Of a DNA stretch of 64,000 bases, positions 1 to 64,000 are shown piece after piece. The position numbers and the translations under genes are program-made. Every line of letters begins with the position of its first letter. The stretch's first letter is position 1. The notes under the pieces were generated by a model. The model made no database searches, was not told where the DNA came from, and worked only from the letters and a program-made list of their open reading frames with translations. The stretch covers positions 1,178,001 through 1,242,000 of the forward strand of contig NZ_CP022412.2 in the NCBI RefSeq assembly GCF_002222615.2. Direction: 5' to 3'. The DNA is from Bacteroides caccae. Its GTDB lineage: Bacteria > Bacteroidota > Bacteroidia > Bacteroidales > Bacteroidaceae.

Positions 1-1
1 C

Positions 2-898
2 GGAGATCTGGCAAAGCGGGTTCCTTGCAATAATCCCCATTGGGCACAGTTGTTCCGTCGTTGGTTTCTCAGCATGATAGCTCATTGGCGTGGACTGGGT
101 AAAAATCATGCAAACAGCACTTCGCCTATATTAGTCGGTCCGCAGGCTTACAGGAAATCTACGTTTTGCCGCCTGATTCTACCGCCGTGTTTGCAGGCGT
201 ACTATACGGATAGCATTGACTTTAGCCGGAAACGGGATGCGGAGTTGTATCTGAATCGTTTTTTGCTGATTAATATGGATGAGTTTGACCAGATAGGTAT
301 CAATCAGCAGCCTTTCCTTAAACATATCATGCAAAAGCCGGTCGTTAATACACGGCGCCCGAATGCTTCGGCGGTAGAAGAACTTCGCCGCTACGCTTCT
401 TTCATCGGAACAAGCAATCATAAGGATTTGCTGACAGATACTTCCGGCAGTCGTCGTTATATAGGTGTGGAGGTTACGGGAGTGATTGATGTGGTTCGTC
501 CTGTTGATTATGAACAGCTTTATGCGCAGGCAATGGCGGCGCTCTATCACAATGAACGGTATTGGTTTGACGAAAAGGAAGAAGCCATTATGACGGAAGC
601 CAATCAGGAGTTTGAACAGTCACCGCTTATCGAACAGCTGTTTCTTGTGTATTACCGCGTTGCGGACGATGAGGAAGAAGGAGAGTGGATACTTGCTGCC
701 GATATATTGCAACGGATACAAAAGGCGAGTAAAATGAAATTCTCTTCCGGTCAGGTGAACTATTTCGGACGTATTCTGCAACGGTTGGGAGTGAAATCGT
801 ACAGGAAAACGCGCGGAGTTTATTATCATGTGGTGGCTGTCGCTCAAAAAGAGATACAGGGTAATTGCGAAAGACTTACCGGAAGAAAGACTTTATGA
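2..898 (+). CDS. VapE/DUF3874-type P-loop protein, 5' end cut by window edge
   Basis: The reading frame is open from base 2, so the true start lies outside the window; the TTG at 50 is only the first internal start-like codon. The visible part has a P-loop-like GPQAYRKST (bases about 137-163) in which the usual Gly before Lys is Arg, then an acidic MDEFD (Walker B-like) and a FIGTSN stretch, which is the pattern of virulence-associated E (VapE/VirE) helicase-like ATPases. The C-terminal roughly 100 residues look like a winged-helix DUF3874-type domain. Such proteins are common on Bacteroides mobile elements and as chromosomal orphans. Function unknown; role in replication of an element is family-level inference. 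Confidence 0.7.
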   Translation, partial: GDLAKRVPCNNPHWAQLFRRWFLSMIAHWRGLGKNHANSTSPILVGPQAYRKSTFCRLILPPCLQAYYTDSIDFSRKRDAELYLNRFLLINMDEFDQIGINQQPFLKHIMQKPVVNTRRPNASAVEELRRYASFIGTSNHKDLLTDTSGSRRYIGVEVTGVIDVVRPVDYEQLYAQAMAALYHNERYWFDEKEEAIMTEANQEFEQSPLIEQLFLVYYRVADDEEEGEWILAADILQRIQKASKMKFSSGQVNYFGRILQRLGVKSYRKTRGVYYHVVAVAQKEIQGNCERLTGRKTL

Positions 899-1006
899 CT
901 CGGGAAATGAGAGTTTGTCGGATATATGATCGCTTTCTTACAAGCTCTTTTCGATAAATCGCGTTAATAATTCGGTGAAACTGCTGTCTGTTAATCGGTT
1001 TTATTG

Positions 1007-1014
1007 TATCTTTG
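1007..1014 (+). promoter_or_regulatory. -7 promoter box for ABC exporter
   Basis: TATCTTTG matches the Bacteroidetes primary-sigma -7 consensus TAnnTTTG and lies 28 bases before the ATG of the exporter. Confidence 0.6.
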
Positions 1015-1041
1015 CGGTCTTAACTTATTTAATGGCAAGTA

Positions 1042-2877
1042 ATGAAGGAATTTCTACAATTGATGCGACGTTTTGTGTCGCCTTATAAGAAGTATATCGG
1101 CTGGGCTGTTTTGCTGAATATTTTATCTGCTGTATTCAATGTGTTTTCATTCACTTTTTTGATTCCTATTCTGAGTATCCTGTTCAAGACGGAAGGGGCT
1201 GATAAGGTCTATCATTTTATGGAATGGGGAAGTGGTGATTTGGCCGATGTTGCTAAGAATAACTTCTATTATTATATCAGTCAGATGATAATAGATAATG
1301 GACCTACTATGGCGCTTATCTTTTTGGGACTGTTCCTGATGATTATGACATTGTTTAAAACCGGTTGTTATTTCGCTTCTTCGGCTGTAATGATTCCGTT
1401 GCGTACAGGAGTGGTGCGTGATATCCGTATTATGGTGTATGCCAAGGTGATGCGTCTGCCGATGTCATTCTTCTCGGAAGAGAGAAAAGGAGATATTATC
1501 GCTCGTATGAGCGGGGATGTGGGTGAAGTGGAGAACTCCATTACCAGCTCGTTGGATATGTTGATGAAGAGTCCGATTATGATTATTCTGTATTTTGCGA
1601 CACTGGTCATCACCAGCTGGCAGTTGACTCTCTTTACGATCGTTGTGTTGCCGGGAATGGGCTGGCTGATGGGTGTGGTAGGACGAAAACTGAAACGCCA
1701 GTCTTTGGAGGCGCAGAGCAAGTGGAGCGATACGATGTCGCAACTGGAAGAAACGTTGGGTGGCTTGCGCATTATCAAAGCTTTTATTGCGGAAGACAAA
1801 ATGATTAACCGTTTCACCAAATGCAGCAACGAACTTCGTGACGCGACAAATAAGGTTGCCATACGTCAGGCTATGGCGCATCCTATGAGTGAGTTCTTAG
1901 GAACGATTCTGATTGTAGCTGTGTTATGGTTCGGCGGTACATTGATTCTGGGACAAAACGCATCGATTGACGCTCCGACATTTATCTTTTATATGGTGAT
2001 CTTGTATAGCGTAATCAATCCGTTGAAAGATTTTGCGAAGGCAGGATACAACATCCCGAAAGGTCTGGCTTCAATGGAGCGTGTAGACAAGATTCTGAAA
2101 GCTGAGAATAAGATCAAAGAAATTTCGAATCCGAAACCGTTGAAGGGACTGAATGACAAAATTGAGTTTAAGGATATCACTTTCAGTTATGACGGTAAAC
2201 GGGAAGTGTTGAAGCATGTGAACCTGACAGTTCCTAAAGGTCAGACGATCGCACTGGTAGGACAGTCGGGGTCGGGTAAATCGACGTTGGTGGATTTGCT
2301 GCCGCGCTATCACGATGTGCAGGAAGGAGATATCACAATCGACGGAACCAGTATACGTGATGTTCGTATTGCCGATTTGCGCAGTTTGATCGGTAACGTG
2401 AATCAGGAAGCAATCTTGTTTAATGACACATTCTTCAACAACATCGCTTTTGGTGTGGAAAATGCAACAATGGAGCAAGTGATAGAAGCTGCCAAGATTG
2501 CGAATGCACACGATTTTATCATGGAGAAGCCGGAGGGATATAATATGAATATCGGTGACCGGGGCGGTAAGTTGTCCGGTGGTCAGCGTCAGCGTATCAG
2601 CATTGCCCGTGCTATCTTGAAGAACCCGCCGATTCTGATTCTGGATGAGGCTACTTCGGCACTGGATACCGAATCGGAACGTCTGGTACAGGAAGCGTTG
2701 GAGCGTTTGATGAAGACGCGTACAACGATTGCCATTGCTCACCGTCTTTCTACTATTAAGAATGCGGATGAAATCTGCGTGCTCTATGAGGGAGAGATTG
2801 TGGAACGCGGCAAGCATGAGGAACTCATAGAACTGAACGGATATTACAAACGCTTACACGATATGCAGCAACTGTAA
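1042..2877 (+). CDS. ABC exporter, fused membrane and ATPase domains (MsbA-like)
   Basis: 611-residue half-transporter that should work as a homodimer in the inner membrane, exporting lipid or drug substrates. The N-terminal ~330 residues carry about six hydrophobic helices. The ATPase domain has Walker A GQSGSGKST (about residue 407), signature LSGGQRQR (about 511), Walker B ILILDEAT (about 530) and the switch His in IAHRLS (about 567), so it looks fully active. It is followed after 38 bases by an envelope enzyme and two glycan-lipid genes, which favours a lipid/lipid-A-type flippase over a drug pump, but MsbA identity is not proven by sequence reading. The ATG at 1042 sits correctly behind the -7 box at 1007. 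Confidence 0.9.
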   Translation: MKEFLQLMRRFVSPYKKYIGWAVLLNILSAVFNVFSFTFLIPILSILFKTEGADKVYHFMEWGSGDLADVAKNNFYYYISQMIIDNGPTMALIFLGLFLMIMTLFKTGCYFASSAVMIPLRTGVVRDIRIMVYAKVMRLPMSFFSEERKGDIIARMSGDVGEVENSITSSLDMLMKSPIMIILYFATLVITSWQLTLFTIVVLPGMGWLMGVVGRKLKRQSLEAQSKWSDTMSQLEETLGGLRIIKAFIAEDKMINRFTKCSNELRDATNKVAIRQAMAHPMSEFLGTILIVAVLWFGGTLILGQNASIDAPTFIFYMVILYSVINPLKDFAKAGYNIPKGLASMERVDKILKAENKIKEISNPKPLKGLNDKIEFKDITFSYDGKREVLKHVNLTVPKGQTIALVGQSGSGKSTLVDLLPRYHDVQEGDITIDGTSIRDVRIADLRSLIGNVNQEAILFNDTFFNNIAFGVENATMEQVIEAAKIANAHDFIMEKPEGYNMNIGDRGGKLSGGQRQRISIARAILKNPPILILDEATSALDTESERLVQEALERLMKTRTTIAIAHRLSTIKNADEICVLYEGEIVERGKHEELIELNGYYKRLHDMQQL

Positions 2878-2915
2878 CGGAATAATTATAATGGAACTTT
2901 TTTAAGTTGAATCTA

Positions 2916-4901
2916 ATGAAAGGAATCTCTATAAAACGTTTTGAGTGCTACCTCTTATATCTGTTATCCATACACGTGGCAGCTCTCTTCATTTTCTTTA
3001 TTTTCCGGTTCACACTGTTCTGTTCCATTGACTATCAATTCCCGGCAGAAATAAAGGGAGATGTTCTTTTGCAGTCCGGTGCTTTCCTCCGCGGACTCTG
3101 GTTTGACAATGTAATAGCTTGTTATATCCTGTTGCTCCCTCTGGCTGTTTTGTGGATAGCCGCTCTTTGTAACTACACCGCTAAATGGCTGTTTAGGTTT
3201 ACAACGGTTTATTTTAGTTGTTTTTATTCGGTATCTTTTGTTATCGCTGCTGCCAATATTCCATATTTTGAATATTTCTTCAAAACGATTAATTCTTCTA
3301 TTTATAATTGGTTCGGCTATGGCGGTACAACAGCTGGTCTGATGTTTGGGGAGTCTTCTTACTATTTTCCGATATTCCTCGGACTCCTGTCTATCGTGGT
3401 ATTTGTTTGGGGAGCTTCTTCCCTTGCATCCTATTTCTATCGTAGGGCAGAAAAGGCTGCACCACAGATAAGTCTGTTGAGCCGGGTAGCTGTGTTGGTA
3501 GCAGGTGCAATTTGTATCGGGCTTTGCCTGTTCGGCATTCGTGGGCGTATGGGATATAACCCGATAAAAGTAAGTCAGGCATATTATTGTGAAGACCCGT
3601 TCCTGAATCAGTTGGGAGTGAATCCCGTCTTTAATCTGCTGACAAGTACACTGGATGATAACCGGAAAGAAAACCGGACTCTGCATCTGATGTCTGAGGA
3701 AGACGCTTTATCAAAAGTACAGAAATATTTGCATAGGCAAGGAATTGACCGGTTGTCTCCGATCGCACGGAAAGTAGAACGGGAAGGTACGCCTAATCGC
3801 AGGAACGTAGTTCTGGTCTTTATGGAGTCTATGTCCGCCAATCTAATGGGGACTTTTGGATCGGATAAGAAACTGACTCCCTATCTGGATAGCCTTTATC
3901 AGCAATCCTTGAGTTTCAGTCATTTCTACTCCTCCGGTATTCATACCAATCATGGTATTTATTCCACGCTTTATTCTTTTCCGGCTATCATGAAACGGAA
4001 TGCCATGAAAGGTTCTGTGATTCCTGTCTATTCGGGACTGCCTACCGTATTGCAGGAGAACGGATACTGTAACCTGTTCTTTATGACTCACGAATCGCAG
4101 TACGACAATATGAATGCTTTCCTTCGCACGAACGGCTTCGACGAAATCTACGCTCAGGAGAATTATCCTTCGGAAAAAGTAGTGAACAGCTTCGGTGTGC
4201 AGGATGACTTCATGTATCAGTATGCACTTCCTATTTTGAATGAAAGGGCCGGGACGGGGAATCCGTTCTTCAGCGTATTGCTGTCTATCAGCAATCATCC
4301 CCCTTATGTGATTCCGCCCTATTTTCACCCGCATAGTGATGTGCTCGAAGAACAGATTGTAGAATATGCCGACTGGTCTATCCGGCAGTTTATGCAGGCT
4401 GCGGAAAAACAGCCGTGGTTTGACAATACGATTTTCGTTTTTCTGGGCGATCATGGCAAAATGGTGGGAACACCTGAATGTGAAATGCCCCAGTCTTATA
4501 ACCATATCCCTCTGATGATTTACGGGAAAGATATCAAGCCGGGGGTATACGACGGTTTTGGTGGGCAGGTGGATGTATCTCCTACGTTGTTGGGGCTGCT
4601 TAACATAAGTTACCTGCAAAACAATTTCGGTGTCAATCTGTTGGAAGAAGAACGTCCTTGTATGTTCTTTACGGCGGATAATCTGATCGGGGCAAGAGAC
4701 TCGGTGAATATGTTTATCTATTCGCCGGACAGCCAACAGGAATTCAAGTACAAACTGGAGGAAGGTAAGCTCCACGCTGCCACTGGTACTGATGAGGAGG
4801 CTTTCCGGAACTTGAAAGATTATTGCTTCTCTATGCTGCAAAGTACGGAATCCCTGGTAAAAGAACACAAGACATTAGATAAAGTATCCGTCAAGAAGTA
4901 A
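2916..4901 (+). CDS. LTA-synthase-like membrane sulfatase-fold enzyme
   Basis: About five N-terminal membrane helices followed by a periplasmic alkaline-phosphatase/sulfatase-fold domain (from about residue 290). Metal and nucleophile motifs are visible: VFMESMSANLMG, GIHTNHGIYST (Thr as probable nucleophile), FLGDHGK and SYNHIPL. This arrangement is that of LtaS/phosphoglycerol- or phosphoethanolamine-transferases, which move phospholipid head groups onto envelope polymers. A Gram-negative without lipoteichoic acid would use it on another acceptor; which one is unknown. A TTG at 2907 is in frame, but ATG 2916 begins a normal membrane leader and is preferred. It lies in a four-gene same-strand run with the exporter, GtrA and GT2 genes. 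Confidence 0.82.
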   Translation: MKGISIKRFECYLLYLLSIHVAALFIFFIFRFTLFCSIDYQFPAEIKGDVLLQSGAFLRGLWFDNVIACYILLLPLAVLWIAALCNYTAKWLFRFTTVYFSCFYSVSFVIAAANIPYFEYFFKTINSSIYNWFGYGGTTAGLMFGESSYYFPIFLGLLSIVVFVWGASSLASYFYRRAEKAAPQISLLSRVAVLVAGAICIGLCLFGIRGRMGYNPIKVSQAYYCEDPFLNQLGVNPVFNLLTSTLDDNRKENRTLHLMSEEDALSKVQKYLHRQGIDRLSPIARKVEREGTPNRRNVVLVFMESMSANLMGTFGSDKKLTPYLDSLYQQSLSFSHFYSSGIHTNHGIYSTLYSFPAIMKRNAMKGSVIPVYSGLPTVLQENGYCNLFFMTHESQYDNMNAFLRTNGFDEIYAQENYPSEKVVNSFGVQDDFMYQYALPILNERAGTGNPFFSVLLSISNHPPYVIPPYFHPHSDVLEEQIVEYADWSIRQFMQAAEKQPWFDNTIFVFLGDHGKMVGTPECEMPQSYNHIPLMIYGKDIKPGVYDGFGGQVDVSPTLLGLLNISYLQNNFGVNLLEEERPCMFFTADNLIGARDSVNMFIYSPDSQQEFKYKLEEGKLHAATGTDEEAFRNLKDYCFSMLQSTESLVKEHKTLDKVSVKK

Positions 4902-4908
4902 GTGCTTT

Positions 4909-5289
4909 ATGAAAACAAAGCCGTTGGTGAAAGAGTTTATACGTTTTGGCGTGGTCGGCGTGCTGGCTACGGCATTGCATTATGGGATTTATTATTTCCT
5001 GCAATCTTTTATCAACGTCAATGTAGCCTATACGACGGGATATGTAATCAGTTTTATTGTCAACTTCTATCTGACTTCTTATTTTACGTTCGGAACCACT
5101 CCGTCATGGAAAAAGTTGGTTGGTATGGGAGGGGCGCATCTGGTTAATTATTTGTTGCATATCATTCTGTTGAATGTATTCCTCTATCTGGGAGTTTCTA
5201 AAGCATGGGCACCTGTGCCGGTGTTTGCGATAGCGATTCCTGTGAATTTCTTATTTGTTCGGTTTGTCTTTAAACATAAAAAGCTATGA
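4909..5289 (+). CDS. GtrA-family membrane protein
   Basis: 126 residues with four hydrophobic helices and the family pattern FIRFGVVGVLATALHYG at the N-terminus. GtrA proteins are proposed flippases for polyprenyl-phosphate-linked sugars. It overlaps the next gene by four bases (ATGA), so the two are translationally coupled; the partner is a GtrB-type glycosyltransferase, which is the classical pairing. The stop of the preceding enzyme is only seven bases away. Substrate sugar cannot be read from sequence. Confidence 0.85.
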   Translation: MKTKPLVKEFIRFGVVGVLATALHYGIYYFLQSFINVNVAYTTGYVISFIVNFYLTSYFTFGTTPSWKKLVGMGGAHLVNYLLHIILLNVFLYLGVSKAWAPVPVFAIAIPVNFLFVRFVFKHKKL

Positions 5290-6236
5290 ACGGCGTGAGA
5301 CTTGTGATTGTAGTTCCTTGTTATAATGAGGAAGAAGTATTGAAAGAAACGACTCGTCAGCTATCTGATGTGCTTGCCCGAATGGAGCAGGAAGGGAAGG
5401 TGGCTGAAGGAAAGATTTTGTATGTGGACGACGGAAGCAAGGACACTACTTGGAAACTGATAGAGCAATTGTCTGAATCTCATAGGTGTGTGGCGGGCTT
5501 GAAACTGGCGCATAATGTCGGGCATCAGCAGGCTCTCTGGGCGGGATTGGATTTTGTGGCGGCCGGCGATTATGATGCGGCTGTATCTATCGACGCTGAT
5601 TTGCAGGATGATGTGAATGCTATTGTGGAAATGGTGGATTATTATAATCAGGGGGCCGATGTGGTGTTCGGTGTACGGCGGGAACGTAAAACGGACACGT
5701 TCTTCAAGAAACATACCGCGCAGATGTTCTACAAACTGATGCGGACAATGGGCGGGGAGATTGTTTACAATCATGCGGATTTCCGCCTGATGAGCAAGCG
5801 CTCCCTGAAGGCATTGGTGTCTTTCCCCGAACGTAATCTTTTCCTCCGGGGCATGGTGTGTATGCTCGGATATCCTACCGCTTCAGTCTATTACGACCGC
5901 AAGGAACGTTTTGCCGGTGAATCGAAATATCCGTTCACGAAGATGTTGAACTTCGCCCTGGACGGAATCACTTCTTTCTCTGTCAAACCATTACGCCTGA
6001 TTACCACATCCGGGCTTATCTTTATGCTGGTTTCTTTCCTGGCCATTATCTATGCTTTGGTGGAGTTTATTGGTGGAGACGTAATCCGAGGCTGGACTTC
6101 GCTACTCATTTCTGTCTGGTTTATCGGCGGCGCTATCCTGACTGCCGTCGGAGTGATCGGTGAATATATCGGTAAAATATATAAGGAGGTGAAACGCCGT
6201 CCGCGTTATCTGATAGAAAAAGAAGTAAACCTGTAA
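5286..6236 (+). CDS. Family 2 glycosyltransferase, GtrB/DPM1-like
   Basis: 316 residues. The GT-A domain (1-230) shows IVVPCYNEEEVL at the N-terminus, YVDDGSKDTTW, and the metal/nucleotide motif DADLQDD; two C-terminal membrane helices follow (about 238-262 and 270-295), ending in a basic tail. This is the layout of bactoprenol-phosphate glucosyltransferase and dolichol-phosphate mannosyltransferase: it transfers a sugar from a nucleotide donor to polyprenyl phosphate at the cytoplasmic face. Start overlaps gtrA by four bases. Its final codons form one arm of the terminator hairpin that follows. Confidence 0.88.
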   Translation: MNGVRLVIVVPCYNEEEVLKETTRQLSDVLARMEQEGKVAEGKILYVDDGSKDTTWKLIEQLSESHRCVAGLKLAHNVGHQQALWAGLDFVAAGDYDAAVSIDADLQDDVNAIVEMVDYYNQGADVVFGVRRERKTDTFFKKHTAQMFYKLMRTMGGEIVYNHADFRLMSKRSLKALVSFPERNLFLRGMVCMLGYPTASVYYDRKERFAGESKYPFTKMLNFALDGITSFSVKPLRLITTSGLIFMLVSFLAIIYALVEFIGGDVIRGWTSLLISVWFIGGAILTAVGVIGEYIGKIYKEVKRRPRYLIEKEVNL

Positions 6237-6255
6237 CGGGTTTACTTCTTTTTCT
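6215..6255. terminator. Hairpin terminator overlapping the GT2 stop codon
   Basis: Perfect 17-bp arms (6215-6231 and 6239-6255) with a 7-base loop; the left arm is the last coding bases of the glycosyltransferase and the stop lies in the loop. The sequence is A-rich/T-rich, so it can serve both this gene and the convergent GT39 gene ending at 6279. Confidence 0.7.
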
Positions 6256-6278
6256 GTTATTCTATGCTGATCCTATGG

Positions 6279-7976
6279 CTATTTTCTCTTGAAACGATAC
6301 AGGTAAATAATGTCACGGATGTCACATCCTCTTTTCGTGCTCTGATATACTTCTTCAAAAGTATATTCGGATTCATATTTGGGCTTGAAACCTTCAAAAT
6401 CGCGTCGTCCTACCAATAGATAGCCTTCGGCCGGCATATCCTTTTCAAACAATCCTATCTGGTCGTTGTGATAGAAATTGACCGTGTAGAAACGGAGCAT
6501 ATCGACAGCTACATAAGAATAGATCTTGCTGCCCGAAGCTATTTCCCGGATATCTTCCGCCATTCCTTTGTCCGATTTGGTGTTCAGTATGGCGGGCTGG
6601 TAAGCACCGTCCAATGACATGAAAAGCGAGAATGTAACGAAAAGAGTGGCATACACTACGTTCATTCCCGATTCTTTTTTCCTGATTGTCCGGAAGAAAT
6701 AGATGGCTGCAATTAATGGCAGGCAGATGACGATGATGTGGCCTGCGTTGAGTGAGATATTTGCCAACGCGTTCATGAAGGCTATATTCTCGGCGGCGTG
6801 TCTTCCGTGGAAAATACTGTCGGGCACTAATCCTAACCGCACGGCTATAAACGTGACAAGGAGAAGAATAGCGGCGACGGAGAGAAATCCGCCGTATATC
6901 TTAACTGCTTTTGAGTTTTTCCGGACCAGATACATGATATATTCGGCAAGGAAATAGGCGATGAACGGATAAATGGGTAACAGGTAAACACTGCGCTTGC
7001 TCTTTGGGATGCAGTAAAAAACGAAAATGAGAACAATGCTCAATAAAGAGAACAAGCGGGTGCTGTCCATTTCGCGGATATATGTTGTGAACCTCTGCCA
7101 CCATTCGCGGGGTTTTCCGGTTATTTTCCCGTATGTAAGGCTGAATAAGGAAAGCAGAACCAACAATGTGTAAGGGGCATAGCCGGATACGACTGTAATG
7201 ATATTGTAGTAAGCAGGATTCTCATGGGATTCGTAGCTCATTTTTCCCATGAAACGACCGAAATTCTCCTCCATAACCAGTGAGATGAAATTATCTCCTC
7301 CCTGTTGGTAGGCAGCGATGTACCAAAGGGCGGGCAGGATACAGGACGTAATGGCTACCAGCGCCATCGAGAAAAAGGCTTTGAAGAAACTGGTACCCCG
7401 GATCAGCAGAAAGACCCCGGTGACCATGCAAGGCAGGAGGATACCTACGGGACCTTTGGTTAGTGTGGCACATCCCATAAACAAGGTGGCTATCCAGGGG
7501 AATCCTTTTTGCCCTTTCTCACACCAACGGTAGAGTTGGTAGAGCGCGAGTACGATAAAGGCGGTCAGCATCATGTCAACGCGGCAGTTCATACCGGCAC
7601 GGTGGACTTCAAAATTAGACAGGGTAATTAAGCCCATAAGGAGGGCGACTGAAGCTCCCCTGCGTTTGGCGTAGAATAAGAATCCGCCTAACACCATAGC
7701 TATCAGTGCCAATGCAGAGGGCATACGTGAAGTGTATTCCGTTACTTTCCCGGCAATAGAGGAAAGGGCGGCAATACACCAGTGAAACAAGGGCGGCTTG
7801 TAGGCGATGTCCCCGCCGTTGTTGACGGGAAGCGTCCAGTTACCGGTTTCAATCATGGAGTATGCAACGATTGCTTCGCGGGGTTCCCCTTTGGTATGGA
7901 AATCCGTTAATCCCATAAAAGGGAGAAGAGTAACGACGCAAACGACCGCTAAAATAATAAATTGCTTATTTTTCAT
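6279..7976 (-). CDS. ArnT/GT39-family polytopic glycosyltransferase
   Basis: 565 residues, about eleven to twelve membrane helices, with the first periplasmic-loop motif KGEPREA close to the N-terminus that marks the GT-C fold ArnT/PMT (GT39) family. Such enzymes take a sugar from polyprenyl phosphate and transfer it to lipid A, a glycan or a protein on the periplasmic side. The convergent gtrA/GT2 pair would make and flip exactly such a donor. A -7 box (TATCTTTG, minus strand) lies at 8020-8027. Acceptor unknown; aminoarabinose transfer to lipid A is only one possibility. Confidence 0.82.
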   Translation of the reverse strand: MKNKQFIILAVVCVVTLLPFMGLTDFHTKGEPREAIVAYSMIETGNWTLPVNNGGDIAYKPPLFHWCIAALSSIAGKVTEYTSRMPSALALIAMVLGGFLFYAKRRGASVALLMGLITLSNFEVHRAGMNCRVDMMLTAFIVLALYQLYRWCEKGQKGFPWIATLFMGCATLTKGPVGILLPCMVTGVFLLIRGTSFFKAFFSMALVAITSCILPALWYIAAYQQGGDNFISLVMEENFGRFMGKMSYESHENPAYYNIITVVSGYAPYTLLVLLSLFSLTYGKITGKPREWWQRFTTYIREMDSTRLFSLLSIVLIFVFYCIPKSKRSVYLLPIYPFIAYFLAEYIMYLVRKNSKAVKIYGGFLSVAAILLLVTFIAVRLGLVPDSIFHGRHAAENIAFMNALANISLNAGHIIVICLPLIAAIYFFRTIRKKESGMNVVYATLFVTFSLFMSLDGAYQPAILNTKSDKGMAEDIREIASGSKIYSYVAVDMLRFYTVNFYHNDQIGLFEKDMPAEGYLLVGRRDFEGFKPKYESEYTFEEVYQSTKRGCDIRDIIYLYRFKRK

Positions 7977-8019
7977 ACATTTATTGATGTGTTTGGATAC
8001 AAAAATGCTATCTTGGGTT

Positions 8020-8027
8020 CAAAGATA
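8020..8027 (-). promoter_or_regulatory. -7 promoter box for GT39 gene
   Basis: Minus-strand TATCTTTG, full match to TAnnTTTG, 44 bases upstream of the ATG at 7976. Confidence 0.6.
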
Positions 8028-8060
8028 AAAATATATTTTGGGGTGTTTGGTCTTTTTGTC

Positions 8061-8690
8061 TTATTTTCTGCCAAAATCTGCCGGAATCTCTCCCCATTCT
8101 TTGGTTTCCCATTTCAGAATACGGGTGGTGTATGTGTTTTCCCGAAGCCATTTCTCCGCACGTTCTATCAGTTTGAACAGTTCCTCTGTTTCTGCGGTAC
8201 GCGGAAGCTTGGTCTTACATTTCTTTTGCCGCACCCAGCTGATTGCATTGACGCTGTCACTGTAAATGGGCATATCGAATCCCTTCTGTTTCAGCAAAGC
8301 CAGTCCGTGTACGATAGCGAGGAATTCGCCGATATTATTCGTTCCCTTCGTCGGGCCAAAGTGGAAGACTTCCTGGCGGCTGGCTATGTGGACTCCGCGA
8401 TATTCCATAGGACCGGGGTTGCCGCTGCAGGCAGCGTCCACCGCCAGACTGTTGTCAATCACGCAGGCGGGCAATGTTTCCGAAGAAACTTTCTCGCTTT
8501 TCTTCTTGGCGTTTTTCCCGATATAGGCGTAAGGGGAGGTGGCCAGTGCGCGTTCCGCTTCTTCGCGGGTGTCGAATGATTTGTATTTGGCGCCTTCGTA
8601 TCCTTTGATTTGAAGCTGGCAGTCCGTCCAGGATGTGTAAACCCCGGGCGTCACGCCTTCCCATACAACGTAGAATTTCTGTTTAGCCAT
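8061..8690 (-). CDS. rnhA: Ribonuclease HI with viroplasmin-like N-terminal domain
   Basis: 209 residues. Residues 1-50 (KFYVVWEGVTPGVYTSW) form the caulimovirus viroplasmin/RNase H1 N-terminal hybrid-binding domain typical of eukaryotic-type RNase H1. The C-terminal RNase H fold carries the acidic catalytic residues: Asp in AVDAACSGNPG, Glu in NNIGEFLAIVHG and Asp in PIYSDSVNA. It removes RNA from RNA-DNA hybrids. The same window also encodes RNase HII. Promoter box at 8741-8748 on the same strand. Confidence 0.9.
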   Translation of the reverse strand: MAKQKFYVVWEGVTPGVYTSWTDCQLQIKGYEGAKYKSFDTREEAERALATSPYAYIGKNAKKKSEKVSSETLPACVIDNSLAVDAACSGNPGPMEYRGVHIASRQEVFHFGPTKGTNNIGEFLAIVHGLALLKQKGFDMPIYSDSVNAISWVRQKKCKTKLPRTAETEELFKLIERAEKWLRENTYTTRILKWETKEWGEIPADFGRK

Positions 8691-8740
8691 TTTTCCTTTT
8701 TACAATGAATTGATGTCTGTATATTGACAGCGCGAAGGTA

Positions 8741-8748
8741 CAAATATA
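8741..8748 (-). promoter_or_regulatory. -7 promoter box for rnhA
   Basis: Minus-strand TATATTTG followed by GTACCTTCGCG, the usual Bacteroides promoter context, about 50 bases upstream of the rnhA ATG. Confidence 0.6.
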
Positions 8749-8830
8749 TTCTCTAACTGAACAAGTCAACAGAGCTACTTGTTATAAAAATAAGAGAGTT
8801 TAAGAATATAACATTTAGAAAGGAGCTATT

Positions 8831-9433
8831 ATGGAAAGATCTTTTAGTGAAGCTTTGAAACATCGCCGGACTTACTATTCAATTACTAATCAGTCGCCTA
8901 TCCCGGATCAGGAGATTGAGTGTATCGTCAATATGACCGTACGCCACGTGCCGTCTGCATTTAATTCGCAGTCTACGCGGGTGGTACTTTTGTTAGGGGA
9001 ATCACACAAGAAACTGTGGCAGATTGTGAAAGATGCGTTGAAGAAAATTGTGCCCGCGGAGGCTTTCGTAAAGACGGAAGAAAAAATAGATAACTCGTTC
9101 GCTTGCGGATATGGGACTGTGCTTTTCTTTGAAGACCAAAAGGTAGTGAAAGGACTTCAGGAGGCTTTCCCATCCTATCAGGATAACTTCCCCGGCTGGT
9201 CGCTGCAAACTTCGGCCATGCATCAGCTGGCTATATGGGTCATGCTGGAAGATGTCGGTTTCGGAGCATCACTGCAACACTATAATCCGTTGATTGACGA
9301 CGAGGTGCGTCGTGCATGGAATCTGCCCGGACATTGGCATCTGATTGCGGAAATGCCGTTCGGACTTCCTGTGACTAAACCGGGTGAAAAAGAGTTTCAA
9401 CCGCTCGAAGAACGGGTGAGGGTATTCAAATAA
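8831..9433 (+). CDS. Nitroreductase-family oxidoreductase
   Basis: 200 residues, the length of short FMN-dependent nitroreductases of the fungal/bacterial HBN1-YdgI-like branch. The N-terminal HRRTYYSI matches the family's phosphate-binding start (R-R-S/T-x-R/Y), AFNSQSTRVVLL the second FMN-binding stretch, and WVMLEDVGFGASLQHYNP the C-terminal conserved region. It should reduce nitro- or quinone-type substrates with NAD(P)H; physiological substrate unknown. An AAAGGAG sequence precedes the ATG. The gene lies alone between rnhA and aroK. Confidence 0.82.
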   Translation: MERSFSEALKHRRTYYSITNQSPIPDQEIECIVNMTVRHVPSAFNSQSTRVVLLLGESHKKLWQIVKDALKKIVPAEAFVKTEEKIDNSFACGYGTVLFFEDQKVVKGLQEAFPSYQDNFPGWSLQTSAMHQLAIWVMLEDVGFGASLQHYNPLIDDEVRRAWNLPGHWHLIAEMPFGLPVTKPGEKEFQPLEERVRVFK

Positions 9434-9461
9434 CTTCGTTTTTAATACTTGGATTTTAATA

Positions 9462-9495
9462 AAATGACTAATTTTGTGAGCAAAATTAGTCATTT
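9462..9495 (+). promoter_or_regulatory. 15-bp palindrome overlapping aroK promoter and abutting its start codon
   Basis: Perfect inverted repeat, arms 9462-9476 and 9481-9495, loop TGAG. The left arm contains TAATTTTG (9469-9476), a full -7 match, and the right arm ends at the base before the aroK ATG (9496). It could be an operator, a hairpin hiding the ribosome site, or the terminator of the nitroreductase gene; the missing T-run argues against a simple terminator. Confidence 0.6.
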
Positions 9496-10023
9496 ATGGT
9501 TCGTATCTTCCTTACCGGCTATATGGGTGCCGGAAAAACGACATTGGGTAAGGCATTTGCCCGTAAGATGAATGTACCGTTCGTTGATCTCGATTGGTAT
9601 ATTGAGGAGCGTTTTCACAAAACTGTTGGAGAGCTGTTTACCGAACGTGGTGAAACCGGATTCCGGGAATTGGAGAGGAATATGCTCCATGAGGTGGCCG
9701 AGTTCGAGAATGTGGTAATCTCTACGGGGGGGGGAGCGCCTTGTTTTTTTGATAATATGGAATTTATGAACCGGGTGGGGAAGACGGTATTTCTGGATGT
9801 TCATCCCGATGTGTTGTTCAGACGGTTGCGTATCGCCAAGCAACAGCGTCCCATACTTCAGGGAAAAGAGGATGATGAATTGAAAGCGTTTATCATCCGG
9901 GCGCTGGAACAACGGGCTCCTTTCTACACGCAGGCGCAATATATTTTCAATGCCGACGAACTGGAAGATCGCTGGCAGATCGAAACAGCCGTGCAACGAT
10001 TGCAGGAATTGTTGGGACTATAA
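9496..10023 (+). CDS. aroK: Shikimate kinase
   Basis: 175 residues, normal length for AroK. P-loop GYMGAGKTTLGKAFA at residues 8-22, shikimate-binding VDLDWYIEERF and the STGGGAPCF motif are present, so it should phosphorylate shikimate with ATP in the chorismate pathway. The STGGGA motif is encoded through a run of nine G residues (9726-9734). The mRNA leader predicted from the -7 box is very short and would begin inside the palindrome next to the start codon. Monocistronic by context. Confidence 0.93.
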   Translation: MVRIFLTGYMGAGKTTLGKAFARKMNVPFVDLDWYIEERFHKTVGELFTERGETGFRELERNMLHEVAEFENVVISTGGGAPCFFDNMEFMNRVGKTVFLDVHPDVLFRRLRIAKQQRPILQGKEDDELKAFIIRALEQRAPFYTQAQYIFNADELEDRWQIETAVQRLQELLGL

Positions 10024-10122
10024 GCTATTTTACTTTCACAAGTCATGTCAACCACATGGTTTCTTCCTTTTCTTTTTATCTGCTCTTTATCTTTTTGGGT
10101 TCTCTTTTTTGTTCATTCAGTC

Positions 10123-10130
10123 AATATTTG
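10123..10130 (+). promoter_or_regulatory. Near-consensus -7 box for the Sel1-HSP90-TPR operon
   Basis: AATATTTG differs from TAnnTTTG only at the first base and is followed by the common GTACCTTGGCG context, 68 bases before the Sel1 gene. Confidence 0.4.
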
Positions 10131-10198
10131 TACCTTGGCGCTCGTTACGAGATTTTTCTATTGACTATTAACACAAGAAAGAAGATAAAGAGACTGTT

Positions 10199-12697
10199 AT
10201 GGGAACTTTGAAAGAGAAATTCGAGGAGTTGTCCGCCGGGATTAAAGCCTCTGGGAAACCTGCTGCGGCATGGTTCCCAAAATATACATCTACTTCATTA
10301 TTAAATGCTGATAACTGGTGGGAAGCATTGGCTGTATGCGAATATGCGTTGGACACCCGGGAGGATGAGAAACTGACGGAAGGTTTCTTTGAATTGATAT
10401 TCAGTGCATTCGACTGTAATGTCGAAGTCGATCTCAGCGAAGAAGAATATGAGTTCTGGTGGGAGAAGGTGATGAGGGTGTGCGAACGTGTGGCTGTGTT
10501 CAGCGGAGCAGGCTGGGCGCAGAAAGGTGCACAGTACTCCGAGGCCCGCTATGGAAAGCGGGATATGAGCTATTTGTTCCCTTGCTACGAGAAGGCTGCC
10601 GATATGGGCTGGGGTGAAGCGGAAGCGACTGTTGCCTATTGGCGGTATATGGGGTTTTATTGTGAGCAGGATAAGGAAGAAGGAGAACGACGTTTTGCGG
10701 CTCTTTCTTCACCCGAAGCTATTCTTTGGGGGAAACATTATCGCGCTTTTGCCGAAGAGTTTACGGGCAACAAGGAGAAAGCGTTGCAGATACGGCAGGA
10801 TTTGCTTGCCGAACTGCCCGAAGGCGACCGTTTGCGTGCTCATGTGTATGCGGCAATGGGAGACGCACTCGACAGGGGAGAAGGCAAGATAGCCGAGGAA
10901 GCTGCCTGTTATGAAAAGTCTTTGGAAATCGTTCCCAATCTATATAGTCTGAAAAATCTCGCTACTCTGTATTTCCGTTATCCCGAACTGGGTAAACCGA
11001 AAGAACTGGCTTTCGAAATTTGGGAGAAAGCCTGGCATGCCGGAGTATGGTCTGCCGCCAACTTCCTGGGATACAATTATCAGGAGGAGGAATGGCTTGA
11101 TCTGCCTAAAGCAATAGAATGGCTGGAGAAGGGAATGCTTTATTGCGAGTTGTATAGTGCGTATGAGTTGGCATTGATTTACTTGTACAATGATGATTAT
11201 AAGAATGTGGAACGTGGGCTGATGTGTCTCGAACGTTGTGTGGAAGGTGATTATATAGAAGGTATCGAAGGACTGGCGAATGTATATTTCAACGGTGACC
11301 TGGTGGAAGAAGACATGAGTCGTGCAAAACAGTTGCTGGAAAAGGCGCTCGAACTGGGTTCGGGAAATGCGGCCTATCGTTTGGGTTGGATGTATGAACG
11401 TGGCTTTCTGTCTGAAGAACCGGATTATGTGAAAGCTATGGAATATTACGAGAAAGCAGCTGAACTGGATAATGTGGACGGATACTGCCGTGCAGCGCTT
11501 TACTTGGCTAACGGATATAGCGGTGTGACGGATGCGGTGAAGTCGAGAGAATATTACGAGAAAGCGGCCGGAATGGGTTCATGTTTTGCATTGGTAGAAC
11601 TGTCATTCTTATACGAGAATGGCAACGGAGTGGAAAGAAGCTATGAGAAGGCTTTTGAACTCTGTGAAAAAGCGGCACAGGAAGGCTATCCTTATGCAAT
11701 GTTCCGCGTAGGTCTTTATCTGGAAAAAGCTGTATTGGGTGAGGCGAAGCCGGAGGAGGCATTTGCCTGGTATACAAAAGCTGCCATGGCGGATGAAAAT
11801 GAAGGAATCTTTGCTCTGGGACGTTGTTACAAACAGGGAATCGGTACGGAGGAGGACTGGGACAAGGCACTCGAGTGGTTCGGAAAGGGGGCAGAGAAGA
11901 ACGAATCCCGCTGTCTGACTGAATTGGGGCTGGCTTATGAGAACGGTAACGGTGTGGAGGAAAACCCGCAAAAGGCTGTGGAATATATGACACGGGCAGC
12001 GGAACAGGATTATGGTTACGCCCAGTTTAAAATGGGAGATTATTATTTCTTCGGGTGCGGTCCTTGTTTGGAAGATAACAAGAAAGCCGTGGAATGGTAC
12101 GAAAAGGCTGTTGCGAATGAGATTCCTATGGCGATGCTGCGCATGGGGGATTATTATTTGTATGATTATGATAGTCTGAACGAGTCGGAAAAGGCGTTTG
12201 CTTACTTTAAGAAAGCTGCCGAATACGAATGGTATAACGAAGGACTGGGTATTTGTTACGAAATGGGTATCGGTGTAGAGGATAATGAGACGGAAGCCTT
12301 TAAATATTATACACTGGCTGCGGATAACGGTAATGTGACGAGTATGTATCGTACCGGACTTTGTTATTACAACGGAGTGGGTGTGAAGCAGAATTATGCG
12401 GAGGCTTACCGCTGGTTTACGGATGCGGCCGGTAATGAGAATATCGGTGCCGCATATTATCTGGGTAAGATGCAAATGTATGGCGAAGGCTGTACGCCTG
12501 ACCCGGAAGCAGCTGTGCAATGGTTGTTGAAAGCTGCCGAAAAGAATAATGATAAGGCTCAATTTGAACTAGGAAACGCTTACCTGACGGGAAATGGTGT
12601 GGAAGAAAACGATGATATAGCAATGGAGTGGTTCGAGAAGGCTGCTGAAAATGGTAACGAAAAGGCCCTTAAGATCACCGGAAGGAGGAGAAAATAG
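10199..12697 (+). CDS. Large Sel1-repeat (TPR-like) protein
   Basis: 832 residues without signal peptide or membrane helix, so cytoplasmic. From about residue 110 to the end it is built of roughly fifteen Sel1-like repeats of 35-40 residues, recognisable by cores such as AAYRLGWMYERG, AMEYYEKAAELDN and AQFELGNAYLTGNG. The N-terminal ~100 residues are not repeated and I do not recognise them. Sel1 repeats are protein-interaction solenoids. The gene is followed after nine bases by an HSP90 paralogue and then by another helical-repeat protein, suggesting scaffold or co-chaperone work with that HSP90. Function not established. Confidence 0.85.
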   Translation: MGTLKEKFEELSAGIKASGKPAAAWFPKYTSTSLLNADNWWEALAVCEYALDTREDEKLTEGFFELIFSAFDCNVEVDLSEEEYEFWWEKVMRVCERVAVFSGAGWAQKGAQYSEARYGKRDMSYLFPCYEKAADMGWGEAEATVAYWRYMGFYCEQDKEEGERRFAALSSPEAILWGKHYRAFAEEFTGNKEKALQIRQDLLAELPEGDRLRAHVYAAMGDALDRGEGKIAEEAACYEKSLEIVPNLYSLKNLATLYFRYPELGKPKELAFEIWEKAWHAGVWSAANFLGYNYQEEEWLDLPKAIEWLEKGMLYCELYSAYELALIYLYNDDYKNVERGLMCLERCVEGDYIEGIEGLANVYFNGDLVEEDMSRAKQLLEKALELGSGNAAYRLGWMYERGFLSEEPDYVKAMEYYEKAAELDNVDGYCRAALYLANGYSGVTDAVKSREYYEKAAGMGSCFALVELSFLYENGNGVERSYEKAFELCEKAAQEGYPYAMFRVGLYLEKAVLGEAKPEEAFAWYTKAAMADENEGIFALGRCYKQGIGTEEDWDKALEWFGKGAEKNESRCLTELGLAYENGNGVEENPQKAVEYMTRAAEQDYGYAQFKMGDYYFFGCGPCLEDNKKAVEWYEKAVANEIPMAMLRMGDYYLYDYDSLNESEKAFAYFKKAAEYEWYNEGLGICYEMGIGVEDNETEAFKYYTLAADNGNVTSMYRTGLCYYNGVGVKQNYAEAYRWFTDAAGNENIGAAYYLGKMQMYGEGCTPDPEAAVQWLLKAAEKNNDKAQFELGNAYLTGNGVEENDDIAMEWFEKAAENGNEKALKITGRRRK

Positions 12698-12706
12698 TAA
12701 GTAGGC

Positions 12707-14473
12707 ATGGAGAAAGAAGGGAATAATCTGTTTCAAGTCAATCTCAAAGGAATGATTGCCTTGTTGTCAGAGCATATTTATAGTAATCCGAATACCTTTG
12801 TCCGTGAGTTGTTGCAGAACTGTGTGGATGCTATTACAGCTTTGCGCAATATTGACGAGAATTATGCAGGACGTATTGATGTCTTTCTGAATGATGACAA
12901 AACGGTGATATTCCGCGACAATGGAATCGGGCTGAAAGAGGAGGAGGTATATCGTTTCCTTACCGTTATCGGGGAAAGCTCGAAACGGGATACGCCTGAT
13001 GCGGATGATTTTATCGGAAGGTTTGGTATTGGTTTGCTGTCTTGTTTTGTAGTGACGGATGAGATCAAGGTGGAGAGCCGGTCGGCAATGGGCGGGCAGG
13101 CTGTCTGTTGGTGTGGTAAGGTGGACGGTACGTATGAACTGACGTCATCCGCCGAAGAACGTCCTATCGGTTCGCAGGTGGTATTGCATCCCAAGAATGA
13201 CTGGATGCATCTTTTTGAATATGATACATTTAAGAAGATATTGGTCGGCTATGGAGAGGTGTTGCCATATCCTGTCTATCTGCATCATCAGGATGAGGAA
13301 GAGTTGGTGAATACGCCTTCGCCTGTATGGCTTGACCCGAAGGCAACCCGCAAGGAACTCCTTGATTACGGGGCGAAAGTTTTTCAATCATCTGCGCTTG
13401 ATGTTTTTCGGATACGGACTGAAAGCGGTCGGGTGGAGGGAGTGCTTTATGTGTTGCCTTTCCGGACGCAGTTTTCTGTGCGTAACTCTCACAAAGTGTA
13501 TTTGAAGCGTATGCTGTTGAGCGAGGATGATTGTAACCTGTTGCCGCAGTGGGCTTTCTTTATCCGTTGTCTGGTGAATGCGGATGGGTTGTTGTCTACC
13601 GCTTCACGCGAGTCTCTGGTAAGCAATGATTTGCTGAAGGATGCCCGCAAGGAGATAGGTATGGCTATCAAGGATTATTTGCGGGGACTGGTGCAGAACA
13701 ACCGGGCTATGTTTAATAAGATACTGGACGTGCATCATTTTCACATCAAGGCGATTGCTTCGGAAGATAATGAGTTGCTTCGTTTGTTTATGGATTATCT
13801 TCCTTTTGAGACGAATAAGGGGGTACGGAGCTTCGGGAGTATCCGTTCGGCGGACAATGTGATCTGTTATACCAGAAATCTGGAGGATTTCAGGCAGGTA
13901 CGCCGTATTGCCGGAGCACAAGGATGGTTGGTGGTTAATGCTGCTTATACGTTTGATGAAACGTTGTTGAAAAAGTATGCCCGCCTGAATCCGGAACTGA
14001 CTTTGGATGAAATATCCCCTTCGAGATTACTGGAACAGTTTGGGGAGGTAGAAGCCAAAAAAGAGTTCCGGGCTTTTGAGGCGAAGGCGAACGAGTTGTT
14101 AAAGCGTTTTGGCTGCGTCTGCCGGTTGAAGCACTTTACTCCGGCGGATATTCCGGTGATATTTGTGGCAGAGGAGAAAGAGAGTACGACCAAGAGTACC
14201 AATAATCCGTTAGCGGCTGTGTTGGGGACTGTCAATACGACCAGGCAGATACCTCCGACGCTGACATTTAATGCGGATAATGAAATGGTCCGCACTTTAC
14301 TGCAAATACAGGGAGATAATAAAATGTTTCAGCATGTGGTACATATATTATATGTACAGTCACTCCTTCAGGGTAAGTATCCTGTGAACAGTGAGGAAAT
14401 GGAACTTTTCAACCACTCGCTCAGTGAATTGATGACTGCTAAAATGAATGATTTTATAAATTTCCTGAATTAA
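12707..14473 (+). CDS. HSP90-family (HtpG-like) ATPase paralogue
   Basis: 588 residues. The GHKL ATPase domain is intact: FVRELLQNCVDAI (catalytic Glu, Mg-binding Asn), FRDNGIGL, and GRFGIGLLSCF. The middle domain retains the Arg in TASRESLVSND that corresponds to the catalytic Arg of HtpG's VSREIL motif. Sequence diverges strongly afterwards and the C-terminal part does not look like the HtpG dimerisation domain; no MEEVD-type tail. It is therefore a specialised HSP90, not the housekeeping HtpG. Spacing of nine and eight bases to the Sel1 and TPR genes makes one operon. Client unknown. Confidence 0.85.
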   Translation: MEKEGNNLFQVNLKGMIALLSEHIYSNPNTFVRELLQNCVDAITALRNIDENYAGRIDVFLNDDKTVIFRDNGIGLKEEEVYRFLTVIGESSKRDTPDADDFIGRFGIGLLSCFVVTDEIKVESRSAMGGQAVCWCGKVDGTYELTSSAEERPIGSQVVLHPKNDWMHLFEYDTFKKILVGYGEVLPYPVYLHHQDEEELVNTPSPVWLDPKATRKELLDYGAKVFQSSALDVFRIRTESGRVEGVLYVLPFRTQFSVRNSHKVYLKRMLLSEDDCNLLPQWAFFIRCLVNADGLLSTASRESLVSNDLLKDARKEIGMAIKDYLRGLVQNNRAMFNKILDVHHFHIKAIASEDNELLRLFMDYLPFETNKGVRSFGSIRSADNVICYTRNLEDFRQVRRIAGAQGWLVVNAAYTFDETLLKKYARLNPELTLDEISPSRLLEQFGEVEAKKEFRAFEAKANELLKRFGCVCRLKHFTPADIPVIFVAEEKESTTKSTNNPLAAVLGTVNTTRQIPPTLTFNADNEMVRTLLQIQGDNKMFQHVVHILYVQSLLQGKYPVNSEEMELFNHSLSELMTAKMNDFINFLN

Positions 14474-14481
14474 GAAAGCGT

Positions 14482-15552
14482 ATGAAATACACACTTGAAA
14501 TACAAAAACTGCTGTTGCAGGCACAGAATAAAAACCTGCATCCCCGTGAGAAAGCTAATTTGTTGAAAGAGGCTATCCGCATCGCTGATGAAAACGAAGA
14601 TGTGGAATGGGCAACGGAAATGAGGCTGGACCTCATTTATGAACTGAACCTTCTCTCGGCGGACACTGAGGAGATTGCCGTGTTCTCTAAGATTCTGGAT
14701 GATTATGAGAATCATAAGGATGTAATCAAGGAGGATGATCTGCTGTGGAAGTATAAATGGATATGGTCTTCGACTTTTGATATTCCGGAGATTCCAATGG
14801 AACAGGTGGAAGCGGTAGGGGAGGATTATAAGACCCGTATCTTGCGGAACGGATATTCTTTGCGGAGTTTTTATCAGCGCTGGTCGGTGGAATGCACATG
14901 GATGAGGCAGTATGACAAGGCAAAGGAATATATTGATAAGATGCTGGCGGAGAAAATGGACGACCAGTCGTGTGAGGCTTGTGAACTGAACTTTATGTTG
15001 GATTATTATCTGGAAACGGGAAAGTTTGATGAGGCTTATAGCCGGGCGCAGCCATTGATTAACAAACAGGTGACTTGCTATGAAGCTAACCTGCGTGCTT
15101 ACCTGAAGCTTGCTTATTATGCACAAAAAGCGGGTAAGCCGGATATTGCTGCCGATATGTGTACACGTGCCGAAGAAGCGTTGGCCGGAAGAGAGAAGGA
15201 CGAGTATCTGTTGCTCTATATGGGGCTGTTTATCGCTTATTATTTAATGACGAATCCGGAGCGCGGCTGGGAGTATGCCGAACGGTGCATTGACTGGAGC
15301 CTGCGTACCAATACGTTGAAGAAATATCGTTTCTCCTGTGATATGGTGGAGGCCTTGAAGTATGAGATGCGTCCGGAGGTTCATCTGGCTTTGCCGGAGG
15401 AGTTCCCTCTTTACCGCGCGGACGGGGTTTACTCTGTCAGCGAATTACGCCGGTATTTCTATCAGCAGGCTGAAGAACTGGCACGGCGCTATGACGCCCG
15501 TAACGGAAACAGCGGATATATGGACCGACTGAAAGAAATAATGTCTAATTAA
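14482..15552 (+). CDS. TPR-like helical-repeat protein
   Basis: 356 residues, no signal peptide, entirely predicted helical with tetratricopeptide-like spacing (for example AKEYIDKMLAE, GKFDEAYSRAQPLI and GKPDIAADMCTRAEEAL). Eight bases after the HSP90-like gene and last of the three-gene run. I cannot assign a family beyond TPR-like. By position a partner of the HSP90/Sel1 proteins. Confidence 0.75.
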   Translation: MKYTLEIQKLLLQAQNKNLHPREKANLLKEAIRIADENEDVEWATEMRLDLIYELNLLSADTEEIAVFSKILDDYENHKDVIKEDDLLWKYKWIWSSTFDIPEIPMEQVEAVGEDYKTRILRNGYSLRSFYQRWSVECTWMRQYDKAKEYIDKMLAEKMDDQSCEACELNFMLDYYLETGKFDEAYSRAQPLINKQVTCYEANLRAYLKLAYYAQKAGKPDIAADMCTRAEEALAGREKDEYLLLYMGLFIAYYLMTNPERGWEYAERCIDWSLRTNTLKKYRFSCDMVEALKYEMRPEVHLALPEEFPLYRADGVYSVSELRRYFYQQAEELARRYDARNGNSGYMDRLKEIMSN

Positions 15553-15575
15553 TTGGCAACATGTAGATAAATCTG

Positions 15576-15583
15576 TATTTTTG
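15576..15583 (+). promoter_or_regulatory. -7 promoter box for speA-argB
   Basis: TATTTTTG with a TTG at 15553-15555, 20 bases upstream, fits the -33/-7 layout. Because the box runs through the TTG codon at 15581, that codon cannot be the translation start; the ATG at 15623 must be used. Confidence 0.65.
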
Positions 15584-15622
15584 CCGTCCAATTATTTACT
15601 AAAAACACTGAATTACAGAAAA

Positions 15623-17515
15623 ATGAGAAAGTGGCGTATTGAAGATTCTGAGGAACTCTACAACATTACAGGTTGGGGAACCTCGTACTTTGGTATTAAT
15701 GACAAAGGTCATGTTGTTGTTACACCGCGTAGAGATGGGGTAGCTGTTGATTTGAAAGAGTTGGTCGACGAGTTACAACTGAGAGATGTAGCGGCTCCCA
15801 CGTTGGTGCGTTTTCCGGATATTCTGGATAATCGTATTGAAAAGATGTCGTCCTGCTTTAAACAGGCAGCCGAAGAATACGGTTATAAGGCGGAGAACTT
15901 TATTATCTATCCGATTAAGGTCAACCAGATGCGCCCTGTGGTGGAGGAGATTATCAGCCACGGAAAGAAATTCAATCTCGGACTGGAGGCGGGTTCTAAA
16001 CCTGAACTGCATGCTGTGATTGCTGTTAATACGGATTCTGACTCATTGATTGTATGTAACGGCTATAAAGACGAGAGTTACATTGAACTGGCTTTGCTTG
16101 CCCAGAAAATGGGTAAACGTATCTTCCTTGTTGTGGAGAAGATGAATGAGCTGAAACTGATTGCAAAAATGGCGAAGCAGTTGAATGTGCAACCTAATAT
16201 CGGTATTCGTATTAAACTGGCTTCTTCCGGTAGCGGAAAATGGGAAGAATCGGGTGGCGATGCCAGCAAATTCGGGCTGACTTCCAGTGAGTTGCTCGAA
16301 GCGCTCGATTTCATGGAAAGCAAGGGATTGAAAGATTGCCTGAAACTGATTCACTTCCATATCGGTAGTCAGGTGACGAAGATCCGTCGCATCAAGACCG
16401 CCTTGCGTGAGGCTTCACAGTTTTATGTCCAACTTCATGCTATGGGGTTCAAAGTGGAATTTGTGGATATCGGCGGCGGACTGGGAGTTGATTACGACGG
16501 AACCCGGTCGTCCAACAGCGAAGGCAGCGTGAACTATTCTATTCAGGAATATGTGAATGACTCGATTTCTACGTTGGTGGATGTCAGCGATAAGAATGGT
16601 ATCCCGCACCCGAATATTATTACCGAAAGCGGACGCGCATTGACTGCACACCACTCTGTGCTTATCTTTGAAGTGTTGGAGACTGCCACTTTACCCGAAT
16701 GGGATGATGAAGAAGTAATCGCTCCGGACGCACATGAACTGGTACAGGAATTATATGGCATTTGGGATTCGTTGAATCAGAATAAAATGTTGGAGGCATG
16801 GCATGATGCGCAACAGATTCGTGAGGAAGCGTTGGATTTGTTCAGTCACGGGATTGTCGACTTGAAAACCCGTGCACAGATTGAACGCCTGTACTGGTCG
16901 ATCACACGTGAGATTAATCAGATTGCCGAAGGCCTGAAACATGCGCCTGACGAATTCCGAGGATTGTCCAAGCTGCTTGCGGATAAATATTTCTGTAACT
17001 TCTCACTGTTCCAATCGTTGCCGGATTCCTGGGCGATAGACCAGATATTCCCGATTATGCCTATTCAACGGCTGGATGAAAAACCGGACCGCTCGGCTAC
17101 TTTGCAGGATATTACCTGTGACTCCGACGGTAAGATTGCGAACTTTATCTCTACCCGTAATGTAGCTCATTATCTGCCTGTACATAGCCTGAAGAAAACA
17201 GAACCTTATTATGTAGCTGTTTTCCTGGTAGGTGCTTATCAAGAGATTTTGGGGGATATGCACAACTTGTTCGGTGATACGAATGCAGTGCATGTCTCTG
17301 TGAACGAGAAAGGATATAATATCGAACAGATTATTGACGGAGAAACGGTGGCGGAAGTATTGGACTACGTGCAGTATAATCCGAAGAAGCTGGTTCGTAC
17401 GCTCGAAACTTGGGTGACGAAATCAGTAAAGGAAGGCAAAATCTCTTTGGAAGAAGGAAAAGAATTCCTTTCCAACTACCGTTCGGGACTTTATGGATAT
17501 ACGTATTTAGAATAA
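15623..17515 (+). CDS. speA: Biosynthetic arginine decarboxylase
   Basis: 630 residues, the size of SpeA. N-terminal PLP barrel with the lysine motif YPIKVNQMRPV, glycine-rich VDIGGGLGVDYDG, HFHIGSQ and ESGRALTAHHSV. It converts arginine to agmatine with CO2 release, the first step to putrescine/spermidine in Bacteroides. The start is ATG 15623, since an in-frame TTG at 15581 lies inside the promoter box. argB begins two bases after its stop, so synthesis of arginine and its decarboxylation are in one transcript. Confidence 0.95.
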   Translation: MRKWRIEDSEELYNITGWGTSYFGINDKGHVVVTPRRDGVAVDLKELVDELQLRDVAAPTLVRFPDILDNRIEKMSSCFKQAAEEYGYKAENFIIYPIKVNQMRPVVEEIISHGKKFNLGLEAGSKPELHAVIAVNTDSDSLIVCNGYKDESYIELALLAQKMGKRIFLVVEKMNELKLIAKMAKQLNVQPNIGIRIKLASSGSGKWEESGGDASKFGLTSSELLEALDFMESKGLKDCLKLIHFHIGSQVTKIRRIKTALREASQFYVQLHAMGFKVEFVDIGGGLGVDYDGTRSSNSEGSVNYSIQEYVNDSISTLVDVSDKNGIPHPNIITESGRALTAHHSVLIFEVLETATLPEWDDEEVIAPDAHELVQELYGIWDSLNQNKMLEAWHDAQQIREEALDLFSHGIVDLKTRAQIERLYWSITREINQIAEGLKHAPDEFRGLSKLLADKYFCNFSLFQSLPDSWAIDQIFPIMPIQRLDEKPDRSATLQDITCDSDGKIANFISTRNVAHYLPVHSLKKTEPYYVAVFLVGAYQEILGDMHNLFGDTNAVHVSVNEKGYNIEQIIDGETVAEVLDYVQYNPKKLVRTLETWVTKSVKEGKISLEEGKEFLSNYRSGLYGYTYLE

Positions 17516-17517
17516 AA

Positions 17518-18291
17518 ATGAGAGAAAAACTAACTGTAATTAAGGTGGGTGGCAAAATCGTAGAAGAGGAAGCCACCCTTCGTCAGTTGTTAAACGACTT
17601 TGCCGCTATTGAAGGACATAAGGTGCTGGTGCACGGCGGAGGCCGTTCGGCTACAAAGATAGCCGCACAACTGGGAATTGAAAGCAAAATGGTCAATGGC
17701 CGCCGGATTACTGATGCGGAAACGTTGAGGGTAGTGACAATGGTGTATGGCGGTTTGGTGAATAAGAATATTGTTGCCGGGTTGCAGGCGTATGGTGTCA
17801 ATGCGCTGGGATTGACCGGAGCGGATATGAACGTGATACGTTCGGTGAAACGTCCGGTGAAAGAAGTTGATTACGGTTTCGTCGGCGATGTGGAGAAGGT
17901 GGATGCTTCTCTGTTGTCTGACTTGATATACAAAGGTGTGGTGCCGGTTATGGCTCCGTTGACACACGACGGACAAGGGAATATGCTGAATACGAATGCG
18001 GATACTATTGCCGGAGAGACGGCAAAAGCCTTGTCGGGCCTGTTTGATGTGACATTGGTGTACTGTTTCGAGAAAAAAGGTGTACTGCGTGATGAGAATG
18101 ATGACGATAGTGTAATTCCTCAGATTACCCGTGCGGAATTTGAACAATACGTAGCCGATGGCGTTATTCAAGGAGGTATGATTCCGAAATTGGAGAATTC
18201 TTTTGAAGCAATAAATGCCGGGGTGTCTGAAGTGATAATTACTTTAGCATCAGCGATTAACGGCAACGGAGGAACCCGGATAAAAAAATAA
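17518..18291 (+). CDS. argB: Acetylglutamate kinase family (ArgB)
   Basis: 257 residues starting MREKLTVIKVGGKIVEE. The amino-acid kinase fold shows KVGGKIV, VLVHGGGRSATKIAAQLG, and GDVEKVDASLL plus NTNADTIAGETAKAL near the ATP site. It phosphorylates the N-acylated glutamate in arginine synthesis. Bacteroides fragilis is known to use succinylated intermediates (N-succinylornithine transcarbamylase), so the acyl group here may be succinyl; sequence reading cannot decide. The frame extends upstream into speA, but ATG 17518 just after the speA stop is the natural start. Confidence 0.93.
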   Translation: MREKLTVIKVGGKIVEEEATLRQLLNDFAAIEGHKVLVHGGGRSATKIAAQLGIESKMVNGRRITDAETLRVVTMVYGGLVNKNIVAGLQAYGVNALGLTGADMNVIRSVKRPVKEVDYGFVGDVEKVDASLLSDLIYKGVVPVMAPLTHDGQGNMLNTNADTIAGETAKALSGLFDVTLVYCFEKKGVLRDENDDDSVIPQITRAEFEQYVADGVIQGGMIPKLENSFEAINAGVSEVIITLASAINGNGGTRIKK

Positions 18292-18315
18292 TTCAAAAAA
18301 AAGTAGTGGGCGACT

Positions 18316-18340
18316 GTAACTTTTCGAATCCTAGCCCGTC
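18316..18340 (+). promoter_or_regulatory. Putative ECF-type promoter of the sigma operon
   Basis: GTAAC (18316-18320), 16-base spacer, CGTC (18337-18340), directly before the sigma gene at 18353. This is the general -35 GTAAC / -10 CGTC form of ECF promoters and would make the operon self-activating. The other ECF gene in the window has GTAAC-N16-CGAC at 61306-61330. Confidence 0.5.
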
Positions 18341-18352
18341 ATTATTATAGAG

Positions 18353-18862
18353 ATGCAAGAAATCAGCTTCCGAAACGATATTTTGCCGTTGAAGGACAAA
18401 CTCTTTCGATTGGCGCTCAGAATCACCCTGGATAGGGCAGAAGCCGAGGATGTCGTTCAGGACACCATGATAAGAGTGTGGAGCAAGCGTGATGAGTGGC
18501 CGCAATTTGAATCGGTTGAAGCCTATTGCCTGATAGTGGCAAAGAACCTTGCGATAGACCGGAGTCAGAAGAAAGAGGCTCAAAACGTGGAACTCACCCC
18601 CGAAATGGAGGAAGAACCTGATGCAAACAGTCCGTACGATCGGATGATTCATGATGAAAAAATGAACATCATCAATAGGTTGGTCAACGAACTTCCCGAA
18701 AAACAGCGGCTTATCATGCAACTGAGGGACATTGAAGGTGAAAGCTATAAAAAAATTGCAACCCTGCTGAATCTGACAGAGGAACAAGTCAAAGTGAATC
18801 TCTTCAGAGCCAGGCAAAAGGTAAAACAAAGGTATTTAGAAATTGACGAATATGGATTATAA
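18353..18862 (+). CDS. ECF-type RNA polymerase sigma factor
   Basis: 169 residues with sigma-70 region 2 (LALRITLDRAEAEDVVQDTMIRVW) in a shortened sense at residues 20-45 and region 4 (YKKIATLLNLTEEQVKVNLF) near the C-terminus; no region 3, as in extracytoplasmic-function sigma factors. It overlaps by eleven bases the gene of a single-pass membrane protein that is probably its anti-sigma factor. Target genes unknown; probable self-activation from the GTAAC-N16-CGTC element. Confidence 0.9.
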   Translation: MQEISFRNDILPLKDKLFRLALRITLDRAEAEDVVQDTMIRVWSKRDEWPQFESVEAYCLIVAKNLAIDRSQKKEAQNVELTPEMEEEPDANSPYDRMIHDEKMNIINRLVNELPEKQRLIMQLRDIEGESYKKIATLLNLTEEQVKVNLFRARQKVKQRYLEIDEYGL

Positions 18863-19331
18863 GGATATAGAACAGCTCCTAGAGCGATACTGGCAATGTG
18901 AAACTTCCGTTGAGGAGGAATCAAGATTGCGTGACTTCTTCTCGAAAGAAGACGTACCGGCTCATTTGCTTCGCTATAAGAACTTGTTTGTTTATCAGCA
19001 GGTTCAGCAAGAAGTAGGGCTGGGTGAGGACTTTGATGCACGTATTCTGGCAGAAGTGGAGGTCCCGGTAGTGAAAGCAAAACGTCTGACACTGACGAGT
19101 CGCTTTATTCCTCTGTTCAAAGCCGCTGCCGTGATTGCAATCATTCTCGGATTGGGAAATGTGGCACAACATTCTTTCTCGGGAGATGATGGAAGTGTAT
19201 TGGCCACAGATACCATTGGTAAACAAGTAACTGCACCGTCGGTCGCTATCTCGAACGATGTGAAAGCGGATCAGGTCTTGGCTGATAGCTTGGCGAAGAT
19301 CAACCACAAGATGCAGGTTATTAATGAATAG
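18852..19331 (+). CDS. Putative membrane anti-sigma factor
   Basis: 159 residues from ATG 18852 (a TTG at 18843 is also in frame). The N-terminal ~75 residues, starting YKDIEQLLERYWQCETSVEEE, are acidic and helical like anti-sigma domains. One membrane helix (about FKAAAVIAIILGLGNVA, residues 83-100) is followed by a short periplasmic tail. Overlap with the sigma gene and the topology support an anti-sigma role. Homologues are often misnamed as pyruvate-ferredoxin oxidoreductase, for which there is no evidence here. Confidence 0.7.
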   Translation: MDYKDIEQLLERYWQCETSVEEESRLRDFFSKEDVPAHLLRYKNLFVYQQVQQEVGLGEDFDARILAEVEVPVVKAKRLTLTSRFIPLFKAAAVIAIILGLGNVAQHSFSGDDGSVLATDTIGKQVTAPSVAISNDVKADQVLADSLAKINHKMQVINE

Positions 19332-19452
19332 ACATTTTCATTTGCTTTAAACATATAATATAGTTAGTGTGCTTAATTAAAACAACATCGAAAGCGAAAC
19401 TGTGAAGTTTTCAATTCTCTCAAATTTTTATAATGAAACTAACTAAATAAAT

Positions 19453-19481
19453 GGGCTACCGCGAGATGCAGTAGCCCTTTT
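19453..19481 (+). terminator. Rho-independent terminator of the ECF operon
   Basis: GGGCTAC, 11-base loop, GTAGCCC, then TTTT. Confidence 0.8.
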
Positions 19482-19514
19482 ATGTTTCTAAGAGTGGAAG
19501 AATCTTTTTTTTAT

Positions 19515-19522
19515 TACTTTTG
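19515..19522 (+). promoter_or_regulatory. -7 promoter box for YgjP-like gene
   Basis: TACTTTTG, full match to TAnnTTTG, 20 bases before the ATG at 19543. Confidence 0.6.
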
Positions 19523-19542
19523 TACCTGTTATTAGGAGACTT

Positions 19543-20247
19543 ATGATGAAGGAAGCAATTATAGAAGATGAAGAACTTGGACGGTTAATAGTGCGTGTTA
19601 ATTTGCGTGCTAAAAGTCTTGTCTTTCGTACAAAGAGTGATGCGGTATACGTTTCAGTCCCTTCCGGCACAACGATGAAAGAAGTAAAACGGGCGATTGA
19701 AGATTTACGTAGTAAGTTGCTGGCTTCTCGTCAACGATTGAATCGTCCGTTAATTGATTTGAATTATAAGATTGATGCAGAATATTTCAAGTTGTCTTTG
19801 GTGTCCGGAGAGAAAGAGCAGTTTCTGGCAAATTCCCGATTGGGATGTATGCAGATTATTTGTCCGCCAAATGCGGACTTTACTGATGAGAAATTGCAGA
19901 GTTGGCTACGAAAGGTGATTGAAGAATCGTTGAGGCGGAATGCAAAAAGTATTCTTCCTCCACGTTTAGACCGTCTTTCCAAACAATGCGGATTGCCCTA
20001 TGCAAGCGTGAAGATAAATTCCAGTCAGGGGCGGTGGGGGAGTTGTTCGACAAAGAAGGATATTAATTTATCCTATTACCTCGTTTTGTTGCCTTCTTAT
20101 TTGATTGATTATGTGCTTTTGCATGAACTATGTCATACCCGTGAGATGAATCATAGTGAACGTTTTTGGTCTCTACTGAATCAATTCACGGAAGGAAAAG
20201 CTCTTGCTCTACGGGGAGAACTGAAGAAATATCGGACAGAAATATAA
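19543..20247 (+). CDS. YgjP-like (DUF45/M48-like) metal-dependent hydrolase
   Basis: 234 residues. The conserved core is present: SSQGRWGSCSTKKDINLSY followed by YVLLHELCHTREMNHSERFW, containing the HExxH zinc site with the third ligand His five residues on. This is the signature of the YgjP/DUF45 family, soluble relatives of M48 peptidases; E. coli YgjP has been reported to hydrolyse UTP. No signal peptide. A second ATG (19546) follows immediately and either could be used. Substrate here unknown. Confidence 0.85.
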   Translation: MMKEAIIEDEELGRLIVRVNLRAKSLVFRTKSDAVYVSVPSGTTMKEVKRAIEDLRSKLLASRQRLNRPLIDLNYKIDAEYFKLSLVSGEKEQFLANSRLGCMQIICPPNADFTDEKLQSWLRKVIEESLRRNAKSILPPRLDRLSKQCGLPYASVKINSSQGRWGSCSTKKDINLSYYLVLLPSYLIDYVLLHELCHTREMNHSERFWSLLNQFTEGKALALRGELKKYRTEI

Positions 20248-20280
20248 AAGAGTTCCTTTGTCTTTATCTTGCTTTACCGT

Positions 20281-20676
20281 TTATTTCGCCAGTTGCTTAA
20301 TTCCGTCTTCCTCTTTCTCAAACTGATAATTACCCCCTCTTTCGCTTAGGTCGAAAGTCGATACTAATTCAGTTTTGTTATCTACAATTAACAATGCACT
20401 CTGCTCGGCAAAACGACCGACTTCCACTGTATAAGGTTCTTCTATGATAGTCTTATTGGAAATGAGACTGTCGTTGACAAACAAAGAAATTGAATCGCCG
20501 GTAAAGCCTTTGACCAGACTAATCGTATATGTTTCGATAAAATGTCGTTCTTCCTGTTGCTTCTGTTGCAGTCGCATACTCATATAGATGAAAATCACTA
20601 CGACAAAAATGACGGCAAAAGCGAGGATTCCATTGCCGACCATGAACTGTTTGTTGGTGTTGAGACGATGCGCCAT
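20281..20676 (-). CDS. Hypothetical single-pass membrane protein
   Basis: 131 residues. One membrane helix (VGNGILAFAVIFVVVIFIYM, residues 13-32) near the N-terminus and a C-terminal ~95-residue beta-rich domain outside or inside the membrane. No family recognised. It is convergent with the YgjP-like gene (33 bases apart) and divergent from rimP. A near-consensus box TATCTTTA lies on its strand at about 20703-20710. Confidence 0.6.
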   Translation of the reverse strand: MAHRLNTNKQFMVGNGILAFAVIFVVVIFIYMSMRLQQKQQEERHFIETYTISLVKGFTGDSISLFVNDSLISNKTIIEEPYTVEVGRFAEQSALLIVDNKTELVSTFDLSERGGNYQFEKEEDGIKQLAK

Positions 20677-20751
20677 AGTTGTTATTTTTTTTAATTGCGG
20701 CGTAAAGATACGAATATCGCACTGTTAATTCATACTTTTTTTCTTTAATGT

Positions 20752-20782
20752 TTTGTAGTCGAATAGATTATTTATATCTTTG
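20752..20782 (+). promoter_or_regulatory. Promoter of the rimP-nusA-infB operon
   Basis: TTTG at 20752-20755, 19-base spacer and TATCTTTG at 20775-20782: exact Bacteroides -33/-7 spacing. Confidence 0.7.
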
Positions 20783-20804
20783 CAACCGAAAACGGATGAA
20801 AGGT

Positions 20805-20830
20805 GGAGGGGCAATTAAGCTCCTTTTTTT
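20805..20830 (+). promoter_or_regulatory. Terminator-like element in the rimP leader
   Basis: GGAG-gg-GC/GCTCC short stem followed by seven T residues, between the promoter and the rimP ATG (20849). Position suggests an attenuator; the stem is short and the call is weak. Confidence 0.35.
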
Positions 20831-20848
20831 GTTCTTAATAGCTAATAA

Positions 20849-21316
20849 ATGATAGAAAAGAAAACTGTTTGTCAGATTGTTGAAGAGTGGCTGGAAGGAA
20901 AAGATTACTTTTTGGTAGAGGTAACTGTGAGCCCGGATGACAAAATTGTGGTCGAAATTGACCATGCAGAAGGCGTTTGGATTGAAGATTGCGTGGAGCT
21001 TAGCCGCTACATTGAATCGAAACTGAACCGTGAAGAGGAAGATTATGAACTGGAAGTAGGGTCGGCCGGTATAGGACAGCCCTTTAAAGTGCTGCAACAG
21101 TATTACATCCACATCGGACAAGAAGTGGAAGTGATGACCAAAGGCGGACAGAAACTGACCGGTATCCTAAAGGATGCCGATGAAGAGAAGTTTACGGTAA
21201 CCGTACAAAAGAAGGTGAAACTCGAAGGATCCAAGCGACCAAAGCTGGTGGAAGAAGACGAAACCTTTACTTATGAGCAAATAAAATATACTAAATACTT
21301 AATTAGCTTTAAATAG
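20849..21316 (+). CDS. rimP: Ribosome maturation factor RimP
   Basis: 155 residues with the RimP N-terminal domain, including VEIDHAEGVWIEDCVELSR (binding-site stretch near residues 32-50) and YELEVGSAGIGQPFK, where other RimPs have LEVSSPGLDRPL. The C-terminal SH3-like domain (VEVMTKGGQKLTGILKDADE) follows. It assists 30S subunit assembly. First gene of the universally conserved rimP-nusA-infB cluster, two bases before nusA. Confidence 0.92.
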   Translation: MIEKKTVCQIVEEWLEGKDYFLVEVTVSPDDKIVVEIDHAEGVWIEDCVELSRYIESKLNREEEDYELEVGSAGIGQPFKVLQQYYIHIGQEVEVMTKGGQKLTGILKDADEEKFTVTVQKKVKLEGSKRPKLVEEDETFTYEQIKYTKYLISFK

Positions 21317-21318
21317 TT

Positions 21319-22611
21319 ATGGCCAAAAAAGAAGAAACAATCAGCTTGATTGATACATTTTCGGAATTTAAGGAACTGAAGAATATCGATAGAACGACAA
21401 TGGTTAGTGTACTCGAGGAGTCGTTCCGTAGCGTAATCGCGAAAATGTTTGGCACCGATGAAAATTACGACGTGATCGTGAATCCGGATAAGGGGGATTT
21501 CGAGATATGGCGTAACCGTGAAGTTGTGGCCGATGAAGATTTGACTAACCCGAATATGCAGATTGCGTTGAGTGAGGCGCAGAAAATTGACGCTTCATAC
21601 GAAGAAGGCGAAGAGGTGACTGATGAAGTTATCTTTGCGAAATTCGGTCGTCGTGCTATCCTGAACCTCCGCCAGACATTGGCTTCCAAGATTCTGGAAC
21701 TGGAAAAAGACAGTATTTATAATAAATATATAGATAAGGTAGGTACAATTATCAATGCAGAAGTGTATCAGATCTGGAAAAAGGAAATGTTGCTTCTCGA
21801 CGATGAAGGAAACGAACTGCTGCTGCCCAAGACCGAACAAATCCCGAGCGATTTTTATCGTAAAGGTGAAACGGCACGCGCAGTGGTTGCCCGCGTAGAC
21901 AACAAGAATAATAATCCTAAGATTATCTTGTCACGTACTTCTCCCGTTTTCTTGCAACGTCTGTTTGAGATGGAAGTACCTGAAATAAATGATGGTCTGA
22001 TAACTATCAAGAAGATTGCCCGCATCCCCGGCGAACGTGCCAAGATTGCGGTAGAATCTTATGATGACAGAATCGATCCCGTAGGAGCCTGTGTAGGTGT
22101 AAAGGGGAGTCGTATTCATGGCATCGTTCGTGAACTTCGCAATGAGAATATCGACGTAATTAACTATACATCGAATATTTCATTGTTTATACAGCGTGCT
22201 TTAAGCCCGGCGAAAATTTCTTCTATTCGTTTGAACGAGGAGGAGAAGAAAGCAGAGGTGTTCCTCAAACCGGAAGAAGTATCGCTGGCTATCGGTAAAG
22301 GCGGTTTGAATATCAAACTGGCCAGTATGTTAACTGAGTACACTATCGACGTGTTCCGTGAGTTGGATGAGAATGTAGCTGATGAAGATATCTATCTTGA
22401 CGAGTTCAGAGACGAAATAGATGGTTGGGTGATTGATGCAATCAAGGCTATCGGTATTGATACGGCAAAAGCTGTGTTGAATGCTCCTCGTGAGATGTTG
22501 ATTGAAAAGACGGACCTGGAAGAAGAGACAGTGGACGAGGTAATACGCATTTTGAAATCGGAGTTTGAAGAAGAAGAATCGGAAGAAGAACCGGAACAAG
22601 GACAAGAGTAA
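21319..22611 (+). CDS. nusA: Transcription factor NusA
   Basis: 430 residues. N-terminal polymerase-binding domain (1-125), S1 domain (about 130-200), then KH domains with DPVGACVGVKGSRIHGIVRE and the second KH motif EVSLAIGKGGLNIKLAS. The acidic C-terminal repeats of E. coli NusA are reduced to a single helical region and a Glu-rich tail, as in other Bacteroidetes. Controls pausing, termination and antitermination. Two bases after rimP and 54 before infB. Confidence 0.95.
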   Translation: MAKKEETISLIDTFSEFKELKNIDRTTMVSVLEESFRSVIAKMFGTDENYDVIVNPDKGDFEIWRNREVVADEDLTNPNMQIALSEAQKIDASYEEGEEVTDEVIFAKFGRRAILNLRQTLASKILELEKDSIYNKYIDKVGTIINAEVYQIWKKEMLLLDDEGNELLLPKTEQIPSDFYRKGETARAVVARVDNKNNNPKIILSRTSPVFLQRLFEMEVPEINDGLITIKKIARIPGERAKIAVESYDDRIDPVGACVGVKGSRIHGIVRELRNENIDVINYTSNISLFIQRALSPAKISSIRLNEEEKKAEVFLKPEEVSLAIGKGGLNIKLASMLTEYTIDVFRELDENVADEDIYLDEFRDEIDGWVIDAIKAIGIDTAKAVLNAPREMLIEKTDLEEETVDEVIRILKSEFEEEESEEEPEQGQE

Positions 22612-22665
22612 TAGGCAATTACGATTGAGATTTTCTTCGCTCCATTTATTCATTAAATTTAAAAT

Positions 22666-25600
22666 ATGACGATAAGGTTAAACAAAGTTACAAGAGATTT
22701 GAATGTAGGAATCGCGACGGTAGTTGAGTTCCTGCAAAAGAAAGGGTATACCGTTGAGGCTAATCCTAATACAAAAATTAGCGAGGAGCAGTACGCTATA
22801 CTCGTAAAAGAGTTTAGTACGGATAAGAACCTTAGACTTGAATCGGAGCGTTTCATTCAGGAACGTCAGAATAAGGATCGTAATAAGGCATCGGTTTCGA
22901 TTGAAGGCTTCGAAAAGCAACAGGAAAAACCGAAGTCGGAAGATGTGATCAAGACAGTCGTACCTGAGGATGCACGTCCGAAGTTTAAACCTGTCGGTAA
23001 AATTGATTTGGATAAATTAAACGGTCGTAAAACTGATAAAGTAGAAAAGGAACCGGAACAGAAAAAGGAAACTGTGGTAGAACGTCCTGTGGTGGAACGT
23101 CCGATAGTAGCGGAACGCCCTGTCGTTGAACCGGAAGTGAAGAAAGAACCCGAAAAGAAAGAGCCTGAAGTAAAAAAGGAAGAGGTGGTGGCACCTGCTC
23201 CAACTCCGGCCGAACCTGTGGTGGTGAAACAACCGGAACCTGTAGCAGAACCGAAACCGGCAGAAGTTGAAAAAGTGGTAGTGGAAGAAGTGATTAAGGA
23301 AGAGCCGAAGAAGGTAGAAGCACCTGTGAAGGCAGAAGAACATAAAAAAGAAGAAAAGCCTGTGGAAGCAGTAGCATCGACAGAAGTCGTTTCGGAAGAA
23401 AAAGACGCTCCTAAGGAAGACGAGGTTTTCAAGATCCGTCAGCCGGAACTGGGAGCAAAGATTAATGTAATCGGTCAGATTGACCTTGCAGCATTGAATC
23501 AGTCAACTCGCCCTAAGAAGAAATCGAAGGAAGAGAAACGTCGTGAACGTGAAGAAAAAGAGAAAATCCGCCAGGATCAGAAGAAACTGATGAAGGAAGC
23601 GATTATCAAGGAAATCCGTAAAGATGATGCCAAACAGGCTAAGAGCGGACCGAAAGATAATGCGGATGCAGCCGGTAACAAGAAAAAACGGAATCGTATC
23701 AGCAAAGAGAAGGTGGATGTGAATAACGTTGCAACTTCCAACTTTGCAGCTCCAAGACCGAATGTGCAAGGCAAAGGCGGTAATAATAATGGTGGTAATA
23801 ACCAAGGTAACAATAACAACAATAATAGAAGAAACAATAACAAGGATCGTTTCAAAAAGCCGGTTATCAAACAGGAAGTAAGTGAAGAAGATGTAGCAAA
23901 ACAGGTAAAAGAAACCTTGGCTCGTCTGACCACTAAAGGTAAGAACAAGACTTCCAAGTACCGTAAGGAGAAACGTGAAATGGCTTCCAACCGTATGCAG
24001 GAACTGGAAGATCAGGAAATGGCAGACAGCAAAGTATTGAAGCTGACCGAATTTGTTACAGCTAATGAATTAGCTACAATGATGGACGTTTCTGTCAACC
24101 AGGTTATTGCTACTTGTATGAGTATTGGCATCATGGTTTCTATCAACCAGCGTCTGGATGCGGAAACAATCAATCTGGTGGCCGAAGAATTTGGTTTCAA
24201 GACCGAATATGTAAGTGCGGAAGTGGCACAGGCTATCGTGGAAGAAGAAGATGCTCCGGAAGATTTGCAGCCGCGTGCTCCGATTGTTACTGTAATGGGA
24301 CATGTTGACCATGGTAAGACTTCATTGCTTGACTATATCCGTAAGGCGAATGTGATTGCCGGTGAAGCCGGAGGTATCACACAACATATCGGTGCATACA
24401 ATGTGAAGTTGGAAGACGGTCGCCGTATTACATTCCTTGATACTCCGGGACATGAGGCGTTTACCGCTATGCGTGCCCGTGGTGCGAAAGTAACGGATAT
24501 TGCGATTATTATTGTAGCGGCGGATGATAACGTGATGCCGCAGACAAAGGAGGCCATCAACCATGCAATGGCGGCGGGTGTACCTATTGTGTTTGCTATC
24601 AATAAGGTGGATAAACCGACTGCAAATCCGGATAAGATTAAAGAAGAATTGGCTGCTATGAATTACCTTGTTGAAGAATGGGGTGGTAAGTATCAGTCAC
24701 AAGATATCTCTGCCAAGAAAGGTATGGGAGTGGAAGATTTGTTGGAAAAGGTATTGCTGGAAGCCGAAATGCTCGACTTGAAGGCAAACCCGAACCGTAA
24801 CGCTACGGGATCTATTATCGAGTCTTCACTTGACAAGGGACGTGGTTATGTAGCTACGGTATTGGTATCTAACGGTACTTTGAAAGTCGGAGATATCGTA
24901 TTGGCCGGAACTAGCTATGGTCGTGTGAAGGCTATGTTCAATGAACGTAATCAACGTATCAAAGAAGCGGGTCCTGCTGAACCGGCATTGATTCTGGGAT
25001 TGAACGGTGCTCCTGCTGCCGGTGACACTTTCCATGTGGTAGAAAGCGACCAGGAAGCTCGTGAAATCACCAACAAACGTGAACAGTTGGCTCGTGAACA
25101 AGGCTTGCGTACGCAGAAGATTCTTACTTTGGATGAATTGGGTCGTCGTATCGCTTTGGGTAACTTCCAGGAATTGAATATTATCGTTAAGGGTGACGTG
25201 GATGGTTCTGTGGAAGCATTGAGCGACTCGTTGATCAAGTTGTCTACGGAACAAATTCAGGTAAATGTCATCCATAAGGGTGTGGGAGCAATTTCCGAAT
25301 CGGATGTTTCTCTGGCCGCTGCTTCGGATGCGATTATCGTGGGATTCCAGGTACGTCCTTCAGGTGCTGCCGCTAAGATGGCTGAACAGGAAGGTGTCGA
25401 TATCCGTAAGTACTCTGTCATCTACGATGCAATTGAAGAGGTGAAGTCTGCTATGGAAGGTATGTTGGCGCCGGAAGTGAAGGAGCAGGTGACTGCTACT
25501 ATCGAAATCCGCGAGGTGTTCAATATCACGAAAGTAGGTTTGGTAGCCGGTGCAATGGTGAAAACCGGAAAGGTGAAACGAAGCGACAAGGCTCGTCTGA

Positions 25601-25779
25601 TTCGCGACGGTATCGTAATCTTTACCGGGAATATCAATGCGCTGAAACGCTTCAAGGACGATGTGAAGGAAGTAGGTACAAACTTTGAGTGTGGTATCAG
25701 CTTAGTGAACTGCAACGACATGAAGGTAGGCGATATGATCGAGGCATTCGAAGAAATAGAAGTGAAACAGACATTATAA
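22666..25779 (+). CDS. infB: Translation initiation factor IF-2
   Basis: 1037 residues, long for IF-2 because of a ~470-residue N-terminal extension: an IF2_N helix domain (1-50), a Pro/Lys/Glu/Val-rich region (about 80-260), a charged coiled stretch, and an Asn/Gly-rich tract near residues 367-395. The GTPase core has [14 protein letters not shown] (G1), DTPGHEAF (G3) and NKVD (G4). It recruits initiator tRNA to the 30S subunit. Similar extensions are normal for Bacteroides. A terminator follows the stop. Confidence 0.96.
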
Positions 25780-25803
25780 TTTGTACTGAATTAAGAATAA
25801 ACG

Positions 25804-25841
25804 GAGGCACAGAGTGAATTATAACTCCGTGCCTCTTTTTT
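25804..25841 (+). terminator. Terminator after infB
   Basis: GAGGCAC-agAGT, loop, ACTcc-GTGCCTC and six T residues; lies 17 bases before cvpA, so it may be partial read-through control rather than a full stop, since no clear -7 box precedes cvpA. Confidence 0.75.
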
Positions 25842-25857
25842 CTTTTTATAGAGAAAT

Positions 25858-26388
25858 ATGGCAACGATTGATATTATTATCCTTATTATAATAGGTGCAG
25901 GCGCAATAGTAGGCTTTATGAAAGGCTTTATTCGTCAGTTGGCTTCTATACTGGGATTAATAGTCGGTTTGCTGGCGGCGAAGGCTTTGTATACCACTTT
26001 AGCGGAAAAGCTTTGTCCAACGGTGACTGATTCGATGACTGTTGCACAGGTATTGGCTTTTATTATCATCTGGATAGCCGTTCCACTGATATTCTTATTG
26101 GTGGCTTCGTTGCTGACAAAGGCAATGAAAGCGGTTTCGCTGGATTGGTTGAACCGTTGGCTCGGTTGTGTGCTGGGAGCACTTAAATTTCTATTGTTAA
26201 CAAGTCTGGTGATTTGTCTGATAGAGTTTATGGATGGCGATAATAAGTTAATTAGTGCAACAAAAAAGAGCGAATCTTTGTTATATTATCCGATAGAAAC
26301 GTTTGCGGGAATCTTTTTCCCTGCTGCTAAGAGTATGACGCAACAATATATATTAGAGAATAAAGATGCAACAAGAAGAACCCAATAA
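25858..26388 (+). CDS. CvpA-family membrane protein
   Basis: 176 residues with four hydrophobic helices. The start [20 protein letters not shown] and [11 protein letters not shown] follow the CvpA pattern (colicin V production protein). In enteric bacteria CvpA affects envelope homeostasis and bile resistance; function in Bacteroides unknown. Its 3' end overlaps sufB by 23 bases, so it is coupled to the suf genes. Confidence 0.8.
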
Positions 26389-27820
26389 ATATGTAAAGGA
26401 ACTAACGCAGGAGAAGTACAAATATGGCTTCACCACGGAGGTGCATACAGACATCATTGAGCGTGGACTTAATGAGGATGTGATTCGTTTGATTTCATCG
26501 AAAAAGGACGAACCGGAGTGGTTGCTGGAGTTCCGATTGAAAGCGTACCGCCACTGGCTGACGCTGGAAATGCCCACATGGGCACATCTCCGTATTCCGG
26601 AGATTGATTATCAGGCTATTTCTTACTATGCTGATCCTACTAAGAAAAAGGAAGGGCCGAAGAGCATGGATGAGGTTGATCCTGAACTAATAAAGACCTT
26701 CAATAAGTTGGGAATTCCTTTGGAAGAACAAATGGCCTTGAGTGGAATGGCGGTTGATGCCGTAATGGACTCGGTTTCAGTAAAGACTACCTTCAAGGAA
26801 ACATTAATGGAAAAAGGAATTATTTTCTGTTCGTTCAGCGAAGCGGTGCGTGAACATCCGGACTTGGTGAAGAAGTACCTTGGTTCGGTAGTCGGTTACC
26901 GTGATAATTTCTTTGCCGCATTGAACTCAGCTGTATTCTCCGACGGTTCTTTTGTGTATATTCCGAAGGGGGTGCGTTGTCCTATGGAGCTTTCTACTTA
27001 TTTCCGTATCAATGCCCGTAACACGGGACAATTTGAACGTACGCTGATTGTGGCGGATGATGATTCGTATGTATCTTATCTGGAAGGATGTACGGCTCCG
27101 ATGCGGGATGAGAATCAACTGCACGCTGCTATTGTAGAGATTATCGTGCATGACCGTGCAGAAGTGAAATACAGTACGGTTCAGAATTGGTATCCGGGAG
27201 ATGCCGAAGGTAAAGGCGGTGTATACAATTTTGTGACGAAGCGAGGTAACTGCAAAGGAGTGGATAGTAAACTTTCCTGGACACAAGTGGAAACCGGTTC
27301 GGCGATTACCTGGAAATATCCTTCCTGTATCCTGACAGGTGATAATTCGACAGCAGAATTTTATTCTGTGGCTGTGACTAATAACTATCAGCAGGCGGAT
27401 ACAGGTACGAAGATGATTCATCTCGGTAAGAATACACGTAGTACAATTGTCAGCAAAGGTATTTCTGCCGGTCACAGCGAGAATTCGTATCGCGGACTGG
27501 TCCGTGTAGCGGAGAAAGCGGATAACGCCCGTAATTACAGCCAGTGTGACTCTTTGTTGTTGGGAGATAAGTGTGGTGCACATACTTTCCCATATATGGA
27601 TATTCATAATGAGACAGCGGTAGTGGAACATGAAGCTACGACAAGCAAGATCAGTGAAGACCAGATTTTCTATTGCAACCAGCGCGGTATTCCGACAGAG
27701 GACGCTATCGGACTGATTGTGAACGGATATGCGAAAGAAGTATTGAATAAACTTCCAATGGAATTTGCGGTAGAAGCACAGAAGTTGCTTACTATCTCCT
27801 TGGAAGGAAGTGTAGGATAA
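26366..27820 (+). CDS. sufB: Fe-S cluster assembly scaffold SufB
   Basis: 484 residues. Recognisable SufB blocks include [57 protein letters not shown] and [20 protein letters not shown], the last with the conserved Cys used in cluster assembly on the SufBCD complex. Overlaps cvpA and is followed at 15 bases by sufC. Confidence 0.96.
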
Positions 27821-27835
27821 AAAATAAAAGTGATT

Positions 27836-28588
27836 ATGTTAGAAATAAAAGACCTGCATGCCAGCATTAATGGCAAAGAGATATTGAAAGGCATTAACCT
27901 GACGGTGAAACCGGGCGAAGTACATGCAATTATGGGACCGAATGGTTCCGGTAAGAGTACTTTGTCGTCGGTACTGGTGGGGAATCCGGCTTTTGAGGTA
28001 ACGAAAGGTTCAATCACTTTTTATGGAAAGAATCTGTTGGAGTTGAGTCCGGAAGATCGTAGCCATGAAGGTATTTTCCTTAGTTTCCAGTATCCGGTGG
28101 AGATTCCGGGAGTGAGTATCGTAAACTTTATGCGTGCTGCCGTAAACGAACAACGCAAATACAAAGGTCTGCCTGCGCTGACTGCCAGCGAGTTCCTGAA
28201 ACTGATGCGTGAGAAACGTGCGGTGGTTGAATTGGATAACAAATTGGCTAACCGTTCGGTAAACGAAGGTTTCTCCGGTGGTGAAAAGAAACGGAACGAG
28301 ATTTTCCAAATGGCGATGTTGGAACCACGTTTAAGCATTCTTGACGAGACGGACTCCGGTCTGGATATAGATGCTCTTCGTATCGTTGCGGAAGGAGTGA
28401 ACAAATTGAAAACTCCCGAAACAAGCACAATTGTTATCACTCACTATCAACGTCTGCTTGATTATATCAAACCGGATATCGTGCATGTTCTTTATAAAGG
28501 TCGTATCGTGAAAACTGCCGGACCGGAACTTGCTCTTGAACTGGAAGAAAAAGGATATGATTGGATAAAGAAAGAAGTAGGAGAATGA
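27836..28588 (+). CDS. sufC: Fe-S assembly ATPase SufC
   Basis: 250 residues. ABC ATPase with Walker [11 protein letters not shown] (about residues 34-43), signature [14 protein letters not shown] and Walker B region [12 protein letters not shown]. SufC drives shape change of the SufB-SufD heterodimer. A GTG at 27830 is in frame, but ATG 27836 is preferred. Its TGA overlaps the probable sufD ATG. Confidence 0.95.
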
Positions 28589-29934
28589 CGATGAATGCGG
28601 AACAACAATATATAGAACTCTTCTCGCAGACGGAAGCTATGATCTGCAAACATAGCGCTGAAGTGCTGAATGCGCCTCGTGCTGCTGCCTTTGCCGATTT
28701 TGAGCGAATCGGATTCCCGACCCGCAAAATGGAGAAGTACAAATATACGGATGTAAGCAAGTATTTTGAACCGGACTTTGGTTTGAACCTGAATCGCCTG
28801 GCTATTCCGGTCAATCCGTATGAAGTGTTCAAGTGCGATGTGCCGAATATGAGCACTGCCCTGTATTTTGTGGTGAATGACGCTTTCTATGACAAGGCCC
28901 TTCCCAAAAGTCATTTGCCGGAAGGCGTGATATTTGGCAGCTTGAAAGAGGTGGCCAGGCAACATCCCGAATTGGTGAAGAAGTATTACGGCAAACTGGC
29001 GGATACTTCAAAAGATGGTGTGACCGCCTTTAATACGACTTTTGCGCAAGATGGCGTAATTTTCTATGTGCCGAAGAATGTAGTAGTGGAAAAACCTATC
29101 CAGTTGGTGAATATTCTTCGTGCAGATGTCAATTTCATGGTGAACCGCCGTGTGTTGATTATTCTGGAAGATGGTGCACAAGCCCGTCTCCTGATTTGTG
29201 ATCATGCTATGGATAATGTGAACTTCCTTGCAACACAGGTAATAGAAGTCTTTGCAGGAGAGAATACGGTGTTTGATTTGTATGAGTTGGAAGAAACACA
29301 TACAAGTACTGTCCGTATTAGTAATTTATATGTAAAGCAGGAAGCAAACAGTAACGTTTTGCTGAATGGTATGACTTTGCATAATGGCACTACCCGTAAT
29401 ACTACGGAGGTATTGCTGGCAGGAGAAGGAGCTGAAATTAATCTTTGCGGAATGGCGATTGCTGATAAGAACCAGCATATAGATAATAATACAAGTATTG
29501 ATCACGCGGTTCCGAATTGTACAAGTAATGAATTATTCAAATATGTACTCGATGATCAGTCGATAGGTGCATTTGCCGGATTAGTGCTGGTACGTCCTGA
29601 CGCCCAACATACAAATTCTCAACAGACAAACCGTAATCTTTGCGCTACACGTGATGCTAGAATGTACACGCAGCCGCAGTTGGAGATTTATGCGGACGAT
29701 GTGAAATGTTCGCATGGAGCAACGGTGGGACAGCTTGATGAGAATGCATTGTTTTATATGCGTTCCCGTGGAATCAACGAGAAAGAAGCTCGTCTGCTTC
29801 TGATGTTTGCGTTTGTCAACGAAGTGATTGATACCATTCGTCTGGATGCGCTGAAAGATCGCTTGCATCTGTTGGTTGAGAAACGTTTCCGTGGTGAGTT
29901 GAACAGATGTCAGGGTTGTGCGATTTGTAAATGA
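28585..29934 (+). CDS. sufD: Fe-S assembly protein SufD
   Basis: 449 residues, SufB-like beta-helix protein: [38 protein letters not shown] and the C-terminal GCAICK. Partner of SufB in the scaffold. Start is ATG 28585, overlapping the sufC stop (ATGA), or ATG 28591, which has the AGGAG at a better distance of seven bases; the difference is two residues. Confidence 0.94.
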
Positions 29935-29950
29935 GTAATAGCGAATAAAC

Positions 29951-31162
29951 ATGGATATTCAAAAGATACGTGAGGATTTCCCGATATTGAGCCGTACGGT
30001 TTACGGTAAGCCATTGGTTTATTTCGATAATGGTGCAACGACTCAGAAACCCCGTCTGGTGGTTGATGCATTGGTAGATGAGTATTATTCCGTCAATGCA
30101 AATGTGCATCGCGGAGTGCATTATCTTTCACAGCAGGCTACGGAACTGCACGAAGCCTCTCGTGAAACGGTACGTCAGTTTATCAATGCCCGCAGCACGA
30201 GTGAAGTGGTGTTCACACGGGGAACAACAGAAAGCATAAACTTGCTTGTTTCCAGTTTTGGTGACGAGTTTATGCAAGAAGGGGATGAGGTGATCCTTTC
30301 TGTAATGGAACATCATAGTAATATTGTCCCCTGGCAACTTCTGGCTGCTCGTAAAGGTATTGCAATCAAAGTGATTCCGATGAACGACAAAGGCGAACTG
30401 TTGTTGGACGAATACGAAAAATTATTCTCCGAACGCACGAAGATTGTCAGTGTGGTGCATGTGTCGAACGTATTGGGTACGGTGAATCCGGTGAAGGAAA
30501 TGATTGCAACAGCACATGCTCACGGTGTACCCTGTCTGATTGATGCAGCTCAGTCTATCCCTCACATGAAAGTGGACGTACAGGATTTGGATGCCGATTT
30601 TCTCGTGTTCTCCGCTCATAAAATATATGGTCCGACAGGTGTCGGCGTACTTTATGGAAAGGAAGAATGGCTGGACCGCCTTCCGCCTTACCAGGGAGGA
30701 GGAGAGATGATTCAGCATGTCTCTTTTGAAAAAACGACTTTCAATGAACTTCCTTTCAAGTTTGAAGCCGGTACACCTGACTATATCGGAACTACCGGAC
30801 TGGCGAAAGCACTCGATTATGTGAATGGTATCGGTCTGGAGCAAATAGCCGCCCATGAGCATGAACTGACAACTTATGCTCTGCAACGTCTGAAAGAAAT
30901 TCCTACTATGCGTATATTCGGTGAAGCTGCTGACCATGGAGCGGTGATATCCTTCCTTGTCGGCGACATTCATCATTTCGATCTCGGAACTTTACTCGAC
31001 CGCTTAGGTATTGCCGTCCGTACAGGACATCATTGTGCCCAACCTTTGATGCAACGCCTTGGCATAGAGGGGACAGTGCGGGCTTCGTTTGCCATGTACA
31101 ATACGAAATCGGAAATTGATATATTGGTGGCCGGGATTGAACGTGTCAGCAAGATGTTTTAA
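29951..31162 (+). CDS. sufS: Cysteine desulfurase SufS
   Basis: 403 residues, class V aminotransferase fold. PLP lysine in FSAHKIYGPTGVGVLYG, active-site Cys in RTGHHCAQPLM, N-terminal NGATTQKPRLV. It frees sulfur from cysteine for the SufBCD scaffold. Last of the B-C-D-S set; no SufE/SufU-type sulfur acceptor is visible nearby. Strong terminator follows. Confidence 0.95.
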   Translation: MDIQKIREDFPILSRTVYGKPLVYFDNGATTQKPRLVVDALVDEYYSVNANVHRGVHYLSQQATELHEASRETVRQFINARSTSEVVFTRGTTESINLLVSSFGDEFMQEGDEVILSVMEHHSNIVPWQLLAARKGIAIKVIPMNDKGELLLDEYEKLFSERTKIVSVVHVSNVLGTVNPVKEMIATAHAHGVPCLIDAAQSIPHMKVDVQDLDADFLVFSAHKIYGPTGVGVLYGKEEWLDRLPPYQGGGEMIQHVSFEKTTFNELPFKFEAGTPDYIGTTGLAKALDYVNGIGLEQIAAHEHELTTYALQRLKEIPTMRIFGEAADHGAVISFLVGDIHHFDLGTLLDRLGIAVRTGHHCAQPLMQRLGIEGTVRASFAMYNTKSEIDILVAGIERVSKMF

Positions 31163-31169
31163 AGATATG

Positions 31170-31202
31170 AATCGCTATTTCTGTGGAATAGCGATTTTTT
31201 TA
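31170..31202 (+). terminator. Terminator of the suf operon
   Basis: AATCGCTATT, loop, AATAGCGATT and seven or more T residues, eight bases after the sufS stop. Confidence 0.85.
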
Positions 31203-31346
31203 TTCTTTAACTAAAAAAAGAATACCCAAAGTGCAGTGATTTGAGTTTTCTTGCGTCTAATGAGTAAAGAAACAAATATTCATGGAATATCTGGAGGGTC
31301 GTGAGACCATGCTTATATTATAAATTCTCTCTCTTTAACATTAATG

Positions 31347-31390
31347 GCAGCTATATCGTAAATAAATTACGGTATAGCTGCAACTTTTTT
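31347..31390 (+). terminator. Second hairpin plus T-run upstream of the YbjQ gene
   Basis: GCAGCTATA-t-CGTAA, 5-base loop, TTACG-g-TATAGCTGC, then AACTTTTTT. No gene ends here, so it closes either read-through from suf, a leader, or an unannotated small RNA in 31203-31346, where a GGTC-gtga-GACC hairpin is also seen. Confidence 0.6.
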
Positions 31391-31445
31391 AGGACGGTTT
31401 ACGTCTAATATATAGAATTGCAAATAACTTAAAGAGAAAAAGACA

Positions 31446-31772
31446 ATGTTAATAACAACAACTCCCATTATTGAGGGAAAACGAATAGTGAAATATTATG
31501 GAATCGTTTCCGGAGAAACAATCATAGGTGCCAATGTGTTTCGTGACTTGTTTGCAAGTATCCGCGATATTGTAGGAGGGCGTTCCGGAGCGTACGAAGA
31601 AGTATTGCGCAAAGCTAAAGATACCGCTTTGCAGGAAATGCAGGCACAAGCTGCTCAGTTAGGAGCAAATGCCGTGATAGGTGTTGATTTGGATTACGAG
31701 ACAGTAGGAGGTAGTGGCAGTATGCTAATGGTGACTGCTAACGGTACAGCCGTAAAGATTGAGGATGACTGA
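31446..31772 (+). CDS. YbjQ/DUF74-family protein
   Basis: 108 residues, full length for the UPF0145/YbjQ family: [20 protein letters not shown] at the start, [19 protein letters not shown], and [16 protein letters not shown]. Members form pentameric rings and were once proposed to bind heavy metals; actual role unknown. No signal peptide. Stands alone, convergent with the PUL sulfatase. Confidence 0.88.
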
Positions 31773-31791
31773 GATAGGTGGCATTGAAATT

Positions 31792-31837
31792 ATAAATCAT
31801 TATTCATTCCGAATAAGCAGAATGAATAATGATTTAT
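31792..31837. terminator. Bidirectional terminator between ybjQ-like gene and sulfatase
   Basis: Perfect 18-bp arms (31792-31809 and 31820-31837) with a 10-base loop between two convergent genes; A/T-rich on both sides. Confidence 0.75.
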
Positions 31838-31845
31838 TTAAGGCT

Positions 31846-33366
31846 CTAATGAGGCATTTTGAATGAAGCTAGTTCCGGTTCGATATGTTCCTGCTTCATA
31901 ATATCCTCCATTCTTTTCACGATTTCCGGGTGGTATCTGGCAACATCTGTCTGTTCTCTGGGATCAGAATCCAGATCATATAATTGAATTTTCCTGTTTC
32001 CTTTAAAAATATTCAATACAATACCCTTCCATTTGCCCATTCGGACAGCTTTTTGGCCTCCGCTATCGGGAAATTCCCAATATAAGAAATCATGTTTATT
32101 CTGTTTTTTGTCTAGTAATTCCGGCAAAAAGCTGATTCCGTCCGTAGTCGGGCATTCTACTTTTGCAATCTCACAGAAAGTAGGCATAATGTCCCAAAAG
32201 GCACAGATGAGATCACTTTTACTACCGGCTTTTATCTTTTTAGGCCAACTGGCAATCATCGGAACACGAATGCCTCCTTCGCGGAGCGATGCTTTGCCCC
32301 AGCCCCATTCACTTTTGAATGGTTTAGCACTATCGAAAAAGAAAGAATCGCTTCCGCCATTGAAAGTCGGCCCGTTGTCACTGGTAAAAATGATGATGGT
32401 ATTGTCATAGATTCCCAGTTCTTTAAGTTTATTAATAAGTCCCCCGATCTGTTCATCCCAGTAGCTGATCATGGCAGCATAGGTTGCGCGAGGATAACGG
32501 CAGGGAAAATAATCTTTATTGCCTGTGTATGGTTTTTCATCTCCAAACTTGTTCACATAATGCTTTACCCATTTTTCCGGTGCTTGTAAGGGAACATGGG
32601 GAAGGGGCGTCGTCCAGAATAAGACGAAAGGGTTATCTTTAGTAAGGTCGATAAAGTTGAGTATTTCTTTGTACATCAGGTCCGGTGCATACTCATTGAG
32701 AGTATATTTCGCATAGCTTTTTTCTTCGTATGGGTCTGCACCTTTATCCAGTTTGGTGTGGGGGACTACCAATGGATTATTCAGATATTCCCGATGTTCG
32801 TTTCTATATAAAAATGGAGGGTAGTAGGTATGAGCTTCTCTTTGGCAATTATATCCGTAGAAAAAGTCAAATCCCATTTTGTTTGGGGTACTGGCAGAAC
32901 CGGGATACCCCAATCCCCATTTTCCGATACAGGCCGTTGTGTAGCCGGCTTGCTTCATGACTGCCGGAATCATTACCGTTTCTGCCGGAACGGGGCGTTG
33001 GCCTTCCAGGGTCGAATCAGCTAATACAGCTTTATGATTCCAAACATCTCCACGTGAAGCCATTTCGTCATTCCCCCGTATATAGGCGTGCCCGGTATGT
33101 AATCCGGTAAAGAGGACACAGCGCGATGGAGCTGACACTGCTGTCCCGGAGTAATGGTTGCTGAATGTCATTCCTTCTTGTGATAACCGGTCGATATTAG
33201 GAGTTTCAATTAACTGCTGGCCATAACAACCTAATTCCGATATACCCAGATCATCTGCAAGAATATAGATAATATTGGGCTTTTTCTTATTAGCTCCATT
33301 CTCTTCCGCAAAGGAAGAGAGTGGAGCTAATAGAGCAAGTCCAATCATAAGTTGATTGTTCTTCAT
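31846..33366 (-). CDS. Secreted sulfatase of the PUL
   Basis: 506 residues. N-terminal signal peptide (about 1-20), then the sulfatase N-terminal metal site NIIYILADDLGISELGCYG and the formylglycine motif S-A-P-S-R (VSAPSRCVLFTG, about residue 80). The modified residue is Ser, so activation needs the radical SAM maturase (anSME), the only route in anaerobic Bacteroides. IFTSDNGPTFNGGSD supplies further metal ligands. Removes sulfate from host or dietary glycans; subfamily not assigned. Eight bases after susD, last gene of the sigma-FecR-susC-susD transcript. Confidence 0.9.
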   Translation of the reverse strand: MKNNQLMIGLALLAPLSSFAEENGANKKKPNIIYILADDLGISELGCYGQQLIETPNIDRLSQEGMTFSNHYSGTAVSAPSRCVLFTGLHTGHAYIRGNDEMASRGDVWNHKAVLADSTLEGQRPVPAETVMIPAVMKQAGYTTACIGKWGLGYPGSASTPNKMGFDFFYGYNCQREAHTYYPPFLYRNEHREYLNNPLVVPHTKLDKGADPYEEKSYAKYTLNEYAPDLMYKEILNFIDLTKDNPFVLFWTTPLPHVPLQAPEKWVKHYVNKFGDEKPYTGNKDYFPCRYPRATYAAMISYWDEQIGGLINKLKELGIYDNTIIIFTSDNGPTFNGGSDSFFFDSAKPFKSEWGWGKASLREGGIRVPMIASWPKKIKAGSKSDLICAFWDIMPTFCEIAKVECPTTDGISFLPELLDKKQNKHDFLYWEFPDSGGQKAVRMGKWKGIVLNIFKGNRKIQLYDLDSDPREQTDVARYHPEIVKRMEDIMKQEHIEPELASFKMPH

Positions 33367-33374
33367 GGTGAATA

Positions 33375-35324
33375 TTAATAGAATGGATTTTGAATGATTT
33401 GCGGAGTCTTTTCCAGTTCACTGGCACTGATTGGCAACAGATATTGTGATTTATAGAAATGATTCGTTAATGTCATGTTGGGTTGTGGAGCTTTAAAGAA
33501 TTCCTCTACACTGGCTCCTTCAATATTCCAGCACAAGAAAGGTTCATCCAGTTTTTCCGCTATTTTCCAACGTCTCAAATCCCAAAAACGTTGTCCTTCC
33601 AGATAGAATTCTATTTGTCGTTCCTGGCGGACAAATTGGCGTAAAGTTTCCTGTTCATTTTCTTTTCCTTTCCATTCATCATTTGCATATTTCTGAATAG
33701 ACTCATCTACTCCCGGGATGCCTGCGCGTTTCCTTACTTTATCCATATATTCTTTAGCGATCTTGAGATTATTGCTTCCCCCAATCTCGATCAAGGCTTC
33801 GGCATAATTCAAGTACAGTTCCGCCAGCCGGAATGTGGGGAATGGATATTTGATAATGGCATTAGTAAATCCGGGATGTGTGAATTTCTTGTTAAGATAT
33901 CCTGTTACCGAATAGTGCACCGTCATATCTTTTTTGAAACCATGTGCTCCATTGAACAACATTCTTAATCCGCCGGGTACATAAGATTTGTTCAAAGGAA
34001 GTGCTTCTGCATTATATCGTGCTATTTCGTAGTTACCGTTATGGAATCCTATCCATGAATAGAAACGTGGTTCACGGTTAAAATGTAGTTTGATAGAGCG
34101 GTCATTCGGTCTGTCTTCATAATTATTCCCGTCAAAGTTTGCAGGTAGATAAGCTATTTGATAACGGTTAGGATAGTCATAGGTCTTGTCTTTATCGATA
34201 GGTAATCCATGCTCTGTATAAAAGAGTTCGACCATCTGCAAGGTAGGTGCAGTAGAGTTAGTCTGCGTGTACGGGATCTGTTTTGTCTGTCTGACTGACG
34301 AACGAATTTGTACACCGTATGTTGATTCGCCTCGATTATCTCCCCAGATGATTTCACATAGGTTCTGGTTGTCAATCGTACAATATCTGACTCTGCGCTG
34401 AGCTTTTCCGCTTTCGGTCTGGTCTGTGAATCCCGGTTTTTCTTGGGTTGGAGCTCCGGCTTCAACATCTCCGTATAGTTTGTAGCCTGCTTTTTCCGCA
34501 TTCTGAATAGCATCCAATGTCACTTCCGCACACTTCTCCCATTTCTTGACGTCGTATGTCTGTGAAATTAGATGTTTCCCATTTTCGTCAACGAAGTTAC
34601 TGTAAAACTCACTGTTTCCGTTGAATAAAGGTGAGGCAGCGTATAAGTGTACACGGGAGCGGAGAGCGCGTGCTACATGTTTGGTTGCCCGTCCGAAATA
34701 CATCGGATTATGAGCTTCAACCAGCCCCGGCATTGCTTCATCAAGCATTTGATCAATAAAAGCTACTACTTCATCGTAAGAACTTCGTGCCGGTAATTCG
34801 GATAATTTGGTATCCAAATCATATTTCTTCCTGATGATGAGAGTGGGACCGAATGCCTGCAAAGAACAGAAATGATAATAAGCAATTAGAAACTTAGCTT
34901 CTGCTCTATATATTTCCCTATCGGCTTCAGTATAAACTTGGGCTTTATCCAGAATATCCAGAAATTCATAGCATTGGCGGACCCCTTTCCATGTCGGCCA
35001 CCAACGGTGGGAAACGATTGAATTGTTAGTCGGGTTATAAAGCCCCATTGTGAACAACTGTTCCGGTTCGTTGGCTTTATAATAAGTAGTTACTTCTCCT
35101 CCGGTCAGTAATGCTGTCGGATACCAGCTTTGGTACGGCTGTGAATCTTGAGAAGTGCGGTTCATCGGCATATAAGTATAACACGAATAGAGAAATCCTT
35201 CGGTTTTGGACGGAGTGTTGTAAGAGTCTTCCAGTTTGGCACGTTCATCCGGCATTATATCCAGATAATTGCATCCGCTTGTTAAGATGCATAATACAAT
35301 GATGTAAATATATCTCAGTTTCAT
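33375..35324 (-). CDS. SusD/RagB-family surface glycan-binding lipoprotein
   Basis: 649 residues, lipoprotein signal with lipobox TSGC (Cys about residue 18). The TPR-like SusD fold is indicated by EAKFLIAYYHFCSLQAFGPT in the N-terminal half and the C-terminal LAELYLNYAEALIEIGG and VRQERQIEFYLEGQRFWDLR blocks, which are family hallmarks. It caps the partner SusC and binds the imported glycan or glycopeptide at the cell surface. 17 bases downstream of susC. Confidence 0.95.
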   Translation of the reverse strand: MKLRYIYIIVLCILTSGCNYLDIMPDERAKLEDSYNTPSKTEGFLYSCYTYMPMNRTSQDSQPYQSWYPTALLTGGEVTTYYKANEPEQLFTMGLYNPTNNSIVSHRWWPTWKGVRQCYEFLDILDKAQVYTEADREIYRAEAKFLIAYYHFCSLQAFGPTLIIRKKYDLDTKLSELPARSSYDEVVAFIDQMLDEAMPGLVEAHNPMYFGRATKHVARALRSRVHLYAASPLFNGNSEFYSNFVDENGKHLISQTYDVKKWEKCAEVTLDAIQNAEKAGYKLYGDVEAGAPTQEKPGFTDQTESGKAQRRVRYCTIDNQNLCEIIWGDNRGESTYGVQIRSSVRQTKQIPYTQTNSTAPTLQMVELFYTEHGLPIDKDKTYDYPNRYQIAYLPANFDGNNYEDRPNDRSIKLHFNREPRFYSWIGFHNGNYEIARYNAEALPLNKSYVPGGLRMLFNGAHGFKKDMTVHYSVTGYLNKKFTHPGFTNAIIKYPFPTFRLAELYLNYAEALIEIGGSNNLKIAKEYMDKVRKRAGIPGVDESIQKYANDEWKGKENEQETLRQFVRQERQIEFYLEGQRFWDLRRWKIAEKLDEPFLCWNIEGASVEEFFKAPQPNMTLTNHFYKSQYLLPISASELEKTPQIIQNPFY

Positions 35325-35341
35325 ATTTTATTATATATTTA

Positions 35342-38300
35342 TCAGTTAATAGTCATCTGAAAACCAACATTAAATGTTCTTTGAGTAGGATAGGACATAC
35401 CGGAGCCACCTCCCATTTCTGGATCCCATAATTTGAATTTAGAGAATGTTAGCAGGTTGTTGCCGCTGACATAAATTCTCATATTCTTGAAATTATATCC
35501 TATTTCCGCATTCTTGAGCTTTAAAAAAGCGGCGTTTCTCAGCCAGAATGTTGAATTCTGGTTATTATTTGTGTTATATGCCGTCGTGAGTCTGGGGTAT
35601 GATGCATTGGGATTAGGATTATCTGTTGTCCAGCATCCATCTGCTACGTAATCTAATATACCTCTTTTGGCGGTATTGTTATCGTTGGTGAAAGGATGGA
35701 ATCCGCTCATCATTAATGATACGCGTCCGGTTCCCTGAAAGAATAAAGAGAAGTCCAGATTTTTGTATTTAATGGAAGGGCCGAAACCATATACAATTTC
35801 CGGTACACTGGGATAACCTAAGGCAACTTTGTCATATTCATTGATTGCATTGTCCGTACCTCCTAATGCATTCGGAATATCTTTGTACTTAATATCACCG
35901 GGCATTAACGGCAGATTGGCAAATTGTTGCGGCAAACTATTGTTAATCATATTTTCGTCGGTAAATAATCCGTCCGCTACATATCCGAAGATTGTATTGA
36001 GTGAATGGCCGACTTTCAGACGGTTGGGATATAAGCTGAATTCCGGCTCATCCATTTCAAGTATTTTATTATGAGCAAAGGTGAACGTTCCCTTGAAAGA
36101 GACAAACAAGTCTTTGTTAATCTGGTTGTTGTAGTCTACACTGGTATCTATTCCCCAGTTACGCATCTTTCCGAGATTTCCTTGAACTGTAACATTACCA
36201 AGTCCCATGAGTGTCGGAATTGTTCCACGATCCATAAAGATTTCCTTTCTCACTTCTTTGAAAATGTCGGCAGAGAAACTGAATCCTTTCAATATTCTCA
36301 CATCAATACCGGCATTCCATTTCTCACCAACCTCCCATGTCAGGTTCGGATTGGCATATCTTTTCCATACAGGACCGGAGTTGGTGTGTGTCTGGTTACC
36401 GGTCCCGGTTGTGAATCCGGCTCCGGAGTTAGTAAGGTTCTCAAGGAACGTAAAACGTCCGGCTCCTGTCTGGTCATTACCGACAAGCCCCCACGATGCT
36501 CTTATTTTAAATTGCGGGATGATGTTTCTGAGCGGTTCCCAGAATTTCTCTTCAGACAGATTGTATCCGATTGCTACTGAAGGGAAGAAACCGAACTTCT
36601 TATTCTTCGGGAAGTTTTCAGAACCATTGTAGCCAAAGTTGAACTCGGCTAAGTACCTGCCGGCAAATCCGTAAGATAAACGTCCTGCTATACCTTGTTT
36701 CCTTCTAGGTAAGGATGTCAGCAAGTCCGAAGGGTTGTTAACGTCATTCTGTTCTTGATTATATAGGAACATGACATTGACTTTGTGCACGTCATTGAAT
36801 GTTCTGTTATAATCCAGGCTGGCTTGTAGATATAATCTACGGTTACCGCTATTGGAACCTCCGGTTTTAAGCTCGGTACTTTGTTCGTTGCCGATGATGT
36901 TTAAGTCGTATGTATCTTCTTGTGGATTATACATGGAAGTCTCATATTGGTTGACGTTGCAATAACGATACACTTTAGAATATGAATAGTTGTAATATGA
37001 AACAATAGCATTCAGTTTCAGTCCTTTCATAATCATCTTCAAGTCCTGATTAAAACGCAGGTTGGCTGTTACACTTGTAGAGTACGTGGAACTATAACCG
37101 GATACAAAATCGGCGACAGGATTGACATAACTTCCGTTCGGAGCACCAGATCTTCCTCCCCAACGGATGTGAGTGTCATCTTCCTGGCCGGGGAAACGGA
37201 TCGGAAAGTCTACCGGATTTGCATTGAGTGCACTTGAGAATACGCTTCCGGCACTACTATAAGGCCCGCTCCAGTCTCGTACCGACACATTTAGTCCTAG
37301 CGATATTTTAGTTGTATTGGTTGCCTTGATATTCAGATTATTGACAAAATCATAGTTGTAGACATTGATATTGTTGTTGAAGGAGTAGAAGTCTTTACTG
37401 AGTGATTTAAGATTACCGTCGCTGTGCTTGACGCTTGCACTCATAAAATAATCTACCCGGCTGCTTCCGCCACGGATATTAAAGTTGAACCGTTCGGCAA
37501 AAGTGTTTTTCTTGAACATCTCGTTGTACCAATCGATGTTGGGATACATATAAGGATTGACACCGTCTATTGTAGCATTAATCTTTTCGTCCGAATAGAT
37601 ATCGGTAGTCTCGGGAGTACGTGTCTGTGCCTCATTGTATAATCTCATATAAGTGATACCGTCTACCATTTTAGGAACATTTGTCAACTGTGATATAGCC
37701 CCTTCCACTCTAAAGTTAATGATCGGCTTTTTCAGATTTTCCCCATTCTTTGTCGTGACTACCATCACTCCGTTAGCTCCTCTTGTTCCATAGAGTGCTG
37801 TTGCCGTTGCATCTTTTAGTATTGAGAAGCTTTCAATTACTTCAGGATCGAGATTGTTCAGTTGGGTTGCGTCAATTTCCACACCGTCCAGGATGATGAG
37901 AGGATCAGTTGCGCCACTGAATGTAGAAGCACCACGAATCCAGAAACTGGCGCCGTCTGCTCCCGGTTCGCCACTTCGTTGTACGGCGATAACTCCTGAT
38001 AAACGTCCCGCAAAAGAAGAAGATAAACGTGAGGAAGGTACTCTTAGCTGTTCCGGGCGTATCTGTTGGATAGCTCCGACAAGACTTTCCTTTTTCTGCC
38101 CGATACCAAAGGCTGTGACTACAACCTCATCCAATGCCTTAGTGTCTTCTTCCAGTTGGATGTTGAGTATACTCTTCTTCCCGACTTTCACTTCTTGGGT
38201 GATATATCCCATAAATGAGACTATCAGGACCGGATTTTCTTCCTCAAGTTCAAGCTTGTAGAAACCTTCAATGTCCGTCAGAGCACCTGTCGTGCTGTCT

Positions 38301-38758
38301 TTAATTTTAATAGTTGCCCCGGTGATCGGTTGTTCGTCCTTATCCAATACAAATCCTTGTATTGTTTTTCTTTTAGAACTTTGCGGTTGAACTTTCTTTT
38401 GAGCTACTTTTTTGAGTGTAATCTGCCTGTTGTCTATTGTATATTCTACCGACATACCTTTAAATAGTTTGTCGAGTACCGGACGAATTGGTTGGTTCGT
38501 TACTTTAATAGATACCTTGCGGTTGGGATTAATGGTTTCTCCGTAATAGACGAAGATAAATTCGCTATTTTTCTCAATATGGCTCAGTACTTGTTTTAGA
38601 GGTACATTCTCGAAACTGAATGTGAATGTTTTTTCCTCTACATAGTTAGAGACGTCTTCTGCATAGACAGATAAGAAAGATGATAAAAAAATTGCCAGTA
38701 CAAACAGGAATTTGTATCTTTTAACACTCCTGCTTGTAGTAAATTTACAGTTTTCCAT
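35342..38758 (-). CDS. SusC/RagA-family TonB-dependent transducer with STN domain
   Basis: 1138 residues. After a signal peptide (about 1-33) comes an STN secretin/TonB short N-terminal domain (about 45-115, FSFENVPLKQVLSHIEKN), a carboxypeptidase-regulatory-like domain (about 133-210, GFVLDKDEQPITGATIKI), the plug from LDEVVVTAFGIGQKKE, and a 22-strand barrel ending in FNVGFQMTIN. The STN domain signals occupancy to the FecR anti-sigma factor encoded upstream, so this is both importer and sensor. A plus-strand sRNA candidate lies opposite its leader. Confidence 0.96.
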   Translation of the reverse strand: MENCKFTTSRSVKRYKFLFVLAIFLSSFLSVYAEDVSNYVEEKTFTFSFENVPLKQVLSHIEKNSEFIFVYYGETINPNRKVSIKVTNQPIRPVLDKLFKGMSVEYTIDNRQITLKKVAQKKVQPQSSKRKTIQGFVLDKDEQPITGATIKIKDSTTGALTDIEGFYKLELEEENPVLIVSFMGYITQEVKVGKKSILNIQLEEDTKALDEVVVTAFGIGQKKESLVGAIQQIRPEQLRVPSSRLSSSFAGRLSGVIAVQRSGEPGADGASFWIRGASTFSGATDPLIILDGVEIDATQLNNLDPEVIESFSILKDATATALYGTRGANGVMVVTTKNGENLKKPIINFRVEGAISQLTNVPKMVDGITYMRLYNEAQTRTPETTDIYSDEKINATIDGVNPYMYPNIDWYNEMFKKNTFAERFNFNIRGGSSRVDYFMSASVKHSDGNLKSLSKDFYSFNNNINVYNYDFVNNLNIKATNTTKISLGLNVSVRDWSGPYSSAGSVFSSALNANPVDFPIRFPGQEDDTHIRWGGRSGAPNGSYVNPVADFVSGYSSTYSTSVTANLRFNQDLKMIMKGLKLNAIVSYYNYSYSKVYRYCNVNQYETSMYNPQEDTYDLNIIGNEQSTELKTGGSNSGNRRLYLQASLDYNRTFNDVHKVNVMFLYNQEQNDVNNPSDLLTSLPRRKQGIAGRLSYGFAGRYLAEFNFGYNGSENFPKNKKFGFFPSVAIGYNLSEEKFWEPLRNIIPQFKIRASWGLVGNDQTGAGRFTFLENLTNSGAGFTTGTGNQTHTNSGPVWKRYANPNLTWEVGEKWNAGIDVRILKGFSFSADIFKEVRKEIFMDRGTIPTLMGLGNVTVQGNLGKMRNWGIDTSVDYNNQINKDLFVSFKGTFTFAHNKILEMDEPEFSLYPNRLKVGHSLNTIFGYVADGLFTDENMINNSLPQQFANLPLMPGDIKYKDIPNALGGTDNAINEYDKVALGYPSVPEIVYGFGPSIKYKNLDFSLFFQGTGRVSLMMSGFHPFTNDNNTAKRGILDYVADGCWTTDNPNPNASYPRLTTAYNTNNNQNSTFWLRNAAFLKLKNAEIGYNFKNMRIYVSGNNLLTFSKFKLWDPEMGGGSGMSYPTQRTFNVGFQMTIN

Positions 38759-38765
38759 AATTTTG
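38734..38765 (+). promoter_or_regulatory. Antisense promoter at the 5' end of susC
   Basis: On the strand opposite susC, TAATTTTG (38758-38765) is a full -7 match, with TTG (38734-38736) about 21 bases upstream. No protein gene follows on this strand. Confidence 0.5.
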
Positions 38766-38770
38766 TAATT

Positions 38771-38848
38771 TTAAGAACGCTACTTAATGTTGATAGGTAA
38801 TGTTTTTAGCTAATCCGAATAATACTACGAATATTATTCGGATTTTTC
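38771..38848 (+). ncRNA. Candidate DonS-like cis-antisense sRNA of the PUL
   Basis: Region between the antisense -7 box and a perfect 13-bp hairpin (arms 38812-38824 and 38832-38844, 7-base loop) followed by five T residues. Predicted transcript is about 75-80 nt and fully complementary to the susC mRNA leader. In B. fragilis the known sRNA DonS has this size and position beside an ECF-controlled PUL and represses the susC homologue. Identification here rests on layout only. Confidence 0.45.
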
Positions 38849-38895
38849 GTGTGTTTTCATATCATAGGCATATTCGATGTTTTTAAGATTAATAA

Positions 38896-39981
38896 TTAGT
38901 TTTCTTTTCTCATGTGGACATAATATATATTATTCTTTTCTTCTATGGTAACAGGTGCCGTTATGGCAATAGTTGACAATACTTTCTGTAACCCTTCATT
39001 CAAATCAAGTTTCCCGTGCATCGGCATTGTTTCTATACCTGTATCATAAATAATTTCTTTTCCGTAATAGCGGTGTAACTGCTCTAATACTATACTTAGT
39101 GCCTGATTATTCAATGTCAGAATGCCGTCAATCCAGCTGATATAATCGAGCGCATTGACTTTTTTCTTGTCAGTATATGTTCCTTCATTCAGAGCAATCA
39201 GCTCATTAGGCATCAGCGTATAATTCTGTTCCTTTTTGTCTTTTACCTCCACCTTTCCCCGTACTAATACGACTTCGGCTTTAGTATCTTCTTTATAAGC
39301 TTTTACGTTGAAGGCAGTACCCAGCACATTTACAGTAAAGAGTGATGTCTTTACTATAAAGGGGATGTTACTTTCCTTATGAGTCACATCTATGAATATT
39401 TCTCCTTCGACGAATATTTCCCGATATTCCTTTTTGAACTTTTGGGGATAAACAACCTTCGTTCCGGAATTAATATCCAGTTGAGAGCCATCAGACAATT
39501 GTAATTTGATATGTTTCCCCATTGGTACAATAATCTGGTTCATGGGATGTTCTTCTTCTCCTTCCCCGGTACTCTGTCGGGGCGCGATTTTCTTCTCGTC
39601 GATTAATAAAGAACCGTCTTGTGCATAAGCCACGGTAGCTTTTTCATCTACTTTTATCTTCGTTCCGGTAGCCGTAATCAGCTCAATATGTTTCTCCGGA
39701 GTATTTGCAGCAGATACAAACTTTTGAACATCTGCCGAATGAATCGTATCATAAGCTTGATTATTCAGCCAGAATACAAACAGGAGAGAAGCAGCAGCAA
39801 CAGCTGTCACCGGTATAAGCCAGCGATAGACGGGAATATGCTTCTTCTTGTCTATTTGCTCACTGATTTTGCTCCATACCTCGTCTTCTGCTTCTTGGGA
39901 AGCGGAACTTTCTCTCTTTCGAAGGTAGTGGAACAACCGTTCGCTCATTTGTTCAATATTTCCTTTTTCTTCTTTCATCAT
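38896..39981 (-). CDS. FecR-type anti-sigma factor
   Basis: 361 residues. Cytoplasmic anti-sigma part (1-60), one membrane helix (about YRWLIPVTAVAAASLLFVFW, 63-82), periplasmic FecR domain (IIVPMGKHIKLQLSDGSQLD onward) and a C-terminal DUF4974 domain (LNNQALSIVLEQLHRYYGKE) that meets the SusC STN domain. It holds the ECF sigma factor until SusC reports substrate. Two adjacent ATG codons (39981, 39978). Upstream lies the bipartite element shared with the M60 gene. Confidence 0.93.
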   Translation of the reverse strand: MMKEEKGNIEQMSERLFHYLRKRESSASQEAEDEVWSKISEQIDKKKHIPVYRWLIPVTAVAAASLLFVFWLNNQAYDTIHSADVQKFVSAANTPEKHIELITATGTKIKVDEKATVAYAQDGSLLIDEKKIAPRQSTGEGEEEHPMNQIIVPMGKHIKLQLSDGSQLDINSGTKVVYPQKFKKEYREIFVEGEIFIDVTHKESNIPFIVKTSLFTVNVLGTAFNVKAYKEDTKAEVVLVRGKVEVKDKKEQNYTLMPNELIALNEGTYTDKKKVNALDYISWIDGILTLNNQALSIVLEQLHRYYGKEIIYDTGIETMPMHGKLDLNEGLQKVLSTIAITAPVTIEEKNNIYYVHMRKEN

Positions 39982-39998
39982 TCGACTGTTCTGTTATT

Positions 39999-40031
39999 AT
40001 AATGGGAAAAACGAATTTACTCCTCACTTTT
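39999..40031 (-). promoter_or_regulatory. Shared bipartite element, copy A (upstream of fecR)
   Basis: Minus strand AAAAGTGAGGAGTAAA (40031-40016), nnCG, 5 bases, CCCATTAT (40006-39999). The same arrangement with 6 bases instead of 5 is found upstream of the M60 gene. Possible promoter or operator for the PUL sigma factor. Confidence 0.5.
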
Positions 40032-40042
40032 ATGGAAAAAAA

Positions 40043-40597
40043 TTATTTATTTTCAAATAAACGTCGTAATTTGACAATAGCTCTCCCTATCAGGTTCATG
40101 GATGAGTGCACTGTAATACCTAATATTTCGGCAACTTCCTCCCATGTAAGTTCTTTGATATAGTACAAATAAACGGCATGACGCTGATTGGCGGATAATT
40201 TCCGGTAGGCCTCCTTTAGCAATTTGCTTCTTTCCAGATAAGTATCGTCGTGTGCAAAGAGTCCTTCCAGTTCATCATCTGTCAATGGAATCTCAAACTC
40301 TGCATTTTCTAACTGGTACGTCTCTTTCATCGAGGACATCTTATATACGAGATTGTTTCTAAGGGCTGTATATAAGTAAGATTTGACATGGTCTATGGGG
40401 CGGAATTTAGAGTTGTTGAATACGTTGACAAAGAGATCCTGAATACAATCTTTTATTAATTCTTCGTTTGTGGAGATTGTATGTCCATAATTCAACAGGT
40501 GCGGAAAGTAACGCCGGTACATTATTTCTAAAGCCAGCTTGTCTCCTTTGATTAGCAGAACCCATAATTCCGCATCCTCTTTAGTTTGATAATGCAT
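40043..40597 (-). CDS. ECF sigma factor of the PUL
   Basis: 184 residues from the ATG at 40597, which has AAGGAGAG at proper distance; the upstream ATG at 40684 would overlap the transcription start predicted from the -7 box at 40689-40696 and the one at 40612 lies on the ribosome site. Region 2 (ALEIMYRRYFPHLLNYGHT) and region 4 (LTWEEVAEILGITVHSSMNL) are clear. Pairs with FecR 61 bases downstream; would activate susC and possibly the M60 transcript. Confidence 0.92.
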   Translation of the reverse strand: MHYQTKEDAELWVLLIKGDKLALEIMYRRYFPHLLNYGHTISTNEELIKDCIQDLFVNVFNNSKFRPIDHVKSYLYTALRNNLVYKMSSMKETYQLENAEFEIPLTDDELEGLFAHDDTYLERSKLLKEAYRKLSANQRHAVYLYYIKELTWEEVAEILGITVHSSMNLIGRAIVKLRRLFENK

Positions 40598-40688
40598 TTT
40601 ACTCTCCTTCATACACGTGTACTCTGTGTACTTTGTTATAATTGTACTAGAATGATTAACAACTGTTGTATTTTGTAGCAACATGTGG

Positions 40689-40696
40689 CAAAAGTA
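40689..40696 (-). promoter_or_regulatory. -7 promoter box for the PUL sigma gene
   Basis: Minus-strand TACTTTTG, full match; indicates housekeeping expression of the sigma factor. Confidence 0.6.
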
Positions 40697-40783
40697 TAAA
40701 AAATAAATTAAATTATATCGGAGAGCTAATGATGATTTCTGTTTACTATAAAAAGAAGACTAGTTTGAACGGATATTTATGTG

Positions 40784-40855
40784 ATATGGATACTGCAAGA
40801 AAACATGGCCGGACTTTCTCCGTCTTGTGTGATTTGCAGTATCCATATTCTTTTT
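40784..40855 (+). terminator. Orphan plus-strand hairpin with T-run
   Basis: Perfect 15-bp arms (40784-40798 and 40834-40848) enclosing an inner CGGA/TCCG hairpin, then TCTTTTTG on the plus strand. Both flanking genes are on the minus strand, where no T-run follows, so it is not an ordinary terminator for them. Confidence 0.5.
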
Positions 40856-40885
40856 GTAATATAAGTAACTATTATAGTAATGATC

Positions 40886-41785
40886 TTATTTGAAAACCGT
40901 CTTTACCGGACGTCCAATCCAAGATTGAGGCTGCTTCAGCCCTAGTATATAGGCAATCATTGCCGCAGTGTCATATTGCATCATACTTTCTTTGATTTCC
41001 ATGCCTTTGCGGACATTCTTGCCGGAAATAATAAATGGAATCTCCATTTCCCTCAGTGTCTTGCCGCCATGCCCGGTTTTGATACCACCGTGGTCGGCCG
41101 TCATAATAATAATGGTGTCATCCCATATACCGGCTTTTTTAATAGCTTGCAGGATACGTTCCACATATCCATCCAGTTCTTTCAACATCTGATAGTAGGC
41201 CGGAGTGTCATGCCCTTTGGTATGTCCGGTGTGGTCGGGTTCTTCGAAGCAGATAGCTAGCAGTTCCGGTTTCTTTTCAATAATATACTTCTCGGCTGCT
41301 TCGCATAAGGCAGTGGGAGCTTTGGCGTATCCCGGAGTCTGATATTGGTAACTCATGGCTAACGTATCTACCAGGTATTTGATTCCGGGCCATTCATACA
41401 AACAACCGATTTCGGCTTTAGGACGCTGTTCGCGCAAGACAGAAAAAATGGTAGGAGCGATCCCCCGTTCGTTGACCTCACGTGAAGGGATCTCCGGAGT
41501 TTTCGAGCCCCAGGTGGTGTATCCGTGTAACTCTGTTCCCACTCCCATAAACATGGAAGCCCAGTTGATAGCACTCGAAGAAGGGAGTACGCTCCGGCTA
41601 TGAAGTGTGTAACATCCGTTGGTCATCAGACTTTTGATAGCCGGGATATCCGCTTTAGAGACACTGTAAGCCCCCCAACCGTCCATACCGATTAAGATGA
41701 CGTGCTTGGCTTTTTGTTTTGCAGCGTTTACGTTGACTGTCATTCCTGCCATTAACAGGCACACGAATAGTAAGACTTTTCTCAT
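40886..41785 (-). CDS. Secreted alkaline-phosphatase-superfamily enzyme (NPP-like)
   Basis: 299 residues with a signal peptide (1-21, ending NVNA). The type I phosphodiesterase/nucleotide-pyrophosphatase pattern is complete: LIGMDGWGAYS (first metal Asp), PSSSAINWASMFMG (probable nucleophile Ser), EEPDHTGHTKGHD, TADHGG and GHGGKT (metal Asp/His). It probably hydrolyses a phosphodiester or phosphonate-type group in the periplasm. Follows the M60 gene by 72 bases on the same strand, so likely co-transcribed; a phosphate- or phospho-glycan-processing role in the PUL is inference. Confidence 0.85.
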   Translation of the reverse strand: MRKVLLFVCLLMAGMTVNVNAAKQKAKHVILIGMDGWGAYSVSKADIPAIKSLMTNGCYTLHSRSVLPSSSAINWASMFMGVGTELHGYTTWGSKTPEIPSREVNERGIAPTIFSVLREQRPKAEIGCLYEWPGIKYLVDTLAMSYQYQTPGYAKAPTALCEAAEKYIIEKKPELLAICFEEPDHTGHTKGHDTPAYYQMLKELDGYVERILQAIKKAGIWDDTIIIMTADHGGIKTGHGGKTLREMEIPFIISGKNVRKGMEIKESMMQYDTAAMIAYILGLKQPQSWIGRPVKTVFK

Positions 41786-41822
41786 GGTGTTTTTTTTAGA
41801 TTGTTATTGATTATAAATATAT

Positions 41823-41842
41823 ACTGTTGATTAATAGGGCCA
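41823..41842 (+). repeat. Inverted-repeat partner, downstream side of M60 gene
   Basis: ACTGTTGATTAATAGGGCCA; matches the reverse complement of 44476-44496 with one mismatch and one missing base. Confidence 0.6.
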
Positions 41843-41857
41843 TACTAATCATTGATT

Positions 41858-44431
41858 TTATTTACGAGTCATTTCGATTCGTACACCGTCCGCTTGTACA
41901 GCGTATAATTTGACACGATCCGGTGAAATAGTATTGGGAATTTCAAACTGGAAAGAAGTACCGAAATATTTCAGGTTATCATTCTCTTTTATTTCAAAAG
42001 CTACTGCCTGTTCTCCGTTTTGAACATTCACCTGATGTCCGGATATAGTATAAGTAATTTGCTTGGTGATTTTCATGTCCTCTGCAAATTGAGTGAAGTA
42101 ACCGACATCCGGTGGAGTCGTATCGAGTCCGGGGTCACCTTTCTTTCTGTCTTCCAGATAGTAGAAAGCGTGTTTGGGAGCCGGAAACTGCTTCATAAAT
42201 TCTTTCGTTTCCTTAATCATGGCGTCCGTGACAATGTAATTGTACGTACCGTATTGGTTGACCTTCATAGAGATCGGGACAAAGAACCCCCACCTTTCAA
42301 AGAAATCTGTCAGGTTCTCGTTAGCAGCCCGGCAAGCCATTCTGGCATACATCATTTGATTTTCTCCCGGGTCTTGGGTTGATACACGGTTTTCGCGCAT
42401 CAATTTGAAAAGAGTAGGGAAGAATTGGGGATTATATCCGCAGCGATGATAGTAATTCCATAATTGCCAGTTCATGCGTGCATGCATTTCCGGGTCCTCT
42501 CCCTGATAGTCGGTTCCAAAGTCGCACCAGGCTTTATTTTCTACACATCTTCTGAATACCAATGTGGCTTTCTTGACGTTAGCCGCATATTCCGGTACAG
42601 CCAGTTCTGTCCCTCGGGAGCAGTTCTGACCGAACTTATAAATCGTGTAATTGGAGAATAAATTGTTGGAGGACTCTGTTGTGCTGGCCCAGTTAATGGC
42701 ACCTTGGTGTACATGACCGATCTCGTGTGCCGGTCCCCAGGAATTTCTGGAGGCCATAAGATAAGATTTGCGCAGGATATCCCCCAGAACGGTATATACA
42801 AATCCTATCCTGCCTTCCGAAGCCCACATATATCCGCCTTCGGGAGATATGGCAAAAATATGATTATTCATTTGTTTGGGGTATACGTCTTCAATACCCA
42901 TCAATTCTTGTTGCCATTGGATCATATTGTCCCAAAGTTCGATAGACGACAGGATATCATACGGCACTGCTGCTTTCAGTTGCTTATGATGAAAATAGAG
43001 GATGATGGCGTTGCCGATGACACAGAAATATTTATAGTCGGCTTTGTCTATTAACTCCTTGTATTTCTCATTGGTCTGATGCTCTTTTAAGGAAAAGAAT
43101 CCGCATACTTTGCCTCCGCCTAACGGGATATGGATTTTAATCGGTTGTGCATCGGGGTTTTGTATGTTCGTATTGTACATTACAAACAACATACCTGTTT
43201 GCTTGGCTGTCAGTTTGTTGACTCCTTCCTTCAGGGGATAGATATCACCGTTGACAGAAGTTTGTGCATAACCTTTGCTTGTTTCTTCCCCGATATTCTG
43301 GATTGAAATACTTTGCCCGTGAGTGTCTCCTACCAGTACGACTACCTCATCTCCTTCGTTCACATAGATTCCTGTAGGATTGTCGAGATCTCCGTATTTC
43401 CTCGTCATCAGCTTATCCGCCCATTCGTCGGCGGAGCTGTAAGGACAATATTCCCGTATCCGGAATTCCTTTTCCCATTTATTATAACTATCGTCTTTTA
43501 AAGCCGATGCCGTTTGTATGAAGAATTCGGGTAATGCTTCTATCTGCTCTTGCGTGACATCAGGTTTTATTTCGGAACAGGTAATATCTGTAAAGACAGT
43601 CAGCAACTGTTCTTCGAGAGTGTTTTTCTTGTTCTTTTTGAAGAACTGCATTTCATCACAACTGACATGTCCGTTTTTCCCGCTATGAACCTCAAACTTT
43701 ACTTTGGTGGCTTTTACCGGAGTTTTGAGTGAGGCAATGGAGGGAGAGTTGCGCATATTGAAGTCATAGCTTCCCTGATGCACGTATTCCGTGTTTTCTT
43801 TCGTCTGCGTATATACGTTAAATTTCCCGAATGTGCCGTTTCCTGAATTAGTGTGATAGATGAAATAATCAATATCCGTATTACCCTCGAAATAGTATTC
43901 CAGGATAACCGGGAAATCGGCCGATTGTCCCCATTTACTGTGGTAAGGTACTCCGCCGTCGGCAATAAATTTATCATCAAAGGAATGCTCGATGCTCCGG
44001 TCCGGGTCCGTTTCCTCTTCGCTCGCCTTACCGGCATAGGGTTTTACCTGTATATCTTCTTCAATTACAATGTCACTGGCGGAATATTGGGTGACTGTAA
44101 TGGTATAATGTTTAGTTGCAGAGGATACTTTAACGTTGGCGGTACGTCTGTTCGAACCGATATTGGCGTCTACTGATATTTTCAGACTGTTTTTGAATTG
44201 TGTGGCCCTGAGCCATTTATCAGTAACCTTCGCTTCCCAATTATCTACGTTTAAGTTTGTGGTGATAGAGATGCTGACGTTTGCTGCATCTTTACTGAAG
44301 TTCTGTATCAGATCCTCTGTCGCGATTTCAAAGATTTCCGTTATACTTTCTTCCGCGTTATCTTTACATCCGTATAGACACAACGATATAAAGAGGCAGA
44401 TGAGGCTTAAACAATATCCGGAGTTTTTCAT
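41858..44431 (-). CDS. M60-family (enhancin/mucinase-like) peptidase lipoprotein
   Basis: 857 residues from ATG 44431; a TTG 60 bases further up is in frame but gives no signal peptide. Lipobox LYGC places it on the membrane, probably at the surface. An N-terminal BACON-like beta domain (about 25-115, ending KHYTITVTQYSAS) precedes a discoidin-like carbohydrate-binding region and the M60 catalytic domain with zinc motif AHEIGHVHQG (about residue 566). M60 peptidases cut mucin-type O-glycoproteins. Upstream lies the bipartite element shared with fecR, and imperfect inverted repeats flank the gene. Confidence 0.88.
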   Translation of the reverse strand: MKNSGYCLSLICLFISLCLYGCKDNAEESITEIFEIATEDLIQNFSKDAANVSISITTNLNVDNWEAKVTDKWLRATQFKNSLKISVDANIGSNRRTANVKVSSATKHYTITVTQYSASDIVIEEDIQVKPYAGKASEEETDPDRSIEHSFDDKFIADGGVPYHSKWGQSADFPVILEYYFEGNTDIDYFIYHTNSGNGTFGKFNVYTQTKENTEYVHQGSYDFNMRNSPSIASLKTPVKATKVKFEVHSGKNGHVSCDEMQFFKKNKKNTLEEQLLTVFTDITCSEIKPDVTQEQIEALPEFFIQTASALKDDSYNKWEKEFRIREYCPYSSADEWADKLMTRKYGDLDNPTGIYVNEGDEVVVLVGDTHGQSISIQNIGEETSKGYAQTSVNGDIYPLKEGVNKLTAKQTGMLFVMYNTNIQNPDAQPIKIHIPLGGGKVCGFFSLKEHQTNEKYKELIDKADYKYFCVIGNAIILYFHHKQLKAAVPYDILSSIELWDNMIQWQQELMGIEDVYPKQMNNHIFAISPEGGYMWASEGRIGFVYTVLGDILRKSYLMASRNSWGPAHEIGHVHQGAINWASTTESSNNLFSNYTIYKFGQNCSRGTELAVPEYAANVKKATLVFRRCVENKAWCDFGTDYQGEDPEMHARMNWQLWNYYHRCGYNPQFFPTLFKLMRENRVSTQDPGENQMMYARMACRAANENLTDFFERWGFFVPISMKVNQYGTYNYIVTDAMIKETKEFMKQFPAPKHAFYYLEDRKKGDPGLDTTPPDVGYFTQFAEDMKITKQITYTISGHQVNVQNGEQAVAFEIKENDNLKYFGTSFQFEIPNTISPDRVKLYAVQADGVRIEMTRK

Positions 44432-44475
44432 GGTAATGTTCTTTGGATTAAAATTAATATTACTGCTTATATTGT

Positions 44476-44496
44476 TGGCCCTATTTATCAAGCAGT
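44476..44496 (-). repeat. Inverted-repeat partner, upstream side of M60 gene
   Basis: Minus strand ACTGCTTGATAAATAGGG followed by CCA; 19 of 21 positions agree with 41823-41842 in opposite orientation. Confidence 0.6.
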
Positions 44497-44505
44497 GACA
44501 TTACC

Positions 44506-44539
44506 ATAATGGGAGAAGTCGGTTTTACTCCTCACTTTT
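44506..44539 (-). promoter_or_regulatory. Shared bipartite element, copy B (upstream of M60 gene)
   Basis: Minus strand AAAAGTGAGGAGTAAA (44539-44524), nnCG, 6 bases, CCCATTAT (44513-44506) followed by GGTAA. Copy A precedes fecR. Leader to the M60 start is about 70 bases. Confidence 0.5.
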
Positions 44540-44550
44540 TTAAAGAAATT

Positions 44551-44601
44551 TTTCGCAGGCAACCTGATTAACCTCTCGAGAAGGACAGGTTGCCTGCGAA
44601 A
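44551..44601 (-). terminator. Terminator after the GH36 gene
   Basis: Perfect 16-bp arms (44551-44566, 44586-44601); on the minus strand followed by AATTTCTTT. Separates GH36 from the M60 transcript. Confidence 0.65.
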
Positions 44602-44615
44602 TGGGAAGTTGTCTC

Positions 44616-46805
44616 TTATTCCGCAGTCAGCTCAATCACACGGCTGAAAGCCTGATTGGTTGTGAAGGCGTTGATACCTATTTTCATCAGATAGTCGCCG
44701 GAATAAGTTTTCTCGTTAGCGCCCAGATTCGACTTCTTATTCGGCATCAGGTTGATTTCTTTCACCTTATACCTCTTACTCGGATCCAATCCCTGAAGTT
44801 TCACCGGAAGCAGTTTCTCAGCATAGCGCGGATGAATGTCATAAGTATAAAGCACAGCTTTGTTCTTATCCGGTGCGGTGTACATCACGGACATGTGGTT
44901 GCCGTCATAAGGAGAGACCAGTCTGTATTGGTCGCCGTCCAGAATCACTTTCTTCAGACGTGTCCAGTTGGCAACTGCATTCTGGCAGTAAGTCAGTTCG
45001 TCCGCATTCAACTCTTTCAGTCCGAGGTCGAAGCCCAGTTTGCACATACTGGCTACATCGGTACGGAATTTCACGCTTGTCTTCTTGTTCCAGCTAGTCA
45101 CGTGTGCAGACATCGCTTTGGAAGGGAAGATTTGTGAGAATCCCCATTGGATAAACAGACGTTCTATCGGGTCGGTATTGTCACTGCACCAGAATTCTGT
45201 GAAATATTTCAGGGCCTCGTAGTCGCAACGTGCGCCGCCACCGGAGCAGAGCATCATCGGTGTATTGGGATATTTCTCTTTCACACGTTTGAGTACATTG
45301 TATATGCCGCGTACATGGTCGATATAAAGTTGTCCCTGTTTGTTTTTCAGGTAGGGAGAATAGACGTTGGTGATCGGTGAGTTGCAGTCCCACTTGAAAT
45401 AGGCAACTTCCGGATTCTCAGTCAGGATGTTGTCGACTACGCCGAACACAAAGTCCTGCACTTTCGGGTTGCTGAGGTCGAGAACCAGTTGGTTACGATA
45501 GTAATAAGTCTTGCGGTTCGGCAGGGTGATAGCCCAGTCGGGGTGCTTTTCAAAGAGTTCGCTTTTCGGGTTGACCATTTCCGGCTCAATCCAGATGCCG
45601 AACTTCACTCCGGCTTCTTTAGCGGATTTCACAAGAGCAGGGATACCGCCGGGCAGTTTGGATTTCATTGCTTCCCAATCGCCTAGTCCGGCATTGTCGC
45701 TGTTGCGCGGATGCTTGTTGCCAAACCAGCCGTCATCGAGCAGGAACATATCTACCCCAAGATGTTTGGCCTCTTTCATTAGTTCGGAAAGGAGTTGTTC
45801 GTCGAATTTGAAGTAAGTGTTTTCCCAGTTGTTCAGTAGGGAGAGGCGGTCACCTTGTCCGTCTTTCAGCTGATAGTTGCGAGCCCAGGCGTGAAGGTTA
45901 CGGCTGGCCTCGCCCGTTCCGTTATTGCTGAAAGTGAACATAAATTCGGGAGTCGTGAATACTTCGTTCGCTTTCAATTCATAATCAGATGCATAAGGGT
46001 TGATGGCAGGGATTACGCGCAGGTTACCAACGTTGTCTACTTCGAATGTAAACTGGAAGTTACCGGTCCAGCCGATCGTACCCAGCATCACGCGGCCTTG
46101 TGTTTCCTGTGCCGATTGTCCGAATCCCAGTTCGAAGAACGGATGTGTATGCATGGCGGCACGGCTGCCCAACTTGGTGTCGATTACTTTCTTTCCGAAC
46201 TGTAACTGCTGGCTGCTCATTTGAGCTTCTTTGGCCCAGTCGCCGCTGAACTCGGTTAGGAAATACTTGGAGTCGGAGAAATAAAGCATTGTGGAAGCAT
46301 AGCGCCACAGGGTGACGGGTTTCTTCTCGTTGTGCTTGATTTCGCTCCATGTCTTGATGACGTTTTCTTTCGGATAAGCGATGTAGTGCAGAGTTACCTC
46401 TACCGGATATTGGTCGTCTTTGAGGTTGATAATTGTCTCTGTTCCCCCTGTCACGGCCTTCTGCTCGGAAGATACATAGCGGAGAATCGTACTTGGATTT
46501 CCGTCGCTGTGAGTGATAGCCACAGCCGGTTCGAAATAGTCTTCGGCACCGGAACCCGGATAGACTTCCCAGCCGCGTGTAGAAACACTGCCGTCACTGC
46601 CACCTTTTACATAAGGCGAAAAGTGCTTGATATCTTGCTCATTTAGTAGTTTGTCACCCAGATAAGCCTGATAAAGTCGGCCGTTAGGGGCTACTTGAAG
46701 GATTAGGTCTGTGTTGTCCGTTGAGATTTGGATAACACTCTTTTCCTGGGCTTTCACTTGTGCCAAGGTAAACAAAGCCATTAGTAGTAGAAATAGTTTC
46801 TTCAT
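44616..46805 (-). CDS. GH36 alpha-galactosidase, secreted
   Basis: 729 residues with signal peptide (1-19). N-terminal beta-sandwich, then a (beta/alpha)8 barrel with MFLLDDGWFGNKHPR, GIWIEPEMVNPKSEL, the nucleophile region FKWDCNSPI, and CSGGGARCDYEALKYF followed by FWCSDNTDPIERLF holding the acid/base Asp. These are the GH36 clan-D motifs. It removes terminal alpha-linked galactose (or alpha-GalNAc) from oligosaccharides, including host blood-group-B-type or dietary galactosides. Has its own -7 box at 46861 and terminator, so may be regulated apart from the PUL. Confidence 0.93.
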   Translation of the reverse strand: MKKLFLLLMALFTLAQVKAQEKSVIQISTDNTDLILQVAPNGRLYQAYLGDKLLNEQDIKHFSPYVKGGSDGSVSTRGWEVYPGSGAEDYFEPAVAITHSDGNPSTILRYVSSEQKAVTGGTETIINLKDDQYPVEVTLHYIAYPKENVIKTWSEIKHNEKKPVTLWRYASTMLYFSDSKYFLTEFSGDWAKEAQMSSQQLQFGKKVIDTKLGSRAAMHTHPFFELGFGQSAQETQGRVMLGTIGWTGNFQFTFEVDNVGNLRVIPAINPYASDYELKANEVFTTPEFMFTFSNNGTGEASRNLHAWARNYQLKDGQGDRLSLLNNWENTYFKFDEQLLSELMKEAKHLGVDMFLLDDGWFGNKHPRNSDNAGLGDWEAMKSKLPGGIPALVKSAKEAGVKFGIWIEPEMVNPKSELFEKHPDWAITLPNRKTYYYRNQLVLDLSNPKVQDFVFGVVDNILTENPEVAYFKWDCNSPITNVYSPYLKNKQGQLYIDHVRGIYNVLKRVKEKYPNTPMMLCSGGGARCDYEALKYFTEFWCSDNTDPIERLFIQWGFSQIFPSKAMSAHVTSWNKKTSVKFRTDVASMCKLGFDLGLKELNADELTYCQNAVANWTRLKKVILDGDQYRLVSPYDGNHMSVMYTAPDKNKAVLYTYDIHPRYAEKLLPVKLQGLDPSKRYKVKEINLMPNKKSNLGANEKTYSGDYLMKIGINAFTTNQAFSRVIELTAE

Positions 46806-46860
46806 GTTGTTTTGAATAATAATTATTGGGTATTAGTTAGCTTACAGGCATAAAAACGCT

Positions 46861-46868
46861 CAAAGATA
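46861..46868 (-). promoter_or_regulatory. -7 promoter box for GH36
   Basis: Minus-strand TATCTTTG, 55 bases upstream of the GH36 ATG. Confidence 0.6.
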
Positions 46869-46991
46869 ATGATAATTTATGATGTACGGGCCAGATTTTG
46901 ATGCTGATGCTAAATTCTACGGTAAATAAGTCACCGTTAAACATAGCTTATACACCCGCTATACATCTGTTATCCGGTAGGTATTGTTCTG

Positions 46992-47119
46992 TCGGAATAC
47001 CGCTTTAGTTAATTTGCCACGGCCGTGGAGAGTTCTTTCCACAAGCGTGACGAGATATTACCACGGGTGTGACGAATACTCTCCACAGCCGTGGCAGACT
47101 AACTAAAGCGGTGCTCCAA
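46992..47119. repeat. Long imperfect inverted repeat with CCACGGC-type cores
   Basis: Arms 46992-47033 and 47078-47119 pair at 36 of 42 positions around a 44-base loop; arms include ACCGCTTTAGTTA and GCCACGGCCGTGGAGAGT. The loop carries further related units (AAGCGTGACGAG, CACGGGTGTGACGAA). Looks like a REP-type or repeat-derived element rather than a terminator. Confidence 0.65.
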
Positions 47120-47155
47120 CCTAACTATACCGGTATTCCAATCGAACTATACCGG
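47116..47155 (+). repeat. Tandem 18-base direct repeats
   Basis: CCAACCTAACTATACCGG (47116-47133) and CCAATCGAACTATACCGG (47138-47155), 16 of 18 identical, beside the long palindrome. Confidence 0.6.
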
Positions 47156-47335
47156 CTTCTCTTCCCATAAAGTCCCACTTAACAAACCCTCCGACAAGCT
47201 GCTTGCCGGAAAGAGGGGAATGACATGGCAATTAAAGTGAGTACATCTACTGTTCAAAAAATAATCTTACTTACTTGCTTTTTTCGTTTGATTTTCATAC
47301 TTTTAGCCTCCGTAAACCCTTTAAAAATTAATCCT

Positions 47336-49540
47336 ATGGATAGCATTCTTTTCTGGCTGGTTCCGGTCGCTTCCGTGTTAGCCCTCTGCTTTGCTTATTA
47401 CTTCCATAAGCAAATGATGAAGGAGAGTGAAGGTACTCCCCAAATGATAAAAATTGCCGCTGCTGTGCGCAAAGGCGCTATGTCTTACCTGAAACAGCAA
47501 TACAAGATTGTAGGCTGGGTGTTTCTGGGGCTGGTCATTTTGTTTTCAATCATGGCCTACGGTTTCCACGTTCAGAATGCTTGGGTGCCTATCGCTTTCC
47601 TGACGGGTGGTTTCTTTTCCGGCCTTTCCGGTTTTCTGGGGATGAAAACGGCAACTTATGCATCAGCCCGTACAGCCAATGCGGCACGCGGTTCGCTGAA
47701 TGCCGGATTGAGGATTGCCTTTCGGAGCGGTGCGGTAATGGGACTTGTCGTAGTCGGTCTCGGCCTGCTCGACATTTCTTTCTGGTATTTGTTGCTGAAC
47801 GAAGTGATTCCTGCTGACGCACTGACACCGACTCATAAACTCTGTGTAATCACTACCACCATGCTTACTTTCGGTATGGGGGCCTCCACTCAGGCACTCT
47901 TCGCCCGTGTCGGCGGTGGTATCTATACGAAAGCTGCCGATGTGGGGGCCGACCTTGTAGGTAAGGTAGAGGCCGGAATCCCCGAAGACGACCCGCGCAA
48001 CCCTGCCACTATTGCCGATAACGTAGGTGACAACGTGGGTGACGTGGCCGGCATGGGAGCCGACTTGTACGAATCTTATTGCGGTTCGATCCTGGCAACT
48101 GCCGCGCTTGGTGCTGCCGCCTTTATTCATTCTTCGGACACGGCTATGCAGTTCAAAGCGGTTATTGCTCCGATGTTGATTGCGGCTGTCGGGATTATCC
48201 TTTCTATTATAGGTATCTTCGCCGTCCGTACCAAAGAGAATGCGAAGATGAAAGATCTGCTTGGTTCGCTGGCGTTCGGTACAAACCTCAGTTCTGTACT
48301 TATCGTCGTTGCTACTTTCTTTATCCTGTGGCTTTTGCAGTTGCAGAACTGGGTTTGGATCTCCTGTGCGGTGGTCGTCGGCCTGCTTGTCGGCATTGTG
48401 ATAGGCCGTTCTACTGAATATTATACTTCTCAATCCTATCGTCCTACTCAGAAGTTGAGTGAAAGCGGGAAGACGGGACCTGCTACGGTCATCATTTCCG
48501 GCATCGGTCTGGGAATGCTTTCTACGGCTATCCCCGTTATTGCAGTTGTGGTGGGTATCATTGCTTCTTATCTACTGGCTGCTGCCGGCGATTTTGCCAA
48601 TATCGGTATGGGGTTGTACGGAATCGGCATTGCTGCCGTCGGTATGCTTTCTACGCTGGGAATCACTTTGGCAACGGACGCTTACGGCCCGATTGCGGAT
48701 AACGCAGGCGGAAACGCGGAAATGTCCGGTTTGGGTGAAGAAGTCCGCAAACGTACCGATGCGCTCGATTCTCTCGGAAACACGACTGCCGCAACCGGAA
48801 AAGGTTTTGCGATTGGTTCTGCTGCCTTGACGGGATTGGCTTTGCTCGCTTCTTATATTGAAGAAATACGTATCGGACTGACTCGTCTCGGCAATATGGA
48901 TCTGACTTTCTCGGACGGAAATACAATCAGTGTGGCAAATGCTACTTTCATTGACTTCATGAACTATTATGAAGTGAACCTGATGAATCCGAAGGTACTT
49001 TCGGGGATGTTCCTCGGCTCTATGATGGCTTTCCTGTTCTGCGGGCTGACCATGAATGCCGTGGGACGTGCGGCAGGACACATGGTGGACGAAGTGCGCC
49101 GTCAGTTCCGTGAAATAAAAGGTATCCTGACGGGAGAAGCCGAACCGGACTACGAACGTTGTGTGGAAATCTCTACGAAGGGGGCACAGCGCGAAATGGT
49201 GGTTCCTTCATTGATTGCTATCATTGCCCCTATCTTTACGGGACTTGTCTTCGGTGTTCCCGGTGTGCTTGGTTTGTTGATCGGTGGTTTGAGCAGCGGT
49301 TTCGTGCTCGCTATCTTTATGGCAAATGCCGGTGGTGCCTGGGATAATGCAAAGAAATATGTGGAAGAAGGCAATTTCGGAGGAAAAGGAAGTGAGGTTC
49401 ATAAGGCAACGGTGGTGGGCGATACGGTGGGCGACCCGTTTAAAGATACCTCCGGTCCGAGCTTGAATATATTGATAAAGCTTATGAGCATGGTAGCCAT
49501 TGTAATGGCAGGACTTACGGTTGCCTGGAGTCTGTTCTAA
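47336..49540 (+). CDS. hppA: Membrane-bound ion-pumping pyrophosphatase, K+-dependent type
   Basis: 734 residues from ATG 47336; an upstream TTG/ATG extension to 47225 would add residues unlike family N-termini. About sixteen membrane helices. Pyrophosphate site [18 protein letters not shown] and [17 protein letters not shown] are intact, as is [16 protein letters not shown] near the C-terminus. In [15 protein letters not shown] the residue after NTT is Ala, the mark of K+-dependent enzymes (Lys in K+-independent ones). Such enzymes pump Na+, or Na+ and H+ as reported for Bacteroides vulgatus. Confidence 0.93.
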
Positions 49541-49568
49541 GGATTTTGTGTTAAAAAGATAAGAAAAT

Positions 49569-49597
49569 GGAGACCGGAATCTAGGTCTCCTTTTTTA
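49569..49597 (+). terminator. Terminator after hppA
   Basis: GGAGACC, 8-base loop, GGTCTCC, TTTTTT. Confidence 0.88.
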
Positions 49598-49604
49598 TTT
49601 CATT

Positions 49605-49612
49605 TACCTTTG
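49605..49612 (+). promoter_or_regulatory. -7 promoter box for rnhB
   Basis: TACCTTTG, full match, 21 bases before the ATG at 49633. Confidence 0.6.
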
Positions 49613-49632
49613 CAGAGATAAAAACGATAAAG

Positions 49633-50235
49633 ATGCTATTACCTTATTTAAATGAGAATCTGATAGAAGCAGGATGCGATGAGGCAGGCCGCGGCTGTTT
49701 GGCGGGTTCTGTCTATGCTGCTGCCGTCATTCTTCCGAAAGATTTTAAGAATGAGTTACTGAATGACTCCAAGCAACTGACGGAGAAACAACGTTATGCC
49801 CTGCGTGAGGTAATAGAACGTGAAGCGATAGCATGGGCGGTGGGTATCGTTTCACCCGAAGAGATAGATGAGATAAATATCCTGCGTGCTTCTTTCCTGG
49901 CCATGCATCGTGCTGTCGATCAACTGTCCACCCGTCCCGAACACCTGCTCATTGACGGAAACCGGTTCAATAAATATCCCGGTATCCCGCATACCACGGT
50001 AATCAAAGGCGACGGAAAATACCTTTCGATAGCTGCTGCATCTATTCTGGCCAAAACGTATCGTGATGATTATATGAACCGTCTCCACGAAGAGTATCCC
50101 TATTATGACTGGAACCGTAATAAAGGGTATCCTACCAAAAAACACCGTGCCGCCATTGCCGAACATGGAACAACTCCTTATCATCGGATGACGTTCAATT
50201 TGTTGGGAGGTGAACAACTTTCTTTGGACTTTTAA
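49633..50235 (+). CDS. rnhB: Ribonuclease HII
   Basis: 200 residues, usual RNase HII length. [20 protein letters not shown] has the first catalytic Asp-Glu pair; [13 protein letters not shown] and [15 protein letters not shown] hold the remaining acidic residues. It nicks at single ribonucleotides in DNA. Own promoter; complements RNase HI encoded at 8061. Confidence 0.95.
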
Positions 50236-50287
50236 TTCCCGTTGTTCCTTTCTTAAATTATATTTTCTACATTTTTTTGCAGTATAA

Positions 50288-50352
50288 GCACGATTTTAGC
50301 CTGTTTAGTGCTTGAATTGTTCTGTTTAGGCTAAAAAAGTGTTGCTTCGTGC
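50288..50352. repeat. Two-part inverted repeat upstream of DUF5723 gene
   Basis: GCACGA (50288-50293) pairs with TCGTGC (50347-50352) and TTTTAGCCT (50294-50302) with AGGCTAAAA (50328-50336), just above the -7 box at 50376. May be an operator or the terminator zone of rnhB; no T-run. Confidence 0.45.
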
Positions 50353-50375
50353 TTTTAATTGTTATTGAAATGCTA

Positions 50376-50383
50376 TATATTTG
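50376..50383 (+). promoter_or_regulatory. -7 promoter box for DUF5723 gene
   Basis: TATATTTG, full match. It overlaps the TTG at 50381, ruling that out as translation start. Confidence 0.6.
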
Positions 50384-50416
50384 CAAACAATAATAAGAAT
50401 TAAAAAGTTTAAAATC

Positions 50417-51958
50417 ATGGCAACGAACAAGCTACTAAGCTCTACTAAGCTCATTGGGGTATTTTTCATTATGTTAGTTTGTGCACTTCCTGCAAATGCA
50501 CAGTTCTTGCGTACTTCTTATTTTATGGAAGGTACGCATTATCGTCAACAGCTGAATCCGGCTTTGACACCGACTAAAGGTTACTTCAATCTTCCGGTGG
50601 TTGGTGCAGTTAATGCAACCGTGGGGTCTACTTCATTAGGATATCAGGATATTATTGATATTATTGATGACGGAGATGATTTCTATACGAAACCGGATTT
50701 CATGAACCGGCTGAAAGATAACAATAAGTTGAATGTGAACTTTAGTACGGAAATCCTTTCTGCCGGTTGGTACAAAGGAAAGAACTTCTGGTCGTTCAAC
50801 ATTGGCCTTCGTACCGATATTGGTGCGAACTTGACTAAATCTATGTTTACTTTCCTGAATGAGATGGAGACTGTTGAAGAAAACTGGAGAAACAGTAACT
50901 ATGATATCAGTGGTCAGCAATTGAATATCAATGCTTATACTGAAATTGGTTTAGGACTCTCACGTCAGATTAATAGTCGTTTGACAGTCGGTGCCAGAGT
51001 GAAAGCTTTGTTGGGTATCGGTAATATGGAGTTAAAACTCAAAAATGTGGCAATGAGTGCTAATCTGCCCAGTGATGCAGAGATTGCAAAGTGGTCAGAT
51101 GGAAATTATTGGAGTGGCTTAAGCCAACAAGAAGCTATTAAACAAGCTACTGAATTGAAAACAAAATTTGATAATTACCATGCAAATTTGAATGTTGGTG
51201 CAGAATTGAAGAGTTCTTTCAAAGGTTTGGAATTACAAGAAGAAGAGGGTAAGGATTATGTAACAGACTTCGAATTTGATAGTGGCAAATTGGGTATCGC
51301 TGGTTACGGTTTTGGTATTGATTTGGGTGCTTCTTATAAAATATTGGATAATCTGACTGTATCTGCATCTATTCTTGACTTAGGTTTTATCTCTTGGTCA
51401 AAATCAAGTACGAAGATTGCGTCAGCCAATCCGGATCCTATTGATATTAAAGGAAGTACTTATGCAGCAATGGTCGATCCCGCTAATCCTGAAACATCTG
51501 TGATGAATGCAGTAAAGCAGTTGCAGGATGATACTCAAGGGTATATGGATCGTGTAACTAACGGTGATGTGCTCGACTATGATATGTTGCAACTCGAAGT
51601 AGGTGATGCAAAAGAATCTCGTAAGTCCCGTCTGGCTTCTACATTGGTGTTGGGTGCAGAATACGGTTTCTTCAATAATAAATTAGCTGTTGGTGTATTG
51701 TCTACCACTCGTTTTGTACAACCTGACGCTCTTACAGAGTTGACATTCTCTGCAAATTATCGTCCGAAAAGCTGGTTTAACGTTGCACTTAGCTATTCTG
51801 CCATTCAGTCAGCAGGAAAATCTTTCGGTCTTGGTCTGAAATTAGGGCCGTTGTTCCTCGGAACCGACTATATGTTCTTAGGAAAGAACTCTAACACTGT
51901 TAATGGATTTGTTGGAGTTTCTATTCCGTTGGGTGGAAGAAAAAGTAAACAAGGATAA
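50417..51958 (+). CDS. DUF5723-family outer-membrane-type protein
   Basis: 513 residues from ATG 50417 with signal peptide ending ANAQF. The mature part is beta-rich with alternating aromatic/glycine strands (LGLGLKLGPLFLGTDYMFLG, FVGVSIPLGGRKSKQG at the end), typical of Bacteroidetes outer-membrane barrels related to PorV/DUF5723. The N-terminal FMEGTHYRQQLNPALTPTKG is the family's conserved start. Function unknown; cargo export or envelope role is only suggested by PorV-like homology. Confidence 0.8.
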   Translation: MATNKLLSSTKLIGVFFIMLVCALPANAQFLRTSYFMEGTHYRQQLNPALTPTKGYFNLPVVGAVNATVGSTSLGYQDIIDIIDDGDDFYTKPDFMNRLKDNNKLNVNFSTEILSAGWYKGKNFWSFNIGLRTDIGANLTKSMFTFLNEMETVEENWRNSNYDISGQQLNINAYTEIGLGLSRQINSRLTVGARVKALLGIGNMELKLKNVAMSANLPSDAEIAKWSDGNYWSGLSQQEAIKQATELKTKFDNYHANLNVGAELKSSFKGLELQEEEGKDYVTDFEFDSGKLGIAGYGFGIDLGASYKILDNLTVSASILDLGFISWSKSSTKIASANPDPIDIKGSTYAAMVDPANPETSVMNAVKQLQDDTQGYMDRVTNGDVLDYDMLQLEVGDAKESRKSRLASTLVLGAEYGFFNNKLAVGVLSTTRFVQPDALTELTFSANYRPKSWFNVALSYSAIQSAGKSFGLGLKLGPLFLGTDYMFLGKNSNTVNGFVGVSIPLGGRKSKQG

Positions 51959-52029
51959 AAAATAATTTCTCTCTCTAAACATTCTCTTTTAATTAATTCT
52001 CTATAGAAGAAAAAACGTATTATTAAATT

Positions 52030-52067
52030 ACAGCCTGTCATTTACTCAATAGTAGATGACAGGCTGT
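52030..52067. terminator. Bidirectional terminator between DUF5723 gene and corA
   Basis: ACAGCCTGTCAT (52030-52041) and ATGACAGGCTGT (52056-52067), with TACT/AGTA pairing inside the loop; convergent genes end on each side. Confidence 0.8.
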
Positions 52068-52073
52068 TGTATG

Positions 52074-53003
52074 TTAGAACCATTTGATCTTTCTGAATAT
52101 CACAAACGCCAGCGTGGACAATCCGATAGAGAAGAGTACAATCAAAGAAAAAGCAAAGGGCACTTCTTCCAGATGAATATCTACGTTCATGCCATAAAAA
52201 CTGGCAATCAATGTAGGGAGCATTAAGACGATAGACAAGCTGGTCATACGTTTCATGATAGTGTTCACATTGTTTGAGATAATGGAGGCGAAGGCGTCCA
52301 TTGTCCCAGTGAGAATGTCGCTGTAAATGTTCACCGTATTGAGTGCTTGTTTCAATTCGATGATAACGTCTTCCACTAACTCTTTATCCAGAAAATCCGT
52401 ATCCTGGAAAATAGTCTTAAGTTTACCTATCATCACTTCATTGCCACGAATGGAGGTGTTGAAGTAAACCAAGGTTTTCTGCAATCTCATCAGACGGAGC
52501 AGGTCTTCATTACGGATGCTGCGTTCCAACTCCTTCTCTGCTGCACTGATATCTATATTGATTTGTTTTAGATATTTCAGGAACCATACGGCGGAAGAGT
52601 AAATCAACCGGAGAATCAGATCGAGTTTATTACGGACTACAATACCTTTCCTACGGGTATGTTCGATGAAATCCGGTAGTAAATCGGTGTTATGGTAACA
52701 TACGGATACTATAATCTCGTTGTTTGTGATTATGCCGATAGGTACAGTGGCGAAAGGCAGGCTTCCGTTCTGCTTGTTTTGCACAGGGATACGCAGGATC
52801 GTTAACAGCCAGTTATCTTCCGTATCCGTACGCGGACGTTCATCCGTGTCGGCTATGTCATCAAGAAATGATTCGGGTACGTTGAGTGTTTTAGTCAGAA
52901 ATTCAAAGTCATCATTGTTCGGGCATACTACGTTTACCCAGCTATTAGGAAGCCATTGTGCTTTTTCCACAAAGCCGGCCTCACAATAAAGATACGTTCT
53001 CAT
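52074..53003 (-). CDS. corA: CorA-family divalent cation transporter
   Basis: 309 residues from ATG 53003, which has AAGGAG nine bases upstream; longer frames to 53054 lack this. Cytoplasmic N-terminal domain, long stalk helix, and two C-terminal membrane helices with the selectivity motif YGMN (SFYGMNVD) between them and a basic end KIKWF. Pentameric Mg2+ (or Co2+/Ni2+) channel. -7 box on the same strand at 53143-53150. No Mg-sensing leader is apparent in the short upstream region. Confidence 0.92.
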   Translation of the reverse strand: MRTYLYCEAGFVEKAQWLPNSWVNVVCPNNDDFEFLTKTLNVPESFLDDIADTDERPRTDTEDNWLLTILRIPVQNKQNGSLPFATVPIGIITNNEIIVSVCYHNTDLLPDFIEHTRRKGIVVRNKLDLILRLIYSSAVWFLKYLKQINIDISAAEKELERSIRNEDLLRLMRLQKTLVYFNTSIRGNEVMIGKLKTIFQDTDFLDKELVEDVIIELKQALNTVNIYSDILTGTMDAFASIISNNVNTIMKRMTSLSIVLMLPTLIASFYGMNVDIHLEEVPFAFSLIVLFSIGLSTLAFVIFRKIKWF

Positions 53004-53142
53004 CTTATTGTCTCCTTTCGTTTGTTTAGCACGAGCAGAGACATCAGATTTCAATGACTCTGTTCGCTTTAATTAATACTAGTTGTGCACGTTCGCGGGT
53101 TTGAATCGTCCATATTTCTATGATTTTAATGTAAAAGCGGTG

Positions 53143-53150
53143 CAAAGGTA
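53143..53150 (-). promoter_or_regulatory. -7 promoter box for corA
   Basis: Minus-strand TACCTTTG; gives a leader of about 130 bases before the ATG at 53003. Confidence 0.55.
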
Positions 53151-53219
53151 CGGAAAATCAAGCTGGCTTCCATTCTTTTGCACCGTTTTTTTCGAATTTC
53201 TACTGTTTGCAGTCCGCAC

Positions 53220-55703
53220 TTACTCTGCGTGCTGCTCTGTTTCCGAAGGTTCGGAAGTACCGAAACGTTTCTTCAGATATTGTCCGATGCTGTAACTACT
53301 TAATTTTTCATTGGAGATACTGCCGTCTTTCTCTACGAGTTCGTAATGAGGAATGCCGTTGAAATGGAAAAGTTGGCGGAGGTAATTATATTCCGTTCCG
53401 GTGACATAATAACTTGCTTCTCCTTTCAGATGCTTTTCGACATATTGTTTGTAAGCTCCTGCCGGAGATTCTCTTTCTCCGGTGATATAAATAAACTGGA
53501 ACTCCGGATGATCTTTGTACTTCTTGCGTAAGTCTGCTGTTGCTTCTATTCCGCTACGGCAAGGCCCGCAGCTAGTGGCCCAAAAGTCAACAAAGAGTAC
53601 TTTGCCCGGATGATTCTTGATGATATTGCGGAAAATGTCGGTTGCTTTGCCTTCCGGGAGTTGGTATGATTTAGCATCTTCCGAAGGATAAGCATTTTCA
53701 AACAATTGTTCAGTTTCGGCAACTAAGAAGGGGGCAGTAAATTCTTGCTTGAGGCTGTCTATATATTCACGGGCAATTGTTTTTGTTTTTATATTTTGTA
53801 GGTCATAAGTGAGACGGCGTACTTTGGCTATTTGCCAGAGCAGAGGATTGGGAGTATTGCATAGCCGGGCGATAATGGCATTTTTCTTCTCTTCATATTT
53901 CTGTTCCATTGCTATGCTGGCCCTATCTTCTTCTTGCTGTGACTTTTCTTTTTGAGAAGGTTTCTGTTTATTGATATAGTCCATGTATTCTTTTACCAGT
54001 TTTTCTTCTTGTTTAAATAGAGCACTGGTCTTCCTGTCATCTTCTTGAAGTTCTGCAAGCGTTATTTTTATTTCTTGTCCGGCAAGTTTTTCCTGTTTTT
54101 GCCTTATCGCTTCTTGTTCAGCATTAAGTTTCACTCCTTTTTCTTTCAGGAATGTCAAGAGAGGTTTTTCTGGGTAAGTAAAAGGAATCTCCACCGATCC
54201 TTCGACTTCGTCCGAATAAGCTTTTCGGAGGGGAGCCATAAATTCAAAGCGATTGGTGAAGACGTCCGCTTTCTCATCTGCGAGAATTGTTTTATCGTCA
54301 AGTGGCATCTCTTTTAGGAAATCGTAATACGAATCATCTTCCTTTACTTTCAAGGCTTGATTGGCCGTATCTTGTTTGGCATAATAATCCCTGCTCATTG
54401 CAAAATCGAAGAATGCATTTCCTGTTTGCAGTTTTACCTTGTTTTTAATCAGGCAAACTGCCTTCAGGGAGGGGTGGTAGACCCGGCATACGGAATCGGC
54501 AATATGTTTCCATTGTGCGATGATAGGTCTCATGTGTTCCTTGTATTGGTTGGGAGTAAGTGTCTTTTGTGATTTGGATAAATCTTCGTACCGATAAGGA
54601 ATAGACTTGCTAAAATCGGATAGTATATAGGAGAAGGGAGCTGTCGGTCCCATATATGCTATATTGTTAATCGGAAAATAATGATCGCGTGCACGGCTTC
54701 GAGCCATGATTGCTTCCCAGTCAATGTACATGGTGAGAGTTTGTCCAGGCTCAATATAGAATGGAATCCAGTTATTGTTGAGGGTTAATGATTGCTCTAC
54801 CGGATGATGAATAACGAACTTGCATGTAAAACTTCCGTCTTTATCAATTTGCACAACAGTAGGATAATCTTCACGGGTGAGTTCATTTGATAGATAAACA
54901 AGTCCTGTCTCGAATCCCAAACGCGGGTCGTAGCCATCGATATATCCTTGCAGACAGGCGGTATCTTTACGGAAGAACTGTTGAAAACCATTGTCCGGCT
55001 CTATTGTGCTTATGGCAGCCTTTTGGCGGGTATACGATAATTCATTTGTTTGGTCTGTTTTTATAATACAGTTGCCACTCTTTTGCGGGGTTATCAACAA
55101 TGTACGGATAGTCCCATTTTGTTTGTCTTTAACGGTCATCTCAATTCGTTTCCCTTTCTTGCGGATACTTTCATTGGTGTATATCCGATTATTCATGATC
55201 GTGATTGAATCGTAAATTCCGTATTCCCACTGACCGGAGCCGTCTGTCTTGAACCAGTTACCCTTGACGGCAGCTAGTGGAGGAGTATTCTTTCCTTTCT
55301 GCGGAATCAAGGAAATATCGTATGTATTCCCTTCATAATTAGTCGGGCTGAGAAGGTGGATCGTTTGAGTTTCTTCAGGCAGGGGTTCGAAAATAAGCAC
55401 GTAGTCTTTTTCACCGGAATCAGGCATATATACTTCTTTATTGATTTCGATACCTTCTGCACCTTTAAACTTATATTTCTTTCCGGTGGTTGCATCTTCC
55501 AGGTAACTTGTTCCTTTTTCTTTAATCCACCAGTGCGGACGAAAAATAGCATGTATGTATACTCGTGTACTTTCTGGAGTACGTTCTATGCGGGTAATGT
55601 TGGAGATACTTCCCGAACGGGCTTTGAAAGGAGGATTGTCGATTGTTTGTGCACTTAGTATGCCTGATAATACAAGTAAAATGCAGAATAAGGTTGCTTT
55701 CAT
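53220..55703 (-). CDS. Large TlpA-like thioredoxin-domain protein
   Basis: 827 residues with signal peptide (1-18). N-terminal ~350 residues are beta-rich and unassigned. A charged, coiled-coil-prone segment lies near 520-620. The C-terminal ~150 residues are a TlpA/ResA thioredoxin fold with VDFWATSCGPCRSG (CxxC near residue 709) and a cis-Pro-type FNGIPHYELVEK. It is expected to be a periplasmic thiol-disulfide protein; shorter TlpA proteins with DUF4369 domains are common in Bacteroides. Stands alone; partner unknown. Confidence 0.85.
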   Translation of the reverse strand: MKATLFCILLVLSGILSAQTIDNPPFKARSGSISNITRIERTPESTRVYIHAIFRPHWWIKEKGTSYLEDATTGKKYKFKGAEGIEINKEVYMPDSGEKDYVLIFEPLPEETQTIHLLSPTNYEGNTYDISLIPQKGKNTPPLAAVKGNWFKTDGSGQWEYGIYDSITIMNNRIYTNESIRKKGKRIEMTVKDKQNGTIRTLLITPQKSGNCIIKTDQTNELSYTRQKAAISTIEPDNGFQQFFRKDTACLQGYIDGYDPRLGFETGLVYLSNELTREDYPTVVQIDKDGSFTCKFVIHHPVEQSLTLNNNWIPFYIEPGQTLTMYIDWEAIMARSRARDHYFPINNIAYMGPTAPFSYILSDFSKSIPYRYEDLSKSQKTLTPNQYKEHMRPIIAQWKHIADSVCRVYHPSLKAVCLIKNKVKLQTGNAFFDFAMSRDYYAKQDTANQALKVKEDDSYYDFLKEMPLDDKTILADEKADVFTNRFEFMAPLRKAYSDEVEGSVEIPFTYPEKPLLTFLKEKGVKLNAEQEAIRQKQEKLAGQEIKITLAELQEDDRKTSALFKQEEKLVKEYMDYINKQKPSQKEKSQQEEDRASIAMEQKYEEKKNAIIARLCNTPNPLLWQIAKVRRLTYDLQNIKTKTIAREYIDSLKQEFTAPFLVAETEQLFENAYPSEDAKSYQLPEGKATDIFRNIIKNHPGKVLFVDFWATSCGPCRSGIEATADLRKKYKDHPEFQFIYITGERESPAGAYKQYVEKHLKGEASYYVTGTEYNYLRQLFHFNGIPHYELVEKDGSISNEKLSSYSIGQYLKKRFGTSEPSETEQHAE

Positions 55704-55828
55704 AATAATAGTTTTTTGATGAACGTGTTTAATACTATCCTTACAAAGTAAGGAAAATATCCATAGCCTTGTATTCTTTTACTCTGCAACTTAACATAGA
55801 TTAAACGTTCAGGTAATCATCTTTTTTG

Positions 55829-55836
55829 TACCTTTG
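55829..55836 (+). promoter_or_regulatory. -7 promoter box for gpmI
   Basis: TACCTTTG, followed by GCAGCCGG, 42 bases before the ATG. Confidence 0.6.
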
Positions 55837-55877
55837 CAGCCGGAAAATCAGAGTGATAATTTAAATATTGAAATATT

Positions 55878-57392
55878 ATGAGTAAGAAAGCCCTTTTAAT
55901 GATCCTCGACGGTTGGGGATTAGGCGACCAAAAGAAAGACGACGTAATCTTCAACACTCCCACTCCTTATTGGGATTATCTGATGAATACTTACCCTCAT
56001 TCCCAGCTTCAGGCAAGCGGTGAAAACGTAGGTTTGCCCGACGGACAAATGGGTAACTCGGAAGTCGGTCACTTGAATATCGGTGCCGGACGTGTGGTTT
56101 ATCAGGATTTAGTAAAAATCAACCGTGCTTGCGCTGATAATAGTATTCTGAAGAATCCTGAGATTGTCGCTGCTTTTTCTTATGCAAAAGAAAATGGAAA
56201 GAATGTTCACTTTATGGGGCTGACTTCTAACGGTGGCGTACATAGCTCACTCGTTCATCTCTTCAAACTTTGCGACATCGCTAAAGAATATAATATCGAC
56301 AATACATTCATCCACTGCTTTATGGACGGTCGTGATACTGATCCGAAGAGCGGTAAAGGTTTTATCGAGGAACTATCTGCGCACTGTGAAAAGTCAGCAG
56401 GAAAGATTGCTTCAATCATCGGCCGTTATTATGCTATGGACCGTGACAAACGTTGGGAACGTGTGAAAGAAGCCTATGATTTGTTAGTAAAAGGTGAAGG
56501 TAAGAAAGCTGCCGATATGGTTCAGGCAATGCAGGAATCTTATGATGAAGGCGTGACAGACGAATTTATCAAACCGATTGTAAATGCTAATTTCGACGGA
56601 ACAATCAAAGAAGGAGATGTAGTAATCTTCTTCAACTACCGTAACGACCGTGCGAAAGAGTTGACAGTAGTATTGACTCAACAAGATATGCCGGAAGCTG
56701 GTATGCGTACAATCCCGGGACTGCAATATTACTGTATGACTCCGTATGACGCTTCTTTCAAAGGTGTACACATCTTATTCGATAAAGAAAACGTTTCTAA
56801 TACGTTGGGTGAATACCTTGCTGCTAAGGGACTGAATCAACTCCATATTGCAGAAACAGAAAAGTATGCTCACGTAACATTCTTCTTCAACGGTGGCCGT
56901 GAAACTCCGTACGATAACGAAGACCGTATTCTTGTTCCGTCTCCGAAAGTTGCTACTTACGACTTGAAGCCGGAAATGAGCGCTTACGAAGTAAAAGACA
57001 AACTGGTGGCTGCTATCAATGAAAACAAATATGACTTCATCGTAGTAAACTTTGCTAACGGTGATATGGTAGGTCATACCGGCATTTACGAAGCAATCGA
57101 AAAAGCTGTTGTTGCTGTTGATGCTTGTGTGAAAGATGTAATCGAAGCCGCTAAAGCACGGGATTACGAAGCAATCATTATCGCTGACCATGGTAATGCT
57201 GACCATGCTTTGAATGAAGACGGTACTCCGAATACTGCCCACTCTTTGAATCCGGTTCCTTGTGTTTACGTAACAGAAAACAAAGCTGCGAAAGTAGAAG
57301 ATGGCCGTCTGGCAGACGTTGCTCCAACTATCCTGAAGATTATGGGACTGGAAGCTCCGGCTGAAATGAACGGGAATGTTTTGATTAAGTAA
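55878..57392 (+). CDS. gpmI: 2,3-bisphosphoglycerate-independent phosphoglycerate mutase
   Basis: 504 residues, normal for i[13 protein letters not shown] starts the metal-binding phosphatase domain; [20 protein letters not shown] contains the phosphoserine nucleophile; [23 protein letters not shown] and [11 protein letters not shown] complete the active site. Interconverts 3- and 2-phosphoglycerate in glycolysis with Mn2+. Codon use is that of a highly expressed gene. Own promoter and terminator. Confidence 0.97.
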
Positions 57393-57412
57393 TTTAGATT
57401 TCTATAACTGGG

Positions 57413-57439
57413 AGGGCGGAGTAGAACTCCGCCCTTTTT
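57413..57439 (+). terminator. Terminator after gpmI
   Basis: AGGGCGGAGT, loop AGA, ACTCCGCCCT and T-run. Confidence 0.9.
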
Positions 57440-57455
57440 GTCTCACATAAGTTTT

Positions 57456-58037
57456 ATGATTCAGATTAATGATGTAGTTGTATCGCTTGATGTACTTCAG
57501 GAGAAATTTCTTTGTAACTTGGATGCCTGTAAAGGTGAATGTTGCATTGAGGGAGATGCCGGAGCACCGGTAGAATTGGATGAAGTGATGAAACTGGAGG
57601 AAGTGTTGCCGGTTATCTGGGATGAACTGGCTCCGGAAGCGCGTGCGGTGATAGAAAAGCAGGGGGTGGTATATACTGACCAGGAAGGAGACTTGGTAAC
57701 TTCTATTGTAAATAACAAAGACTGTGTCTTTACTTGTTATGACGAGAAAGGATGTTGCTACTGTGCTATTGAAAAAGCTTTCCGGGAAGGAAAAACAGAT
57801 TTCTATAAACCGATATCATGTCATCTTTATCCTATTCGCATTGGAGATTACGGACCTTATAAAGCGGTGAATTATCATCGTTGGGATGTATGCAAGGCTG
57901 CGGTTCTGTTAGGAAAAAAAGAGAATGTCCCTGTCTATAAATTTCTGAAAGAACCTTTGATTCGTAAATTCGGTGAAGAATGGTACAAAGAACTTGAAGC
58001 TGTTGCCGAAGAATTGAAAAAGCAACATTTTATCTAA
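57456..58037 (+). CDS. Cys-rich DUF3109-family protein
   Basis: 193 residues from ATG 57456 (the TTG at 57438 overlaps the gpmI terminator). Cysteine clusters CNLDACKGECCIEGDAG, CVFTCYDEKGCCYCAIE and SCHLYPIRIG resemble the YkgJ/DUF3109 group of proposed Fe/Zn-binding proteins. No signal peptide. Role unknown. The stop lies six bases from the end of the convergent small membrane protein. Confidence 0.82.
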   Translation: MIQINDVVVSLDVLQEKFLCNLDACKGECCIEGDAGAPVELDEVMKLEEVLPVIWDELAPEARAVIEKQGVVYTDQEGDLVTSIVNNKDCVFTCYDEKGCCYCAIEKAFREGKTDFYKPISCHLYPIRIGDYGPYKAVNYHRWDVCKAAVLLGKKENVPVYKFLKEPLIRKFGEEWYKELEAVAEELKKQHFI

Positions 58038-58042
58038 ACTTC

Positions 58043-58234
58043 CTATTTCTTACGTGTGCCAAATACCTGATACAGCAAGATGCATAGTGCTACGGCCATT
58101 ACACATACTGGTGCTATCCATGCTTCCGGATGAATGATGACCAGAAAGATGCAGGTAACGATAACGCACAATGTCAGGACAATAAGAAATAGTCTGATCT
58201 TTGCGAATAACGGGTTAGTAGTTTTCATCTTCAT
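58043..58234 (-). CDS. Small two-helix membrane protein
   Basis: 63 residues with two hydrophobic helices (about 13-34 and 37-57) and basic ends (KMKTTN, GTRKK). No family recognised. It is the only plausible gene between DUF3109 and gyrB; hydrophobic pattern and start at an ATG support it, but promoter evidence is weak. Confidence 0.5.
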   Translation of the reverse strand: MKMKTTNPLFAKIRLFLIVLTLCVIVTCIFLVIIHPEAWIAPVCVMAVALCILLYQVFGTRKK

Positions 58235-58315
58235 AGCTACTGTTTTCTATGTTTTTTTGCAATATAGTGATTTAGCACTGAAAATGTTACTGTCTTTAGT
58301 CTTTATTAAGATATG

Positions 58316-58363
58316 GATAAAGAAAAACGCCGATCGAAGAATGCTCCTTCTTCATCGGCGTTT
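58316..58363 (-). terminator. Terminator after gyrB
   Basis: AAACGCCGAT / ATCGGCGTTT outer stem with GAAGAA / TTCTTC inner stem; minus strand continues TTTTTCTTT. Confidence 0.85.
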
Positions 58364-58410
58364 CCTCGTTGTAAGATGTGAGGTTGGTTTATAAAAACGT
58401 AAAATTAATA

Positions 58411-60498
<2,088 letters not shown>

Positions 60499-60511
60499 CT
60501 ATACACAGTAA

Positions 60512-60535
60512 AGGCCGAACTTAAAAGTTCAGCCT
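60512..60535 (-). terminator. Terminator after rpsT
   Basis: AGGC-c-GAACTT / AAGTTC-a-GCCT stem; weak T-run on the minus strand (TTTACTG). Confidence 0.6.
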
Positions 60536-60567
60536 GATGCTATATAGAATTGTTAAATTCCTATGTA

Positions 60568-60822
60568 TTAAGCGAGCTTGTTGATATAAAGAGCGAGCTT
60601 AGATTTCAGATTGTTAGCTTTATTTTTGTGAATAATGTTCACTTTAGCCAACTTATCCAACATCTTTGTAATGCCCGGATACATTGCAACTGCTTCAGCT
60701 TTGTCTGTAGTTGCGCGAAGCTTTCTAACAGCATTTCTCATGGTCTTACCATAGTATCTGTTATGAAGTCTTCTAGTCTCTTCTTGTCTGATTCTTTTCA
60801 GTGATGATTTATGATTTGCCAT
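60568..60822 (-). CDS. rpsT: 30S ribosomal protein S20
   Basis: 84 residues, basic, starting [21 protein letters not shown], the standard S20 N-terminus, with [16 protein letters not shown] at the end. Binds 16S rRNA in the small subunit. It lies 41 bases downstream of tRNA-Glu on the same strand with no promoter box between, so both probably share the promoter at 61000-61030. Confidence 0.96.
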
Positions 60823-60863
60823 TTCGACTAATCTATTTTTTAGTTCTTTATTCTTTTTACTTG

Positions 60864-60935
60864 TAGCCCGTGGGGGAATCGAACCCCCCTTTCAAGAATG
60901 AAAATCTTGCGTCCTAACCGATAGACGAACGGGCC
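60864..60935 (-). tRNA. tRNA-Glu (anticodon TTC)
   Basis: 72 bases. Acceptor arms GGCCCGT/ACGGGCT, anticodon stem CAAGA/TCTTG around loop TTTTCAT, T-arm with GGTTCGATTCC-type loop. CCA is not encoded. Confidence 0.95.
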
Positions 60936-60999
60936 ATCCTGTTGTTGCATTTCTGCATTTTGCTTTCTCGAATCAGTGTTTGTTTCTCGATTGCGGATG

Positions 61000-61030
61000 C
61001 AAAGGTAGGAACTTTTTTGAAACTGACAAA
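61000..61030 (-). promoter_or_regulatory. Promoter of tRNA-Glu-rpsT
   Basis: Minus strand TTTG (61030-61027), exactly 19 bases, TACCTTTG (61007-61000): ideal Bacteroides -33/-7 promoter. Confidence 0.75.
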
Positions 61031-61341
61031 CTATTCATTAAATTTTTTTCGATAAAATAGTCGTTTTTTTCTCTTGATGTTTTGTTTTATATTGAAAATC
61101 AGTGGAATAAATGGCAGATTTTTTTGTGAGAAAATGTACGCTCTCTTAAAAATACCGGGAAGTATATATACTTGTATACCTTAATATATAGGAAAGTTTA
61201 TTTCCGATTTAAATCGCGAACTTGTTTTTTCTTTGTAAGAATGTAATCCGGTTTAAAAAAGAAATCTGCAAAGTCATAAAAATGCAGTTTTTTATGTTTC
61301 TCTTTGTAACTAAATGATTATTTTGACGACTAACGGGACAA
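61031..61341. other. AT-rich gene-free region before ECF operon
   Basis: About 310 bases, very AT-rich. It contains a 14-base palindrome AAGTATATATACTT (61160-61173), a short CTGCA/TGCAG stem followed by six T residues near 61266-61295, and the ECF-type promoter at 61306-61330. No coding sequence is supported. Confidence 0.6.
61306..61330 (+). promoter_or_regulatory. Putative ECF-type promoter of the second sigma operon
   Basis: GTAAC (61306-61310), 16-base spacer, CGAC (61327-61330), 11 bases before the ATG at 61342; same layout as 18316-18340. Confidence 0.5.
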
Positions 61342-61827
61342 ATGCTAAGAACGATGAATGACAATAAAGAATTTATAGATATGCTATTGCAGAACAAACG
61401 TATCATTTATAAGATATGTTTTATGTATGCGAGGGACAATGATGATATTAATGATTTGTATCAGGATGTCGTTCTTAGTTTGTGGAAGAGCTTTCGGAAC
61501 TTTAAAGGTCATAGTAGCGTGAGCACATGGATATATCGGATTACACTCAACACTTGCATCACAAACCTGCGGAAAAAGAAGAATTATGATTATGTACCAT
61601 TGAAACAAGACATAGATATACTGGATGATTGCGAACATGACGAATGCATGAAACATCTGTATCAGCTTATACATCAATTAGATAATGTAGATAAGATGTA
61701 TATTATGCTTTGGTTGGATGAAAAAAGTTATGATGAAATAGCGGAAATAGTAGGAGTGGGTCGCAATAATGTGGCCATCCGTATTCATCGTATTAAAGAG
61801 AAACTGAAAAAGATGTCGAACCGATAA
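61342..61827 (+). CDS. ECF-type RNA polymerase sigma factor
   Basis: 161 residues (or 157 from ATG 61354). Region 2: FMYARDNDDINDLYQDVVLSL and WIYRITLNTCITNL; region 4: KSYDEIAEIVGVGRNNVAIR. No FecR-type partner follows; instead two small membrane proteins are encoded downstream, the first 12 bases away, and they probably control or answer to it. Probable self-activation. Confidence 0.9.
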   Translation: MLRTMNDNKEFIDMLLQNKRIIYKICFMYARDNDDINDLYQDVVLSLWKSFRNFKGHSSVSTWIYRITLNTCITNLRKKKNYDYVPLKQDIDILDDCEHDECMKHLYQLIHQLDNVDKMYIMLWLDEKSYDEIAEIVGVGRNNVAIRIHRIKEKLKKMSNR

Positions 61828-61839
61828 ATAGAATATAAT

Positions 61840-62421
61840 ATGGAATTTGATGAACTAAAAAAGGCATGGGGACAATTTAATGATAAGATCAATTGTCAGG
61901 AAGTTGTCGAAAGGCAGCAAGTTGAAGAAATGCTCGCAAAGAAGAGAATGACCAGCTATAACCGGTTATTATGGTATGAACGGATCTCTCTGGGGATTCT
62001 GTTTTTTTTGTTTTTGAATGTTTTAGTTTACATTCTGATTGACCCCTTTTTCCTGGCCATGTCGAATATAGTATTCTTTATTGCAATCTCGGTACCCTTC
62101 GGGATAAATCTGTTTCAGTATTATAAACTCAAACAAGCAGGATGCATGAAATATGATTTGGAACGCCAGATTCTTCATGTTTTGCAGTATAAATCATCGC
62201 TTTATTGGGGATACATCAGTACTTATGTTGCTTTTGTTCCGTTCCTTGCCTGGTCCATCATTTATGCTACTCTTGTACGGGGATGTATTATTGTGGGTAT
62301 TGTGTTGTTGCTGGTCATTCTTGATATCTTTGTATTCCGGCATTTATATCGGAAAGTGGGACAACTCCTTGAAGCGAATAAAGAATTGAGAAGGCTGGAA
62401 GATATGATACAAAATAACTGA
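61840..62421 (+). CDS. Membrane protein in ECF operon, possible anti-sigma factor
   Basis: 193 residues. Cytoplasmic N-terminus MEFDELKKAWGQFNDKINCQ, then four hydrophobic helices (about 48-68, 73-92, 125-145, 148-166) and a charged C-terminal helix. Position 12 bases after the sigma gene and the N-terminal soluble helix suggest an anti-sigma or sigma-sensing role. I recognise no named domain. Confidence 0.7.
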   Translation: MEFDELKKAWGQFNDKINCQEVVERQQVEEMLAKKRMTSYNRLLWYERISLGILFFLFLNVLVYILIDPFFLAMSNIVFFIAISVPFGINLFQYYKLKQAGCMKYDLERQILHVLQYKSSLYWGYISTYVAFVPFLAWSIIYATLVRGCIIVGIVLLLVILDIFVFRHLYRKVGQLLEANKELRRLEDMIQNN

Positions 62422-62483
62422 TTGAATAGCTTATGTTCCTATTTACTAACTATTTCCGATAATCACTCTAAATTAAATATATT

Positions 62484-63062
62484 ATGAGAACTATTTTATT
62501 TATCTCTTTTTTGTTGCTTCTTTGGTGCGGCTTTTCTTCATTTGAGAGTACTTCTGTCCGTCCTAACGGCTGGTATTATGTGATTGATATGGAGCATGAC
62601 AGTTTGTCGGCAGACCCGATTGTGACAGTGAAAGATTTCGCAAGGATAAAACTGGATTCAGTGTCGGACTCGAACGAGGACAATATGGCTTACCGTATTC
62701 TCGGAGTATTGGACGACTCTCATAAAACGACTTGGGCTGAAGCGACGGAAAAGTCAATAGGCAAGCATATCGGATTCTTATTCAATGGTGTCATTCTTAC
62801 AGCTCCTTATGTGAATTGTAAGATAGAGAGTGGCAAATTCTTTATTGCTACGGATAAGGCCTACGATATGAAACTGCTTTATCAACAGATTCTTCAGGAA
62901 GCCGGATGTAAAAGTGAGTTCGGCTTTACAGATGAAGTAGGCCAAGGAGAATCTACATTCACTTTCTGGCTCATAAGAGGGGGGCTCATTGGTTTACTTC
63001 TGGTTATTATGTGTTTTGGATTCTTAAAAGTACGGAAGATTAAAAAGACTGTTTCAGGATGA
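62484..63062 (+). CDS. Membrane protein with SecD P1-head-like domain
   Basis: 192 residues: N-terminal signal or membrane segment (1-20), periplasmic domain (about 25-150) and C-terminal membrane helix (about 164-183) with basic tail. The stretch TEKSIGKHIGFLFNGVILTAPYVN plus IESGKFFIA (described in parts) resembles the P1-head subdomain of SecD, where GK-x-LAIVLDG-x-V-x-SAP is typical. Not a translocase by itself: no SecD transmembrane block. Third gene of the ECF operon; role unknown. Confidence 0.65.
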   Translation: MRTILFISFLLLLWCGFSSFESTSVRPNGWYYVIDMEHDSLSADPIVTVKDFARIKLDSVSDSNEDNMAYRILGVLDDSHKTTWAEATEKSIGKHIGFLFNGVILTAPYVNCKIESGKFFIATDKAYDMKLLYQQILQEAGCKSEFGFTDEVGQGESTFTFWLIRGGLIGLLLVIMCFGFLKVRKIKKTVSG

Positions 63063-63122
63063 AATAGGGCATTGGTCGCATTTTTTTTGTAGTTTTGCTA
63101 CCGGATTGAAATATGCAAGTAT

Positions 63123-63851
63123 ATGCTGCAAAAGACAAAAGGAATAGTTCTTCATACGCTCAAATATAATGATACTTCTATCATTGTAGATATGTATACG
63201 GAGTTGTCCGGAAGGGCTTCGTTTCTTGTCGCAGTACCTCGTTCGCGAAAGGCGGCAGTGAAGTCTGTTCTGTTCCAACCGTTGTCTTTCATTGAGTTCG
63301 AGGCCGATTATCGTCCGAATGCGACACTTTATCGCATCAAGGAGGCGAAATCTTTTTATCCCTTTTCTTCTATTCCCTATGACCCGTATAAATCTTCAAT
63401 GGCACTTTTCTTGTCAGAGTTCCTCTATCGGGCAGTTCGGGAGGAGGCAGAGAATCGTCCTTTGTTCGCTTATTTGCAACATTCAATTATTTGGCTGGAT
63501 GAGTGTGGGGGAGGTTTTGCCAATTTTCATCTGGTGTTTTTGATGAGACTTTCCCGCTTTTTGGGGCTTTACCCTAATTTGGAAGACTACCATACAGGCG
63601 ATTATTTTGATTTGCTGAATGCCTGTTTCACTTCCATTCGTCCCCAACTGCATTCTTCCTATATTAATCCTGAGGAGGCAGGGCGACTCCGCCAGTTGAT
63701 GCGCATGAATTATGAAACAATGCATCTTTTCGGCATGAGTCGTGCGGAACGTGCTCGTTGCCTGACCATTATGAATGACTATTATCGCTTGCATCTGCCG
63801 GATTTCCCGGCTTTGAAATCACTGGAAGTATTGAAAGAATTGTTTGATTAG
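63123..63851 (+). CDS. recO: DNA repair protein RecO
   Basis: 242 residues. N-terminal OB fold begins [20 protein letters not shown], with [19 protein letters not shown]; helical C-terminal part with [11 protein letters not shown]. The zinc-binding cysteines present in many RecO proteins are not seen, as in other Bacteroides. Loads RecA together with RecR. 60 bases after the ECF operon, possibly with separate transcription. Confidence 0.92.
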
Positions 63852-63930
63852 ATTTGTTATTCGCTTGTTGTATGTAACTTTAGTTATATTTTTACATGGG
63901 TTAAAGCCATTGAGTTCTAAAAATATATAT

Positions 63931-63938
63931 TACTTTTG
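63931..63938 (+). promoter_or_regulatory. -7 promoter box at the window edge
   Basis: TACTTTTG with TTG at about 63910, 18 bases upstream; supports a gene starting at 63969. Confidence 0.5.
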
Positions 63939-63968
63939 TCCTCAATGTAATGACTAGAGCTAAACAAC

Positions 63969-64000
63969 ATGAAGATATTCATAAACTTAACGGAATATAT
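63969..64000 (+). CDS. Possible start of a further gene, cut by window edge
   Basis: ATG at 63969 opens a frame reading MKIFINLTEY to the window end, 31 bases after a consensus -7 box. Too short to identify. Confidence 0.3.
   Translation, partial: MKIFINLTEY

Follow-up and report, generated by a model that had tools for sequence, protein, structure and literature searches.

DonS and a set of PUL-associated cis-antisense RNAs of Bacteroides were reportedly described by Cao et al. in 2016. As summarized in a later study (PMC7366714), the DonS family comprises antisense RNAs of 78-128 nt that are divergent to the susC genes of mucosal-glycan PULs and lower susC; the same study counts ten DonS-like RNAs in B. 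thetaiotaomicron, five of them confirmed by Northern blot, and gives the canonical sigma-ABfr promoter as the commonest kind (52%) among the cis-antisense RNAs of this species. Repression by DonS was shown in B. fragilis, and its mechanism is described as unknown in PMC11697453. A subsequent atlas includes 32 PUL-associated antisense RNAs of B. thetaiotaomicron. Some of these correlate negatively with susC and others positively, and because of the latter repression may not be general (PMC10994844).

The locus analyzed here lies in the genome of Bacteroides caccae, a single contig of 4,570,803 bases (NZ_CP022412.2), within a stretch of 64,000 nucleotides (positions 1,178,001 to 1,242,000) that we call the window. 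Its genes, transcribed on the minus strand in the order ECF sigma factor, FecR, SusC, SusD and sulfatase, are as follows.

41858..44491, minus strand: M60 peptidase-family protein, upstream of the ECF gene
40043..40684, minus strand: ECF-type sigma factor
38896..39981, minus strand: fecR, anti-sigma factor type
35342..38758, minus strand: susC, TonB-dependent receptor with an STN domain, the sense gene
33375..35324, minus strand: susD
31846..33366, minus strand: sulfatase, downstream of susD

Upstream of the ECF gene are found a sulfatase-like metalloenzyme, the M60 peptidase and a GH36 enzyme; the presence of two sulfatase-like genes together with M60 peptidase and GH36 is in keeping with a host-glycan-type locus. 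The gap between fecR and susC (38759-38895) has 137 bases, and on its opposite strand we identified the predicted elements of a short antisense RNA.

38734..38736, plus strand: possible -33 element TTG, within susC codons (weak; spacers scattered)
38758..38765, plus strand: -7 box TAATTTTG of a predicted sigma-ABfr promoter (exact in 26/48 related loci, one mismatch in 12/48, window locus included)
38771..38847, plus strand: predicted cis-antisense RNA of about 77 nt, start placed from the box to within about 2 nt
38771..38809, plus strand: 5' stem-loop of the predicted antisense RNA, from its fold
38812..38844, plus strand: terminator hairpin with a 13-bp stem, matched by covariance model R1 at 38805-38854
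38843..38847, plus strand: terminator U-tract (at least 5 T among the 8 bases that follow the stem, 43/48 loci)

An earlier note on this DNA had placed a full -7 box at 38758-38765, and TAATTTTG is indeed found there as the sole plus-strand TAnnTTTG within 38600-38900. A single base is shared between the box and the susC ATG, the first base of the box being the complement of the A. Of the 45 long frames in the window that we treated as genes, this susC is the only one with a box at its start. The -33 candidate, at a spacer of 21, is weak because TTG spacers are scattered over the 26 exact-box loci, with the commonest value (19) seen in five of them. The hairpin has a loop of 7 nt and is followed by TTTTT. 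Its 13-bp stem and T-run had been proposed in the note and were recovered, with the RNA end shifted from 38848 to about 38847. The score of this hairpin was reached by none of 1000 shuffles of its own stretch, and the surrounding 96 nt fold with a z of -3.15, equalled by one of 200 shuffles. Box and intrinsic terminator would provide the RNA with a promoter and a 3' end of its own. The proposed size also agrees with our prediction of 77 nt antisense to the susC leader, whereas the proposed coverage of the whole fecR-susC gap was wrong (77 of 137 bases lie under the predicted RNA). By the same procedure, predicted lengths range from 67 to 119 over 26 loci, and the 5' parts of the 26 RNAs fold with a mean z of -2.7 relative to mononucleotide shuffles (-2.16 for the window RNA).

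By its features, the window RNA fits as a further member of the already known DonS-type antisense RNAs. As read from the sequence, it would be antisense and divergent to a susC homologue, in a PUL with genes of host-glycan type (ECF/FecR, sulfatases, M60 peptidase, GH36), and its predicted 77 nt fall just under the 78-128 nt of the family, with a start placed to within about 2 nt. The orientation to susC is the same as for the DonS-like RNAs of B. thetaiotaomicron; those, however, rest on RNA-seq and some Northern blots, while the window RNA is predicted from sequence. DonS of B. fragilis belongs to a different PUL in a different organism, and the two are likened by description. Less expected were the register of the box to the start codon and the combination, seen over the family as a whole, of a GC-rich loop with an AT-rich neck. 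No Rfam family matched at cut-off at the antisense locus, and the single at-cut-off match in the window is a tRNA. A more general likeness exists to CopA, a plasmid antisense RNA (Rfam RF00042), which is likewise antisense to a leader and has a hairpin loop that could meet a complementary loop. The CopA model scores 17.8 bits at the window locus against a cut-off of 60 (E 1.2), which we take as a chance match and not as a claim of homology.

We compared susC genes with and without fecR within the same genome, where 24 FecR and 56 SusC matches were found. One SusC gene was left out for want of an ATG, and the other 55 were divided into 16 FecR-linked genes (one, L080, with another gene between) and 39 others. 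A box was counted when an exact TAnnTTTG began at -1 of the ATG, and a terminator when it was antisense and started 30-100 nt upstream of the ATG; where several ATGs were possible the boxed one was chosen, with cases and controls treated alike. The complete pair precedes 5 of 16 FecR-linked susC genes and none of the 39 others (Fisher p 0.0013). Counted alone, the box gives 6/16 against 1/39 (p 0.0016) and the antisense terminator 8/16 against 2/39 (p 0.0003). The pair is missing from 11 of the 16 FecR-linked genes of this genome. Five of these 11 (L021-L025) have short fecR-susC gaps of 35-57 nt that contain no box and no terminator; they look like another arrangement, a second class of fecR-susC junction.

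The analysis was extended to related loci downstream of fecR. A FecR scan of genome contigs returned 41 pattern matches, none of them a relative. When 99 other genomes were compared, the FecR with the best score was 41% identical to that of the window, and the highest identity among the matches listed was 43%; the loci compared are therefore related rather than orthologous. FecR proteins of 71-89% identity were found only as database proteins. We collected 93 fecR places, 24 from the own genome and 69 of those listed for the other genomes (29 with their loci and the following 40 by rank, and so those most like the window FecR), and removed six without a downstream frame, 18 with gaps below 90 or above 330 nt, and one duplicate. 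The remaining 68 distinct gaps of 90-330 nt include the window locus; one has no hairpin at all, and the gene after fecR is not always susC (plainly not at L002 and L031). Strong hairpins, defined by a score of at least 22 and a start 40-100 nt from the ATG, occur in 48 of these 68 gaps as compared to 9 of 1005 shuffled ones, and the median distance from their 3' ends to the following ATG is about 85 nt. At -1 of the start codon, the box is exact in 26 of the 48 and has one mismatch in 12, while exact boxes at 44 other offsets number from zero to two in the same loci. The ten loci without a box even at one mismatch count against its general presence. Among the 19 further loci that have a hairpin of some kind, two have the box. 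The conservation of box and hairpin that the earlier note had called for at orthologous loci is thus seen at related ones (hairpin in 48/68, box with at most one mismatch in 38/48), and the box-terminator layout opposite the susC leader is not due to chance.

An inverted repeat can form a hairpin in both complementary RNAs, but a G·U pair in one of them is an A·C clash in the other, and the position of wobble pairs can reveal the strand under selection. Our hairpin search scored G·U on both strands alike. In the stems of the 48 loci, we counted 68 G·U pairs on the side of the antisense RNA and two on the side of the sense RNA (49 and two, respectively, within the innermost ten pairs); 34 loci have antisense-type wobbles only, two have sense-type only and 12 have neither, and since the loci are related to each other these counts are not independent. 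A T-rich tail, with at least five T among the eight bases that follow the stem, accompanies the antisense hairpin at 43 of 48 loci and the sense hairpin at one. Because of both the wobbles and the tails, we conclude from the sequences that selection acts on the antisense strand in this hairpin family. The stem of the window locus contains no wobble and gives no signal for either strand; the test rests on its relatives.

A covariance model (R1) was built from an alignment of 47 hairpins, with the window locus left out. All 12 pairs of its consensus structure show two-sided changes; the sequences were preselected for a hairpin, and the changes are support rather than proof. In the window, R1 matches 38805-38854 on the plus strand with 37.2 bits (E 3.9e-7), as compared to 21.9 bits on the opposite strand of the same locus and 17.1 bits for the next match elsewhere in the window. 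In the own genome at E up to 1, ten distinct places were found, nine of them at fecR loci (seven training sequences, the window locus, and one independent place at 898362), and the tenth is a plain terminator outside any fecR locus. The training locus L010 was missed by this whole-genome scan, although L096, the susC locus that belongs to it, reaches 24.4 bits. Matches with E of 0.01 or less are present in 62 of 100 genomes, an upper bound that includes the training genomes and a repeated terminator. This terminator, containing GGGCTGTCTAACAATGCAAATGT, accounts for 12 of the 14 matches in genome G056 (L280-L291), where seven of the 12 copies lie within 135 bases of a contig start, and it looks like a dispersed repeat. 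With plain terminators matched in both the own genome and G056, the hairpin model is of limited use as a genome-wide detector. We read out 39 R1 hits, namely nine in the own genome and 30 out of a set of 55 matches, chosen because they came with a locus; CATAnnTTTG lies within 75 nt in 21 of them and is absent from 18.

On the sense strand beyond the terminator, we noted two stretches that could belong to the promoter of susC.

38863..38869, minus strand: GCCTATG, candidate -10 part of an ECF-sigma promoter of susC
38885..38892, minus strand: TTAATCTT, candidate -35 part of the same promoter

When a single mismatch is allowed, GCCTATG occurs in this place in 21 of the 48 loci, compared to 0.8 in mononucleotide shuffles, and seven of these 21 also have, 11-16 nt away, a stretch that differs from TTAACCTT by no more than one base. 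Among the susC leaders of the own genome, GCCTATG is exact in 5 of 11 long-gap FecR-linked, none of five short-gap and 4 of 39 other leaders; with one mismatch allowed, these numbers become 5/11, 1/5 and 10/39. The exact occurrences in 4 of 39 leaders without FecR led us to reject GCCTATG as an exclusive mark of FecR-linked promoters, and because of them its assignment is by inference only. GCCTATG and the TTAACCTT-like stretch may together form the ECF promoter of susC, in which case the susC 5' end would lie just before the hairpin. Little is known of ECF promoter motifs in Bacteroides: as of 2020 there was none for the B. thetaiotaomicron ECFs (PMC7366714), and in 2025 two of these were linked to a non-canonical -30/-10 motif (PMC12596196).

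The loops of the 48 family terminators are richer in GC than those of 34 other terminators (0.68 versus 0.33, p 1e-8), and their necks are poorer (0.24 versus 0.41, p 8e-4), in a comparison where a T-run was required of the 34 controls and not of the 48. The window loop, CTACGAA, has G or C at 3 of 7 positions. One octamer, ACGCCAAT, forms the loop of 10 of the 39 R1 hits although their stems are of several kinds; these hits are listed here.

Loci with the ACGCCAAT loop: L236, L253, L255, L257, L259, L263, L266, L267, L275, L276

A U-turn (YUNR) motif is not common in the loops, being found in 4 of 48. The idea that each locus has a private loop serving as a barcode was rejected: when the 39 R1 hits are compared in pairs, loops alike at up to one mismatch are seen in 9 of 96 pairs from one genome and 93 of 645 from two genomes, and genome G012 has two copies of ACGCCAAT.

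The reading that we favor, with a probability of about three in four, is that a short DonS-type cis-antisense RNA lies opposite the susC leader and represses the operon until induction; the DonS-type interpretation made earlier gains support in that box and hairpin are kept at related loci and the pair is found at 0/39 susC genes without fecR. The sequences show a promoter box and a terminator that hold fixed positions and are concentrated in the leaders that follow fecR, as well as antisense-strand selection in the family; from this we infer that the RNA is transcribed, pairs with the leader, represses and gives way upon induction. Driven by the housekeeping sigma factor, the antisense RNA would begin on the opposite strand, a short distance upstream of the susC ATG, and would cross the susC leader for about 77 nt until its own terminator stops it short of the likely promoter of susC. 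Without the glycan, it would pair with the leader of basal susC mRNA, at about -13 to -89 of the AUG, and the duplex would clash with ribosome loading or invite cleavage, leaving leaky transcription to yield little protein. A glycan signal would then free the ECF sigma factor, susC transcripts would exceed the antisense RNA, and the operon would be expressed. In this way the predicted RNA probably holds the glycan-uptake operon down until the sugar arrives. A further suggestion, tentative and with the odds against it, is that across Bacteroides the antisense gene is locked in the susC leader (its box fused to the start codon, its end set before the likely ECF promoter), the start of the one gene evolving jointly with the promoter of the other, and that the loop serves for recognition, either by pairing with a loop of the susC leader or by binding an RNA-binding protein common to these loci. 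The role of the loop is suggested because of the GC-rich loop, the AT-rich neck and the recurrence of ACGCCAAT on different stems.

The main rival to an action of the RNA is polymerase collision, in which the antisense promoter interferes with transcription from the ECF promoter, the terminator shields that promoter and the RNA itself is inert. In its favor, the promoters (at positions assigned from sequence motifs) would face each other at a distance of some 85-100 nt, and the terminator would lie immediately ahead of the ECF candidate; a DonS mechanism described as unknown (PMC11697453) leaves room for such an effect. Interference, however, has no need of a structured RNA, and the 5' parts of the 26 RNAs are structured too (mean z -2.7); nor does it need the GC-rich loops of the family (0.68 versus 0.33), although the window loop, with 3/7 GC, weighs little in this respect. 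We regard collision as unlikely, yet deserving of attention.

Much less credit is due to the proposal that the hairpin acts within the leader of the susC mRNA, as an attenuator, stability element or riboregulator, and that the antisense box is incidental. The inverted repeat can fold in the sense RNA as well, and the reverse strand still scores 21.9 bits with R1, but this proposal is very improbable in view of the wobbles (68 antisense versus two sense), the single sense-side T-rich tail among 48 loci, and a box pinned to the start codon. Transcriptional noise, with the hairpin an ordinary terminator of spurious antisense transcription, would be in line with the caution of Ryan et al. about chance promoters in low-GC genomes (PMC7366714); a placement of box and terminator fixed in dozens of divergent loci, and rare before susC genes without FecR, makes it scarcely credible.

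Enzymes of the GH18 kind are expected in N-glycan loci such as don. Five R1 hits, picked by eye, are followed downstream, at 5.5-8 kb, by a GH18 match, which exceeds the family cut-off in one of the five, and none of them is known to be the don locus; they share the layout in part, as the box is exact in two, has one mismatch in two and is absent from one. Among 80 loci matched by a protein of the window, none is named B. fragilis or B. thetaiotaomicron, and the nearest is from Bacteroides congonensis (84% identity). Our literature search, which did not extend to the original DonS report, found no earlier mention of the start-codon register, the strand test or the loop feature.

ECF/FecR systems control many polysaccharide loci of gut Bacteroides, with 26 sugar-linked ECF/FecR pairs in B. 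thetaiotaomicron alone (PMC3878776). The anatomy described here provides exact testable positions, namely the box just upstream of the AUG, the terminator loop and the candidate ECF promoter. The box-terminator rule helps to find such RNAs from sequence beside fecR; the hairpin alone is not specific genome-wide.

Several individual loci are worth recording. The independent R1 place in the own genome (L239, G000:C1:898362-898411) is a hairpin of the same kind at a fecR end, with a CATAnnTTTG box 52 nt away that marks the beginning of a short open frame; an ECF sigma factor gene follows, with susC only after it, and the antisense element seems to be separated from its susC. At L009 (G000:C1:318806-318854) the antisense element scores 42.1 bits, and the adjoining SusC-like frame ends about 140 codons after its ATG, with no SusC match listed there. 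A palindrome at 41814-41865, between the sulfatase-like and M60 peptidase genes and reaching a few bases into the end of the latter, gives weak R1 matches on both strands (17.1 and 12.6 bits). Finally, the loops of L030 and L037 read TTGGGAGT and that of L035 is the reverse complement, ACTCCCAA, in hairpins that are otherwise alike, as if the hairpin core had been flipped between them.
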